From Candidatus Magasanikiibacteriota bacterium (GTDB lineage Bacteria > Patescibacteriota > Patescibacteriia > Magasanikbacterales > GWA2-37-8), in the NCBI GenBank assembly GCA_016234265.1, contig JACRFW010000006.1, forward strand, positions 1 through 44,662: DNA of 44,662 bases, in the 5' to 3' direction. The notes under the pieces were generated by a model. That model was not told the origin of the DNA, did not search any database, and saw only the letters and a program-made list of their open reading frames with translations. Both the position numbers and the translations under genes were made by a program. Each line of letters opens with the position of its first letter. The stretch's first letter is position 1. Below, in pieces: positions 1 to 44,662 of the stretch.

Positions 1-74
1 ATTTCACCGCAGGCTAATCGCCGACTGATTTCTTCTCGTTCCTTTCCGCTTAATCGTTTAAATTGTTTAATCAT
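1..74 (-). CDS. IS30-family transposase, N-terminal fragment (cut by window edge)
   Basis: Read on the minus strand from ATG at 74, the first 24 codons give MIKQFKRLSGKEREEISRRL and then ACGE before the window ends. This matches the usual start of IS30-family transposases, a basic residue run followed by the S/T-x-x-E-R-E-x-I helix that begins the N-terminal helix-turn-helix. The DDE catalytic domain would lie outside the window. The element sits about 95 bp upstream of thrS and points away from it. Identification rests on about 24 residues only. Confidence 0.6.
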   Translation of the reverse strand, partial: MIKQFKRLSGKEREEISRRLACGE

Positions 75-76
75 AC

Positions 77-130
77 TGAATCTAACGTTATCTTAGATAC
101 CAATGGTATCACAGATGTTGCGTTAGATTC
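77..130. repeat. Inverted repeat between IS30-type transposase and thrS
   Basis: GAATCTAACG (77-86) is the exact reverse complement of CGTTAGATTC (121-130). A smaller hairpin, GATACC-AAT-GGTATC, lies inside, and a further GAATCTAA follows at 133-140. It could belong to the terminal inverted repeat of the IS element or to a hairpin shielding thrS from IS transcription. The other IS end is outside the window, so this cannot be settled here. Confidence 0.5.
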
Positions 131-169
131 TGGAATCTAAGTAAGCATACATTTCTAATTATTTTTTAT

Positions 170-1921
170 ATGGAACCACAAAAATTGGACGCACTGCGTC
201 ACTCGGCCGCGCACATGCTGGCCGCGGCGGTATTGGAGCTATATCCGGGCACGAAGCTCGCCATTGGGCCGACCATTGAGAACGGTTTTTATTACGACTT
301 CAAATTTCCGGAGGGGGTGAGTTTGTCAGAAAATGATTTACCGAAAATTGAAGAAGAAATGAAGGCCATTGCCAAAGGCGGGCATGCTTTTGTGCGTAAA
401 GAGGTAACTGTCGCCGAAGCGAAGAAGTTTGAGAAAGACCAGCCGTTCAAGCTGGAGCTGATTGATGAGTTTGCTAAAGAGAGCAAGATATTAACTTTGT
501 ATGAGTCCGGGCCATTTACAGATTTGTGTCGGGGTGGTCACGCGGCCAATACGAAAGAAATTCCGCTGGATGGTCTAAAATTGCAAAAACTGGCTGGGGC
601 GTACTGGCGCGGAAGTGAAAAGAAACCGATGCTGACGCGTATTTACGGTTTGCTTTTCGCGAATCGCAAAGAATTGGCTGTGCATCTGAACATGTTGGAG
701 GAAGCCAAGAAACGTGACCACCGCAAGATCGGGCAGGATCAGCAACTATTCTTTTTTGACGACCTCATTGGCAAGGGGCTGGTGCTTTGGCAGCCGAAGG
801 GCACTATTATCCGTGACGAAATTGAAAAACTCGCTAAAGAGATGGAGCATAAAGGCGGCTACGTGCGCGTGGCGACCCCGCATTTGGCCAAAGAGGAGAC
901 ATACATCACGTCGGGCCACCTGCCGTACTATAAAGACAGCATGTACCCGGCGATGGCGATGGATGATGGCACCTATTATCTCAAAGCCATGAATTGCCCT
1001 CACCACCACGTTATTTATCGCCACGAGCCGCACAGTTATCGCGACTTGCCAATACGCATCGCCGAATATGGCACGTGCTATCGCAATGAGCTCTCGGGCA
1101 CCTTGGCCGGGCTACTCCGCGTGCGCGCGCTCACCATGAACGATGCGCATATTTATTGTCGCCAAGACCAGATCAAGCAGGAGTTTCAAAGCGTGTTGGA
1201 GTTGATGATGAAGTATTTTGCTATTTTTGGTTTGGAGGATTATTGGTTCCGGTTATCAAAATGGGACCCGCAGCACACCGAGAAATATATTAATGAGCCG
1301 GCTAATTGGGAGATTGCCGAGAGCGCGATTCGCGAAGTATTACAGGAAATGAAGGTACAATTTGTGGAAGCTGATGATGAGGCTGCTTTCTATGGCCCGA
1401 AAGTTGATGTCATGTTTAAGTCAGTCGTGGGTCGGGAAGAGACGATGTCTACGGTCCAGCTTGATTTTGCCGCCAAGAAACGTTTTGAATTGAGCTATAC
1501 CGATGAAACCGGCCAAGCGAACAATGGCGTCTTTGTTATTCATCGCGCGCCGCTTTCCACCCACGAGCGTTTTATGGCATTTCTCATTGAACACTACGCG
1601 GGAATTTGGCCGGTGTGGCTCTCCCCGATACAAGTATTGTTGGCTCCGGTGTCGGTTAAGCATGCTGACGGTGCCGATGTTTTGAGCAAAGAACTTGATG
1701 CCGATGGTATTCGTGTTAGTGTTGACGCGGCTGATGAAACAGTTGGGAAAAAAGTGCGCAACGCGGCGGGTAAGAAAATTCCGTACATTGTCGTGGTGGG
1801 TGATAAAGAATTGGCTGGGGAAGAGTGGATGATCCGCGTACGGGGACAAGAGGACCAAGTAAAAATGTCTAAAGCGGATTTTGTGGCAAAGGTTTTGCGA
1901 GAGATTAAAGAGAGATTGTAG
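170..1921 (+). CDS. thrS: Threonyl-tRNA synthetase without TGS domain
   Basis: Charges tRNA-Thr with threonine in the cytoplasm. The 583-residue protein starts directly at the editing (SAD) domain: HSAAH at residues 11-15 and C120-x3-H124 form its conserved metal-like site. The class II catalytic core follows, with zinc ligands C276 (NCP motif), H327 (DAHIYC) and H458 (IHRAP), motif 2 around the CYRNE segment and the C-terminal anticodon-binding domain at roughly 490-583. E. coli ThrRS has about 642 residues; the missing part is the N-terminal TGS domain. Similar short forms occur in CPR genomes, so this need not be a truncation. The start at 170 is the only sensible Met; no Shine-Dalgarno is visible. 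miaA follows after 16 nt, suggesting co-transcription. Confidence 0.96.
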   Translation: MEPQKLDALRHSAAHMLAAAVLELYPGTKLAIGPTIENGFYYDFKFPEGVSLSENDLPKIEEEMKAIAKGGHAFVRKEVTVAEAKKFEKDQPFKLELIDEFAKESKILTLYESGPFTDLCRGGHAANTKEIPLDGLKLQKLAGAYWRGSEKKPMLTRIYGLLFANRKELAVHLNMLEEAKKRDHRKIGQDQQLFFFDDLIGKGLVLWQPKGTIIRDEIEKLAKEMEHKGGYVRVATPHLAKEETYITSGHLPYYKDSMYPAMAMDDGTYYLKAMNCPHHHVIYRHEPHSYRDLPIRIAEYGTCYRNELSGTLAGLLRVRALTMNDAHIYCRQDQIKQEFQSVLELMMKYFAIFGLEDYWFRLSKWDPQHTEKYINEPANWEIAESAIREVLQEMKVQFVEADDEAAFYGPKVDVMFKSVVGREETMSTVQLDFAAKKRFELSYTDETGQANNGVFVIHRAPLSTHERFMAFLIEHYAGIWPVWLSPIQVLLAPVSVKHADGADVLSKELDADGIRVSVDAADETVGKKVRNAAGKKIPYIVVVGDKELAGEEWMIRVRGQEDQVKMSKADFVAKVLREIKERL

Positions 1922-1937
1922 TTTCTTCTGAAGGTAT

Positions 1938-2858
1938 ATGGAAAAGCTGCCAAAGCTTGTGGTGATTGTCGGGCCGACGGCGAGCGCTAAGACCGACTTG
2001 GCGATTGCGCTGGCGAAGAAATATAACGGGGAGATTGTTTCGGCGGATTCGCGACAGATTTATCGTGAACTTTCTATCGGTACGGCCAAACCAGCCGGGG
2101 AATGGGTTGAGGACAAGTATCTGGTTGCGGGGGTGCCGTATCATTTGGTGGATTGTGTTGACCCGACCACGAGCTATACACTGGCGGATTTTAAGCGCGA
2201 CGCTCTCGCCGCCATTCAAGACATTATTTGTCGCGGCAAAGTGCCTTTTCTGGTTGGCGGGACGGGATTGTACATAGCTGCCATCGTTGATAATCTGGAT
2301 ATTCCTGATGTCCCGCCTGATGCAGATCTGCGGCAGAGTTTTGAGAAATTGTCGTTGACGGAGCTGCAAAAATTAATAAAAGAACGCGACCCAGTGACGG
2401 CCGCGGTTATTGATAGGCAAAACCCCCGGCGGCTGATTCGGGCGCTGGAGGTGGCCACTCTCTCGGGCGAGTCATTTAGAGCGCAACAGACCAAGTCGCC
2501 AGCGCTATTTCAAACCTTGCAGATCGGTCTGGCGTGGCCAAAAGACATACTAGAGGCCCGAATTGAGAAACGTCTCAAGATCCAAATTGAGCAGGGTTTT
2601 GTTGAGGAAGTTCAGGCTTTGTGGAAAAAATACGGCTCGGCAGTTGTGCCGAGCCTAACGAGTATTGGGTATCAGCCGTTTGTTTCCTATTTGTCCGGAG
2701 AAATGAACCTGCCCGAAACGCTCCGGCTCGTCTGGTATCAGACTCGCCAGTACGCCAAACGGCAGATGACCTGGTTCAAACGAGATAGCCGGATTCACTG
2801 GATAGCTGGCGCCGATCAATCCACGGCTGATGATCTGGTCAAGTTTTTCTTGGCCTAA
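1938..2858 (+). CDS. miaA: tRNA dimethylallyltransferase
   Basis: Transfers a dimethylallyl group to N6 of A37 in tRNAs reading UNN codons. The 306-residue protein has the P-loop GPTASAKT at residues 12-19, the D37-S-R-Q-I-Y substrate motif and the GGTGLY segment near residue 105, all diagnostic of MiaA. Its length is normal for the family. A GAAGG sequence 6-8 nt before the ATG is one of the few plausible ribosome binding sites in the window. It lies 16 nt after thrS. Its last 4 bp overlap the end of the convergent surface-protein gene at 2855. Confidence 0.96.
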   Translation: MEKLPKLVVIVGPTASAKTDLAIALAKKYNGEIVSADSRQIYRELSIGTAKPAGEWVEDKYLVAGVPYHLVDCVDPTTSYTLADFKRDALAAIQDIICRGKVPFLVGGTGLYIAAIVDNLDIPDVPPDADLRQSFEKLSLTELQKLIKERDPVTAAVIDRQNPRRLIRALEVATLSGESFRAQQTKSPALFQTLQIGLAWPKDILEARIEKRLKIQIEQGFVEEVQALWKKYGSAVVPSLTSIGYQPFVSYLSGEMNLPETLRLVWYQTRQYAKRQMTWFKRDSRIHWIAGADQSTADDLVKFFLA

Positions 2859-4768
2859 GGAGCCGGCGCTTCCCGGTTGAGAGAGATCTCGTCGCCGGCG
2901 AGATCAATTTTTTGTCCGGTCACCACATCATCGGCGAGAATGTGCACTTTTGACAGTAAGGTATTTTGAGTGGGGTCGTTTTTGTGGAGCGTAATAGTGA
3001 AGCTGCTATTCAGGACATCAACACTCTCGGGCATTTCGGGAATAGCCCAAAGGAGCTGTTTTGTCCCGGGGTCAAACGAAAACGTGCCGGCGGAGGGAGA
3101 AGAGGTGGCGATGGTAATATCTCCATAGGCAGTGGCAGTCAGGAAAATGTTTTTGAGCGGATGGAAGCTGTTCCCGAGCACCCAGGCGACCGTATGGACA
3201 TCTTGCCCTGCGGCATCTTTCTCCACCGTATCACGACCTTCAAATTTCAAATCGGAGTTCAGGGTAATGGTAATCGGTTTGGCGCTGACAGTTTCCGTAG
3301 CGCCGTTTTGGTTTATGAAGGTGAGATTGCCGGCAACGGTGATGGCGGGGGTTTTAATGGCGGCTGTGTCAAAAGCTTTGGCATCTTTAATCGGCAGGCG
3401 CAGATCAATGGTTATTTCATCGTTCGGTTTTACTTGGGCGAGCGCCGGGATTTTTTTATTATTCCAGGTAATGGCGCCCCGTCGGGTGGTGGCGTTCAAT
3501 TGCTGGCCTTGAATGTCGCCATTAGCCTGATCGGCGATATCGGACCACTTCAGGATGCTTTGTCGTTTTTCCGCTGGGCCATCAAGAACCAAGTTTACCA
3601 CGGCATTTTTGAGCGTGGCCGCGCTGGTGTTTTTCAGGTGGAGCGTAATGGTGAGCAGATCGCCTAAAGTGCTGGCAAAATCGGTGAGCGAACCATTGAT
3701 GGCCACGTTAAAGTCCAGATCGTTTTTGATCACCTCTGGCGCCAGCTCCGCGCGGGCAATTTCCAACCGGTCGTTTCCAACCGGGAGCGTGAGTACACCC
3801 TTAAGCGGCGTCGGCGTGTCTTGGCGTTCGGTAAATTTGCCGCGCACTATAAATTGCCGGAGTGACGGAGCGCCATCCGGCGTGGTGGTGGCCGCTTTGT
3901 TTGGCAGTATATTCCAGAGGTTATTTTTGCTGAGGGCCGGCGTGGAAGAAGTAATAATAAAGTTTGACGGGGTAATTGGCGCAAGTTCGGAGGGCAAAGT
4001 AAAATCACTGTCGTAGTTCACTGTGAAAGAGTACGCCACTTCAGTACCCACTACCGCTTTGTCCGGGCCGCCCAGAGCCAGCGTTACCCCCGAGGCAGTG
4101 AGCGCTGTGGTCAGGGTGGCGGCTTTTTGCAGTTCCGAGTTAAAATTGGCCGGTGTATAGTTCATGAATACTCGCCAGGATTTTCGTTCATTGAGCGCGC
4201 CGTAGTTTTTACCCGAAACGACAATGGTGCCTGACTCACCCGGGGCGATGGTCGCGCGGGTGAATTCATTGTGCAGAGTATTTTTTAAAGCCGGTGAGCT
4301 GGTGGCAAAGACAAATCCTTTGGGGTAGTACAATGAAAAGGTAACATTCCGGAGCGGGGCTGTTCCGTTATTTTGGAAGGTAATGGTGTAGGTGCTGGTG
4401 GCGTTGAGCGTGAGCTCGGTTGGTCCGGTGAGAACAAGCTTTACCAATTCGTCATTTCCGGAATTTCCCGGCGAGAGCCAAAAGAACCCGGCCCAGGCCA
4501 GGGCCGCGCCAAAGAGAGCGATACCGAAAAGCCAGGTGATCGCCGTGATGAGAGGACTCGTTTTTTTAATATTTATTTTTTTCATATCGGGGATGGCGCC
4601 GGATTCATCTTGGTAAATTGCTGAGAGAGAGGAATTGAGCTCTGCCGCGCTGACGGCTCCCGGGTCGGTCTCAGCCGGTTTGGTCACAAATGTCCGGTGG
4701 CGAAGAGCGCGTTTTTTTTTCGGTTTGATTTCTTCTGAGGGAGTTTCCCGGGGGGTATTCTCAGGCAT
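2855..4768 (-). CDS. Membrane-anchored protein with DUF11/Ig-like repeats
   Basis: A 637-residue protein with a charged cytoplasmic N-terminus (about residues 1-75, rich in Lys, Arg, Pro and Glu), one membrane helix at about 76-98 (ITWLFGIALFGAALAWAGFF) and a long external part. The external part contains several beta-rich repeats with phrases such as TYTITFQNNGTAPLRNVTF, typical of DUF11 or CARDB-like adhesin-type Ig folds. No catalytic motif is seen. It follows the DUF4012 gene by 17 nt on the same strand, so the two large surface proteins are probably made together with the upstream glycosyltransferase. A role in cell-surface architecture or attachment is inferred. Confidence 0.75.
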   Translation of the reverse strand: MPENTPRETPSEEIKPKKKRALRHRTFVTKPAETDPGAVSAAELNSSLSAIYQDESGAIPDMKKINIKKTSPLITAITWLFGIALFGAALAWAGFFWLSPGNSGNDELVKLVLTGPTELTLNATSTYTITFQNNGTAPLRNVTFSLYYPKGFVFATSSPALKNTLHNEFTRATIAPGESGTIVVSGKNYGALNERKSWRVFMNYTPANFNSELQKAATLTTALTASGVTLALGGPDKAVVGTEVAYSFTVNYDSDFTLPSELAPITPSNFIITSSTPALSKNNLWNILPNKAATTTPDGAPSLRQFIVRGKFTERQDTPTPLKGVLTLPVGNDRLEIARAELAPEVIKNDLDFNVAINGSLTDFASTLGDLLTITLHLKNTSAATLKNAVVNLVLDGPAEKRQSILKWSDIADQANGDIQGQQLNATTRRGAITWNNKKIPALAQVKPNDEITIDLRLPIKDAKAFDTAAIKTPAITVAGNLTFINQNGATETVSAKPITITLNSDLKFEGRDTVEKDAAGQDVHTVAWVLGNSFHPLKNIFLTATAYGDITIATSSPSAGTFSFDPGTKQLLWAIPEMPESVDVLNSSFTITLHKNDPTQNTLLSKVHILADDVVTGQKIDLAGDEISLNREAPAP

Positions 4769-4785
4769 AGTGAAAATATCAAATT

Positions 4786-7218
4786 TTAATTAGATTGTTT
4801 TTTCATGAGGAGGCTCCAGACCGAATCGGCAGTCAGCGGTTTTTTTTCAATGGTAGCGCCATTTTTTGCCGTTTTGAGAGCGGCGCCATCTTTCCACTCC
4901 GGTCGCCAATTGGCCGGAAAGACGATTTGACTTTCAAAGTCGGCCGTGAGGCCAGATTGCTTTTGTACCACGAGCTGGTAGCGGGCGAGCGGGGCGGATA
5001 ACGGGCTGAGCATTTTTTGCCAGCCAGAGAGCGTCGCGTCGGAGGTGGCGGAGAAAAGGGTGAACGGAAGGCGGTATGTGAACTGCACCTGGCTCACCTG
5101 ACCCGGCTCGGTGATAACCCAGTTGCCAAAGACGGTTTTGCCAGACTCTTCGGTGATGGCCGTGCCGGACGTTTGGTCTACTCCTATTTCAGTCTGGTGG
5201 GCATTCAGGAAGGGGTCGTCGGTTGTCCACGCATCTGGAACTTGGAAGTTTTTTTCTTCTGGCCAGGTGAACCCGCCGGCGGAGAGGAGCGTGCTCCCCT
5301 TAGGAACGTACAGCCGCAGGAAATCGGTGTTAGTCTGGCCGTAGAGCATGTCGCCCCGATTGCCAGAGTGTTCGCGTGTAATGACGACGTTGTCAATGAT
5401 GGAACCGTCAGACGCCGCGACGGCCTGGTGAGAAATGGTTTGATGTATTTTGGCGTCGCTTTTTTGTCCCTGGATGTTGGTATTCACAACGAACAGATAG
5501 TCTATATTTGCCGGAGTATCAAGTATCTGTCCGGTCCAGCCGAAAGAACGTAAAGTACCCTCCGTCTGACTGTCCGTAAAGTAGGCCTGGATCTCTTTTT
5601 GCTTGAGAGCCTCGGACGCGTTGGTGAGGAGCGCGAGTATTTTATCTGTCGGCACATGGTGAAGCGCGCCGAGTAGCTCCGGCGCCAAGTCGGTGAGAAT
5701 TTGTTTTGGCCGGTTGAGCTTTTTCTCCGGTCCTTCCTCCACGATCTGTTGAATGGTGGGCAAGGCATTATCCGCGTTGAGGGTGAGTTGTCTTTTTTCG
5801 TCGGTCAGGGGGCCGAGTATAGTCAGGATTCTTCGCAAGACGGAAGAATTTATCGCGATGACGCCATCGGTGGAAACACCGCGGCTGTGGGCATAGAACC
5901 ACATAATTTTTTCCGCGCTGGTCGGAAAATCGGGGAACCAGTTGGCGTCCTGGAACTCCCAGCGTTTATTGCTGAGGAGGAGCGGCGCCGGGGGTTTGAT
6001 AAACTCGCGGAGTTGTCCCTGCACGTCATAGGTGCCGCCGGGCGGGACTTCAAGGTTCACTATGGCCCCATCTTTTACATCAATAATAGCAAAACTACCC
6101 ATAAAGCCGCCGGTGGGCCTGAGTTCGCTCTCATTTTGGAATACCAACAGATAGCGGCGCAAACCTTTGCCGCCAAAAATTTCATGAATTGCTCCGCCCA
6201 GGTCGGCTAGACTTTCAAAATCATTTACTAAATGGCCGAATAGGTCTCTGTACCCAAGAAATTGGCTTTGGTATTCCAAGGGCAGATTGTTTACTTTGAC
6301 TAACTGTAAATGTTTTAGAGCTTTTTGGTAGTTGGGAAGAGCGCTATTAACATAGGCGAGCGTCGTGTCTATTTGTTGCAATAGTGTGCTGGACGGGCTC
6401 TTCGGTATTATCGAGAGGCCGTACAGGAGATAACTGTTGCCAACGGCTATTTCCTGGCCGGCGAGTAAAATGTTTTCTCGGCTCTCCACTTCGCCCCCAA
6501 CCAGCGGCATCGCGCGGGCGAGCGTAGTAAGAATGCTGTGTTGCCCGACGATATTTAAAGATTGGTCAAAAGTAGCGAGTGCCCGGCGGGTGGCGCTGCT
6601 GGCTTTGTTCAGATCGGCCTCACGGAGGGCGGCGGCGGAATCTTGAAGAGCTGAAAATCCAGCCAGACCTTCGTTTGCGACCGTATTTTTGATTGATTCC
6701 AGCTGGTTGTAATAACTTCTGGCCGGCCCGGGGATGATGATAAGGAAAACAAGCAACACCGCCACAGCAGCCAGCCCTTTGGTGGGAATGAGCTGACGGG
6801 GAAAGCTGGTTATTTTATGGAACCAAGGTCGGAGTTCTTTAATGGCGTTATGAAGGTGTTTTATTTTCTGGAACAGCCGGCTCGGGGCGGGGGTTGCCTT
6901 TGGCGGCGAGACCAATGGCGATGGCCGAGTTTCATGATAGTGTTGGTAGAGGGCATTATCTGGTTCGGGGGAAACTGTTTCCACTTGGTTCCATAATGAG
7001 TCCTGTTCTCTTTTGAGGTTGATAACGTGGGGAGAGGCGGTTGGTTCGTGGGTAACGTGGTGTATAAAAAATTTCAACGGCGGTGGAGGCGTTTTGGGAG
7101 AAACAGTCTGGGTTGCCGTCGGCGTGGTGCAGGTAGATTTGTTGTGGCCGACTTTTTGGCAGTTGGCGCACCGCCGGATTTGTTTTTTAGGCACAATAGT
7201 GAGAAGAAAATCCAACAA
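4786..7218 (-). CDS. DUF4012 membrane protein with N-terminal CCHC zinc knuckle
   Basis: An 810-residue protein. Residues 17-30 read C17-AN-C20-QKVG-H25-NKST-C30, an exact C-x2-C-x4-H-x4-C zinc knuckle as in retroviral nucleocapsids. A Pro/Thr-rich linker follows, then one membrane helix at about 153-172 and a large external region. The centre of that region (FQNESELRPTGGFMGSFAII, then a segment containing PDFPTSAEKIMWFY) is the DUF4012 signature. DUF4012 proteins are common near glycan and cell-wall genes in CPR and Gram-positive bacteria; their reaction is unknown. The zinc knuckle is predicted to face the cytoplasm. The gene lies between a GT4 gene and a DUF11-like gene on the same strand, with a hairpin upstream at 7231-7304. 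Confidence 0.8.
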   Translation of the reverse strand: MLDFLLTIVPKKQIRRCANCQKVGHNKSTCTTPTATQTVSPKTPPPPLKFFIHHVTHEPTASPHVINLKREQDSLWNQVETVSPEPDNALYQHYHETRPSPLVSPPKATPAPSRLFQKIKHLHNAIKELRPWFHKITSFPRQLIPTKGLAAVAVLLVFLIIIPGPARSYYNQLESIKNTVANEGLAGFSALQDSAAALREADLNKASSATRRALATFDQSLNIVGQHSILTTLARAMPLVGGEVESRENILLAGQEIAVGNSYLLYGLSIIPKSPSSTLLQQIDTTLAYVNSALPNYQKALKHLQLVKVNNLPLEYQSQFLGYRDLFGHLVNDFESLADLGGAIHEIFGGKGLRRYLLVFQNESELRPTGGFMGSFAIIDVKDGAIVNLEVPPGGTYDVQGQLREFIKPPAPLLLSNKRWEFQDANWFPDFPTSAEKIMWFYAHSRGVSTDGVIAINSSVLRRILTILGPLTDEKRQLTLNADNALPTIQQIVEEGPEKKLNRPKQILTDLAPELLGALHHVPTDKILALLTNASEALKQKEIQAYFTDSQTEGTLRSFGWTGQILDTPANIDYLFVVNTNIQGQKSDAKIHQTISHQAVAASDGSIIDNVVITREHSGNRGDMLYGQTNTDFLRLYVPKGSTLLSAGGFTWPEEKNFQVPDAWTTDDPFLNAHQTEIGVDQTSGTAITEESGKTVFGNWVITEPGQVSQVQFTYRLPFTLFSATSDATLSGWQKMLSPLSAPLARYQLVVQKQSGLTADFESQIVFPANWRPEWKDGAALKTAKNGATIEKKPLTADSVWSLLMKKQSN

Positions 7219-7230
7219 ATGATGGGTCTT

Positions 7231-7304
7231 ATAGATATTGATTTTCTTGTGCCAAAACCCCGCTGCGGCGAGTCGTAATTGGCACCGCGAAGATCAATAT
7301 CTAT
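7231..7304. other. Two-part hairpin between GT4 and DUF4012 genes
   Basis: ATAGATATTGAT (7231-7242) pairs perfectly with ATCAATATCTAT (7293-7304). Further in, GTGCCAA (7249-7255) pairs with TTGGCAC (7279-7285). A 6/7-nt internal loop and a 23-nt apical loop remain unpaired. It fills most of the 116-bp gap before the DUF4012 start. No U-run follows on either strand, so a simple terminator is unlikely. It could be an mRNA processing or regulatory hairpin, or a small palindromic repeat. Confidence 0.55.
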
Positions 7305-7334
7305 TTCGGCTGAAAAGTAGTTCGTTAGGAAGTA

Positions 7335-8492
7335 TTATACACTATTTCGGTAGACTTCCCAAGTTTTTTGAGCCAGTTTTTCCCCTTGATAGAGGGAGAG
7401 CACGGCAGGGGCGGCGGCGAGAAGTTTTTGGCGGGCCGAAGTATCGGTTAAGCCGGTAAAAATAGCATTGGCCATTCCCTCGGCGTCAGCCGGGTCAAAG
7501 TAGAGAGCGGAGTTCTGCAAAATTTCCGGCAGGCAGGTGCGGTTGGAAGATGCTACCGGAACGCCCGCGGCCATAGCTTCCAGCGCGGGCAGGGCAAAGC
7601 CCTCATAAAAACTGGGCATAATGTATAGAGAAGCGCCTTGGTAGAGGGCGGGGAGATCGGCGTCGGGGACAAAGCCGGTTACGATGACATTGTTAAATTG
7701 TTTCATTGTTAAATTGTTAGTGAGACGATTGTAAAAGTAATTTTTCTTTCCAGCAAGTACCAGCTGATAGCCGGTTCCATATTTTTCCTCAAATAGCTTC
7801 CACGCCTTCAAGAGACCATCCAGATTTTTGTGTGGGTAGGCAACGCCGACATAGAGCACATAGGGTTTGGTGATGCCGAATGTATCATGTAGCAGGTAGT
7901 TGGTATCAGGTATCGTGTCGTTGTGGTAGTTTATATTTTCTACTTTATACTTTTTATTTTCAAACGGGGTTGGATAGGTGACGGCAATTTTTTTCTCTGC
8001 CACCCCGAGTGTTCTAACGATATCCTGCTTGCTAAATTCACTGACGGTAAAAATATGTTTGGCTTTTTTTACGGCGTGATTGAGTATAATGCGGAAAGCG
8101 CAATTTTTAAACCAATATAATAGGGGGCCGAGCGTGCTGGCGCGGCGGGTTGGGTAGTGAAGCAGGAGCAGATCGTGAATGGTGACGACAAATGGTTTTG
8201 AATAAAAAAACGGTACGTTCCAGTGGGGAAAGTGCATGAGGTCTACTTTTTCTTTTTTTATAATTACCGGCAATCGTATTTGTTCGGTGAGACCATACCA
8301 AGGAATGTCGGCCAGCACTTTGCGGAAGTTTGGCCTGCTCGGTTGGTACTCGTTCCAATTGTCGCGACGCAAAAAAATGACAAATTCAACGTTGGTGTGG
8401 AGCTTTTCTAAGTGTAGTATAAGTTGTTCAATGTAGCGGCCCAATCCGCCTTGTTTGGGGCCGTACATGCGGGCGTCAATGCCGATTTTCAT
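7335..8492 (-). CDS. GT4-family glycosyltransferase
   Basis: A 385-residue GT-B enzyme, likely transferring a sugar from a nucleotide donor during surface-glycan assembly. The N-terminus MKIGIDARMYGPKQGGLGRY is the usual acceptor-domain start; IHDLLLLHYP and PHKNLDGLLKAW are typical GT4 segments. The C-terminal E-x7-E donor motif appears as EGFALPALE followed by AMAAGVPV. Around residues 180-205 and 255-265 the protein has Asn/Tyr/Lys-rich insertions encoded by AT-rich tandem repeats. The start is supported by a TTGTCA-17-TATACT promoter ending 15 nt upstream. The sugar and acceptor cannot be read from the sequence. Confidence 0.88.
   Translation of the reverse strand: MKIGIDARMYGPKQGGLGRYIEQLILHLEKLHTNVEFVIFLRRDNWNEYQPSRPNFRKVLADIPWYGLTEQIRLPVIIKKEKVDLMHFPHWNVPFFYSKPFVVTIHDLLLLHYPTRRASTLGPLLYWFKNCAFRIILNHAVKKAKHIFTVSEFSKQDIVRTLGVAEKKIAVTYPTPFENKKYKVENINYHNDTIPDTNYLLHDTFGITKPYVLYVGVAYPHKNLDGLLKAWKLFEEKYGTGYQLVLAGKKNYFYNRLTNNLTMKQFNNVIVTGFVPDADLPALYQGASLYIMPSFYEGFALPALEAMAAGVPVASSNRTCLPEILQNSALYFDPADAEGMANAIFTGLTDTSARQKLLAAAPAVLSLYQGEKLAQKTWEVYRNSV
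7688..7719. repeat. 8-nt tandem repeat (x4) inside a glycosyltransferase gene
   Basis: Four consecutive 8-mers on the plus strand: CATTGTTA, AATTGTTT, CATTGTTA, AATTGTTA. They encode the Asn/Thr-rich stretch around LTNNLTMKQFNN in the minus-strand GT4 protein. A unit of eight is not a multiple of three, so gain or loss of one copy would shift the frame. Confidence 0.75.
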
Positions 8493-8507
8493 AGGTTTAC
8501 TGGCACT

Positions 8508-8536
8508 AGTATAGCAGGGTATACTGTACTTGACAA
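8508..8536 (-). promoter_or_regulatory. Promoter of the GT4/DUF4012/DUF11 operon
   Basis: On the minus strand TTGTCA (8531-8536) is followed after 17 bp by TATACT (8508-8513). The start codon at 8492 lies 15 nt downstream of the -10 box, giving a leader of roughly 8-10 nt. Its -35 box overlaps that of the plus-strand promoter at 8530. Confidence 0.75.
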
Positions 8537-8558
8537 AAGGCCCGTTTTGTGCTATACT
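8530..8558 (+). promoter_or_regulatory. Consensus promoter facing the RT remnant
   Basis: TTGACA (8530-8535), a 17-bp spacer and TATACT (8553-8558) make a near-perfect housekeeping promoter. Transcription would start near 8565 and run through the palindromic repeats and the reverse transcriptase remnant toward the MgtE_N/CBS gene. It shares its -35 bases with the divergent promoter of the GT4 operon. Confidence 0.75.
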
Positions 8559-8618
8559 GCTTTGTTAGTTCTATAAATCCGCCAGCTGGAAGAATCTCGG
8601 CCTTCTTTAGCATAATCA

Positions 8619-8751
8619 CCCCCTCCCCTACAAGGGGAGGGACAGAGGGTGGGGTTTTCACCGACGTTAACCCCCACCTCTGTCCTCCCCCTCATAGGGG
8701 AGGGAGGAGTGGCCACCCTCTCCCCGTGGGAGAGGGGCAAGAGGTGAGGGG
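8619..8751. repeat. GC-rich palindromic repeat cluster
   Basis: The block 8621-8656 is an imperfect inverted copy of 8669-8704. Each arm carries a smaller hairpin of the form CCCTCCCC-loop-GGGGAGGG. A third hairpin, CCCTCTCCC-CGT-GGGAGAGGG, lies at 8716-8736. This REP- or MITE-like C/G-rich composition is unlike the flanking genes. It is open in the same frame as the RT remnant that follows, giving a Pro/Gly-rich peptide. Confidence 0.8.
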
Positions 8752-8755
8752 CCGC

Positions 8756-8950
8756 ATCGGCCTGCCGCTCGGCAACCTCACTTCACAGTTATTTTCAAAT
8801 ATCTATCTAAATTGTTTTGATCAGTGGGTCAAACATAAACTCAAAACGAAACACTATATTCGCTATGCCGATGATTTTGTATTTTTGTCGCCAGACAAAG
8901 ATTGGCTCACGAGCATTGTACCTTTAGTACAGAAATTTTTACAAACAAAT
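8756..8950 (+). pseudogene. Reverse transcriptase remnant (DGR-like)
   Basis: The 65 codons from 8756 encode the palm region of a bacterial reverse transcriptase. They contain GLPLGNLTSQLFSNIYLN, then a conserved FDQWVKH, then HYIRYADDFVFLSPDKDWL with the catalytic YADD box at 8874-8885. The L-G-N-L-T-S-Q form of motif 4, instead of Q-G-x-x-x-S-P, is typical of diversity-generating-retroelement enzymes and close relatives. The fingers domain upstream and the thumb downstream are absent; palindromic repeats lie before it and the regulator's promoter just after. It is therefore a dead fragment. No template/variable repeat pair was recognised. Confidence 0.75.
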
Positions 8951-8954
8951 AGGG

Positions 8955-8983
8955 TTGCTTTTAGGCTTAGAATAGAGTATAGT
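8955..8983 (+). promoter_or_regulatory. Promoter of MgtE_N/CBS regulator and Nramp-type transporter
   Basis: TTGCTT (8955-8960), a 17-bp spacer and TATAGT (8978-8983). The ATG at 9002 is 18 nt beyond the -10 box, so the leader would be only about 11 nt. It supports starting the gene at 9002 rather than inside the upstream RT remnant. Confidence 0.7.
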
Positions 8984-9001
8984 AGACGCGTTATTTGGTT
9001 T

Positions 9002-10213
9002 ATGCTTTACCTTAGTCAACTCCTCAAAACGAAAGTCCGAGACAGCTCCGATCAGGTGGTGGGGGTGCTCGCGGATATTGTCATCAAACCGCAAGAGGGG
9101 CAGTATGCCCCGCTTTTATTTTTAGGCGTGCGCAAGCGATTCTCCAAGCAGATTTTATACGTTCCTCTTTCTGCCGTGGCCGCTTTGGCAGCTTCCGAAA
9201 TTACTTTGCGTATACGGGCGGCTAACATCTTGGCTAATACCCCGAACGAGGACTCGGTTTGGTTGGTGAAAGATATTTTTGACGAGCAGATTGTGGACGT
9301 TGAAGGGGCGCGGGTGGTGCGCGTGAATGATTTGAAGCTTGGTTTAGTGGATGAAATCTGGTGTGTGATTGGCATTGATATCAGTTTGAGCGGGCTCATG
9401 AGGCGTTTGAAGATCGGGTGGCTGGATGTATTTCAAATGTTCCAGCCTAGTTTTATAGATTGGCGCAAAGCGCAACGAGTGAAGGGGGCGTTGCGCGTGG
9501 ACAGCCTTTCCGACGATCTTATCCGTCTTCACCCCGCGGATCTCGCCAATATTATTGAAGACTTAAGCACTAAGCACGGCGCTCGCCTGGTACGATCGCT
9601 TGATGACACTATTGCCGCGAAGGTGCTGGAGGAGCTGGAGCCGCGGCTGCAGAAAATTTTAGTGGATCGCCTAGGGCCGGAGAAGACCTCTCATATTTTA
9701 GAAAAGATGTCTACCGATGAGGTGGCGGACCTTATTCAAATGCTCCCGCCAAAGGAAGCGGAAGAGGTGCTGGCCAAACTGCCCGGCCGCAAATTGACCA
9801 GTGTGGAACAGTTACTCCGCTACAAAGATGACACGGCCGGTGGGCTCATGACTACTGACCTTATACAGGTGAAGCCGTTTTGGACGGTACAGCAGGCGCT
9901 CAAAGAAATTGAGAAACACTCCGATTCTATGCGGTCAGTTTTGTACGCCTATGTTGTTGATGACGCTGAAGTTTTTCAGGGCGCGGTGTCTTTGCGCCGC
10001 CTGATGTTTGCCGAACCGAACGCTAAGATTGACGACTTGCTCATCAAAGATCACCCCTACGCGACTTTGCGCGTTCAACACTCCATTAAGGATGTGGTGC
10101 GAATTATGACAAAATATGATTTGTATACGGCGGCAGTGCTGGATAGAGATAACAAGCTTTTAGGGATGGTGACTATTGATGATGTGATGCGTCACTTACA
10201 TCCTCAAGCGTGA
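9002..10213 (+). CDS. Soluble PRC-like/MgtE_N/CBS regulator
   Basis: A 403-residue cytoplasmic protein with three parts. Residues 1-75 (VRDSSDQVVGVLADIVIKPQ) resemble a PRC barrel. About 155-275 is an MgtE_N domain (RLHPADLANIIEDL, then ILEKMSTDEVADLIQMLPPK). About 280-400 is a CBS pair starting at the family hallmark DDTAGGLMTTDLIQV and ending MVTIDDVMRHL. In MgtE channels these domains sense Mg2+ and close the pore, but here the membrane part is missing. The gene is followed after 6 nt by an Nramp-type transporter, so regulation of that protein in trans is the natural inference. The open frame continues upstream into the RT remnant; promoter position and domain content favour the Met at 9002. 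Confidence 0.85.
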   Translation: MLYLSQLLKTKVRDSSDQVVGVLADIVIKPQEGQYAPLLFLGVRKRFSKQILYVPLSAVAALAASEITLRIRAANILANTPNEDSVWLVKDIFDEQIVDVEGARVVRVNDLKLGLVDEIWCVIGIDISLSGLMRRLKIGWLDVFQMFQPSFIDWRKAQRVKGALRVDSLSDDLIRLHPADLANIIEDLSTKHGARLVRSLDDTIAAKVLEELEPRLQKILVDRLGPEKTSHILEKMSTDEVADLIQMLPPKEAEEVLAKLPGRKLTSVEQLLRYKDDTAGGLMTTDLIQVKPFWTVQQALKEIEKHSDSMRSVLYAYVVDDAEVFQGAVSLRRLMFAEPNAKIDDLLIKDHPYATLRVQHSIKDVVRIMTKYDLYTAAVLDRDNKLLGMVTIDDVMRHLHPQA

Positions 10214-10219
10214 AGATTT

Positions 10220-11503
10220 ATGTTTAAAGCGCGATGGCAAAAATTGGTGCTAGCAATGTCTGTGGTTGGCCCGGCTATAATTGCCGGCACGGCCAACAAT
10301 GATGCCGGTGGCATCAGTACCTACTCCTATGTTGGCTCTCGTTTTGGCTACGCCATGCTGTGGGTGCTCTTGGTGAACTTCATTACTTTGGCTTGTACCC
10401 AAGAAATAGGAATTAAGCTCGGTGTCTACACCGGAAAAGGCTTGGCCGCGCTCATTCGCGAGCAGTTTAAGATCGGCTGGACGCTGTTTGCTTTGCTCAC
10501 GTTGTTTGCCGCCAATGTCGCCGTCACCGCTTCGGAGTTTTCCGGGATCGCGGCGGCTTTTGAAATGTTCGGCGTCAGTAAGTGGATGGTGGTGCCGATC
10601 TTTGTGGTTTTGGTGTGGGTCTTGCTCTACAAGGGATCATTTAAGAGAATTGAACGCTTCTTTTTGTTTATCTCGCTTTTTTTGTTGGTCTATATCGTGT
10701 CAGCAGTATTGGCGCACCCCAATTGGGCGAATGTGCTCAAAGAAAGCGTCGCGGTCAGAATGCCGACGGACTTTCCTTTTCTCATCGCGCTTTTAGGGGT
10801 GATGGGCACCACCATTACTCCGTGGGGACAATTTTTTATACAGTCATATGTGGTGGATAAAGGCGCTGATCCGAAAGACTACAAGATTCAGCGACTTGAA
10901 GTATATTTTAGCGCTTTTTTTACTTGTCTCATCGCGGCGATGATCATGATTACCACCAAGGAAGTGCTATTTGATCGGGGCATCGTGGTGGATAGCGCCG
11001 CCACGGCCGCGAGCGCTTTGGCTCCGGTTTTGGGCTCACTGGCGGAGATTATTTTTGGCGTGGGATTTTTCTTTGCGTCGCTTTTGGGCGCGTTTATTTT
11101 GCCGTTGACCACGAGTTATTCCATCTGCGAAGCGTTGGGTTTTGAACACGGCATGGATACCACCTGGAAAGAGGCCAAGGCATTCTATGGCATTATGGCG
11201 GCGATCATTGTGCTTTCTGCTGTGCTCACGCTCCAGCCATGGTTCTCTCTGTTTCAGGTTATGATCTTCGCTCAAGTGATTAACGGCATTTTGTTGCCGA
11301 TCATTTTAATTTTTATTCTCATTTTGCTTATCAAGGGCAAGCAATTTGGCCTGCCGGAAAGTTCTAAGCTCGGAAAAATTTTCTATTTTGTCATCACCGG
11401 CGAAACCATCGTTCGTCTCATCATTGTGAGTGTGCTGTTGGTTCTGCTCACACTGTTTCCGTCACTGGTGGATTGGTTCAAACAGTGGGCGGTTTCGTTT
11501 TAA
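10220..11503 (+). CDS. Divergent Nramp-family (SLC11-like) divalent metal transporter
   Basis: A 427-residue integral membrane protein with about 11 helices and the Nramp fold. The helix 1 metal motif, normally DPGN, reads N-N-D28-A-G-G followed by ISTYSYVGSRFGY. The helix 6 motif, normally A-x-x-M-P-H, reads T-T-I-T-P-W, so the metal-binding Met is replaced by Thr. Such changes mark the divergent Nramp-related branches, some members of which carry Mg2+ or Al3+ instead of Mn2+/Fe2+. With the MgtE_N/CBS gene 6 nt upstream, Mg2+ or another hard cation is a reasonable guess. Its end overlaps the convergent GT4 gene by 4 bp. Confidence 0.85.
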   Translation: MFKARWQKLVLAMSVVGPAIIAGTANNDAGGISTYSYVGSRFGYAMLWVLLVNFITLACTQEIGIKLGVYTGKGLAALIREQFKIGWTLFALLTLFAANVAVTASEFSGIAAAFEMFGVSKWMVVPIFVVLVWVLLYKGSFKRIERFFLFISLFLLVYIVSAVLAHPNWANVLKESVAVRMPTDFPFLIALLGVMGTTITPWGQFFIQSYVVDKGADPKDYKIQRLEVYFSAFFTCLIAAMIMITTKEVLFDRGIVVDSAATAASALAPVLGSLAEIIFGVGFFFASLLGAFILPLTTSYSICEALGFEHGMDTTWKEAKAFYGIMAAIIVLSAVLTLQPWFSLFQVMIFAQVINGILLPIILIFILILLIKGKQFGLPESSKLGKIFYFVITGETIVRLIIVSVLLVLLTLFPSLVDWFKQWAVSF

Positions 11504-12669
11504 ATTGAGTGGAATAGAGTTAGCGCATCTTTGGCAGTTCTTTCCCACGAAAAAGTTTTGGCCCGCTCCAGGCCTTTTTTTATTGCTTGTTCGCGCGCCG
11601 TTTGGTTATTAAGAAGATATTTCATGCCCTCGGCAATTTCATCTGGGCGGTGCGGATTTATGAGATAGGCCGCAGAGCTGGTTACCTCGGGAAGCGATGA
11701 GCGATTGGAGGTGATGACCGGTACGCCCGCGGCCATGGCCTCCAGCGCCGGGAAGCCAAAACCCTCGTAGAAACTGGGATAGATGAACAGGCTCGCTCCA
11801 CGGTAGAGAGCCGGTTTGTCCGCGGGGTCAACGTAGCCGATGAGTTTAATTTTGTCTTTCACCGGTGACCGATGAATGCGTTTTAATATGGCGTGGTTTT
11901 TCCAGCCCGGGGCACCGGCGATGACGAGCGAATAGGTGATAGCTTGTAACTGGTAGGTGGTAGTTGTAAATTGCTCAAAAGCGGTGATGAGGCCCAGGAT
12001 ATTTTTGCGTGGTTCAATGGTGCCGAGGAATAAAATGTAGTTATCTGGTAAAGAGTATTTTATTTTCGTTTTGTTAGTTGTTAATTGTTCATTGTTCATT
12101 ATTTTGAACTGTGAATTTAAGCCCGGGGAGAGCACGGTGATTTTTTTCTGGTCAATTTGGTAGTATTCTACGATATCTCGTTTGGTGTTGGCCGATGGGA
12201 CGATGATTATTTTTGCTTTTTGACACTGGGTTTTTGGCGCGACCAGACGGTGCCACAGACGCTGGCGGGGCGTATAATAATTTTTAAAGAGATGAAAGGT
12301 CAGATCATGCACCATCAGGATGTGCGGGATATTTTTTGTCAGGGCGGTGAAGTGCAGATTGGGTGAAAAAAAACAATCCAGACGGACTCCGGTTTGGTTG
12401 GCGACGAGGCGATCAAGTTTGGGAGCGCCGGTCAGTGCGGTCAGAACATTTAACAATTTGTGCGGCCAGCGGGTGGGAACATAGTGGACATTTGTTTGTG
12501 TCCACTGTGGCAATGCCATCGCGAGATGGGCCGGTCGGTGGTGATAAAAAAGATAGTAGTGATTATTTGAGTCACTACTGAACAGGGCGTTCATAAATTC
12601 AAACGTGTATTCGCCGACGCCGGTACGATACCGCGTCGCGAGCGGGCGCAGGTCAAGGCCAATGTTGAT
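11500..12669 (-). CDS. GT4-family glycosyltransferase with non-AUG or lost start
   Basis: A GT-B glycosyltransferase with the donor motif EGFGFPALE followed by AMAAGVPVITSN and the segment EPRKNILGLITAF. The first in-frame ATG is at 12594, but the same frame upstream encodes INIGLDLRPLATRYRTGVGE followed by YTFEF, the conserved first strand and glycine loop of GT4 enzymes. That stretch has no ATG, GTG or TTG; the frame is closed by a stop at 12695. I therefore extend the gene to the ATC at 12669, with ATT at 12663 as the alternative, while the ATG at 12594 would give 364 residues. The upstream GT4 gene ends at 12680, so coupling is possible. A heptamer repeat lies in its middle linker. Confidence 0.8.
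   Translation of the reverse strand: MNIGLDLRPLATRYRTGVGEYTFEFMNALFSSDSNNHYYLFYHHRPAHLAMALPQWTQTNVHYVPTRWPHKLLNVLTALTGAPKLDRLVANQTGVRLDCFFSPNLHFTALTKNIPHILMVHDLTFHLFKNYYTPRQRLWHRLVAPKTQCQKAKIIIVPSANTKRDIVEYYQIDQKKITVLSPGLNSQFKIMNNEQLTTNKTKIKYSLPDNYILFLGTIEPRKNILGLITAFEQFTTTTYQLQAITYSLVIAGAPGWKNHAILKRIHRSPVKDKIKLIGYVDPADKPALYRGASLFIYPSFYEGFGFPALEAMAAGVPVITSNRSSLPEVTSSAAYLINPHRPDEIAEGMKYLLNNQTAREQAIKKGLERAKTFSWERTAKDALTLFHSI
12073..12100. repeat. 7-nt tandem repeat (x4) inside a glycosyltransferase gene
   Basis: Four heptamers on the plus strand: GTTAGTT, GTTAATT, GTTCATT, GTTCATT. They encode the Asn/Thr-rich MNNEQLTTN linker between the two Rossmann domains of the minus-strand GT4 protein. 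Seven is not divisible by three, so copy-number change would break the frame. Confidence 0.75.
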
Positions 12670-12679
12670 AGAAGTGGGG

Positions 12680-13804
12680 TTATTGAACAGGCAGAGCTAC
12701 TTGTCGGATGCCGGTCTGAAATTCTTCATAGCGTTCCGCCACGTAGTTCTTTATTTTATCTTTGAAAATGGCGCGGTCAAATGTCGCGGCATGGTCGCGA
12801 ATTTTTCTACTGTCCCAGTGTTCAGAGTCAAAGTTTAGGACTGTATCGTAGAGTGATTCCCAGTTCTGTTCGTTAAAGAATACTCCGGTTTCATTTGGTA
12901 TAACGGTTTCAGTGGCGCCGCCAACGGCATAGGCGATGACGGGCCGGCCGCTCGCCATACTTTCCAGCGGTGTAATACCGAAGTCTTCAATTTGCGGGTG
13001 GATGAAAGCCCGCGCTCCGCTCAACAATTCGGCTTTTTCTGTTTCACTTACGCGGCCCAGAAATACGATATTCGGTTTGGCGATGGAGCGCAGGTAGTTG
13101 AGCTCCGAGCCGGTGCCAAATATTTTAAGCGGTTCTTGTAGACGATTGAAAGCGCGAACAACAATATCAAGGTTTTTGTAGGGTACGAGTCGGCCGCCAG
13201 CGACAAAGTAGCCGCCAGGTTTTTCGCTGATTTTGAACACTGATAGATCAACCGGCGGGTGGATGACGTCGCTTTCCCGACGGTAGTATTTTTGAATTCT
13301 ATATTGGACGGTTCGAGAATTGGCCACAAAGTGGTCTACCCGGTCGGCGCTCATGGTGTCCCAGAGCCGCATTTTGGAGATCAGGCGCGGCAGAAACGCC
13401 TTTATGACCGGATTATATTTTAGGTTGGCAATATACTGGTGCGTGTCGCTCCAGAGGTAGCGGGCGGGGGTATGGCAGTAGGAGATATGGAGCGTATGCG
13501 GGGCCGTCAAAACCCCTTTGGCAAAGGCGCTGGTGGAGGAGAGGACAACGTCAAAGTCTTCCAGATTGTATTTCTCGGTGGCGAGCGGGATGAGCGGCAA
13601 ATACCACTGGAAGTGTCGGCGGACAAAAGGCAGTCGGGAGAGAAATGATTGGTGGATAGTGGCCGATTGGAAATCGGTAATTTTTTCCGGGTCATGGAAC
13701 AAAACAAAAATCGGCGCTTCCGGCCAGAGCTCGTGGAAAGCTTTGAGAACCCGCTCCGCCCCCCCGTCTTGTGATAAATAGTCGTGGACTAAGGCGACGC
13801 GCAT
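12680..13804 (-). CDS. GT4-family glycosyltransferase
   Basis: A 374-residue GT-B enzyme. It begins MRVALVHDYLSQDGGAERVL, the acceptor-side glycine loop of the WbaZ/mannosyltransferase-like subgroup. It continues with HISYCHTPARYLW and ends its donor domain with IEDFGITPLESMASGRPVIA, a variant of the E-x7-E motif. It starts 5 nt after the end of the initiating glycosylphosphotransferase gene, so it probably adds one of the first sugars to the lipid-linked unit. Sugar specificity is not visible. An ATG start at 13804 fits the family. Confidence 0.9.
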   Translation of the reverse strand: MRVALVHDYLSQDGGAERVLKAFHELWPEAPIFVLFHDPEKITDFQSATIHQSFLSRLPFVRRHFQWYLPLIPLATEKYNLEDFDVVLSSTSAFAKGVLTAPHTLHISYCHTPARYLWSDTHQYIANLKYNPVIKAFLPRLISKMRLWDTMSADRVDHFVANSRTVQYRIQKYYRRESDVIHPPVDLSVFKISEKPGGYFVAGGRLVPYKNLDIVVRAFNRLQEPLKIFGTGSELNYLRSIAKPNIVFLGRVSETEKAELLSGARAFIHPQIEDFGITPLESMASGRPVIAYAVGGATETVIPNETGVFFNEQNWESLYDTVLNFDSEHWDSRKIRDHAATFDRAIFKDKIKNYVAERYEEFQTGIRQVALPVQ

Positions 13805-13809
13805 ACAGA

Positions 13810-15231
13810 TCAGACAACACTGCCGGTTTTTTTGAGAACGATGAAAGGAGTTTTAACGAGGATAATGAAATCAAGGTAGAGGCTCCAGTTTTCAACGTAG
13901 AAAGCGTCCAGTCTGGTTTCTTCTTCAAAGGCAAGGGAGCTCCGTCCGGAAATTTGGGCCAGACCAGTAAGGCCCGGCTTAATGGCGAAGAGAATTTTGT
14001 GCTGTTTTTCATAGCTTGCCACTTCACGCGGCTGATGCGGGCGGGGGCCCACCAGGCTCATCTCGCCTTTGAGCACGTTCCAAAATTGAGGCATTTCATC
14101 AAGGCTAAATTTTCGTAAGGTACGGCCCAGCGGCGTGATGCGGGGGTCATCTTTTATTTTATAAATAGGTCCGGTTTTGCTGTTTTGTGTTTTGATAAGG
14201 TCGGCTTCAGTTTTGAGCGCGGCCGCACCCGAGACGCCGAATTGTGGGCCGGTGCAGTATTTTTGGTACATGGTGCGGAATTTTAACGTCAAGAATTTTT
14301 TGCCATAGTGCCCGACCCGTTCGTTTTTATAAATTATCGGCCGGCCGGTTTCCAGCAACACCGCGATGGCAGTAACAAGAAGGAGGGGAGAACAGAGAAT
14401 AAGAAGTAGTATACCGCCAATAATATCAACCAGGCGTTTCATAATTTTTCCCCAGCCGGTGAGCCGAGTGCGGCGGAGCTCAATGATGGGGACCCCGGCG
14501 ACAGTAGACACTGACATATTGGTGGAGATAGTGGCAAAAAGGTCGGCTGAATATTTGAATACCAGATGATGCTGGTTGGCGAATGCGACGGTCCGCAGAA
14601 CTTCTTCCTCGTGGGCCTTGGGGTCAGTGAAGATGATTTCGTCGGGCGGGCGTGTGAACAGCGCTTTTTCGGCGGCGCTGTCAAAATGATCAAAGTGTCC
14701 GGCGATGGCGTAACCGAGGCGCGGCTCTGCCCTGAAAGTGGCCATAATCGTTTCGGCTATGGCAGTTGAGCCAATAAGCGCAGTTTGTTTGAGGCCAACG
14801 CCCCGCCGGAAAAGCATTCCCTTAAAGCTGCGCACAATGAGCCGACCCAAACTGACATAAAAGATGGAAAAGAACCAGGTCACGGCCACGAGAAAGCGAG
14901 AATCAAACCGCTGGAGGGCGAAAAATACATACATGGTGATGCCAGCGAAGCCGGTGGAGCAGGCGAGAATGATTTTCGCGAAGTCACCGGCTAGTTTGCG
15001 GTTGGGGTTGGTGCTGTAGAGTCCGGAGAGTGCGAAAATGATAATCCAGCCAGCGGCCGCTATGGCCAAAACTGGCCAGTAGCGCTCCCAGGGGATATTA
15101 AAAACCACCGGCCTAATGGCGGTGACTGTTTTGGAAAAGCGGAGAAAGTAGGCGGTACTGCCCGCGAGGACAATCATTACAAAATCAATCGGCAATTGCA
15201 GAAAGAGAAAGAAAAGTTCAAAGCGTTTCAT
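13810..15231 (-). CDS. Polyprenyl glycosylphosphotransferase (glycan-initiating)
   Basis: Moves a sugar-1-phosphate from a nucleotide sugar onto undecaprenyl phosphate at the membrane, starting a polysaccharide or glycan chain. The 473-residue protein has four N-terminal membrane helices (about 10-125), a CoA-binding/Rossmann-like middle domain (about 140-250) and the C-terminal bacterial sugar transferase domain. That domain opens with the KRLVDIIGGILLLILCSPLL helix and contains KFRTM, the catalytic-type SLDEMPQFWNVLKGEMSLVG stretch and PRP. It is first in an operon with two GT4 genes and has its own promoter (15249-15277). WbaP/EpsE-like and WcaJ-like names both apply; the substrate is not known. 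Confidence 0.93.
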   Translation of the reverse strand: MKRFELFFLFLQLPIDFVMIVLAGSTAYFLRFSKTVTAIRPVVFNIPWERYWPVLAIAAAGWIIIFALSGLYSTNPNRKLAGDFAKIILACSTGFAGITMYVFFALQRFDSRFLVAVTWFFSIFYVSLGRLIVRSFKGMLFRRGVGLKQTALIGSTAIAETIMATFRAEPRLGYAIAGHFDHFDSAAEKALFTRPPDEIIFTDPKAHEEEVLRTVAFANQHHLVFKYSADLFATISTNMSVSTVAGVPIIELRRTRLTGWGKIMKRLVDIIGGILLLILCSPLLLVTAIAVLLETGRPIIYKNERVGHYGKKFLTLKFRTMYQKYCTGPQFGVSGAAALKTEADLIKTQNSKTGPIYKIKDDPRITPLGRTLRKFSLDEMPQFWNVLKGEMSLVGPRPHQPREVASYEKQHKILFAIKPGLTGLAQISGRSSLAFEEETRLDAFYVENWSLYLDFIILVKTPFIVLKKTGSVV

Positions 15232-15248
15232 AGGTTATAGTTCGAGGT

Positions 15249-15277
15249 AGTGTACCGGTAATTTGGCAGGTCGTCAA
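15249..15277 (-). promoter_or_regulatory. Promoter of the glycan-assembly operon
   Basis: On the minus strand TTGACG (15272-15277), 17 bp and TACACT (15249-15254), with the ATG at 15231 lying 17 nt downstream. Its -35 is only 1 nt from the -35 of the divergent rnpB promoter. Confidence 0.7.
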
Positions 15278-15278
15278 C

Positions 15279-15307
15279 TTGACAACAAGCCCAAAGCGTG
15301 CTATACT
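15279..15307 (+). promoter_or_regulatory. Promoter of rnpB
   Basis: TTGACA (15279-15284), a 17-bp spacer and TATACT (15302-15307), a near-consensus promoter placing +1 at about 15314, exactly at the start of the RNase P RNA. Confidence 0.85.
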
Positions 15308-15314
15308 TGCCACT

Positions 15315-15800
15315 GTTTATAGCGGGTAATCGATCCCACTTTGGTGGGGTAGGAAAGTCCGAACATCCCCCAACTTCTATCGCTACCAGTTGGGAAAAGG
15401 GTAGTGGGTAATACCCATTTTCCGCAAGGAGCAAGGTGCGAACAGAGACGTCGTTGGCCCGAAAGGGCCGCGAGAGCAGGCCCCAGATTCTTGGTTAATC
15501 AAGAAAAAGCTTAGCTTCAGCCGCGGGGTAACAAGGCTGAAGGTGCAACGGCTAAATCCTTACCTGGATGCAAGAGCAGCCCTGAACCCAGCGTGGTTCA
15601 TGGGAAAAGTTCGCTCGCATCGCCTAGCCGAAGTCCGCAAGGACGGAGGCGGGCATTCTGCCAAGCTTAAAGCTTTTAGGACGGGCAGAAGATCGACATA
15701 GTAATATGTCGGCAAGAGAAATGATTATCGGTACCCGCCTTCGTTCCGAGTAATCGGAACTTCGGCGCGGTGCAACAAAATTCGGCTTATAGCTATAAAC
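15315..15800 (+). ncRNA. rnpB: RNase P RNA (bacterial class A)
   Basis: Catalytic RNA of RNase P, which trims the 5' ends of tRNA precursors. The ends pair as GTTTATAGC (15315-15323) with GCTATAAAC (15792-15800), forming helix P1. The conserved core appears as GTAGGAAAGTCC near 15349, AGAGAAATGATTATC near 15715 and ACAAAATTCGGCTTATAG near 15775. At about 486 nt it is longer than the roughly 380-400 nt common in bacteria. A consensus promoter precedes it and a strong terminator follows. Confidence 0.96.
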
Positions 15801-15801
15801 G

Positions 15802-15835
15802 AAAACCCTGTACCAGAAACGGTGCAGGGTTTTAT
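15802..15835 (+). terminator. Rho-independent terminator of rnpB
   Basis: AAAACCCTGTACC (15802-15814) pairs with GGTGCAGGGTTTT (15821-15833) around a 6-nt loop, with one G-U pair, and ends in a U-rich tail. The mirrored A-run means it may also stop the convergent coiled-coil gene ending at 15851. Confidence 0.9.
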
Positions 15836-15850
15836 TATGAGTCCAAAAAA

Positions 15851-16222
15851 TTACGCTCGAGCGGCGCGTTTGCGCGTTTCGCGAGTGGATTCGGCCAGTT
15901 TTTTGGTATCTTTCAGAGCGGTGGTCATTTCCGCCAGGTCCCTCATTAGTCGAGCCTGTTCTTCTAGTAGTTGTTCAATAAATGGCTGTACTGCGTCACT
16001 TTTTTCCCTAAGTTTTTCATATATCTTAATGGTGTCTATGATGTCACGGATATTTTTTCGGTAGGATGTGGCAGCGGCATGGAGCGCTTCAAGACGTCTT
16101 ACTAATTCTTGTTCAGTGTCTAGTTCCACGACAATTGCCTTCTCGCCCTTCTTACCCTTGGCATGTTCAGGCATTGACGGTGATTCATTGTCTGGCCGTC
16201 TAAATTGTAGTATTTCACCCAT
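15851..16222 (-). CDS. Small coiled-coil protein of unknown function
   Basis: About 123 residues starting MGEILQFRRPDNE. A short disordered, charged N-terminus is followed by a long helical region (about 40-123) with heptad-like Leu/Ile spacing (VRRLEALHAAATSYRKNI, then KLREKSDAVQPFIEQLLEEQ) and a basic tail ending RETRKRAARA. No membrane segment or known domain is seen. The frame stays open up to 16306, but that part is a palindromic repeat plus a duplicated RNase J end, so the Met at 16222 is preferred. It lies 94 nt downstream of RNase J on the same strand. Confidence 0.65.
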   Translation of the reverse strand: MGEILQFRRPDNESPSMPEHAKGKKGEKAIVVELDTEQELVRRLEALHAAATSYRKNIRDIIDTIKIYEKLREKSDAVQPFIEQLLEEQARLMRDLAEMTTALKDTKKLAESTRETRKRAARA

Positions 16223-16240
16223 ATTTTTTATGGTAATTAA

Positions 16241-16345
16241 ACTTCTATAACTACTGGAAGTATCACCCGCCTTCGTCCCGACTTTGTCAGGACTACGGAC
16301 GGGCAAGTAGGCCTTTTTACACTTCTATTACTACCGGGAGTATCA
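16241..16345. repeat. Duplicated 3' end of RNase J gene flanking a palindrome
   Basis: The 25-nt stretches 16241-16265 and 16321-16345 match at 22 positions, exactly 80 nt apart. Both can be read on the minus strand as the ILPVVIEV-stop end of RNase J. Between them lies an imperfect palindrome at 16266-16304 whose core is GTCCCGAC-TTT-GTCAGGAC. This looks like a palindromic element inserted at the gene end with duplication of the target, later diverged. Confidence 0.7.
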
Positions 16346-18179
16346 TAGGTCTCTTTTCCGTCTTTGTAAAGAGGAACTGCCCGACATAGTCGCGGATTTT
16401 ATTGCGGATATAGTTGGTATCAGCCCAGGAGAGCGGGTCGGACTCAATGACCATTTTTTTCACGCGGTGGCGCATATCTTCAATCAGCTCTTTGTGGCTT
16501 TTCAGAAAGACAAAACCGCGCGAGATGATATCCGGATTTTGGACCAGCTTGCCGGTTTTGCTATCCACGGTCGCAATAATCACCACCATGCCGTCTTCGG
16601 CCAGCACTTGGCGGTCGCGCAGAACGACGTTAGTTTCATCGGATACGCCCAGGCCGTCTACGAATACATAGTCAGCCGGCAATTTGGCTTTGGTGAGCAC
16701 ACCAGCGCCATCTTTGAATTCCATTACTTGGCCATTGTCCGCGATGAAAACATTTTCTTTGGGCATGCCGAGCGCCAAGGCCACTTTAGCGTTGTAGCGC
16801 AACAGGAAATGGTTGCCGTGGATAGGCACAAAATATTTTGGGTTCAGGAGGCGGATCATGAGTTTCACGTCTTCGGCCTTGGCGTGGCCGCCGGCATGCA
16901 CGTCCATCATTTGGTAGTGAATGACCTCGGCGCCTTTCCGGAACAAGGTGTCTTTGAGGCGCTGGACGGTACGCTCGTTGCCCGGGATAACCGAAGATGA
17001 GAAAACAACAGTATCGCCTTCTTCCAGTCTCACCTCGCGGTGTTCGCCGTTGGCAATGCGCATCAGGGAGGCATTTTTTTCGCCCTGCGCCCCGGTGCAG
17101 ATGATAACAATTTTGTTCATCGGGTATTTGTGGATGAAACGGAGATCAATAAGAGTTTTGGGGCTGAATTTCATGTAGCCCAGCTCTTTGGCGATCTCTA
17201 CATTGCTTTTCATACTGAAGCCGCCAAGGGCGACTACTTTACCTAGTTTTTCGGAAACTTCTATGATTTGTTTGACACGGGAGAGGAGCGAGGCAAAAGT
17301 GCCGATAATAATGCGGCCGGGAGCTTTGGCAATAATGTCTTCCAGGTTAACGCCGATTTCCGACTCGGAAATTTGGTGTCCGGGCTGGGAGGCGTTGGTA
17401 GAGTCGCTCAAAAGCGCTAAGACGCCTTCACTCCCGATCCGGGCGATTTTTTGGAGGTCAGCTGGCGCTTCCCCGGTCGGTTGATAATCAAATTTCCAGT
17501 CGCCGGTGTGAATGATGATGCCTTCCGGCGTTTTCACGACCACCCCGATGGAGTCGGGGATGTTGTGGTTCAGGTGGAAAAAAGAAATATCAAAAGCGCC
17601 CAGGCGCAGGGTATCGTTGGCGGTGACGTTGTGGATGTTCAGTGGTTTTAGTTCCTTGTAGTCTTCTTGGCGTTTTTTGATGATGGCGCTTGTGATGGGC
17701 AGAGCGTAGATAGGCGGGTTACCCAGCTGAGGGATGACGTGAGGAATGGCGCCGATGTGGTCGTAGTGGCCATGAGTGATGATAACGCCGCGGATATTTT
17801 TTTCTTTCCCTCGGAGATAGCTCATGTTGGGGATGATATAATCAATGCCCGGCATATCTTCTTCGGGGAATTGCAGGCCCAGGTCAACGAGAATGATATC
17901 GTTGCCGTACTCAAACAAGGTGCAGTTGCGGCCAATTTCTTCTAAGCCCCCTAAGACCGCTACCCGCAGTTTTAGCGTGCCGTCGTTGGGAGTAGCGGCT
18001 GTTGCCATACGAGTAGCGAGGAGTGTTGCGGGAGCGTTTCCGATATGACTGGGGATAGCAAAGCGTGATGAGGGCGAGGTCAAAGGCCTCGTTTGAAAGT
18101 TCCGACGGTGTCGGTGAGCCTGCTTGTTGGCGTGGTCGGGTCTGCCTGTTGGCGTCGCCGACAGCGGTTTGGTCATCAT
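16317..18179 (-). CDS. rnj: Ribonuclease J
   Basis: Metallo-beta-lactamase/beta-CASP RNase with endo- and 5'-3' exonuclease activity in mRNA decay and rRNA maturation. The metal site H136-G-H138-Y-D140-H141 is intact, followed by the beta-CASP domain and the conserved PIHGNHFLL and GRIIIGTFASLLSR-type segments. The 620 residues exceed the usual 550-560 because of a basic, low-complexity N-terminal extension of about 67 residues before LKLRVAVLGGLEEIGRN. A start at Met58 would give a family-size protein, so the first 57 residues are less certain. tRNA-Leu lies 47 nt upstream on the same strand and may be co-transcribed. Confidence 0.94.
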   Translation of the reverse strand: MMTKPLSATPTGRPDHANKQAHRHRRNFQTRPLTSPSSRFAIPSHIGNAPATLLATRMATAATPNDGTLKLRVAVLGGLEEIGRNCTLFEYGNDIILVDLGLQFPEEDMPGIDYIIPNMSYLRGKEKNIRGVIITHGHYDHIGAIPHVIPQLGNPPIYALPITSAIIKKRQEDYKELKPLNIHNVTANDTLRLGAFDISFFHLNHNIPDSIGVVVKTPEGIIIHTGDWKFDYQPTGEAPADLQKIARIGSEGVLALLSDSTNASQPGHQISESEIGVNLEDIIAKAPGRIIIGTFASLLSRVKQIIEVSEKLGKVVALGGFSMKSNVEIAKELGYMKFSPKTLIDLRFIHKYPMNKIVIICTGAQGEKNASLMRIANGEHREVRLEEGDTVVFSSSVIPGNERTVQRLKDTLFRKGAEVIHYQMMDVHAGGHAKAEDVKLMIRLLNPKYFVPIHGNHFLLRYNAKVALALGMPKENVFIADNGQVMEFKDGAGVLTKAKLPADYVFVDGLGVSDETNVVLRDRQVLAEDGMVVIIATVDSKTGKLVQNPDIISRGFVFLKSHKELIEDMRHRVKKMVIESDPLSWADTNYIRNKIRDYVGQFLFTKTEKRPMILPVVIEV

Positions 18180-18226
18180 AGAGATACCTAAAATAAATGA
18201 GTGAAGAAGAAAAAATTACAATTTAG

Positions 18227-18308
18227 TGCGGACGGAGGGACTCGAACCCTCAAGGATTGCTCCATACGCTTCTGAGACGTACGCGTATACCAGTTCCGCC
18301 ACGTCCGC
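18227..18308 (-). tRNA. tRNA-Leu (anticodon CAG)
   Basis: Minus-strand cloverleaf with acceptor GCGGACG/CGTCCGC, anticodon stem TACGT/GCGTA around the loop CTCAGAA (anticodon CAG, reading CUG), a long class II variable arm and a T-arm containing GTTCGAGTCC. CCA is not encoded. The long variable arm and CAG anticodon identify leucine. Confidence 0.95.
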
Positions 18309-18404
18309 TTGTGATTAGTTTGAAAAGTTATCAAGTAGAAAGTTACAAGGTAATAGAATCTGAAACTTTATAACTTTTTACTTTACAAACTTATGAACTT
18401 CAGG

Positions 18405-20363
18405 CTACTTCCACTGCCATTTTGTTTTGATATACCAGTGGCTCAGGTCGTTGAATCGATCCGAGGGAGTTTCCAGACGCGCGTCTTCAATACCCTGCAC
18501 ATTACTCGTCACCATAAAGGTGTGCCGGGGAGAGAATAAAAATACCGCCGGGATTTCTTTAGCTAGAATTTCTTGGAATTTTACGTAAGCATCAATGCGT
18601 TTAGTTTCGTTTTGTTCGGAGCGGACACTTTCCAACGTCTTGTCGGCATTACGATTGGTAAAGACCGCCACGTTCAGACCCGGGTACTCTGCTTGCGAGG
18701 AATGCCAAAAAGGAAACGGATCAGGGTTGATATAGCCGATGATTTCTCCATAGAGAAGAACCTGGTAGCTGCGGTTTTTCAGAATATCGCGGACGATCTG
18801 GCGGCTATCAATGGCTACCACGGTGGCGCGTATCCCGAGATCCCGCCACATGGCGACAATCAGTTCAGCCACTTTGGTGTATTCGGGAGCGTCAACGGTA
18901 GTGACGGCCAGTTCAAGTAAACGGCCATCTTTGTTCCGGCGGTAGAAGGTCTGGTCGGCGGCCATTTCTTGGCGGACAGCGCTGGTAAGTTGTTTGTTGA
19001 TTGCTTGTTCACGCGCGGTGATTTTATCGGGAGTAGAACTATTCGCTTTTTTGAATGTTTCCAGTTCAGCTTGGTAATTTTTAAAGAGCGTATCATAGCG
19101 CAGTTTAAAATAACCCTCCGGCTCAAGGCGTAGCCAGGTTTTATCAAGGAGCGCGTTCGCGGCCGCCAGATCAACTCCCAGGGGTTTCGTCGCGCTGTTA
19201 AAGCCCGTGCTGCCGGGCAAAATAGGCCCCTCAATAACTTCGCCGAGTCCATCAAGCGCTTCGGTCACAAGGCGTTTTTTATCAATCGCTTGGGCCAAGG
19301 CCAGCCGCAGAGCGTCTTCTTTAAGCAGGTTCTCGGTGGCCTGATTGAAAAAGAGGGCGGTGTACTGGGGCAGCTGGAGATGATAGGAAAGTAAACTTTT
19401 ACCAGTTAATTTATTTTGGATCGGGCGCGGGACGAAATTGAGCGCGTTTACTGTTTGGGCGCGGAGCGCTTCCGAGGCCCCCTGGTAGTCATCAAAAAAT
19501 TTGAACGTGAGGGTTTTAATATAGGGTTTGTCCCCGTGGTACCATTGGTTTCTGGTCAGGGTAAAACTATCAATTTTGCCGGCGCCGCCCTTTAGTAATT
19601 TATTGAATTGCCAGGCGCCGGCGCCGACCGGCTGGAGATTGCTCTTAGCCAGACGAATAGCGCTTGGTGCGCTGTTACTCCAGATATGCTCGGGGATGAT
19701 GCCGACGGTGAGGCTGCCCAAGAATGGCACGAACGGTTCTTTGAGAGTGAAGCGGACGGTTCTATCGTCAATTTTTTCCGCCTTTACTCCCTGGAAAGCC
19801 GCCAAGAGCGGGCTGCCGACTTCGGGATTTTGGATAAGTTCAAAGGTGTAGACAACATCTTCGGCCGTCAGCGGTTCGCCATCTGACCAGCGGAGATTTT
19901 GGCGCAACGTCATGATGTAGGTTTTTTTGTCGTCGCTTACCGTGTAGCTTTCGGCCAGATCCGGTGTGAGCGTTAGGTCCTTGGCGCGACGGAACAACCC
20001 GGCGTAGACGAGCGCGACCAGGTCGGCATCAACATCGTTTCTCCCCGCAAAGAGCGGGTTCACATATTTTGGTTGTCCCACGATGGCTTCACTGTATTCG
20101 CCTCCTTCTTTTGGCGCTGAGACGATGTGTCGGGACAACCAAATGGCGGTGGCGCCGACAACGCCGATGGCAATGAGTACGATACCGAGCAACGCCACGC
20201 GTTTCTCAGCCGAGCTTAAGAAATGCCGGATATATTTGAGCTGTGACCAGTGGGGGAGGAGGCGTCCCTGGGTATTTTTTACCAGTTGTTGATCAAGTTG
20301 ATTATATGAGGAAAGCATCTGGCGTTTCTTTTTTAGCCACGATGCCAAAGTATTCCAGATCAT
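18405..20363 (-). CDS. Family 5 ABC-type solute-binding protein, membrane-anchored
   Basis: A 652-residue protein of the OppA/DppA/NikA group, which binds peptides or similar solutes outside the membrane. An unusual basic cytoplasmic N-terminus of about 55 residues leads to one membrane helix at about 56-77, used in place of a cleaved lipoprotein signal. The SBP_bac_5 domain then begins with GGEYSEAIVGQPKYVNPLFA and includes TLRQNLRWSDGEPLTAEDVV followed by YTFELI, a hallmark of the family. No permease or ATPase gene is adjacent, so the partner transporter is elsewhere or absent. A promoter at 20373-20400 lies just before the start. Confidence 0.88.
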   Translation of the reverse strand: MIWNTLASWLKKKRQMLSSYNQLDQQLVKNTQGRLLPHWSQLKYIRHFLSSAEKRVALLGIVLIAIGVVGATAIWLSRHIVSAPKEGGEYSEAIVGQPKYVNPLFAGRNDVDADLVALVYAGLFRRAKDLTLTPDLAESYTVSDDKKTYIMTLRQNLRWSDGEPLTAEDVVYTFELIQNPEVGSPLLAAFQGVKAEKIDDRTVRFTLKEPFVPFLGSLTVGIIPEHIWSNSAPSAIRLAKSNLQPVGAGAWQFNKLLKGGAGKIDSFTLTRNQWYHGDKPYIKTLTFKFFDDYQGASEALRAQTVNALNFVPRPIQNKLTGKSLLSYHLQLPQYTALFFNQATENLLKEDALRLALAQAIDKKRLVTEALDGLGEVIEGPILPGSTGFNSATKPLGVDLAAANALLDKTWLRLEPEGYFKLRYDTLFKNYQAELETFKKANSSTPDKITAREQAINKQLTSAVRQEMAADQTFYRRNKDGRLLELAVTTVDAPEYTKVAELIVAMWRDLGIRATVVAIDSRQIVRDILKNRSYQVLLYGEIIGYINPDPFPFWHSSQAEYPGLNVAVFTNRNADKTLESVRSEQNETKRIDAYVKFQEILAKEIPAVFLFSPRHTFMVTSNVQGIEDARLETPSDRFNDLSHWYIKTKWQWK

Positions 20364-20372
20364 GGGGAGATA

Positions 20373-20400
20373 GTTATATGGCCTTATTCGGGGTGAACAA
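20373..20400 (-). promoter_or_regulatory. Putative promoter of the solute-binding protein gene
   Basis: On the minus strand TTGTTC (20395-20400), 16 bp and TATAAC (20373-20378). Only 9 nt separate the -10 box from the ATG at 20363, so transcripts would be nearly or fully leaderless. Confidence 0.5.
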
Positions 20401-20444
20401 AAGTATGCAAGGCCGTTGGCGGGGAACCCGAGGAGGAGTTCTGT

Positions 20445-20663
20445 TTAGAAGAACAGCCTCGCGAGAGACACGCCGAAAAAGACGATGGCGACGCCGATGG
20501 TGGCGTAGTGAAGTATTTTATCAATGCCGCGTTTTGTGCTGTAGATATTGCTGGTTCCGCCAAAAACACCGCTTAGGCCAGCCCCCTTCTGTTGGAGCAG
20601 AATGATCGCAACGAGCAGTACGGCGAGAACAATTTGTAAGCTATTGTAGATAGTTTCTTTCAT
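20445..20663 (-). CDS. secG: Preprotein translocase subunit SecG
   Basis: A 72-residue membrane protein that assists SecYE in protein export. Two hydrophobic helices (about 3-22 and 50-70) flank the conserved cytosolic loop LLQQKGAGLSGVFGG followed by TSNIYSTKRGIDK. The longer frame to 20690 is rejected because that Met lies inside the promoter. The Met at 20663 is 17 nt from the -10 box. Confidence 0.93.
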   Translation of the reverse strand: MKETIYNSLQIVLAVLLVAIILLQQKGAGLSGVFGGTSNIYSTKRGIDKILHYATIGVAIVFFGVSLARLFF

Positions 20664-20680
20664 AGCAGAGATTGGTGGGT

Positions 20681-20709
20681 AGGATACCACAGCTCTCGTG
20701 TCTTGTCAA
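20681..20709 (-). promoter_or_regulatory. Promoter of secG
   Basis: On the minus strand TTGACA (20704-20709), a 17-bp spacer and TATCCT (20681-20686). The expected +1 near 20674 leaves a leader of about 11 nt before the ATG at 20663, fixing the secG start. Confidence 0.75.
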
Positions 20710-20777
20710 CAGACCGGTTCTCTGGTATATTAGGCCGCTACGTCGTTCTCCCCATTATCTGGTTCGTACTTTCGTGT

Positions 20778-20783
20778 TATACT
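20778..20783 (+). promoter_or_regulatory. -10 element of the DsbA-fold/VirB2-like pair
   Basis: TATACT ends 8 nt before the ATG at 20792, so the transcript would begin at or within 1-2 nt of the start codon. The -35 region is weak (TTATCT at 17 bp). Confidence 0.5.
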
Positions 20784-20791
20784 AGTGACGT

Positions 20792-21577
20792 ATGAACTAC
20801 GAACACACTACGAAAACACGAAATATGTTGGAAGGAGTAAACGAACAACGGCCCTGGTACGGGCATTGGTGGGGGAAAATACTGATTGGGCTGATGGTTT
20901 TTTCTCTGGTGATTCTGTTTGTGTTCATTGCCATCACACTCATGTTTTGGTGGCAAATAAAACATGGTCAGAAGCCGGATCTCGGCGTGCCGCCAGCTGG
21001 TTCATTTTCATTCATGGCGTCATTCGCCGCGTCTGGGGCGGCCCATATTGATCGCTCACGGCTAGAAACCGCCGATGACCCGAGCCTCGGTCGCACTGGG
21101 GCACCGATAACAGTCGTTGAATTTATTGATCTTAAATGTCCCAATTCTCGAGCGGCCGCGCCTATAATGGATAAGGTGATTGCCCGCTATGGAGCGAAAG
21201 TTCATTTGATTATCCGTGATTTCCCCGTTGAATCAACCCATCCCGGGGCAACGGAGCTCTCGGAGCTGGCGTATTGCGCCGATCAACAGCATCGTTTTTG
21301 GCCAATGTACCAAGTATTATTTAGTGAGCAAGACACACTTTCCGCCGCTCTTGATGATACCGCGCTCTCGCGTCTGGCTGATCGTTCAGGCACTGACTTT
21401 GCCACTTTAAAAACCTGCCTCGCCACCGCCGCCCCGCTTCAGGAAATACGGGCTGACTACCTGACCGGCATTTCCGCCGGTGTGCGCGGCACGCCAACAT
21501 TTTTCATCAACGGGCAAAAGGTGGAGGGGGTAATACCATTTGAGACATGGGAGAAGTATTTAGAGAAAGTGAAATGA
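20792..21577 (+). CDS. Membrane-anchored DsbA-fold protein with one active-site cysteine
   Basis: A 261-residue thioredoxin-like protein of the DsbA/Thioredoxin_4 group, with one membrane helix at about 29-53 and the fold outside the membrane. The active-site position reads C116-P-N-S119, so the second cysteine of C-x-x-C is missing; the cis-proline loop GTPTFFINGQ is kept. It may act as a monothiol isomerase or holdase rather than a disulfide oxidase. It overlaps the next gene by ATGA, a strong sign of coupled translation with the cysteine-rich VirB2-like protein, its likely client. The same order recurs at 36500/35081. Confidence 0.85.
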   Translation: MNYEHTTKTRNMLEGVNEQRPWYGHWWGKILIGLMVFSLVILFVFIAITLMFWWQIKHGQKPDLGVPPAGSFSFMASFAASGAAHIDRSRLETADDPSLGRTGAPITVVEFIDLKCPNSRAAAPIMDKVIARYGAKVHLIIRDFPVESTHPGATELSELAYCADQQHRFWPMYQVLFSEQDTLSAALDDTALSRLADRSGTDFATLKTCLATAAPLQEIRADYLTGISAGVRGTPTFFINGQKVEGVIPFETWEKYLEKVK

Positions 21578-23142
21578 AATTTTATATGTTCCGCTGGTTG
21601 ATATTATTTGTCGTATTAGCTGGGGCAGTATTGCCAGCTGCCTCTGCCCTGGCTGCCGATACCACTCCGCCGGAGTTTAATCCGCTATGTTGGCAGAAGA
21701 AACAATGTGACAGCGTGCGCCAGCAGATTGCTGGTAAATCCGGACAACCACTCACCCAAGCTGATCGGGAAGCTTTAAAAGAAGGTTTTATCACCGGCCC
21801 GGAAGCTATTCCCTGCGCTGGTGGCAAAACAGGCAGCGACGAAGAATGGGGCCGATGTCTGCCGGCCAATGTGGCCAAGACGGAAATAGCTTTCGGAGGC
21901 AAGCGCTCTTTTTTGAATATTGGCGACTTCATTCAGTCAAACTATCGTTACGCGTTGAGCATTGTCGGTATTTTAGCCGCGATAATGGTCGTGGTGGCGG
22001 GCTTCCAGTGGGTGACCAGCGGCGGCAATAGCGAAGCCATCACGAGCGCCAAAAAGCGCATCGGCGGCGCATTGATTGGGTTGTTTATTGCCTACATGTC
22101 GTATTTTATTTTGAACACCATTAACCCGGCTTTGGTGAATTTGCGTTTGCCGCAAAATTGGCTGATTCGCCCCCAGAGTATTGTCCCGGCATTTTGCGCG
22201 GCCGCGCCAACATCCACTACTCGTTTAGCCAAGGCGGCCGAGAAAGATCAGCAGAGTGTGGAAGTTAAGCCGCCAGCTCAAATAGATTACAGTTTGGCTT
22301 ATGACCCAGCCACCACGACTGGCGCTTTTGCTTGTGGCTCCCGTTACTTTGTTGAGGGCGGTGGCAATACCACTTGTTTCGGTGATCTCTGCGGGCCAAA
22401 TTCTCTTTGTGTCAATTTCAATAGTTCAGACAGCAAAAACCCCTATAATTGTCAGCAAGGAATTTTGGCCGGGACAATATCTGGCAGCGGCCAGGGGTTG
22501 AGTACGGTTGTTATTGATGGCCCTGTGGAGTTATGGGCTTTTTGCAAGAGCGGTGAAAGAAAACGAGTAGATAGCGTTTCAGCCGTCAATGATCGTCAGC
22601 CGGCAACATACATTTTTGCTACTGACCAGACAAAACTTGCTCAGGCCTGTGGCTCACCGGAGAGCGCTCTTGGTTTTTATTTGGTGGCTGAGGTGAACGA
22701 TGAGACTGGTTTAACGGGAAAGTTCATTGAAGGCGCGCCATGGAGCTGGGGCCTTGATGACTGGCATGCGGTTGGCCGATTGCCCAAGTCTGGATCATGT
22801 TCGATTAATCTAGCAAAAGTCGCCAACCGGATTGCTGATGTTTTTATACCATGTAATCAAGAGGTGAGCTGGTTGGCCTGCAGCGCCACTTTTTTTAGTA
22901 ATAGCCGGCCGATGAATGATGTATATCCATCTTTAGCAAAGGATTCTGAGTTTCAAACTTATTTATTGTCATCTAGTGATTTAGCGCGCGGTTTTCAATG
23001 TGATCTTTCGATTGATCGTAGTGAGTTCCCGGCTCTTGATCTTACGCGGGACCCGAGCGGGAGGTATACATCAGGCGGCGGGGCTATTATTCAGAGCGAA
23101 GAAATTCAGAGAGCGTACAATCATGCCAAGTCCGTATACTAG
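21574..23142 (+). CDS. VirB2/TrbC-like pilin-region membrane protein with cysteine-rich exodomain
   Basis: About 522 residues. A signal peptide (1-27, ending SALA) is followed by a Cys-containing segment and a VirB2/TrbC-type hairpin: helix 127-148, the loop GGNSEAITSAKKRIGG, helix 164-184, ending NTINPAL. The C-terminal 330 residues are predicted external, rich in Cys and Asn, with no domain I recognise. The start is set at 21574, where ATG overlaps the stop of the DsbA-fold gene; the Met at 21547 lies inside that gene. VirB2-like proteins form type IV secretion pili, but no VirB4/VirD4 ATPase is in the window. A related protein, fused to a peptidase, is at 35081-36493. Confidence 0.8.
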   Translation: MKFYMFRWLILFVVLAGAVLPAASALAADTTPPEFNPLCWQKKQCDSVRQQIAGKSGQPLTQADREALKEGFITGPEAIPCAGGKTGSDEEWGRCLPANVAKTEIAFGGKRSFLNIGDFIQSNYRYALSIVGILAAIMVVVAGFQWVTSGGNSEAITSAKKRIGGALIGLFIAYMSYFILNTINPALVNLRLPQNWLIRPQSIVPAFCAAAPTSTTRLAKAAEKDQQSVEVKPPAQIDYSLAYDPATTTGAFACGSRYFVEGGGNTTCFGDLCGPNSLCVNFNSSDSKNPYNCQQGILAGTISGSGQGLSTVVIDGPVELWAFCKSGERKRVDSVSAVNDRQPATYIFATDQTKLAQACGSPESALGFYLVAEVNDETGLTGKFIEGAPWSWGLDDWHAVGRLPKSGSCSINLAKVANRIADVFIPCNQEVSWLACSATFFSNSRPMNDVYPSLAKDSEFQTYLLSSSDLARGFQCDLSIDRSEFPALDLTRDPSGRYTSGGGAIIQSEEIQRAYNHAKSVY

Positions 23143-23176
23143 ATACACTGTCTCATGCCGGGCAGCATAAAAACAT

Positions 23177-23251
23177 ATGAAAGATCATATTGTTATCAAA
23201 GGGGCCAGAGCCCACAACCTGAAAAATCTTAGGTTTCACCAGATCAATTAA
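23177..23251 (+). pseudogene. Remnant of a uvrA 5' end
   Basis: ATG at 23177 opens a 24-codon frame, [20 protein letters not shown] then HQIN and stop. The first 19 codons match the UvrA N-terminus ([19 protein letters not shown] in the intact gene at 24535). Over 42 aligned nucleotides 34 match, and the 18 nt at 23210-23227 are identical to 24568-24585. Homology ends abruptly just before the AT-rich promoter of the ATPase gene. Confidence 0.85.
23210..23227 (+). repeat. Left 18-bp direct repeat flanking the ATPase cassette
   Basis: GCCCACAACCTGAAAAAT here is repeated exactly at 24568-24585 within intact uvrA, 1358 bp away. It encodes the AHNLKN motif of UvrA. It bounds the ATPase segment like an attachment site or target duplication. 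Confidence 0.85.
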
Positions 23252-23310
23252 CCATTTTAATAGTAAAATGGAATATAAAGTTTGACATTTTAACAGTAAA
23301 ATGATACACT
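23252..23310 (+). promoter_or_regulatory. Promoter with twin palindromic operators for the ATPase gene
   Basis: TTGACA (23282-23287), 17 bp and TACACT (23305-23310) form the promoter. Two matching palindromes, CCATTTTA-ATAG-TAAAATGG (23252-23271) and CATTTTA-ACAG-TAAAATG (23286-23303), have centres 33 bp apart, about three helical turns. The second fills the space between -35 and -10. This is the layout of a repressor operator pair, so the ATPase gene is probably tightly or self-regulated. Confidence 0.75.
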
Positions 23311-23331
23311 ACTTCAAATAAACAGAAGAAT

Positions 23332-24498
23332 ATGGCTTATAATCGCAAAATTGAAGAACATATTGAAAAGTATCTGGCGGAAGACAGTAACAAGATTTTT
23401 TTTATGTGGGGTCCGCGCCGAGCGGGAAAAACTTTTATAATGAGGAAAATTAGCGAGAAATTGAAAGTGCCCCTTTTTAATTTTGATCTACGGTCGGATC
23501 AGGAAAAATTTCTGCCTGATCGGTCTGTTTTAAGCAAATTGGCGTCCGCCTTGCCGGTCATTTTAATTGATGAGGTACAAAATTTTCCGGAGGCTACCGT
23601 AGCCTTAAAGATTTTGTTTGATGAATTCAAAGTAAAAATAATCGCTACCGGCAGCAGCGAATTGCGACGGAAATCAACAGATTTTGATAGCCTGGCGGGT
23701 AGATTTATTGAATATAACTGTTTACCACTGTCGGCAAGTGAAATCAAAAATAATCTGTCTGTCAAACCTTATGAAGAATCGGTTTTTTCCAAATTTCTAA
23801 TGAGCGATGTATCAATATATGGTTCTTACCCGGAAATATATGGACAAAAAAAGAGTGAAGCGGAAAAAATAGATTTATTGCAAAATATTTTTGATACTTA
23901 TGTTTTGAAGGATATTGTTGACATCTATAATTTGCGCAACGCTAAACTCGCCAAGGATATTTTGGTCAAGGTAGCTTTACAGATAGGGAGCGAGATTTCA
24001 GTGAGAGAATTGGCGAACAGTTTAGGGTCTAATACAATGACTGTTTCAAATTACCTTGAAATATTCATTAAGAATTATATCTTACTTCCTTTGCCGGCTT
24101 TTAAAACCAATTTGCGCCGCGCCGTTTCCGCTCATCGCAAGCTCTATTTTTTGGATTTAGGTTTACGCAATATTTTAATTAAAGATTTCAGGCCTCTAGA
24201 TTTGCGGCCGGACAAAGGCGGCGTGTTTGAGAATTTTATCATTGCGGAATTTTTTAAAAAGGTTTTAAACGACCATCTTCATTGCTCGTTTTATTTTTAT
24301 CGTGAATACGGCGGCAAAGAAGTGGATTTGGTGGCGGAAAATTATAAGAAAGAATATTTCTGTTTTGAATCAAAATTTAATGGACATTCTGTCAGCCCAA
24401 TTTTTCCGTTACCTCATAAATTGGAAACCATCAATCAAAAAAATTACTTCAATTTGATTGAATCGCTCTGTCAGTTTTCAGATGTCTTGGCGTCATGA
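23332..24498 (+). CDS. AAA_14/DUF4143 ATPase
   Basis: A 388-residue COG1373-type ATPase. Walker A is G27-PRRAGK-T34 and Walker B is VILID80-E81-VQ; a TGSSEL sensor-like segment follows. The middle holds a winged-helix region (ISVRELANSLGSNTMTVSNY). The C-terminal DUF4143 part carries GGKEVDLVAENYKKEYFCFE followed by SK, with the spacing of a PD-(D/E)xK nuclease-like core. The biochemical role of the family is not known, and it is often horizontally acquired. The gene is clearly AT-richer than its neighbours and lies between a uvrA remnant and intact uvrA. It is inferred to be part of an inserted cassette with its own operators. Confidence 0.88.
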   Translation: MAYNRKIEEHIEKYLAEDSNKIFFMWGPRRAGKTFIMRKISEKLKVPLFNFDLRSDQEKFLPDRSVLSKLASALPVILIDEVQNFPEATVALKILFDEFKVKIIATGSSELRRKSTDFDSLAGRFIEYNCLPLSASEIKNNLSVKPYEESVFSKFLMSDVSIYGSYPEIYGQKKSEAEKIDLLQNIFDTYVLKDIVDIYNLRNAKLAKDILVKVALQIGSEISVRELANSLGSNTMTVSNYLEIFIKNYILLPLPAFKTNLRRAVSAHRKLYFLDLGLRNILIKDFRPLDLRPDKGGVFENFIIAEFFKKVLNDHLHCSFYFYREYGGKEVDLVAENYKKEYFCFESKFNGHSVSPIFPLPHKLETINQKNYFNLIESLCQFSDVLAS

Positions 24499-24534
24499 GT
24501 GACAAATAAATACTGCGCAATCATATTTCAATTT

Positions 24535-27351
24535 ATGCCAGATAAACTAGTTATTAAAGGCGCTCGCGCCCACAACCTGAAAAATATTTCGCTCGCCATT
24601 CCCAAAAACAAGCTGGTCGTCGTGACCGGCTTGTCTGGCTCGGGGAAGTCCAGCCTGGCCTTTGATACCATCTATGCTGAAGGTCAGCGGCGCTATGCCG
24701 AGTCCCTTTCCAGCTATGCCCGGCAGTTTATGGACGTGCAGGACAAACCGGACGTGGACGCGATTGAAGGACTGTCGCCAACGATCGCGATTGATCAGAA
24801 AGTGTCAACCCAAAATCCCCGTTCCACAGTGGGTACCGTGACCGAAATCTATGACTACCTCCGTCTTTTGTTTGCCCGCGTCGGTACCCAGTATTGCCCG
24901 GATTGCCATGTGGCGGTAGACAAACATACCACCGGAGAAATAGTGGAGCGGGTACGCGAGCGGGCACGCAAGGCGACAGCAGTGTCTATTTTTGCGCCGC
25001 TAGTTCGGGACGCGGTGGTGAACCGGGAAGAGTTGCTGGAGAAGGTAGAAAAATCTGGGTATGAATGGGTTACTGTTGACGGCGAGCTGCTCAAGATTAA
25101 TGAATTGTCTGTCTATCCTTTTGAGGCGGGCGAAACATATTCGGTTGATTTGCTCATGGGGAAAATTCTCAATATTAAAAAAGACGATCCGACCAAGGCG
25201 GTGGAAACAGCCGTGGATTTGACCAATGGGCTAGTGCGCGTGGTGACGGATGAAAAAGCCGAACTTTTTTCCACGATTGGTTTGTGCCCGAAGTGCGGGC
25301 GAACGATGCCGAGCCTCGACATGCGCAGTTTTAGTTTCAACAGCCCCTACGGTGCCTGTCAGCGTTGTACCGGGTTGGGTATTACCATGGAGGTGGACGC
25401 GAACCTGGTAATTCCCAACGGCAAGCTGACCCTAGCCGAGGGGGCGATTCAACCCTGGACGCGCATTACCGGCAACCAGAGCTGGTATCAGAAACTGCTC
25501 AGCAAGGTGGCGGAACGGCACAGTTTTTCCGTGCACACCCCGATTGCCGAACTTCCCTCCAAAACACTGGATATTATTTTGTTTGGCAGCAGTAGCGAGT
25601 CATTGGAAATTGACGGCAAGAAAGTGGCGTTTGCCGGGGTTATTCCCGATTTGATGCAGAAGCACCTGGAAACCAGCTCGGAATACGTGCGTAAAGAAAT
25701 TGAACAATATATGCGCGAGCGCATCTGCCCCATCTGCCAGGGGAAGCGCCTCCGCGCCGAATCACTCGCCGTGCGTATTGGGGAGCTTACCATTGCTGAT
25801 ATGGCGGCCATGAGCGTAGAGGAGAGCGGTAGCGCATTGAAAAAGATTTTTGTAAAAAATGGCGCTGCGCTTAAAGGCAGTCAGGTAAAAATTACTGAAC
25901 CGATTCTGAAAGAGATTTCCCCGCGCCTGGCCAATCTGGAGCGGGTCGGTTTGGGGTATCTGAATTTGAGCCGCTCCATGAACACCCTTTCGGGCGGTGA
26001 GGTAACGCGCGTGCGCTTGGCGAGCCAGCTGTCGGCGGGCCTCACGGGCGTTATCTATGTTCTTGATGAGCCGTCGGTGGGCTTACACTCGCGCGACAAC
26101 CAGCAGCTTATTGACACTTTAAAATATCTGCGTGATCTCGGTAATTCGGTGATTGTGGTGGAGCATGATCCGGCCATGATGATGGCGGCGGACTACCTTA
26201 TTGATATTGGCCCCGGCGCCGGGGTGTATGGGGGAGAAGTCATTGCCGCGGGTACTTTGGGGGAATTTAAAAAGAATCGTAAATCACTCACAGCTGATTA
26301 TTTGAGCGGCCGGATTGATATCAGTAAAGAGTTTCGTGGTTCGGCGAAGGCCAAAAAGAAGTCTGTTCCAGCGAGGTCGCTCATTATTACCGGGGCCAAG
26401 GCATATAATCTGAAAAATATTGATGTGGAGATACCGCTCGGAAAGCTCGTGTCGGTAACCGGCGTGTCCGGTTCTGGTAAATCCACTCTCATTATAGATA
26501 TTTTGAGCAAAGCCCTGTCTAAATATTTTTATCGCGCCAAAGACGAGCCTGGGGCGCACAAGAGCATCAAGGGAATTTCCAATATTGATAAGGTGATTGC
26601 CATTGATCAGTCGCCCATCGGCCGCACTCCGCGGAGCAACCCGGCCACTTATACCGGCGTCTTTACGCTTATCCGCGATCTGTTTGCTTCGCTTACCGAG
26701 GCCCGGATGCGCAATTATGACGCCGGCAAGTTTAGTTTCAATGTAAAGGGCGGGCGCTGCGAGGCCTGCGCCGGAGATGGTTACATTCGCATCCCCATGC
26801 AGTTTTTGGCCGATGTATTCGTGGAGTGCAATGAGTGCGGGGGCTTACGTTACAGCCAGGAAGCTTTGGAGATAAGATACCACAACAAGCACATTGCCGA
26901 CGTGTTGAAGATGACGGTGGAAGAATCTTACTTATTTTTCAGCGAGTTTCCGGCGATCGCGGATAAGTTGAATGTCTTGCGTGAAGTGGGCCTTGGCTAT
27001 GTGGAGCTCGGGCAGCCGGCCACTACTATCTCTGGCGGTGAGGCGCAGCGCATTAAGCTCGCGCAAGAACTCTCGCGCGCTGCCACCGGCAATACTTTGT
27101 ATATTTTAGATGAACCGACGACCGGTCTTCATTTTGAAGATGCCAAGCGTCTGCTGCAGGTGCTCAATCAACTGGTGAGCAAGGGGAATTCGGTGGTGAT
27201 TATTGAACACAATCTGGATGTTATTCGCTCCTCTGATTGGGTGATTGATCTGGGGCCGGAGGGCGGCAAGGGCGGGGGTGAAGTGATCGCGCAGGGGACG
27301 CCAGCCGAGGTGAAGAAAAACAAGAAAAGCTGGACGGGGAAGTATTTATAG
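24535..27351 (+). CDS. uvrA: Excinuclease ABC subunit A
   Basis: Damage-recognition ATPase of nucleotide excision repair. About 938 residues, normal length, with two ABC modules: Walker [10 protein letters not shown] and GVSGSGKST, and signatures [12 protein letters not shown] and [12 protein letters not shown]. The zinc-binding pairs include CPDC, CPKC, CPIC and CEAC followed by GDG. Met at 24535 ([15 protein letters not shown]) matches the family start; the GTG at 24499 gives an unrelated leader peptide and is not used. It begins 36 nt after the ATPase gene, and its own original upstream region appears to have been left at 23177. Its end overlaps rplS by 6 bp. Confidence 0.97.
24568..24585 (+). 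repeat. Right 18-bp direct repeat flanking the ATPase cassette
   Basis: Exact copy of 23210-23227, lying at codons 12-17 of intact uvrA. Together the two copies bracket 1.36 kb with the ATPase gene and its operators. Confidence 0.85.
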
Positions 27352-27681
27352 TTGGGTCTTCTTTTCTTTCAGTTTGCGTTTGAAGTCGCCTTTCAGGTAA
27401 TCCAGTCTGGCGCGGCGGACAGTGTACTGTTTGACTACTTCAAATTTGGCCACCGCCGGTGAGCGGAGCGGGAAAATACGCTCCACGCCGACTCCGTCGG
27501 AAATCTTGTGCACCGTCATAGTGGCTCCAGCCTCGGAGCCGTGGCGCATAGCCAAAATGGTGCCTTCAAAGATTTGGATGCGTTCTTTTTCTTCGCCTTT
27601 GGTGTTGAGTTCTTTGATTTTTTGGTGGACTTTGACGACCATGCCAGGCTTAAATTGTACGGCTGGAGTTTGTTCGGTCAT
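27346..27681 (-). CDS. rplS: 50S ribosomal protein L19
   Basis: A 111-residue ribosomal protein at the 30S-50S interface. The sequence FKPGMVVKVHQKIKE, then RIQIFEGTILAMRHG, then KISDGVGVERIFPLRSPAV is characteristic of bL19. The length is normal. It is the last gene of a minus-strand run from tRNA-Ile through the pseudouridine synthase and gmk, 29 nt after gmk. Its end overlaps uvrA by 6 bp. Confidence 0.97.
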   Translation of the reverse strand: MTEQTPAVQFKPGMVVKVHQKIKELNTKGEEKERIQIFEGTILAMRHGSEAGATMTVHKISDGVGVERIFPLRSPAVAKFEVVKQYTVRRARLDYLKGDFKRKLKEKKTQL

Positions 27682-27710
27682 ACAGATAATTTAAATACAG
27701 TGGGCGTATT

Positions 27711-28298
27711 TTAGCTTACCTTAGGTTTTTTGTCAAGGATGCCTTTGAGGTGCGGCCGGACGATCTTGGCGATGGCGGTAATGGTTTTGTTCAGTTGGCC
27801 TTCGCGGTTGATAATTTGGTGTTGGAAGAGGTCTTTTTTAGTCAGTTCAAACTCTGCCGATTTGAGCCGAGCCTGGAAATTGCCCTGGCTCATCTCGCCG
27901 CGGTTTTTGATGTGATCCACTATTTGCTCATGCGACTCGGGTAGGAGGAAGATGCTGATGCATTGCTCACCGTACTTGGCCATGAGCTGTTCGGCGCCCT
28001 GCACATCAATATTGAAGATAACCGGCCCGGCTTGCATGGCGGCTTCGGTTTCAGTGCGGTGCGTGCCATAGTAGTCGCCGTGGACGGTGGCCCACTCTAA
28101 AAATTCTCCGGCCTCGCGTCGTTTGGCAAACTCTTCGCGCGAGATATAGTAAATTTTTTTGTCTTCAGAGGAAAATTGCCGCGGCTTTCTGGTGGTATAA
28201 GTGACGCCTGTTTTGAGGGGGAAAGTTTTGAGAAGGGCTTTAGCCACCGTCGTTTTGCCTACGCCGGCCGGGCCGCTGATAATGATGAGAGGAAACAT
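27711..28298 (-). CDS. gmk: Guanylate kinase
   Basis: Phosphorylates GMP to GDP with ATP. The 195-residue protein has the P-loop GPAGVGKT at residues 9-16, TYTTRKPRQ in the GMP-binding region, then GDYYGTHR and FNIDVQGAEQL, all typical of Gmk. It starts 2 nt after the end of the pseudouridine synthase gene, so translation is probably coupled. Length is within the family's range. Confidence 0.94.
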   Translation of the reverse strand: MFPLIIISGPAGVGKTTVAKALLKTFPLKTGVTYTTRKPRQFSSEDKKIYYISREEFAKRREAGEFLEWATVHGDYYGTHRTETEAAMQAGPVIFNIDVQGAEQLMAKYGEQCISIFLLPESHEQIVDHIKNRGEMSQGNFQARLKSAEFELTKKDLFQHQIINREGQLNKTITAIAKIVRPHLKGILDKKPKVS

Positions 28299-28300
28299 AG

Positions 28301-29464
28301 TTAAGCCAGTAGTTTTAAAAATAACTCCAATTCTTTCGGAAGAGGCGACTCAAATGTCTGTTTTTCTCCATTTAGGTCGGTAAAACCAAGTTTGGTGGAG
28401 TGTAGAAACAAGCGGCCTAATTTTTCGTCCCAGGCGCGTTTGCGTTTTCTCTGATAGTAAAGCGGATCGCCGACGATAGGGTGGTTGTAGGCGAGCATAT
28501 GGACGCGGATCTGGTGCATGCGGCCGGTGTGGATTTTGACGCGGAGCAGGCTGAAGTTTACAAAGTGTTTTTCTACCAGGAATTCAGTGCGGGCATCCTT
28601 CTCGTCGTTGTCATCCTGAGCGCCAGCGAAGGATCCCTTAAGGTCAGAATTTAAGGGATTCTTCGTTTCCTGCCTGCCGGTAGGCATGGCACTCAGAATG
28701 ACAGATTGGTCGACTGAACGCTTGAGCGGTCTAGCCGCCATGCGGTCGTTATTTTCCCCGCGCGCGATAGGAAATGTTATCTCATCCCAATCTTTGGCCA
28801 CGCGGTCGTGCACCAGCGCGTAGTATTCTTTTTCAACAGTGCGGTTTTTGAATTGGTCTTTGAGGTGGTTGAACATCTTTTGGGTTCGGGCGATGACCAT
28901 CAGGCCGGAGGCTTCTTTATCAAGTCTATGCATAATTCCTGGTCTGATATTGCCACTTGAGGATAGCTTGCCCCGCATCCTATGTGGTGCGGGGTCGCCA
29001 ACTTTTTTTACTTCCGGATAATTTTTTACGAGCCAGGCAGCGAGGGTGTTAGTTTCTTTGGCTTGGGTGGGGTGCACGAGCAGACCTGATGGTTTTTCAA
29101 TGACAATATAGTCCGGAGTTTCCGCAATGATTTTTGGAGTGAGTACAGGGCGGGGTTTCGTTTTGTCATTCTGAGCGGAGCGGAGCGGAGTCGAAGAATC
29201 CCTTGCCTTTGAGTTTAAGGGATTCTTCCCGCCCGAACGACTGACGTCATTCAGTCGGGCGGGCGTTTCACTCAGGATGACAACCACATACCCATTTTTC
29301 ATGGTGTCGCCAGCTTTTTTAGGCAATTTGCCGTTCACCATAATCTGCCCTTGGTCAATCATTTTTTGCGCTTGCGAGCGGCTGATGCTAAGTTCTGCGG
29401 CAATGACAACGTCCAGGCGTTCGCCATGGTGTTTTTCTTTGATAGTGATTTTTTTGGTAGTCAT
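28301..29464 (-). CDS. RluD-type 23S rRNA pseudouridine synthase with palindrome-encoded inserts
   Basis: Converts uridines in rRNA to pseudouridine. A short S4 RNA-binding domain (1-65) is joined to the RluA-family catalytic core with GIMHRLDKEASGLMVIA, whose Asp is the catalytic residue, and TGRMHQIRVHMLAYNHPIVG. The 387 residues exceed the usual 300-320. The excess falls in three places: a linker with VILSETPARLNDVSRSGGKN, a 14-residue stretch APHRMRGKLSSSGN before the catalytic motif, and VILSAMPTGRQETKNPLNSD in the core. Each is encoded by a palindromic DNA repeat and the frame stays open. RluD is the best match, though RluC-like specificity is possible. The gene starts 1 nt after tRNA-Ile. 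Confidence 0.9.
   Translation of the reverse strand: MTTKKITIKEKHHGERLDVVIAAELSISRSQAQKMIDQGQIMVNGKLPKKAGDTMKNGYVVVILSETPARLNDVSRSGGKNPLNSKARDSSTPLRSAQNDKTKPRPVLTPKIIAETPDYIVIEKPSGLLVHPTQAKETNTLAAWLVKNYPEVKKVGDPAPHRMRGKLSSSGNIRPGIMHRLDKEASGLMVIARTQKMFNHLKDQFKNRTVEKEYYALVHDRVAKDWDEITFPIARGENNDRMAARPLKRSVDQSVILSAMPTGRQETKNPLNSDLKGSFAGAQDDNDEKDARTEFLVEKHFVNFSLLRVKIHTGRMHQIRVHMLAYNHPIVGDPLYYQRKRKRAWDEKLGRLFLHSTKLGFTDLNGEKQTFESPLPKELELFLKLLA
28609..28703. repeat. Palindromic element inside pseudouridine synthase gene (copy A)
   Basis: It begins TGTCATCCTGAGCG and ends CACTCAGAATGACA, with inner complementary arms around GGATCCCTTAA and TTAAGGGATTC. The same ends occur at 29164-29282 and 31736-31838. 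It encodes the insert VILSAMPTGRQETKNPLNSD and onward within the catalytic domain. Confidence 0.85.
28971..28994. repeat. Short palindrome inside pseudouridine synthase gene
   Basis: CCCCGCA (28971-28977) pairs with TGCGGGG (28988-28994). It encodes part of the extra segment PAPHRMRGK just before the catalytic HRLD motif, which family members lack. Confidence 0.6.
29164..29282. repeat. Palindromic element inside pseudouridine synthase gene (copy B)
   Basis: Starts TGTCATTCTGAGCG and ends CTCAGGATGACA. A second hairpin (GACTGA-CGTCA-TTCAGTC flanked by CCGCCCGA/GGGCGGG) is nested inside. It encodes VILSETPARLNDVSRSGGKN and onward in the S4-catalytic linker, in the same frame as copy A: both give VILS, KNPLNS and AQ(N/D)D. 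Confidence 0.85.
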
Positions 29465-29465
29465 G

Positions 29466-29538
29466 TGCGCCTGGATGGAATCGAACCATCAACTTCCACC
29501 TTATAAGGGTGGCACTCTAACCGGTGAGTTACAGGCGC
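29466..29538 (-). tRNA. tRNA-Ile (anticodon UAU)
   Basis: Minus-strand cloverleaf: acceptor GCGCCTG/CAGGCGC, D-arm ACTC/GAGT, anticodon stem CCACC/GGTGG around the loop CTTATAA (anticodon UAU), and T-arm GATGGTTCGATTCCATC. No CCA is encoded. UAU reads the AUA codon directly, without lysidine modification of a CAU anticodon. The start codon of the pseudouridine synthase follows after one nucleotide. Confidence 0.92.
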
Positions 29539-29549
29539 AAGCTTTGCTC

Positions 29550-29578
29550 ACTATACCAAAAAACCCGCTTTTTTTCAA
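29550..29578 (-). promoter_or_regulatory. Promoter of tRNA-Ile/pseudouridine synthase/gmk/rplS run
   Basis: On the minus strand TTGAAA (29573-29578), a 17-bp spacer and TATAGT (29550-29555), placing +1 about 5 nt before the tRNA. Confidence 0.75.
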
Positions 29579-29602
29579 TGGGAATGGCTTCATTTATCAC
29601 GG

Positions 29603-29631
29603 TTGCCAGAAGTAGAAGAAGCTGATAAACT
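29603..29631 (+). promoter_or_regulatory. Promoter of PAP2/nucleotidyltransferase/mltG operon
   Basis: TTGCCA (29603-29608), 17 bp and TAAACT (29626-29631). The ATG at 29641 is 9 nt beyond the -10 box, so a leaderless or 2-3 nt leader transcript is expected. Confidence 0.6.
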
Positions 29632-29640
29632 AGTCATATT

Positions 29641-30168
29641 ATGAATTGGAACGTCAAGCTTTTTTTTAAAATCAATGGTTTTGTCCATAAAAATCATTGG
29701 CTGGATGCCTTTGGCCGGGCGGGAGCCGAGTGGGCCATAGTCGCCATGACGGGTTGGTTTAGCGCCAGCGTTTTTATTGAACGTTGGCCCAGTCGCCGGG
29801 CGGCCATGCTTTTCTTGGCGTGGACACTTCTGGTGTGGTTGGTGGGGTGGCTCATTGATATTGGCATCGGCTACCTGGCGCATGAGCCCCGTCCGCACAT
29901 TACCTATCCCGAGAGCAGACTCCTGTTTACTCCAATGCAAAAATGGAAATCATTTCCGTCCGATCACGCCATGGCCGCCTGGCTCATGGTTTTTCTAGCT
30001 AACCTGGCGCGCCTCCCGGGTGCGATCGCTCTTTTCCCGCTGGCTCTGTGGGTGAGTTGGGGGCGAGTATATGCCGGAGTACACTATCCAGGCGACATTC
30101 TGGGCGGGTTGGTAATGGCAGGGCTCGCGGCCGGGGTGAGCCATTTTGCTTTGGCATCATTTTTTTAA
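29641..30168 (+). CDS. PAP2-family membrane phosphatase
   Basis: A 175-residue integral membrane protein with about five helices. The three phosphatase motifs are HEPRPH (variant of K-x6-R-P), KSFPSDHAMAAWL (P-S-x-H) and GRVYAGVHYPGDILGG (S-R-x5-H-x3-D type). Family members dephosphorylate undecaprenyl pyrophosphate or other lipid phosphates, recycling the carrier for wall and glycan synthesis. It heads a plus-strand operon with a sugar nucleotidyltransferase (5 nt gap) and MltG (2 nt gap), which fits an envelope role. The exact substrate is inferred. Confidence 0.9.
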   Translation: MNWNVKLFFKINGFVHKNHWLDAFGRAGAEWAIVAMTGWFSASVFIERWPSRRAAMLFLAWTLLVWLVGWLIDIGIGYLAHEPRPHITYPESRLLFTPMQKWKSFPSDHAMAAWLMVFLANLARLPGAIALFPLALWVSWGRVYAGVHYPGDILGGLVMAGLAAGVSHFALASFF

Positions 30169-30173
30169 GAACT

Positions 30174-30872
30174 ATGCAGGTTATTATTTTAGCGGGAGGA
30201 TTAGGAACGCGGTTACGCCCGCTCACTGACGCAACGCCGAAACCTTTGTTGCCCGTAAAAGGCAAGCCAATTATTGAGCATGCTATTTTGAATTTTGCCA
30301 AACACGGTATCAAAGATATTATTTTGTCGGTGGGGTATCACGCTCAAAAAATTCGTGATTATTTTGGTAATGGAGAAAAATGGGGAGTGAAAATAGATTA
30401 TGCCATAGAAACCGAGCCGCTCGGCACTGGTGGGGCGATCAAGCGGGCAGCGCAGGGGTTAGCCGGAACATTTTTAGCCATCAATGGCGATAATTTAGCG
30501 GATTTTGATTGGACAGAAATGCTCTCGGCCCACCGGGAGAGCGGGGCACAAATTACCCTGGCGCTGTTTCCGGTGGAAGATGTGACACAATACGGCATTG
30601 CTCGTTTAGACGGCTCCAAAATTTTAGAGTTTATTGAAAAACCAACTCGTGAGGCGGCACCGACCAATTTGAATAATGCCGGCGGCTATATTTTTGAGCA
30701 TACTGTGCTTACTATGCTGCCGGATGGCAAGTGCTCTATTGAAAAAGATTGTTTTGAAAAACTGGCGCCCAGCGGCGTGGTTTTTGCGCATCATCATACC
30801 AGCCAGTGGTATCCGACCGACACTTTGGAAAAATACAAAAAAGCGGATAGTGATTTTTTCCCACTTTTATAG
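30174..30872 (+). CDS. Sugar-1-phosphate nucleotidyltransferase
   Basis: About 232 residues starting MQVIILAGGLGTRLRPLTDA, the nucleotide-binding signature of NTP_transferase enzymes that make NDP-sugars. Later segments (GTGGAIKRAA, NGDNLADFDW and FIEKPTREAAPTNLNNAGGY) match the sugar and metal sites. The single-domain length and sequence resemble mannose-1-phosphate guanylyltransferase or MurNAc-1-P uridylyltransferase-like proteins more than RmlA, but the sugar is not certain. The Met at 30174 is preferred; the open frame upstream lies inside the PAP2 gene. Confidence 0.9.
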   Translation: MQVIILAGGLGTRLRPLTDATPKPLLPVKGKPIIEHAILNFAKHGIKDIILSVGYHAQKIRDYFGNGEKWGVKIDYAIETEPLGTGGAIKRAAQGLAGTFLAINGDNLADFDWTEMLSAHRESGAQITLALFPVEDVTQYGIARLDGSKILEFIEKPTREAAPTNLNNAGGYIFEHTVLTMLPDGKCSIEKDCFEKLAPSGVVFAHHHTSQWYPTDTLEKYKKADSDFFPLL

Positions 30873-30874
30873 GT

Positions 30875-31726
30875 ATGTTTTTCAACAGGAAAGTTTTTTT
30901 AGCTGCCATTTTCTTCTTTATCGTGGTGCCATTCGGAGTCTGGAAACTGTATCGGCATAAGTACCCGGCGTATGTGCCGTTGCCGCCCCGCGCAGAGGTG
31001 ACTTTGACGATAATCCCAGGTTGGAATTTGCGGCAAGTTGCCGATTATTTGGTGAAAGTGGGGGTAGTCTCGACTACTGATGACATTTATGATGTCACCG
31101 GCCGTCCGGCTGTTGATTATAGCAATATTAAAACACGCCCTTTTAATACAGAGCTTATGGAGGGATATTTTCCCGGGAGTGTCCAGAATGGAGCAAGCTA
31201 TGAAGGTTACCTGGCCCCAGAAACTTATCGCGTTTTTAGAGGGGCCCGCGTGGAGGAAGTAGTGGACAAATTGATGGCGGAGCGGAAGAAACAAATTACG
31301 CCACAGATTCTGGAGGCCATTAAGCAAAGCGGCAAAACAGTCCACGAGATTTTAACAATGGCCAGCATTTTGGAAGAGGAAGCCAAAGCGCTCCCGGACC
31401 GACGGTTGGTGGCGGATATTTTGTGGCGGCGAAAATCCAAGAACTGGGCTCTGCAGGTGGACTCCAGCGTGCATTACGCCGCAGATAAGACCGGCACGGT
31501 ATTCACGAGCGATAAAGAGCGCGCGGTGGATTCTTTATGGAATACCTATAAATATCCCGGGTTGCCGCCGGGGCCAATATCTGCGCCCAGCGTTGAATCA
31601 ATCCAGGCGGCGCTTTACCCTGAAAAAAATAATTATTGGTATTTTTTGAGTGGCACTGATGGGAAAATGCATTATGCCAAGACACTGGAGGAACATAATT
31701 TGAATAGAGCGAAGTATTTACGTTAA
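30875..31726 (+). CDS. mltG: Endolytic murein transglycosylase MltG
   Basis: Cuts nascent peptidoglycan strands at the outer face of the membrane and sets glycan chain length. The 283-residue protein has one N-terminal membrane helix (about 7-24), a LysM-like region (IIPGWNLRQVADYLVKVGVV) and the YceG catalytic domain. The latter carries EGYLAPETYRV and the catalytic Glu167 in MASILEEEA, aligned with E218 of E. coli MltG. PGLPPGPISAPSVESIQAAL is a further hallmark. It follows the nucleotidyltransferase gene by 2 nt. Confidence 0.95.
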   Translation: MFFNRKVFLAAIFFFIVVPFGVWKLYRHKYPAYVPLPPRAEVTLTIIPGWNLRQVADYLVKVGVVSTTDDIYDVTGRPAVDYSNIKTRPFNTELMEGYFPGSVQNGASYEGYLAPETYRVFRGARVEEVVDKLMAERKKQITPQILEAIKQSGKTVHEILTMASILEEEAKALPDRRLVADILWRRKSKNWALQVDSSVHYAADKTGTVFTSDKERAVDSLWNTYKYPGLPPGPISAPSVESIQAALYPEKNNYWYFLSGTDGKMHYAKTLEEHNLNRAKYLR

Positions 31727-31735
31727 AAATTAAGT

Positions 31736-31838
31736 TGTCATCCTGAGGTCGCCGTAGGCGACCGAAGGATCTTCCTTTTATGTCAATTGGTAAACGGGCA
31801 TAAGCGGAAGATTCTTCGGCTAAAGCCTCTGAATGACA
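31736..31838. repeat. Intergenic palindromic element (copy C)
   Basis: It begins TGTCATCCTGAG and ends CTCTGAATGACA, with inner hairpins GGTCGCC-GTA-GGCGACC and GGCTAAAGCC and complementary GGATCTTCC/GGAAGATTC segments. Same family as the two copies inside the pseudouridine synthase gene, here between mltG and queA. Confidence 0.85.
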
Positions 31839-31847
31839 GTTACCAAT

Positions 31848-32954
31848 ATGCTCACTAAAGACTTTAATTACAATTTACCTCCTAGTTTGATTGCTCAAAC
31901 GCCGGCCTCACCGCGCGATAGCTCGCGTCTCATGGTCGTTGACCGAAACCAACAAACTTTTCAGGATAAGCATTTTTTTGAAATTACCGAATATTTGCAA
32001 GCGGGCGACTTGGTGGTGTGGAATAACTCTAAAGTTTTTAAGGCGCGTCTGCACGGGCAAGTGATACTCAACAATCCGGCTGATGGAATTGATGAAAAAT
32101 TTAACCCAACCGGAAAGATATTAAACACTCCGGAGGTGGAAATTTTTTTGGTCCGGCCGATGGAAAACAAAGGAGTGTGGAAGGCGTTGGCAAAACCGGG
32201 ACGAAAGTTGCGTCTTGGTATGAAAGTGCAGTTTGCTTCTGATTTTGTGGGCGAGGTGCTTTTGAAAGATGCAGACGGCACTATTCTGATGCAGTTTGGG
32301 GAAGATGATTTGGCAGTGCGCGCGAAAGCGAACAAATATGGGGAGGTGCCAACGCCGCCGTATGTGAAAAGTTCAAAGTTTAAAGTTCAAAGTTTAAAGT
32401 TGAGTGAGCGATACCAGACGGTGTATGCAAAGTATGAGGGGTCGGTGGCGGCGCCAACGGCCGGGTTTCATTTTACACCGGAATTGATCGGGAAATTGCA
32501 GAAAAAAGGTGTCCAGTTTGCCGAAGTGACACTGCATGTGGGCCTGGGGACTTTTTTGCCGGTGAAGACAGACACAATTGAGGATCATCACATGCACAGC
32601 GAGTGGGTAGAACTCACGGCCAAGAACGCTGATTTGATAAATCAAGCCCAGGCCGAGGGGCGACGGGTAGTGGCGGTTGGTACCACAACCGTGCGCACGT
32701 TGGAGGGTGTGGCGAAGCTGTCCGGCGGCAATCTCAAACCGTACAGTGGCGACATTGACATATTCATTGTGCCCGGGTTTGCTTTCCAAGTGGTGGACGT
32801 GCTTATTACCAATTTCCACTTACCGGAATCAACGCTTCTTATGCTCGTGGTCGCTTTCATTGGTGATCGCAAGTTCACCCTAGCGTGTTATGAACACGCT
32901 ATTCGTGAGCGGTATCGTTTTTACAGTTTTGGCGATGCCATGTTTATTAAATGA
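31848..32954 (+). CDS. queA: S-adenosylmethionine:tRNA ribosyltransferase-isomerase
   Basis: Builds epoxyqueuosine in tRNA by transferring the ribosyl part of SAM to the preQ1 base. About 368 residues. Signatures include FNYNLPPSLIAQTP at the start, RYQTVYAKYEGSVAAPTAGF followed by HFTPELI, and FHLPESTLLMLVVAFIG. Met at 31848 is chosen; the upstream Met at 31833 lies in a palindromic element. A 35-nt heptamer repeat encodes the extra KSSKFKVQSLKL stretch, and another extra segment lies near residue 75 (NPADGIDEKFNPTGKI). No queG, queF or tgt gene is in the window. Confidence 0.95.
   Translation: MLTKDFNYNLPPSLIAQTPASPRDSSRLMVVDRNQQTFQDKHFFEITEYLQAGDLVVWNNSKVFKARLHGQVILNNPADGIDEKFNPTGKILNTPEVEIFLVRPMENKGVWKALAKPGRKLRLGMKVQFASDFVGEVLLKDADGTILMQFGEDDLAVRAKANKYGEVPTPPYVKSSKFKVQSLKLSERYQTVYAKYEGSVAAPTAGFHFTPELIGKLQKKGVQFAEVTLHVGLGTFLPVKTDTIEDHHMHSEWVELTAKNADLINQAQAEGRRVVAVGTTTVRTLEGVAKLSGGNLKPYSGDIDIFIVPGFAFQVVDVLITNFHLPESTLLMLVVAFIGDRKFTLACYEHAIRERYRFYSFGDAMFIK
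32368..32402. repeat. 7-nt tandem repeat (x5) inside queA
   Basis: Five heptamers: AAAGTTC, AAAGTTT, AAAGTTC, AAAGTTT, AAAGTTG. They encode KSSKFKVQSLKL between the conserved PPY and RYQTVYA segments. Change by one unit would shift the frame. Confidence 0.85.
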
Positions 32955-33001
32955 GATTGAGACAGATTTTGTGAGGATTTAAAGGAATACAATTTCCTCT
33001 T

Positions 33002-35071
33002 ATGCAGCTTTCTACTCCGATCAGTCAATTTTCCAGAGTAGGAAAAACGACAGCCAAACATTTGGAACGCGTGGGGGTGCGAATAGCAAAAGATATCCTC
33101 TATTATTTTCCGTTTCGGTACGAGGATTTTCGTAATATTGTACCGATTGTCAATTTGCATGAGGGGAGCGCGGTGACGGTGACAGGGAAGTTGGAGCTCA
33201 TAGCGAACCGGCGGAGTTTTCGTACGAGGAGAACAATAACTGAAGCGCTAATTTCCGATGCTACCGGCAGTATCCGAGTATTGTGGTTTAATCAGCCTTT
33301 TTTAACTGAAAGTCTTCGGCCCGGGGATGAGCTTTTACTGTCCGGTATTGTTAAAGCTGACATGCTGGGGCCCCAACTCGTGAGCCCGGTATATGAGAAA
33401 AAAACCCGTGGCGAGCCGACCCACACCGCCCGGATTGTTCCGATGTATCCGCTGACAGGCGGCGTGACCCAGAAGCAGATGCGGTTTCTCATCAAACAGG
33501 CACTGCCGATGGCGGAGGCATTGTCAGAGTGGTTGCCCGAATCGCTCCGGCGGGGAAATGATCTTATATCATTGTCGCGAGCTTTGACAATGGTTCATTT
33601 TCCTTCCGACATGGCAGAGGCTGAAACCGCCACCAAGCGGCTAAAGTTTGATGAGCTTTTTACCCTGCAGCTTCAAGCCGCGCTCGCGCGCCGAGAACTC
33701 TCCCTGCGGCGAGCCCCCAAGATAACTTTTCATGAGGCGGAGATTAAGTCTTTTGTTAAGTCACTTCCTTTCACGCTCACTAAATTCCAGAAAGTGGCGG
33801 CGTGGGAAATTTTGAAAGACATTGAAAAAACTTTGCCGATGAATCGGCTGCTTTCCGGGGATGTTGGTTCGGGTAAAACCGTGGTAGCGGCGATGGCGCT
33901 GTATACGGCGGTGTTGAATGACTATCAAGCAGTTTTGATGGCGCCGACCGAGGTTTTGGCCGAACAGCACTATGCTTCACTCACGATCTTGCTTCACGGT
34001 CGGGCGCGCGTTGGTCTCCTCACGCGGTCGTCCCAGCGTTTGTCCTCGGGCACTTTGCCGAGCAGGACGAAAGTGGCGCAGAAGCGCGAACTTATTAAGA
34101 TCATAAAATCCGGAGAAATTGATATTATTGTCGGTACCCAGGCGCTCCTTGAAGACGCCGTTAATTTCCGGAGATTAGCGCTCGTCATTGTGGATGAACA
34201 GCATCGTTTCGGAGTGGCGCAGAGAAGCGCTATCAAAACGAAAGGTCAGGGCGCGCATTTTTTGAGCATGACCGCCACCCCCATTCCACGTTCGCTCGCG
34301 CTTCTCTTGTATGGTGATCTGGACGTGTCCCAAATTCGGGAACTGCCGCCGGGGAGAAAGCCTATCATTACGCGGCTGGTTGACCCGGCCAATCGGGGCA
34401 AAGCGTACCAGTTTATTCGTGAACAAACTCAGCGCGGGCGCCAGGTATTTGTGGTGTGCCCGCTGATTGAAGATGCTCACCCGGAAAGCGTTGAGAAAAA
34501 ATCAGTCTTATCAGAATATACGAAGTTATCGCAGGATGTTTTTCCGGATCTGCGTGTTCGTTTTCTTCACGGCAAGCTGAAAACCGTGGAAAAAGAAGCC
34601 ACTCTCCGTGATTTCAAAAATCGCCAGGCCGATATTTTGGTTGCGACTTCCGTCATTGAAGTGGGCATTGATATTCCCAATGCGAGTATCATGATGATTG
34701 AGGGAGCGGAACGGTTTGGCCTGGCCCAGCTCCACCAGTTTCGCGGCCGGGTGGGTCGTTCCAGTCATCAGTCATATTGTTTGTTGTTTACGGAAGACGC
34801 TTCGGCTGCCGCTGAGGACAGGCTTAAGTATTTTGAGCATCACAATGACGGTTTTGCGCTCGCGGAAAAGGATTTAGAGTTGCGCGGCCCGGGTGAGGTC
34901 TATGGCACTGAGCAGAGCGGTCTGATGCAGCTACGGCTTGCTACCCTGGCTGACCGCGACCTGATCAAAGATGCGCGGGCAGCGGCGGAGAAGATCGCTC
35001 TGGAGATACAAAAATACCCGGCTGTCGCCCGGCATGTTGGTACGGAGAAGAAAGTATTACACTTGGAATAA
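33002..35071 (+). CDS. recG: ATP-dependent DNA helicase RecG
   Basis: Branch-migrating helicase that remodels stalled forks and Holliday junctions. The 689-residue protein has the wedge/OB domain (about 1-200, with RVGKTTAKHLERVGV and YYFPFRYEDF). Helicase motifs follow: Walker A GDVGSGKT, PTEVLAEQH, the DEQH box in VDEQHRFGVAQR, TATPIPRSLAL, and the C-terminal QFRGRVGRSSHQSYCLL motif VI. Length is normal. It starts 47 nt after queA. Its end is 10 nt from the convergent VirB2/M15 gene. Confidence 0.97.
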   Translation: MQLSTPISQFSRVGKTTAKHLERVGVRIAKDILYYFPFRYEDFRNIVPIVNLHEGSAVTVTGKLELIANRRSFRTRRTITEALISDATGSIRVLWFNQPFLTESLRPGDELLLSGIVKADMLGPQLVSPVYEKKTRGEPTHTARIVPMYPLTGGVTQKQMRFLIKQALPMAEALSEWLPESLRRGNDLISLSRALTMVHFPSDMAEAETATKRLKFDELFTLQLQAALARRELSLRRAPKITFHEAEIKSFVKSLPFTLTKFQKVAAWEILKDIEKTLPMNRLLSGDVGSGKTVVAAMALYTAVLNDYQAVLMAPTEVLAEQHYASLTILLHGRARVGLLTRSSQRLSSGTLPSRTKVAQKRELIKIIKSGEIDIIVGTQALLEDAVNFRRLALVIVDEQHRFGVAQRSAIKTKGQGAHFLSMTATPIPRSLALLLYGDLDVSQIRELPPGRKPIITRLVDPANRGKAYQFIREQTQRGRQVFVVCPLIEDAHPESVEKKSVLSEYTKLSQDVFPDLRVRFLHGKLKTVEKEATLRDFKNRQADILVATSVIEVGIDIPNASIMMIEGAERFGLAQLHQFRGRVGRSSHQSYCLLFTEDASAAAEDRLKYFEHHNDGFALAEKDLELRGPGEVYGTEQSGLMQLRLATLADRDLIKDARAAAEKIALEIQKYPAVARHVGTEKKVLHLE

Positions 35072-35080
35072 TCAATCATT

Positions 35081-36493
35081 TCAGCCGTTGCAGGCGACTG
35101 GTTTCGCGGTGTAATGGCTGCGGCTGGTACCGTTGGTACCGTATTCAAAATGCCAAATTTCAGTTTCCAGGCGATTAAACTTCGGGTCGGTAGTATAAAA
35201 GAAATTGTCCACAGTTTCAATGACTTTTGGATCGGCTTGGCACTGCGCGGTTCGCGGAGTGGCGCTATAGAGTTGTTTCCCGTCTTTTACCGGGAACAGG
35301 TCAACGGCGCGGCCATGGCCATGATTGGAGAAACCGGGCACGGCGCGGTATTTTTGGCGTTCTTTTGGTGGGAGGTTAGAATCTTTCTGGCACCAGCCTT
35401 TCACCTGGTCCTCAAAGGAGCGGAATGACCCGCCGGGAATAATGTTGAAAGTGTAGCCGTTCTGTTTGGCTAATGCCGCTACTTTGCAGAGCGGGTCGCG
35501 CATTTCTTTTATGGTGGTGATGCTGCCATTGATGCCGTCGCAGTTGTAGGTGACGAGTTCAGTTGGTGGCACTACCCCGGCCGGAGCATTGGTTTCGGAA
35601 CAGTTAAAATTTTCGGCAGTCCAGTCTGGTTGGGTAACACTTTTCGGGTATTCGCCTGGCGGAATGGAGTCATTTTCCTGGGGCAAAGGCACCGGCTCAA
35701 TGAATTTTACTTTGAGCATTTTGAAGTTGACCAGATCGGGGTTGATGGCAAAAAGCAGAGCGTACGAGCCCCACATAATGACGAGCCCGATGACGACTTC
35801 GCCGATGCGTTTATAGCCTTCCATTTTTCCTTCCCCGCCGGCCGAGACAATAATTTTTGCTCCGCTCATTACCACGATGACGGCGGCGATGATACTGCCA
35901 ACGACCATGCCGAATTTATAGATGGTGGCGATGAGTTCGCCGATGTAGGGGAGGTGAATGTAGCCTTCGCTGTCCAGGGTGTTTTTTACGTCCGTGAAAG
36001 AAAGACCCGGGATACGGAACTCAAGCAAGGGTTTATGAAATTCCAGGTTGGCCTTGATGCCGAGCATGCCTGCGTCGCCTCCCTCGTAGAGCTGTTTGGC
36101 CGTTTCGTCGAAAAAGCACTTATTTTTGTAGCAGATAAAATTTCCGGCCGGTTGTTCACAATCTCTGTCAGTAGCGCAGGTTTTAGCGCTTTTCGCGCAA
36201 ACCGTGCCGCCGCAGGCGACCGTATTGATGGCTTGGGCGACACAGCTGTTATCTATTTGATAGATACATCCAACAGTTTTGACGCCAATACTCTTCTCAA
36301 TGCGTTCGTGTGTTTTGCACTCCGCCTCGGTAGCCGCGTCATAGCAAGCATACTTGAGACTGGGGGAATCGGGGGGGGCAAAAAAATTTTCGCATTTACA
36401 AACGGCGGCTGCCTGCGCCTGGACAGAGCCAACAAGAGATAGGGAAAACCAAGCTGCCACTAATATACATTGTGCTGCGCGGTAGTAACGCAT
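35081..36493 (-). CDS. VirB2-like pilin region fused to M15 (VanY-type) peptidase
   Basis: A 470-residue protein. A signal peptide (about 1-29) is followed by a Cys-rich segment (32-127), a VirB2/TrbC-type hairpin (helices at about 190-210 and 230-250 around GGEGKMEGYKRIGE) ending AINPDL, and a C-terminal peptidase M15 domain. The peptidase site is complete: S389-x-H391-x2-G-x-A-x-D398 and E445-I-W-H448, giving zinc ligands H391, D398 and H448 with E445 as base. Such domains trim peptidoglycan peptides. The fusion suggests local wall opening for a pilus-like assembly, the job VirB1 does in type IV secretion. It is last in the ClpC-led operon, 6 nt after a DsbA-fold gene. Confidence 0.85.
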   Translation of the reverse strand: MRYYRAAQCILVAAWFSLSLVGSVQAQAAAVCKCENFFAPPDSPSLKYACYDAATEAECKTHERIEKSIGVKTVGCIYQIDNSCVAQAINTVACGGTVCAKSAKTCATDRDCEQPAGNFICYKNKCFFDETAKQLYEGGDAGMLGIKANLEFHKPLLEFRIPGLSFTDVKNTLDSEGYIHLPYIGELIATIYKFGMVVGSIIAAVIVVMSGAKIIVSAGGEGKMEGYKRIGEVVIGLVIMWGSYALLFAINPDLVNFKMLKVKFIEPVPLPQENDSIPPGEYPKSVTQPDWTAENFNCSETNAPAGVVPPTELVTYNCDGINGSITTIKEMRDPLCKVAALAKQNGYTFNIIPGGSFRSFEDQVKGWCQKDSNLPPKERQKYRAVPGFSNHGHGRAVDLFPVKDGKQLYSATPRTAQCQADPKVIETVDNFFYTTDPKFNRLETEIWHFEYGTNGTSRSHYTAKPVACNG

Positions 36494-36499
36494 GGGGCT

Positions 36500-37156
36500 C
36501 TATTCTTGGGTAAACGTGGTGAGCATTTGTTCAATATTGACTCCGCTTTCCATATTTACTTGTTTGTTGTTGGCAAAGAATGCCGGAGAGGTAGCGATGC
36601 CGAGGTCTCTTAGGGCGGTTCCCGTATTTATTACGGCCTGTTCGGTGGCGGGGAGTTTAGCGCAAGTTAAAAGTTGCGCGCCGTTCAGGCGCAATTTGTC
36701 CGCTCGGGCCTTTAATTGATCCTCGGTCAGGTTTGGCGAATCTAAAAGATTTTTGAGCAACGCCCAAAATTGTTGGTTGGAAGAAGAAACGCACCACAGG
36801 GCCTGGTGGGCGAGGGAAGATGAACCCAAAAGGCGCTGGCTTAGGGTTGGTTTAAAAATGAGACGCACAGCGGTCAGATGATCGCCGATAAAATTGATAG
36901 TGGTTGAAAGAAGCGAGCGGGTGGAGGCATCGGCCAAATCGCCAAAAATAACTATCGTAAGCGGCGCGCCCGGGTTGCCCAAGAGCGGGTCGGCCGGGGT
37001 GATGGGGAGATCAATGGCGACCGGGCTCACGAGCGGCATATTTACCGTTTTTATGGTGATTGAGCGGGCGGTGATAATCTGGCGGGCGAGCAGCCAGGCG
37101 CTCCCGATGATGAGAATGGCGATGGCGAGGAATAGTTTTTTGTTTGCTGTGGTCAT
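36500..37156 (-). CDS. Membrane-anchored DsbA-fold protein without active-site cysteines
   Basis: A 218-residue thioredoxin-like protein with one membrane helix at about 8-24. GNPGAPLTIVIFGDLADAST aligns with the active-site strand of DsbA-like proteins (compare GAPITVVEFIDLKCPNS at 20792), but the C-x-x-C position reads D76-A-S-T. The cis-proline loop ATSPAFFANNKQ is kept. It therefore cannot do thiol redox chemistry there and may be a chaperone or structural partner of the cysteine-rich VirB2/M15 protein encoded next. Confidence 0.78.
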   Translation of the reverse strand: MTTANKKLFLAIAILIIGSAWLLARQIITARSITIKTVNMPLVSPVAIDLPITPADPLLGNPGAPLTIVIFGDLADASTRSLLSTTINFIGDHLTAVRLIFKPTLSQRLLGSSSLAHQALWCVSSSNQQFWALLKNLLDSPNLTEDQLKARADKLRLNGAQLLTCAKLPATEQAVINTGTALRDLGIATSPAFFANNKQVNMESGVNIEQMLTTFTQE

Positions 37157-37169
37157 AGGCCAGCGCAGG

Positions 37170-38396
37170 CTAGAGGTTTACCTGGAAAGCGCCATTTTTG
37201 TGGCGATCGGTGAACAGCACTTTGTTTTTTGAGGCGTCGTAGGAAATAGAATCAAAAGTGTAGTTGGTATCAAGAGTGACCGGCGTTTTCGCTCCGGTTT
37301 TTAAATCAATTTTGTAGAGGTCATCAAACTCATCAGCCGCAACGGCTGGGGACATGCCGGCGCCATCGGGTAGATTTCTGGGTACGGCGCAGAAGAGAGT
37401 ACCTTCGCCCCCGAAGGCGCACTTGTTCGCCCAGGTGTTGATTCCGAGCGCCTGGCGATTGTTGCCGATGGCATCACCATAGGAATTAGCTATCCAAAGT
37501 TCCGGTTTGAAATTGCTGCGCGCGCTGTCCACGCTGTAGAGCAGCTGCTGCCCGGTGGGCGACCAGCGCGGTTGAAAATCCAGACCCTCCACCACCAATC
37601 CTTTGAAATTTTCGTGGTTCAAACCAATAAGCAGAATTTCGCGCCGGTCCGCGCCGAGCGGGTCGCCAGTCTTGGAAAAGGCGACTGTCTGCCGGCTGGG
37701 CGACCAGTCAACAATAACTTTGTCTTCGTTATTGCCGAGCGGCTCAATGAGTTTGGCGCCGGTGCCATCATCTCGGGTCGTGACCAGCCAGCGATTTTCC
37801 GGGGCGAGTCCGATGCTTTTGGCGGCGATTTCGTTGCCGTCATTGGAAAAAGAAAAACTCTCCCAGTGTTTGGGAAGGCTCACCTGTTTTTTGGTTTCAA
37901 AATTGTAGACAATTTTTGAATTATCCGGGTATTCTATGACAGCCTTATCTTTGCTTTTTGCCCAGGTGACGTTTTTGACATTATAAAAAACCTGGTCAGC
38001 CAGCGGTGTTGCTGTCCCGTCTTTTACTTCATAAAATTTTCCATCGGCCGCATTATGATAGCGGAAATTTCCGCTGGTATTTACTGACGGATAGAGTGTT
38101 TGGTCGTTGGTTATTTTGGTAACCGGCTCCGGTTGGTAATATCCGGGAGGGGTGACGGGAGGCGCGGTTACTCCGGCAGCGGGCAGACCGCCGGTTGGAA
38201 CTGGTTGGCCCTCGTCTCCCGGCGCTTCCCGGCCGCCGGCAGCGGGCAGACGCCCTCCCGCCCCGGTAGGCGTCGGTCGCGCCGGAGCGCTCGGAATTTG
38301 GGCTTTTTTGAAAGCAAGATATAGCCCCAGACCAATGAGGATGGTGGCAATCAGTAGGCCGAGAATCAGTAAAATCCGTTTGAGCGTGGGTGACAT
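37170..38396 (-). CDS. Membrane-anchored TolB-like beta-propeller protein
   Basis: About 408 residues. A membrane helix (about 8-28) is followed by a Pro/Gly-rich linker (about 35-90) and a repeat region with WD40/TolB-type blades, such as VDWSPSRQTVAFSK, PRWSPTGQQLLYSV and SFSNDGNEIAAKS. Such propellers usually bind other proteins; no enzyme motif is seen. The Met at 38396 is chosen; an in-frame TTG at 38432 overlaps the upstream stop and would add 12 residues. It lies mid-operon between a coiled-coil membrane protein and the DsbA-fold gene. Confidence 0.78.
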   Translation of the reverse strand: MSPTLKRILLILGLLIATILIGLGLYLAFKKAQIPSAPARPTPTGAGGRLPAAGGREAPGDEGQPVPTGGLPAAGVTAPPVTPPGYYQPEPVTKITNDQTLYPSVNTSGNFRYHNAADGKFYEVKDGTATPLADQVFYNVKNVTWAKSKDKAVIEYPDNSKIVYNFETKKQVSLPKHWESFSFSNDGNEIAAKSIGLAPENRWLVTTRDDGTGAKLIEPLGNNEDKVIVDWSPSRQTVAFSKTGDPLGADRREILLIGLNHENFKGLVVEGLDFQPRWSPTGQQLLYSVDSARSNFKPELWIANSYGDAIGNNRQALGINTWANKCAFGGEGTLFCAVPRNLPDGAGMSPAVAADEFDDLYKIDLKTGAKTPVTLDTNYTFDSISYDASKNKVLFTDRHKNGAFQVNL

Positions 38397-38428
38397 AGAA
38401 TGTATTTTAAAATAGGCTATTGGTATTT

Positions 38429-39121
38429 TCAAACGGGGGGTGCCGCGCCCGCCGCCGCTTTTTGCGCATCTCTTCGCGCCTGTAATTTTATCACATTCTG
38501 CAGGTTGTATATATTGATGTCGATCTTTTTGATCTCGTCTTGTAGCGTTTTAGCCTGTTTTTTTAGCAGTTTTACTTCTAGCGATTTTCTTCCCATTTCT
38601 TCCAACTGCAAAGCGACCATCGGTATGCCAATTCCAAAAATGGAGAGAAATAATTTGACCAGCAGTTTCAACCACTGCCACCATTTTGGTTTCAGTTTTT
38701 TTATTTTCTTGTTTTTTTTAGCCAGTTCTTCGCTTTTTTCTTTTTTTTCTTTGGCCAGCCGTTTTATTTTTTTCCGGTTTAGCAGCCCTTTTAGCGCTCC
38801 CGCCGGCCGCAGCGATTGATTGAGTTCAGCTTTGAGGGCGTTGGAGCGCTGGCGCTCCTGTTCCACATTTTCCGCCGTTCGGCGCTGATTGTCGGCCTCT
38901 TTAAGTTCTTCCGGGCTTCCCTGGCTCTGGTCGGTTTCAGGCGATCCCACCGGCCGGCCGGCCCCGGCCGGTTCACCGATATTTCCTTTCATCAAGTTTC
39001 CCGGCCCCGCTCCTTCGTTCTCGGCATACGGTTGGAATTGGTTTTTCTGCCGGTCGCTTCCCAGTTCACCGGCGGCGGCGCCTTGTTCGTTTCGGTTGAG
39101 TGCTGGTGGTTGGTCCGCCAT
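38429..39121 (-). CDS. Coiled-coil membrane protein of unknown function
   Basis: A 230-residue protein I do not recognise. The N-terminal half is disordered and polar (Gln, Glu, Gly, Pro rich). A strongly charged Lys/Glu helix (about 115-150) runs into a Trp-containing hydrophobic segment (PKWWQWLKLLVKLFLSIFGI then GIPMVAL), and a second coiled coil follows (about 175-220). One membrane helix or a hairpin is likely. It starts 15 nt after the ClpC-like gene and precedes the propeller gene, so it may link the cytosolic ATPase to the membrane components. Confidence 0.7.
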   Translation of the reverse strand: MADQPPALNRNEQGAAAGELGSDRQKNQFQPYAENEGAGPGNLMKGNIGEPAGAGRPVGSPETDQSQGSPEELKEADNQRRTAENVEQERQRSNALKAELNQSLRPAGALKGLLNRKKIKRLAKEKKEKSEELAKKNKKIKKLKPKWWQWLKLLVKLFLSIFGIGIPMVALQLEEMGRKSLEVKLLKKQAKTLQDEIKKIDINIYNLQNVIKLQARRDAQKAAAGAAPPV

Positions 39122-39136
39122 ACGGGCGATGCTAAA

Positions 39137-41653
39137 TTATTTAAGCGCCAGCGCTTTTTCCCCGATTGTTAAGGCGTATTTTTTCTTAATTTTTCCTCGG
39201 AGAATAATATTAGATATTAGATTTTCAATATGTCCCCGGATGTATTGGCGCACTTCGCGCGCGCCGCCATTTTTCGTGTTCAGTTGTCCCACCACCCATT
39301 CCAGGACTTTTTTGTCGGATGATACGGTGGTATGGTAGGGTTTCAGCTGATCGTTGAAACGCGCCAATTCCAGCCCGGCGATGGCAGTGAGAGAGGCCTC
39401 GGTGAGCGGTTCAAAGAAGCAAATTTGGTCAAGGCGATTTATCACTTCAACGGAAAAATAGTCTTTTAATTTTTCAATGGCGCGGGTACGGGTTTCTATT
39501 TTAGTGGTAGCGCTACCGCCAAAGCCGAGCAGGCCCTTTTTCATATCAGCCGCTCCGAGCGAGGTGGTGAGTATTAGTATAGCATGTTTTAAGGAAATTT
39601 TTTTGCCGGTGGAGTCGGTGATGACCCCGTTTTCCAGAATTTGGAGGAGCAGTTTGACGATATCACGATGAGCTTTGTCAATTTCATCAAAGAGAACAAC
39701 CGAGTAGGGGTTCATTTTTATTTTATCGGTGAAATGGTTGGTTTCTTTGTAGCCCACATAGCCGGCCGGTGACCCGAGAAGCTTGGAAACGCCAAAGCTC
39801 TCATTAAATTCACTCATATCAAGCTTGATCAATGCGTCCGGGTTGCTATAGAGGGCAAGCGCGATTGATTTAGCCAATTCGGTTTTGCCGATGCCGCTCT
39901 CGCCCACGAACAAAAATGACGCGAGCGGGCGATCGGGGTTAGAGAGGCCGAGTTTGGCCTGACGAATGTGGCGGCTTACCTGGGCGATGACTTCATCTTG
40001 ACCAACGATGTAGTGCTTGAGGCGGTTTTCTATAGTGGTTAATGATGTGGCGTCGTCTAGTAAAAGTTCTGCGGGGGAGGTGCCGGTGATTTTAGCCACT
40101 TGTTCGGCGATGTCGCGCTCGGTGACTGTGCCCAGCTTGGTAATTTTTTCTTCTCCGGAAGCAGTGGTGGCTTTTTTGATATCGGCGCGGAGCGCTTCTT
40201 CTTGCTTTTTCAATTCTACCGCTTCGTTGAAATGGTCATCGGCCGCTGCCGATTCTTTAGCCAGAATCGTTTTTTCCAGCTGTTGTTCCAAGCGAAATAG
40301 TTTTGTGGAGGCACCGTTTCGTTTTACCGAGAGCCGTTTCGCGGCGGCGGTTTCGTCCAACAGGTCAATCGCTTTATCAGGCAGGAATTTGTTCGTGATG
40401 TAGCGCTCGGAGAGCCGGACTGCCGCCACAATCGCCGGGTGAGTGATAGTGACCCGGTGGTAGAGCTCATAGTTTTCTTTGATGCCAGACAAGATTTTGA
40501 TAGTATCGTCGGCGCTCGGCTCTTTGGCGATAATCGGCTGAAAACGCCTCTCCAGCGCGGCATCATTTTCAATGTATTTTTTATATTCTTGCGGGGTGGT
40601 GGCGCCAATACAGCGGATTTGACCGCGGGAAAGAGCTGGTTTCAGCAGGTTGGCCGCGTCCATCGCCCCTTGGTTCGCGCCGGCGCCGACAATGTTGTGC
40701 AGTTCATCAATGAAGAGAATAATTGACGAATTGTGGATGACTTCGTCAACGACCTGCCGGAGGCGCGCTTCAAATTCGCCGCGATAGATAGTGCCCGCAA
40801 TGAGGAGACCGAGGTCAAGCGAATAGATTTTTTTGTTCAGAAGCAGATCCGGCACTTCGCCCGCGAGGATCTTTTTGGCGAGCCCTTCAACGATGGCAGT
40901 TTTCCCGACGCCCGGCTCACCCAGAAGCAGGGGGTTGTTTTTGGTGCGGCGGCAGAGAATTTGAATGACCCGCTCAATTTCTTTCTCCCGTCCGATAACG
41001 GGATCAATGGTTTTTTGGGTTTTCGGGTCGGTCAAGTTGGCCGCGAAAAAGTCCAGGGCGCTGTCTTTTTTTCGCCCCTTTTTTATTTCCTTGATAGGTT
41101 CAAATTGGTCAACGGGAGTGGCAGCCTCGGCGTGTTCTTCAAAATGCTCAATAATATCGCCGACATCGCTTAGGTGAGGGAAGTGGCTGGCATTGGCAAG
41201 CACGGTCGCGAGTTGCTGGTTGAGATCGTTTCGGTCGATCTTTTGGGTGGTCAAGACGTTGTCAATGCGCCGGTCGTTGAGAAATATGAGGGCGGCAAGC
41301 AAGTGTTCGGTGCCGATATAGTTATGGCGGTTTTCCTCCGCGATGGTCATGGCTTTCTCCAGCGTTAGCTTGGCATTGTTGGAGAGCGGTGTTAAAACCA
41401 GCTCGGTCGGATTCCGAGCAGTGATGTTCGGCCGCTCCGAGCGCACCGGCAAAGTTAGGATGGCATCTTCAACCAGAGAAGGAGTAATTTTAAAGCGGCG
41501 CATGATTTCCGCGGCTATTGACCCCTTTTGGTTTAAAAGAGTAAAAAAAAGATGGATCGGTTCCACCTCCAGGTGCCGAAGCTCTACGCTTAAATGGATG
41601 CTCTGGGCCAGGACATCGCGCAGATGGGTGGAGAAACGGTCAAGCAAATTCAT
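39137..41653 (-). CDS. clpC: ClpC/ClpB-type AAA+ unfoldase
   Basis: An 838-residue double-AAA+ protein unfoldase. A duplicated Clp N-domain (1-150) is followed by AAA1 with Walker A GEPGVGKT and [12 protein letters not shown], a short middle region (about 400-490) too small for the ClpB M-domain, and AAA2 with [17 protein letters not shown] and the C-terminal D2-small domain. GLLGFGG in AAA2 offers an L-G-F tripeptide of the kind that docks ClpP. ClpC is therefore the better name. It heads a five-gene operon of envelope proteins and has its own promoter. Confidence 0.9.
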
Positions 41654-41662
41654 AGATGGTTG

Positions 41663-41709
41663 TTGCTATTTATACCCAGTATAGTATACTATTTTAACCT
41701 TTAAGTCAA
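41663..41709. promoter_or_regulatory. Overlapping divergent promoters for clpC and phosphomannomutase
   Basis: Minus strand: TTGACT (41704-41709), 17 bp, TACTAT (41681-41686) toward clpC. Plus strand: TTGCTA (41663-41668), 16 bp, TATACT (41685-41690) toward the phosphomannomutase gene. The -10 boxes overlap by two bases, so polymerase could occupy only one at a time. Confidence 0.65.
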
Positions 41710-41726
41710 AATAAAAAAGCCTATTT

Positions 41727-43094
41727 ATGGCCTTTCCCAGTCATATTTTTAAAGCCTATGACATTCGCGGGCTTGCTGATACCGAACTTTCGCCCGAGCT
41801 TGCCTTTCGTTTGGGGCGGGCTTTTGTTGTTTTTTTGCGCCAGGGCGCACGTCTCAAAGACGATCAGGCGGCAGTGGTGGGGCGGGATATGCGTCCGACG
41901 AGCCCAATTTTCGCGGAAGCGATTATCAGGGGTATTGAGGCGGAGGGAGTGAATGTCGTAGATGTGGGGCTGGTATCAACCCCGTTGTTTAATTTTGCGT
42001 GCGCTCATTATCCGGAATATGCCGGCGGTATAATGGTGACGGCGAGCCATAATCCGGCGGAGTATAATGGTTTCAAGTTGACACTGGGCAATGGGCTGCC
42101 GGTTGGTGGCCAGAGCGGTATGGGGGAGCTGCGCGAGCTCGTGGAGCACGGGCAATTTCCCGGTGTTTTTCGTACGGGTACCATGGAGACGCGTGATGTT
42201 TTGCCGGAGTATCTCAAAAAAGTTTTTTCAATTGTTTCGCCGCAGGCCATTCGTCCATTAAAAATAGTCATTGATGCCGGCAACGGTATGGCCAAGGCGA
42301 CGTTCCCAGAATTTCTCAAGGCTTTGCCGGTTACTGTTGAATATTTATTTTTAGAGCCGGATGGTTCTTTCCCGAATCATGAAGCCAACCCATTAAAAGT
42401 AGAAACGCTTTCTGCCCTGCAGCGCAGGGTGGTGGCGACCGGCGCTGATCTCGGTTTTGCCCTAGATGGCGACGCGGACAGAATTGGGTTGGTGGATGAA
42501 AGGGGGGCGGTGGTGGACGCTTCATTCGTTGGCGCGCTGGTCGGTTTGGAAGTGCTCCGCACCCATCCGAAGGCGCATTTGCTTTACGATTTGCGTTCCA
42601 GCCGGATTGTTCCGGAAGTGTGGCAGGCGACCGGAGGAGAGGCCGAGATGTCAATGGTCGGCCATGCTAATATCAAAAAACTAATGAAAGAGAATGGGGC
42701 GGTTTTTGGAAGCGAATTGTCCCTCCACCTGTATTATCACGATATGTACGATTTGGAGTCGTCAGATTTGTCATTGCTGTATATTTTGCAGTTTATTTCG
42801 GGTGGGAAGAAACCTTTGAGCGAGCTCATCAAACCTTTCCAAAAATATTACCATTCCGGCGAAATTAATTTTGAAATTGCCGATAAGGCGGGAGCCATGA
42901 AAGCCATAGAAGAGAAATATAAAAATGCGGCTTTGGAGATTACGCATCTTGATGGCCTGTGGATGAAGTTTGACTGGGGCTGGTTTAATGTGCGGGCGAG
43001 CAACACCGAGCCGGTGTTGCGATTGAATTTGGAGGCGGCTACAGAGAAAACTATGAAAGAAAAGTTAGCCGAAGTGAACGAGTTGATTAAATAA
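41727..43094 (+). CDS. manB: Phosphomannomutase/phosphoglucomutase
   Basis: Interconverts hexose 6-phosphates and 1-phosphates, feeding NDP-sugar synthesis. The 455-residue protein has all four domains: IFKAYDIRG at the start, the phosphoserine loop TASHNPAEYNG, the metal loop DGDADRIGLVD, the sugar loop GSELSLHLYYHD (variant of G-E-M-S-G-H) and the phosphate loop RASNTEPVLRLN. Length and motifs fit PMM/PGM rather than GlmM. It stands alone between divergent clpC and a bidirectional terminator. Together with the glycosyltransferases and the nucleotidyltransferase it supports surface-glycan synthesis. Confidence 0.93.
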   Translation: MAFPSHIFKAYDIRGLADTELSPELAFRLGRAFVVFLRQGARLKDDQAAVVGRDMRPTSPIFAEAIIRGIEAEGVNVVDVGLVSTPLFNFACAHYPEYAGGIMVTASHNPAEYNGFKLTLGNGLPVGGQSGMGELRELVEHGQFPGVFRTGTMETRDVLPEYLKKVFSIVSPQAIRPLKIVIDAGNGMAKATFPEFLKALPVTVEYLFLEPDGSFPNHEANPLKVETLSALQRRVVATGADLGFALDGDADRIGLVDERGAVVDASFVGALVGLEVLRTHPKAHLLYDLRSSRIVPEVWQATGGEAEMSMVGHANIKKLMKENGAVFGSELSLHLYYHDMYDLESSDLSLLYILQFISGGKKPLSELIKPFQKYYHSGEINFEIADKAGAMKAIEEKYKNAALEITHLDGLWMKFDWGWFNVRASNTEPVLRLNLEAATEKTMKEKLAEVNELIK

Positions 43095-43102
43095 CATAAC
43101 AA

Positions 43103-43140
43103 TAACAAAAGAGCCCCGAGTACTCGGGGCTCTTTTGTTA
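43103..43140. terminator. Bidirectional terminator between phosphomannomutase and htpX
   Basis: A perfect 38-nt palindrome: TAACAAAAGAGCCCCGAG, TA, then its reverse complement, with A- and T-runs at the two ends. It serves both convergent genes; the htpX stop codon (43138-43140) lies within it. Confidence 0.92.
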
Positions 43141-44043
43141 TCCGGCCATTCCGGTCAGTTTTTTAATTCGCTCTTCTAGAGGTGGATGGGTGGAGAAAAG
43201 GTTGCGGAAGCCACCGGTTTTAAAAGGGTTCGTGAAATAGAGATGCGCCGTGGCGGTGGAGGCGTTAGTGGTGGCCAGATTATCATTGGCGATTTTTTTA
43301 AGCGCGCCAGCGAGGCCGGCGGGGTAGCGGGTGAGGAGCGCCCCAGAGGCATCGGCCAGATATTCGCGTTTGCGCGACACAGCCAGCTTGATGAGTTCCG
43401 CAATGAGCGGGGAGAGGATAGCCAGCACAATGCCGGCCACCACGAAGATCATGGCGATTTGGTTTGCGCCTTCATCGCGGCTGCTCCGTCGTCCGCCGAA
43501 GAAAAATCGGCTGCGCAAAAAAATATTGGCCATAATGGCGATGGCGCCGACCATGACCGCGACCAGCATTTCAAAGCGGATGTCGTAGTTGCCGATATGC
43601 GAAAGTTCGTGGGCCAGAACACCTTCTAGTTCGGTTTTTTCTAATTTTTGTATGGCGCCGGTGGTGACGGCGATAGTCGCTAGCTCTGGTTTGCGGCCGG
43701 TCGCGAAGGCGTTGATGGCTGGATCTTCAATTATATATATCTTAGGAGAGGGGAGGCCGGCGGCGATAGCCAGGTTTTCCACGAGGCGAAAGATTTCCGG
43801 GTTGTCCGCCTTCGCAATCGGTTTGGCGCCACTGCTCCAGAGAGCTATCTTGTCGCCTTGATAATAGGAAATGAGAGTGCTGAAAAGCGAAATGGCGATC
43901 GCGACCCACACGAGCGTGTACGTGTCATCTTGCATCGCCATGCTAAAAACATAGCCGAGACCAATGATGACAGCGATGGAAAATATCATCAAAATGACGG
44001 AGTTGCGTTTGTTGGAATCAATTTCGGTATAGGCGAGGGCCAT
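43138..44043 (-). CDS. htpX: HtpX-type membrane zinc metalloprotease
   Basis: M48B protease that degrades damaged membrane proteins. The 301-residue protein has two N-terminal helices (about 14-35 and 43-61), the zinc site H145-E-L-S-H149 in LAHELSH, a downstream Glu ligand in REYLADASGALLTRYPAGLA, and two further helices (about 155-175 and 195-220). FSTHPPLEERIKKL is the usual C-terminal signature. Length and layout are normal. Promoter at 44071-44100. Confidence 0.95.
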   Translation of the reverse strand: MALAYTEIDSNKRNSVILMIFSIAVIIGLGYVFSMAMQDDTYTLVWVAIAISLFSTLISYYQGDKIALWSSGAKPIAKADNPEIFRLVENLAIAAGLPSPKIYIIEDPAINAFATGRKPELATIAVTTGAIQKLEKTELEGVLAHELSHIGNYDIRFEMLVAVMVGAIAIMANIFLRSRFFFGGRRSSRDEGANQIAMIFVVAGIVLAILSPLIAELIKLAVSRKREYLADASGALLTRYPAGLAGALKKIANDNLATTNASTATAHLYFTNPFKTGGFRNLFSTHPPLEERIKKLTGMAG

Positions 44044-44070
44044 AGGAAAAAATTAGATAAGTATGGGGGT

Positions 44071-44100
44071 AGTATACGGACGGAGGGGTGTAACTGTCAA
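44071..44100 (-). promoter_or_regulatory. Promoter of htpX
   Basis: On the minus strand TTGACA (44095-44100), 18 bp, TATACT (44071-44076); the ATG at 44043 lies 27 nt beyond the -10 box. Confidence 0.75.
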
Positions 44101-44101
44101 T

Positions 44102-44150
44102 AAAAAAAGTTTCTTTGTCCACGGCCCCGCCAACTGGCGGGGCCGTGGAC
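44102..44150 (-). terminator. Strong terminator of the small orphan gene
   Basis: GTCCACGGCCCCGCC (44117-44131) and its exact reverse complement (44136-44150) flank a 4-nt loop. On the minus strand a T-run (44102-44108) follows after 8 nt. It lies 23 nt past the stop of the 71-codon gene and just ahead of the htpX promoter. Confidence 0.85.
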
Positions 44151-44173
44151 GGACTGATGAGATGAGCGCCTTG

Positions 44174-44389
44174 CTAGAACAGCAGGGCGTGGTGGTTTGC
44201 CGCCCTCCGACCGGCCTCCTTGATCGTTTCACCCGGAAGGAGGACGCCGGCGACGGTCGCCACCAGCACGGAGTATTCGCCGGTATCGCGGCGGAACATC
44301 ACGATCCGCCTGACACCTGCTACGTCGGTTACTTCAACGAACTCGAAAGGCCGCGTTACAGCAGTTTCGAAATGCGAGGCAGTCATCAT
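44174..44389 (-). CDS. Small GC-rich orphan protein
   Basis: A 71-residue protein, MMTASHFETAVTRPFEFVEV and onward to AGRRAANHHALLF, with alternating hydrophobic residues suggesting a small beta-rich fold; no family is recognised. AGGGATGA just before the start codon is a plausible ribosome binding site. A TTGACA-17-TAATAT promoter 94 nt upstream and a perfect terminator downstream support a real, single-gene unit. Its GC content and codon choice (GCC, GTC, CGC) differ from the surrounding genes, hinting at transfer. An overlapping plus-strand frame (44063-44578) crosses the terminator and promoter and is not credible. Confidence 0.6.
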   Translation of the reverse strand: MMTASHFETAVTRPFEFVEVTDVAGVRRIVMFRRDTGEYSVLVATVAGVLLPGETIKEAGRRAANHHALLF

Positions 44390-44482
44390 TCATCCCTGTC
44401 AAGCGCGCTCGGGCGCCTGCGTTTGTCGCATGAAAAAAGGACCTCCATGGCCCCATCCTCACAGCGAACGTCTAATTCGAAT

Positions 44483-44511
44483 ATATTATATGAAACAATG
44501 CAGACTGTCAA
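44483..44511 (-). promoter_or_regulatory. Promoter of the small orphan gene
   Basis: On the minus strand TTGACA (44506-44511), 17 bp, TAATAT (44483-44488). The expected leader of about 87 nt to the ATG at 44389 is the longest in the window. Confidence 0.7.
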
Positions 44512-44589
44512 AATAAACCCGACCCTGCGACTAGTCAGGGAAGATAAGAAATACAAAATTCAGACAAAATCTATGTAACTTCATTCCCC

Positions 44590-44618
44590 TTGCCCAGCCC
44601 CACTCTTTTTGCTAAAAT
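44590..44618 (+). promoter_or_regulatory. Putative promoter of the gene entering at the right edge
   Basis: TTGCCC (44590-44595), 17 bp, TAAAAT (44613-44618), 23 nt ahead of the ATG at 44642. A second possibility is TTGCTA (44609-44614) with TATATA (44633-44638). Confidence 0.4.
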
Positions 44619-44641
44619 ACAAGTAGTATTTGTATATACGT

Positions 44642-44662
44642 ATGCCCTCTCGCGAATCTTCG
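44642..44662 (+). CDS. Start of an unidentified gene (cut by window edge)
   Basis: ATG at 44642 opens the frame MPSRESS before the window ends. An upstream promoter-like sequence supports it. Seven codons are not enough to name it. Confidence 0.35.

Follow-up and report, generated by a model that had tools for sequence, protein, structure and literature searches.

The DsbA-type fold is generally taken as that of a thiol-disulfide factor with a CxxC active site. The E. coli DsbA acts as a chaperone on substrates without Cys, and does so less strongly with its CxxC in the reduced state (PMC8386657). The F-plasmid protein TraF has no CxxC yet is required for pilus extension, and the TrbB protein alongside it is redox-active (PMC11315126, PMC7555446). 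TMX5, with the site CRFS, is a natural trapping protein for its clients (PMC11443168). In the case of the Patescibacteria, a survey found VirB1 to be lacking in most genomes bearing VirB2, and its main text makes no mention of thioredoxin or disulfide (PMC12102498).

Here, we analyzed a stretch of 44,662 nucleotides (the window), which is one contig of a 913-kb genome of the Candidatus Magasanikbacteria type that is 98% complete. Its class within the Patescibacteria consists of ultra-small cells, mostly uncultured. The window carries two pairs, each formed by a DsbA-fold gene, named D (D1, D2), and a hairpin-bearing downstream partner, named V (V1, V2):

20792..21577, plus strand: D1, membrane-anchored DsbA/BdbD fold, 261 aa (PF13462, E 2.2e-22; PF01323, E 8.6e-16)
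21137..21148, plus strand: D1 active-site codons TGT CCC AAT TCT, C116-P-N-S119, one-thiol
21574..23142, plus strand: V1, 522 aa, with signal peptide, Cys-rich N-terminal region, hairpin at about aa 114-203 and 16 Cys
35081..36493, minus strand: V2, 470 aa, with signal peptide, Cys-rich N-terminal domain and hairpin at aa 150-270
36500..37156, minus strand: D2, membrane-anchored DsbA/BdbD fold, 218 aa (PF13462, Thioredoxin_4, E 2.9e-5)
36920..36931, minus strand: D2 degraded active-site codons GAT GCC TCC ACC, D76-A-S-T79, both Cys lost

The pairs lie on opposite strands (D1-V1 at 20792-23142, plus; D2-V2 at 37156-35081, minus). The start of the V1 gene overlaps the D1 stop by ATGA, and 6 nt separate D2 from V2. 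The preliminary description had reported two DsbA-fold genes, each followed in the same order by a VirB2-type hairpin gene, and this arrangement is real, as judged by the Pfam domains and by the homology of the V1 and V2 hairpins (37% identity over 88 aa, E 2.5e-11). Its membrane anchors were confirmed as a single N-terminal transmembrane segment in each D protein (aa 30-48 in D1), and its degraded sites, CPNS in D1 and DAST in D2, were read directly from the codons; the C-x-x-C site is absent from both window copies. Both have the DsbA-type thioredoxin fold with cis-Pro. D1 keeps the structural Cys pair C162/C209 and cis-Pro235, and D2 keeps C122/C165 and cis-Pro191. The AlphaFold model of D2 (pLDDT 87.6) had BdbD 3eu4 as its nearest PDB fold in Foldseek (E 1.9e-8), and the profile search with D1 gave 3gyk and DsbA entries as the nearest PDB sequences. 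No match of D to the TraF/TrbB sequence family was found among the Pfam or NCBIfam matches. Elsewhere in the window, a 554-aa frame at 8549-10213 (plus strand) joins, by eye, a short reverse-transcriptase-like stretch, IRYADDFVFLSPDK, to a PRC-barrel/MgtE-type and CBS-like part; it is possibly a remnant reverse transcriptase fused through the start-site call.

No DsbB/VKOR gene was found beside D1 or D2. Instead, VKOR genes lie close to two further DsbA genes of the same genome, which have the intact sites CPAC and CPFC, are located on contigs C18 and C47, and are not beside V genes. Disulfide formation thus need not depend on D1 and D2, and the loss of oxidase function in D would be tolerable without losing the disulfides of the clients. 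The genome also encodes a virB4 homologue on contig C28; the D-V pairs are on contig C27. A DsbA-type fragment was noticed at the end of contig C52, adjoining another protein gene (L019:4834-5361 and 5367-5687).

The hairpin of V1 matched T4SS_pilin (PF18895) with 29.9 bits, above the cut-off of 26.6. The V2 hairpin scored 13.3 bits, below this cut-off, and is assigned through its homology to that of V1; its relatives, where named, are mostly Candidatus Magasanikbacteria. The C-terminal ectodomain of V1 is predicted to be disulfide-rich. The search for PDB sequence relatives of V1 gave none, most V1 ectodomains of relatives likewise matched nothing, and no V1 homologues were found in the viral-contig search. 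The V2 protein has 18 Cys outside the signal peptide, and its C-terminus (aa 330-451) is a VanY-type domain (PF02557, 42.1 bits, cut-off 25). It contains the motif residues H391, D398, E445 and H448, whose roles we presume from knowledge of the M15 family. By family match and motif, this domain is a predicted peptidoglycan-cutting carboxypeptidase, and its presence on V2 is new here. Hence, V2 is more than a pilin whose exterior is rich in Cys, and the earlier picture of a signal-peptide hairpin protein leaves out its VanY domain. The structure model of V2 (mean pLDDT 62, no significant Foldseek match) was not used.

Within the order, the C-termini of V2 include VanY/M15, SLT, Amidase_2, C39, GDSL (with SLT), GH18, 3D, and others with no assigned family, to which the class-level V2 proteins add M23. 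Thus, "pilin-like", as the clients had been called, fits the hairpin alone, and most of the V2 partners are predicted to be cell-wall hydrolases. Neither V1 nor V2 is a short single-domain pilin encoded near virB4, since both are long and have extra domains and the virB4 homologue is on another contig. One V1 relative has a C-terminal HINT/pretoxin-HINT domain (L049:1423-3450, genome G056). A 905-aa V2 relative has one hairpin followed by two different M15-type peptidase domains (L121:5446-8163, genome G052). Contig C2 of the window's genome encodes a 673-aa T4SS_pilin-hairpin protein with an Ig-like domain (L016:4330-6351) in tandem with a T4SS_pilin-hairpin giant of about 3877 aa (L016:6361-17991). 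Cysteines were counted excluding the first 25 residues, and their number was even in 47 of 50 V1 and 36 of 46 V2 proteins; these rows are related by descent, and no p value is claimed for the evenness. Such counts are as expected for disulfide-rich extracytoplasmic domains, and V probably is a client with many disulfide bonds.

The pairing was surveyed in 57 genomes of the order, mostly MAGs, in which search matches (hairpin-only matches included) were found for V1 in 57/57 and for V2 in 56/57. Among V1 genes with upstream sequence, 51 of 52 directly followed D, and the remaining one followed another V1. In the case of V2, 45 of 65 such genes directly followed D, 18 followed another V2 in tandem, and 2 followed neither. 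When pooled, 96 of 117 V genes were directly after D and 19 after another V, which rules out chance adjacency. The gaps between D and V in relatives ranged mostly from an overlap to 20 nt, and no D-V fusion was seen. The wider search of genome contigs used the V2 hairpin as a query. D was directly upstream, within short flanks, in 17 of 28 class-level V2 loci outside the order, and D was near none of 18 hairpin loci outside the class. Counted from the D side, V adjoined 11 of the 13 best D matches inside the class (order members included) and 0 of the 17 best D matches outside it. The D sequences scored for active-site state were collected beside V genes, so only the V-first and D-first counts tell how often D and V are paired. 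Together with the counts outside the class, they make the module a class-wide feature on this sample. A survey of CPR genomes had been suggested as a check on whether the pair is rare; it is near universal among the 57 relatives and extends over the class, with none seen outside (0/17 and 0/18).

The active sites were scored in the same relatives. In D1, 25 of 50 sequences had CxxC and 25 had CxxS/T (Ser in 21, Thr in 4). The first Cys was kept in 50/50, and the second was replaced by Ser or Thr only. Since its nucleophilic Cys is never lost, D1 is a one-thiol form and not a dead one. In D2, CxxC was found in 34 of 46 sequences, 12 were without both Cys, and none had a single Cys. The structural Cys pair and cis-Pro were invariant in 97/97 D sequences. 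Both D1 and D2 were degraded in 3 of the 41 genomes with both scored, that of the window among them. The preliminary description had built on the loss of redox residues, which these counts do not bear out as a general rule.

On the best tree, which came from a short search and has many open forks, the state changed at least 12 times in D1 and at least 6 times in D2; with only the well-supported branches considered, the minimum is 6 and 2 changes. These counts do not give a direction, and an ancestral CxxC rests on general knowledge of the fold and on the class-level outgroup D genes, which have mostly C-x-x-C. As half of D1, three quarters of D2 and most of these outgroups keep this site, the module most likely was ancestrally a thiol-disulfide factor, with loss being lineage-specific and recurrent. 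The change of Cys to Ser takes one base, as do several replacements that were not seen, and the change to Thr takes two. The restriction to Ser/Thr at the second Cys of D1 suggests selection and not drift. If degraded D copies were decaying, they might evolve faster; this was rejected, as their distances were no longer than those of intact D. A mixed disulfide between V1 and a CxxS-type D1 might leave V1 with an odd number of Cys, which was also rejected (3/25 odd, Fisher p 0.23). The suggested co-evolution of cysteine loss in D with its partner gave no signal: the Cys content of the partner showed no co-variation with the D state.

We read the observed pairing, domain architecture, even Cys counts and recurrent active-site changes as those of a two-gene module in which D is, with somewhat more confidence than doubt, a dedicated membrane-tethered folding factor for the disulfide-rich, hairpin-anchored V proteins, wall hydrolases included, and in which the redox part is optional. 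V would be a surface protein held in the membrane by the VirB2-type hairpin, its two termini lying outside and a basic loop in the cytoplasm, and V2 would carry at its C-terminus an enzyme that can be exchanged, in most cases a cell-wall hydrolase (VanY-type in the window). D may bind V on its exit from the Sec channel, and the disulfides of V may be made by the general DsbA/VKOR enzymes encoded elsewhere. With CxxS/T, D1 could be an isomerase with one thiol or a transient trap, able to hold and shuffle its client but not to oxidise it. D2 without both Cys could be a non-covalent chaperone or escort acting through the conserved DsbA groove. D1 would thus repeatedly have become a one-thiol form, and D2 a non-redox escort. 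Of the earlier proposal of a dedicated chaperone or scaffold rather than an oxidase, the dedicated, linked partner stands, as the pairing outlasts the loss of the site, degraded copies have no longer distances than intact ones, and neither the structural Cys pair nor cis-Pro varies; as a general rule it fails, since many homologues keep C-x-x-C. The partner Cys content, which does not track the D state, and the lack of any D-V fusion speak against a folding factor.

D could instead be a client-specific thiol oxidase of the BdbD/DsbA type encoded beside its substrate, its degraded copies being drifting remnants that are redundant with other DsbA/VKOR enzymes. We regard this as unlikely, although an ordinary oxidase would suit many genomes, since CxxC is intact in roughly half of the D1 and three quarters of the D2 sequences; most class-level outgroups and the redundant intact DsbA and VKOR in the window's genome agree with it. 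The degraded copies, however, retain the pairing, the membrane anchor, the structural Cys pair and cis-Pro and show no rate acceleration, and the replacements in D1 are limited to Ser/Thr with the first Cys untouched, unlike drift.

It is rather improbable that D is a scaffold or subunit which, like TraF, stays with V in a surface T4SS-like assembly and is not a folding factor. TraF is a non-redox thioredoxin-fold protein needed for F-pilus extension (PMC7555446, PMC11315126), D is membrane-anchored, and the genome has a VirB4 homologue. Against this, virB4 and the pairs are on different contigs, the exchangeable V2 enzymes require no scaffold in common, and most lineages retain CxxC. Conserved adjacency could also mean an expression unit only, with no functional link between D and V, but this is very improbable: in many families of the class, the same order has persisted in two pairs of ancient divergence and in tandem V2 arrays, and the intact DsbA genes are not beside V.

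A wider reading, which we put forward only tentatively, is that the class displays exchangeable wall hydrolases on VirB2-type hairpins, either as a stand-in for the missing VirB1 or for action on the host wall, each folded by a tethered DsbA-like protein repeatedly turned from an oxidase into a one-thiol trap or redox-dead escort. The module suggests where members of the class may keep wall hydrolases for T4SS-like or host-contact machinery, which is of interest because most VirB2-bearing genomes are without VirB1 (PMC12102498). As the same fold, with the same fixed client, occurs with CxxC, with CxxS/T or with neither Cys, the module also provides a natural series in which a non-redox role of DsbA-fold proteins is testable by comparison.

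Compared with the BdbD/DsbA/ScsC-type oxidoreductases (PF13462, PF01323), D shares the fold, the cis-Pro loop and the membrane tether, but the window copies are without CxxC, and each lies beside one downstream client and not beside VKOR. TMX5/TXNDC15 and ERp44, from the one-thiol PDI family, resemble D1 in keeping the first Cys and having Ser for the second, and the nucleophile of such CxxS sites is conserved in D1. They are, however, eukaryotic ER proteins of another subfamily; trapping by D1 would be putative, and the even Cys counts of V1 argue against a permanent adduct with D1. The V hairpin is homologous to that of the VirB2-like pilins of Patescibacteria (PF18895), with V1 above the Pfam cut-off, but V proteins have about 350-970 aa, are Cys-rich, often carry enzymatic domains, and in the window's genome are not beside virB4. 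The V2 proteins share with the VirB1-type wall hydrolases predicted lytic transglycosylase and peptidase activities tied to T4SS-type parts, whereas their enzyme sits on a VirB2-type hairpin and has a DsbA-fold gene as its neighbour; a VirB1 role of V2 is putative. In contrast to TrbB and TraF of the F-type T4SS, D is of the BdbD/DsbA type, matches neither family, is not beside virB4, and has hairpin-anchored enzymes as its clients. Like D, these two are thioredoxin-fold helpers, in their case of a T4SS/pilus, one redox-active and one without CxxC, and they are the nearest functional precedent for D.
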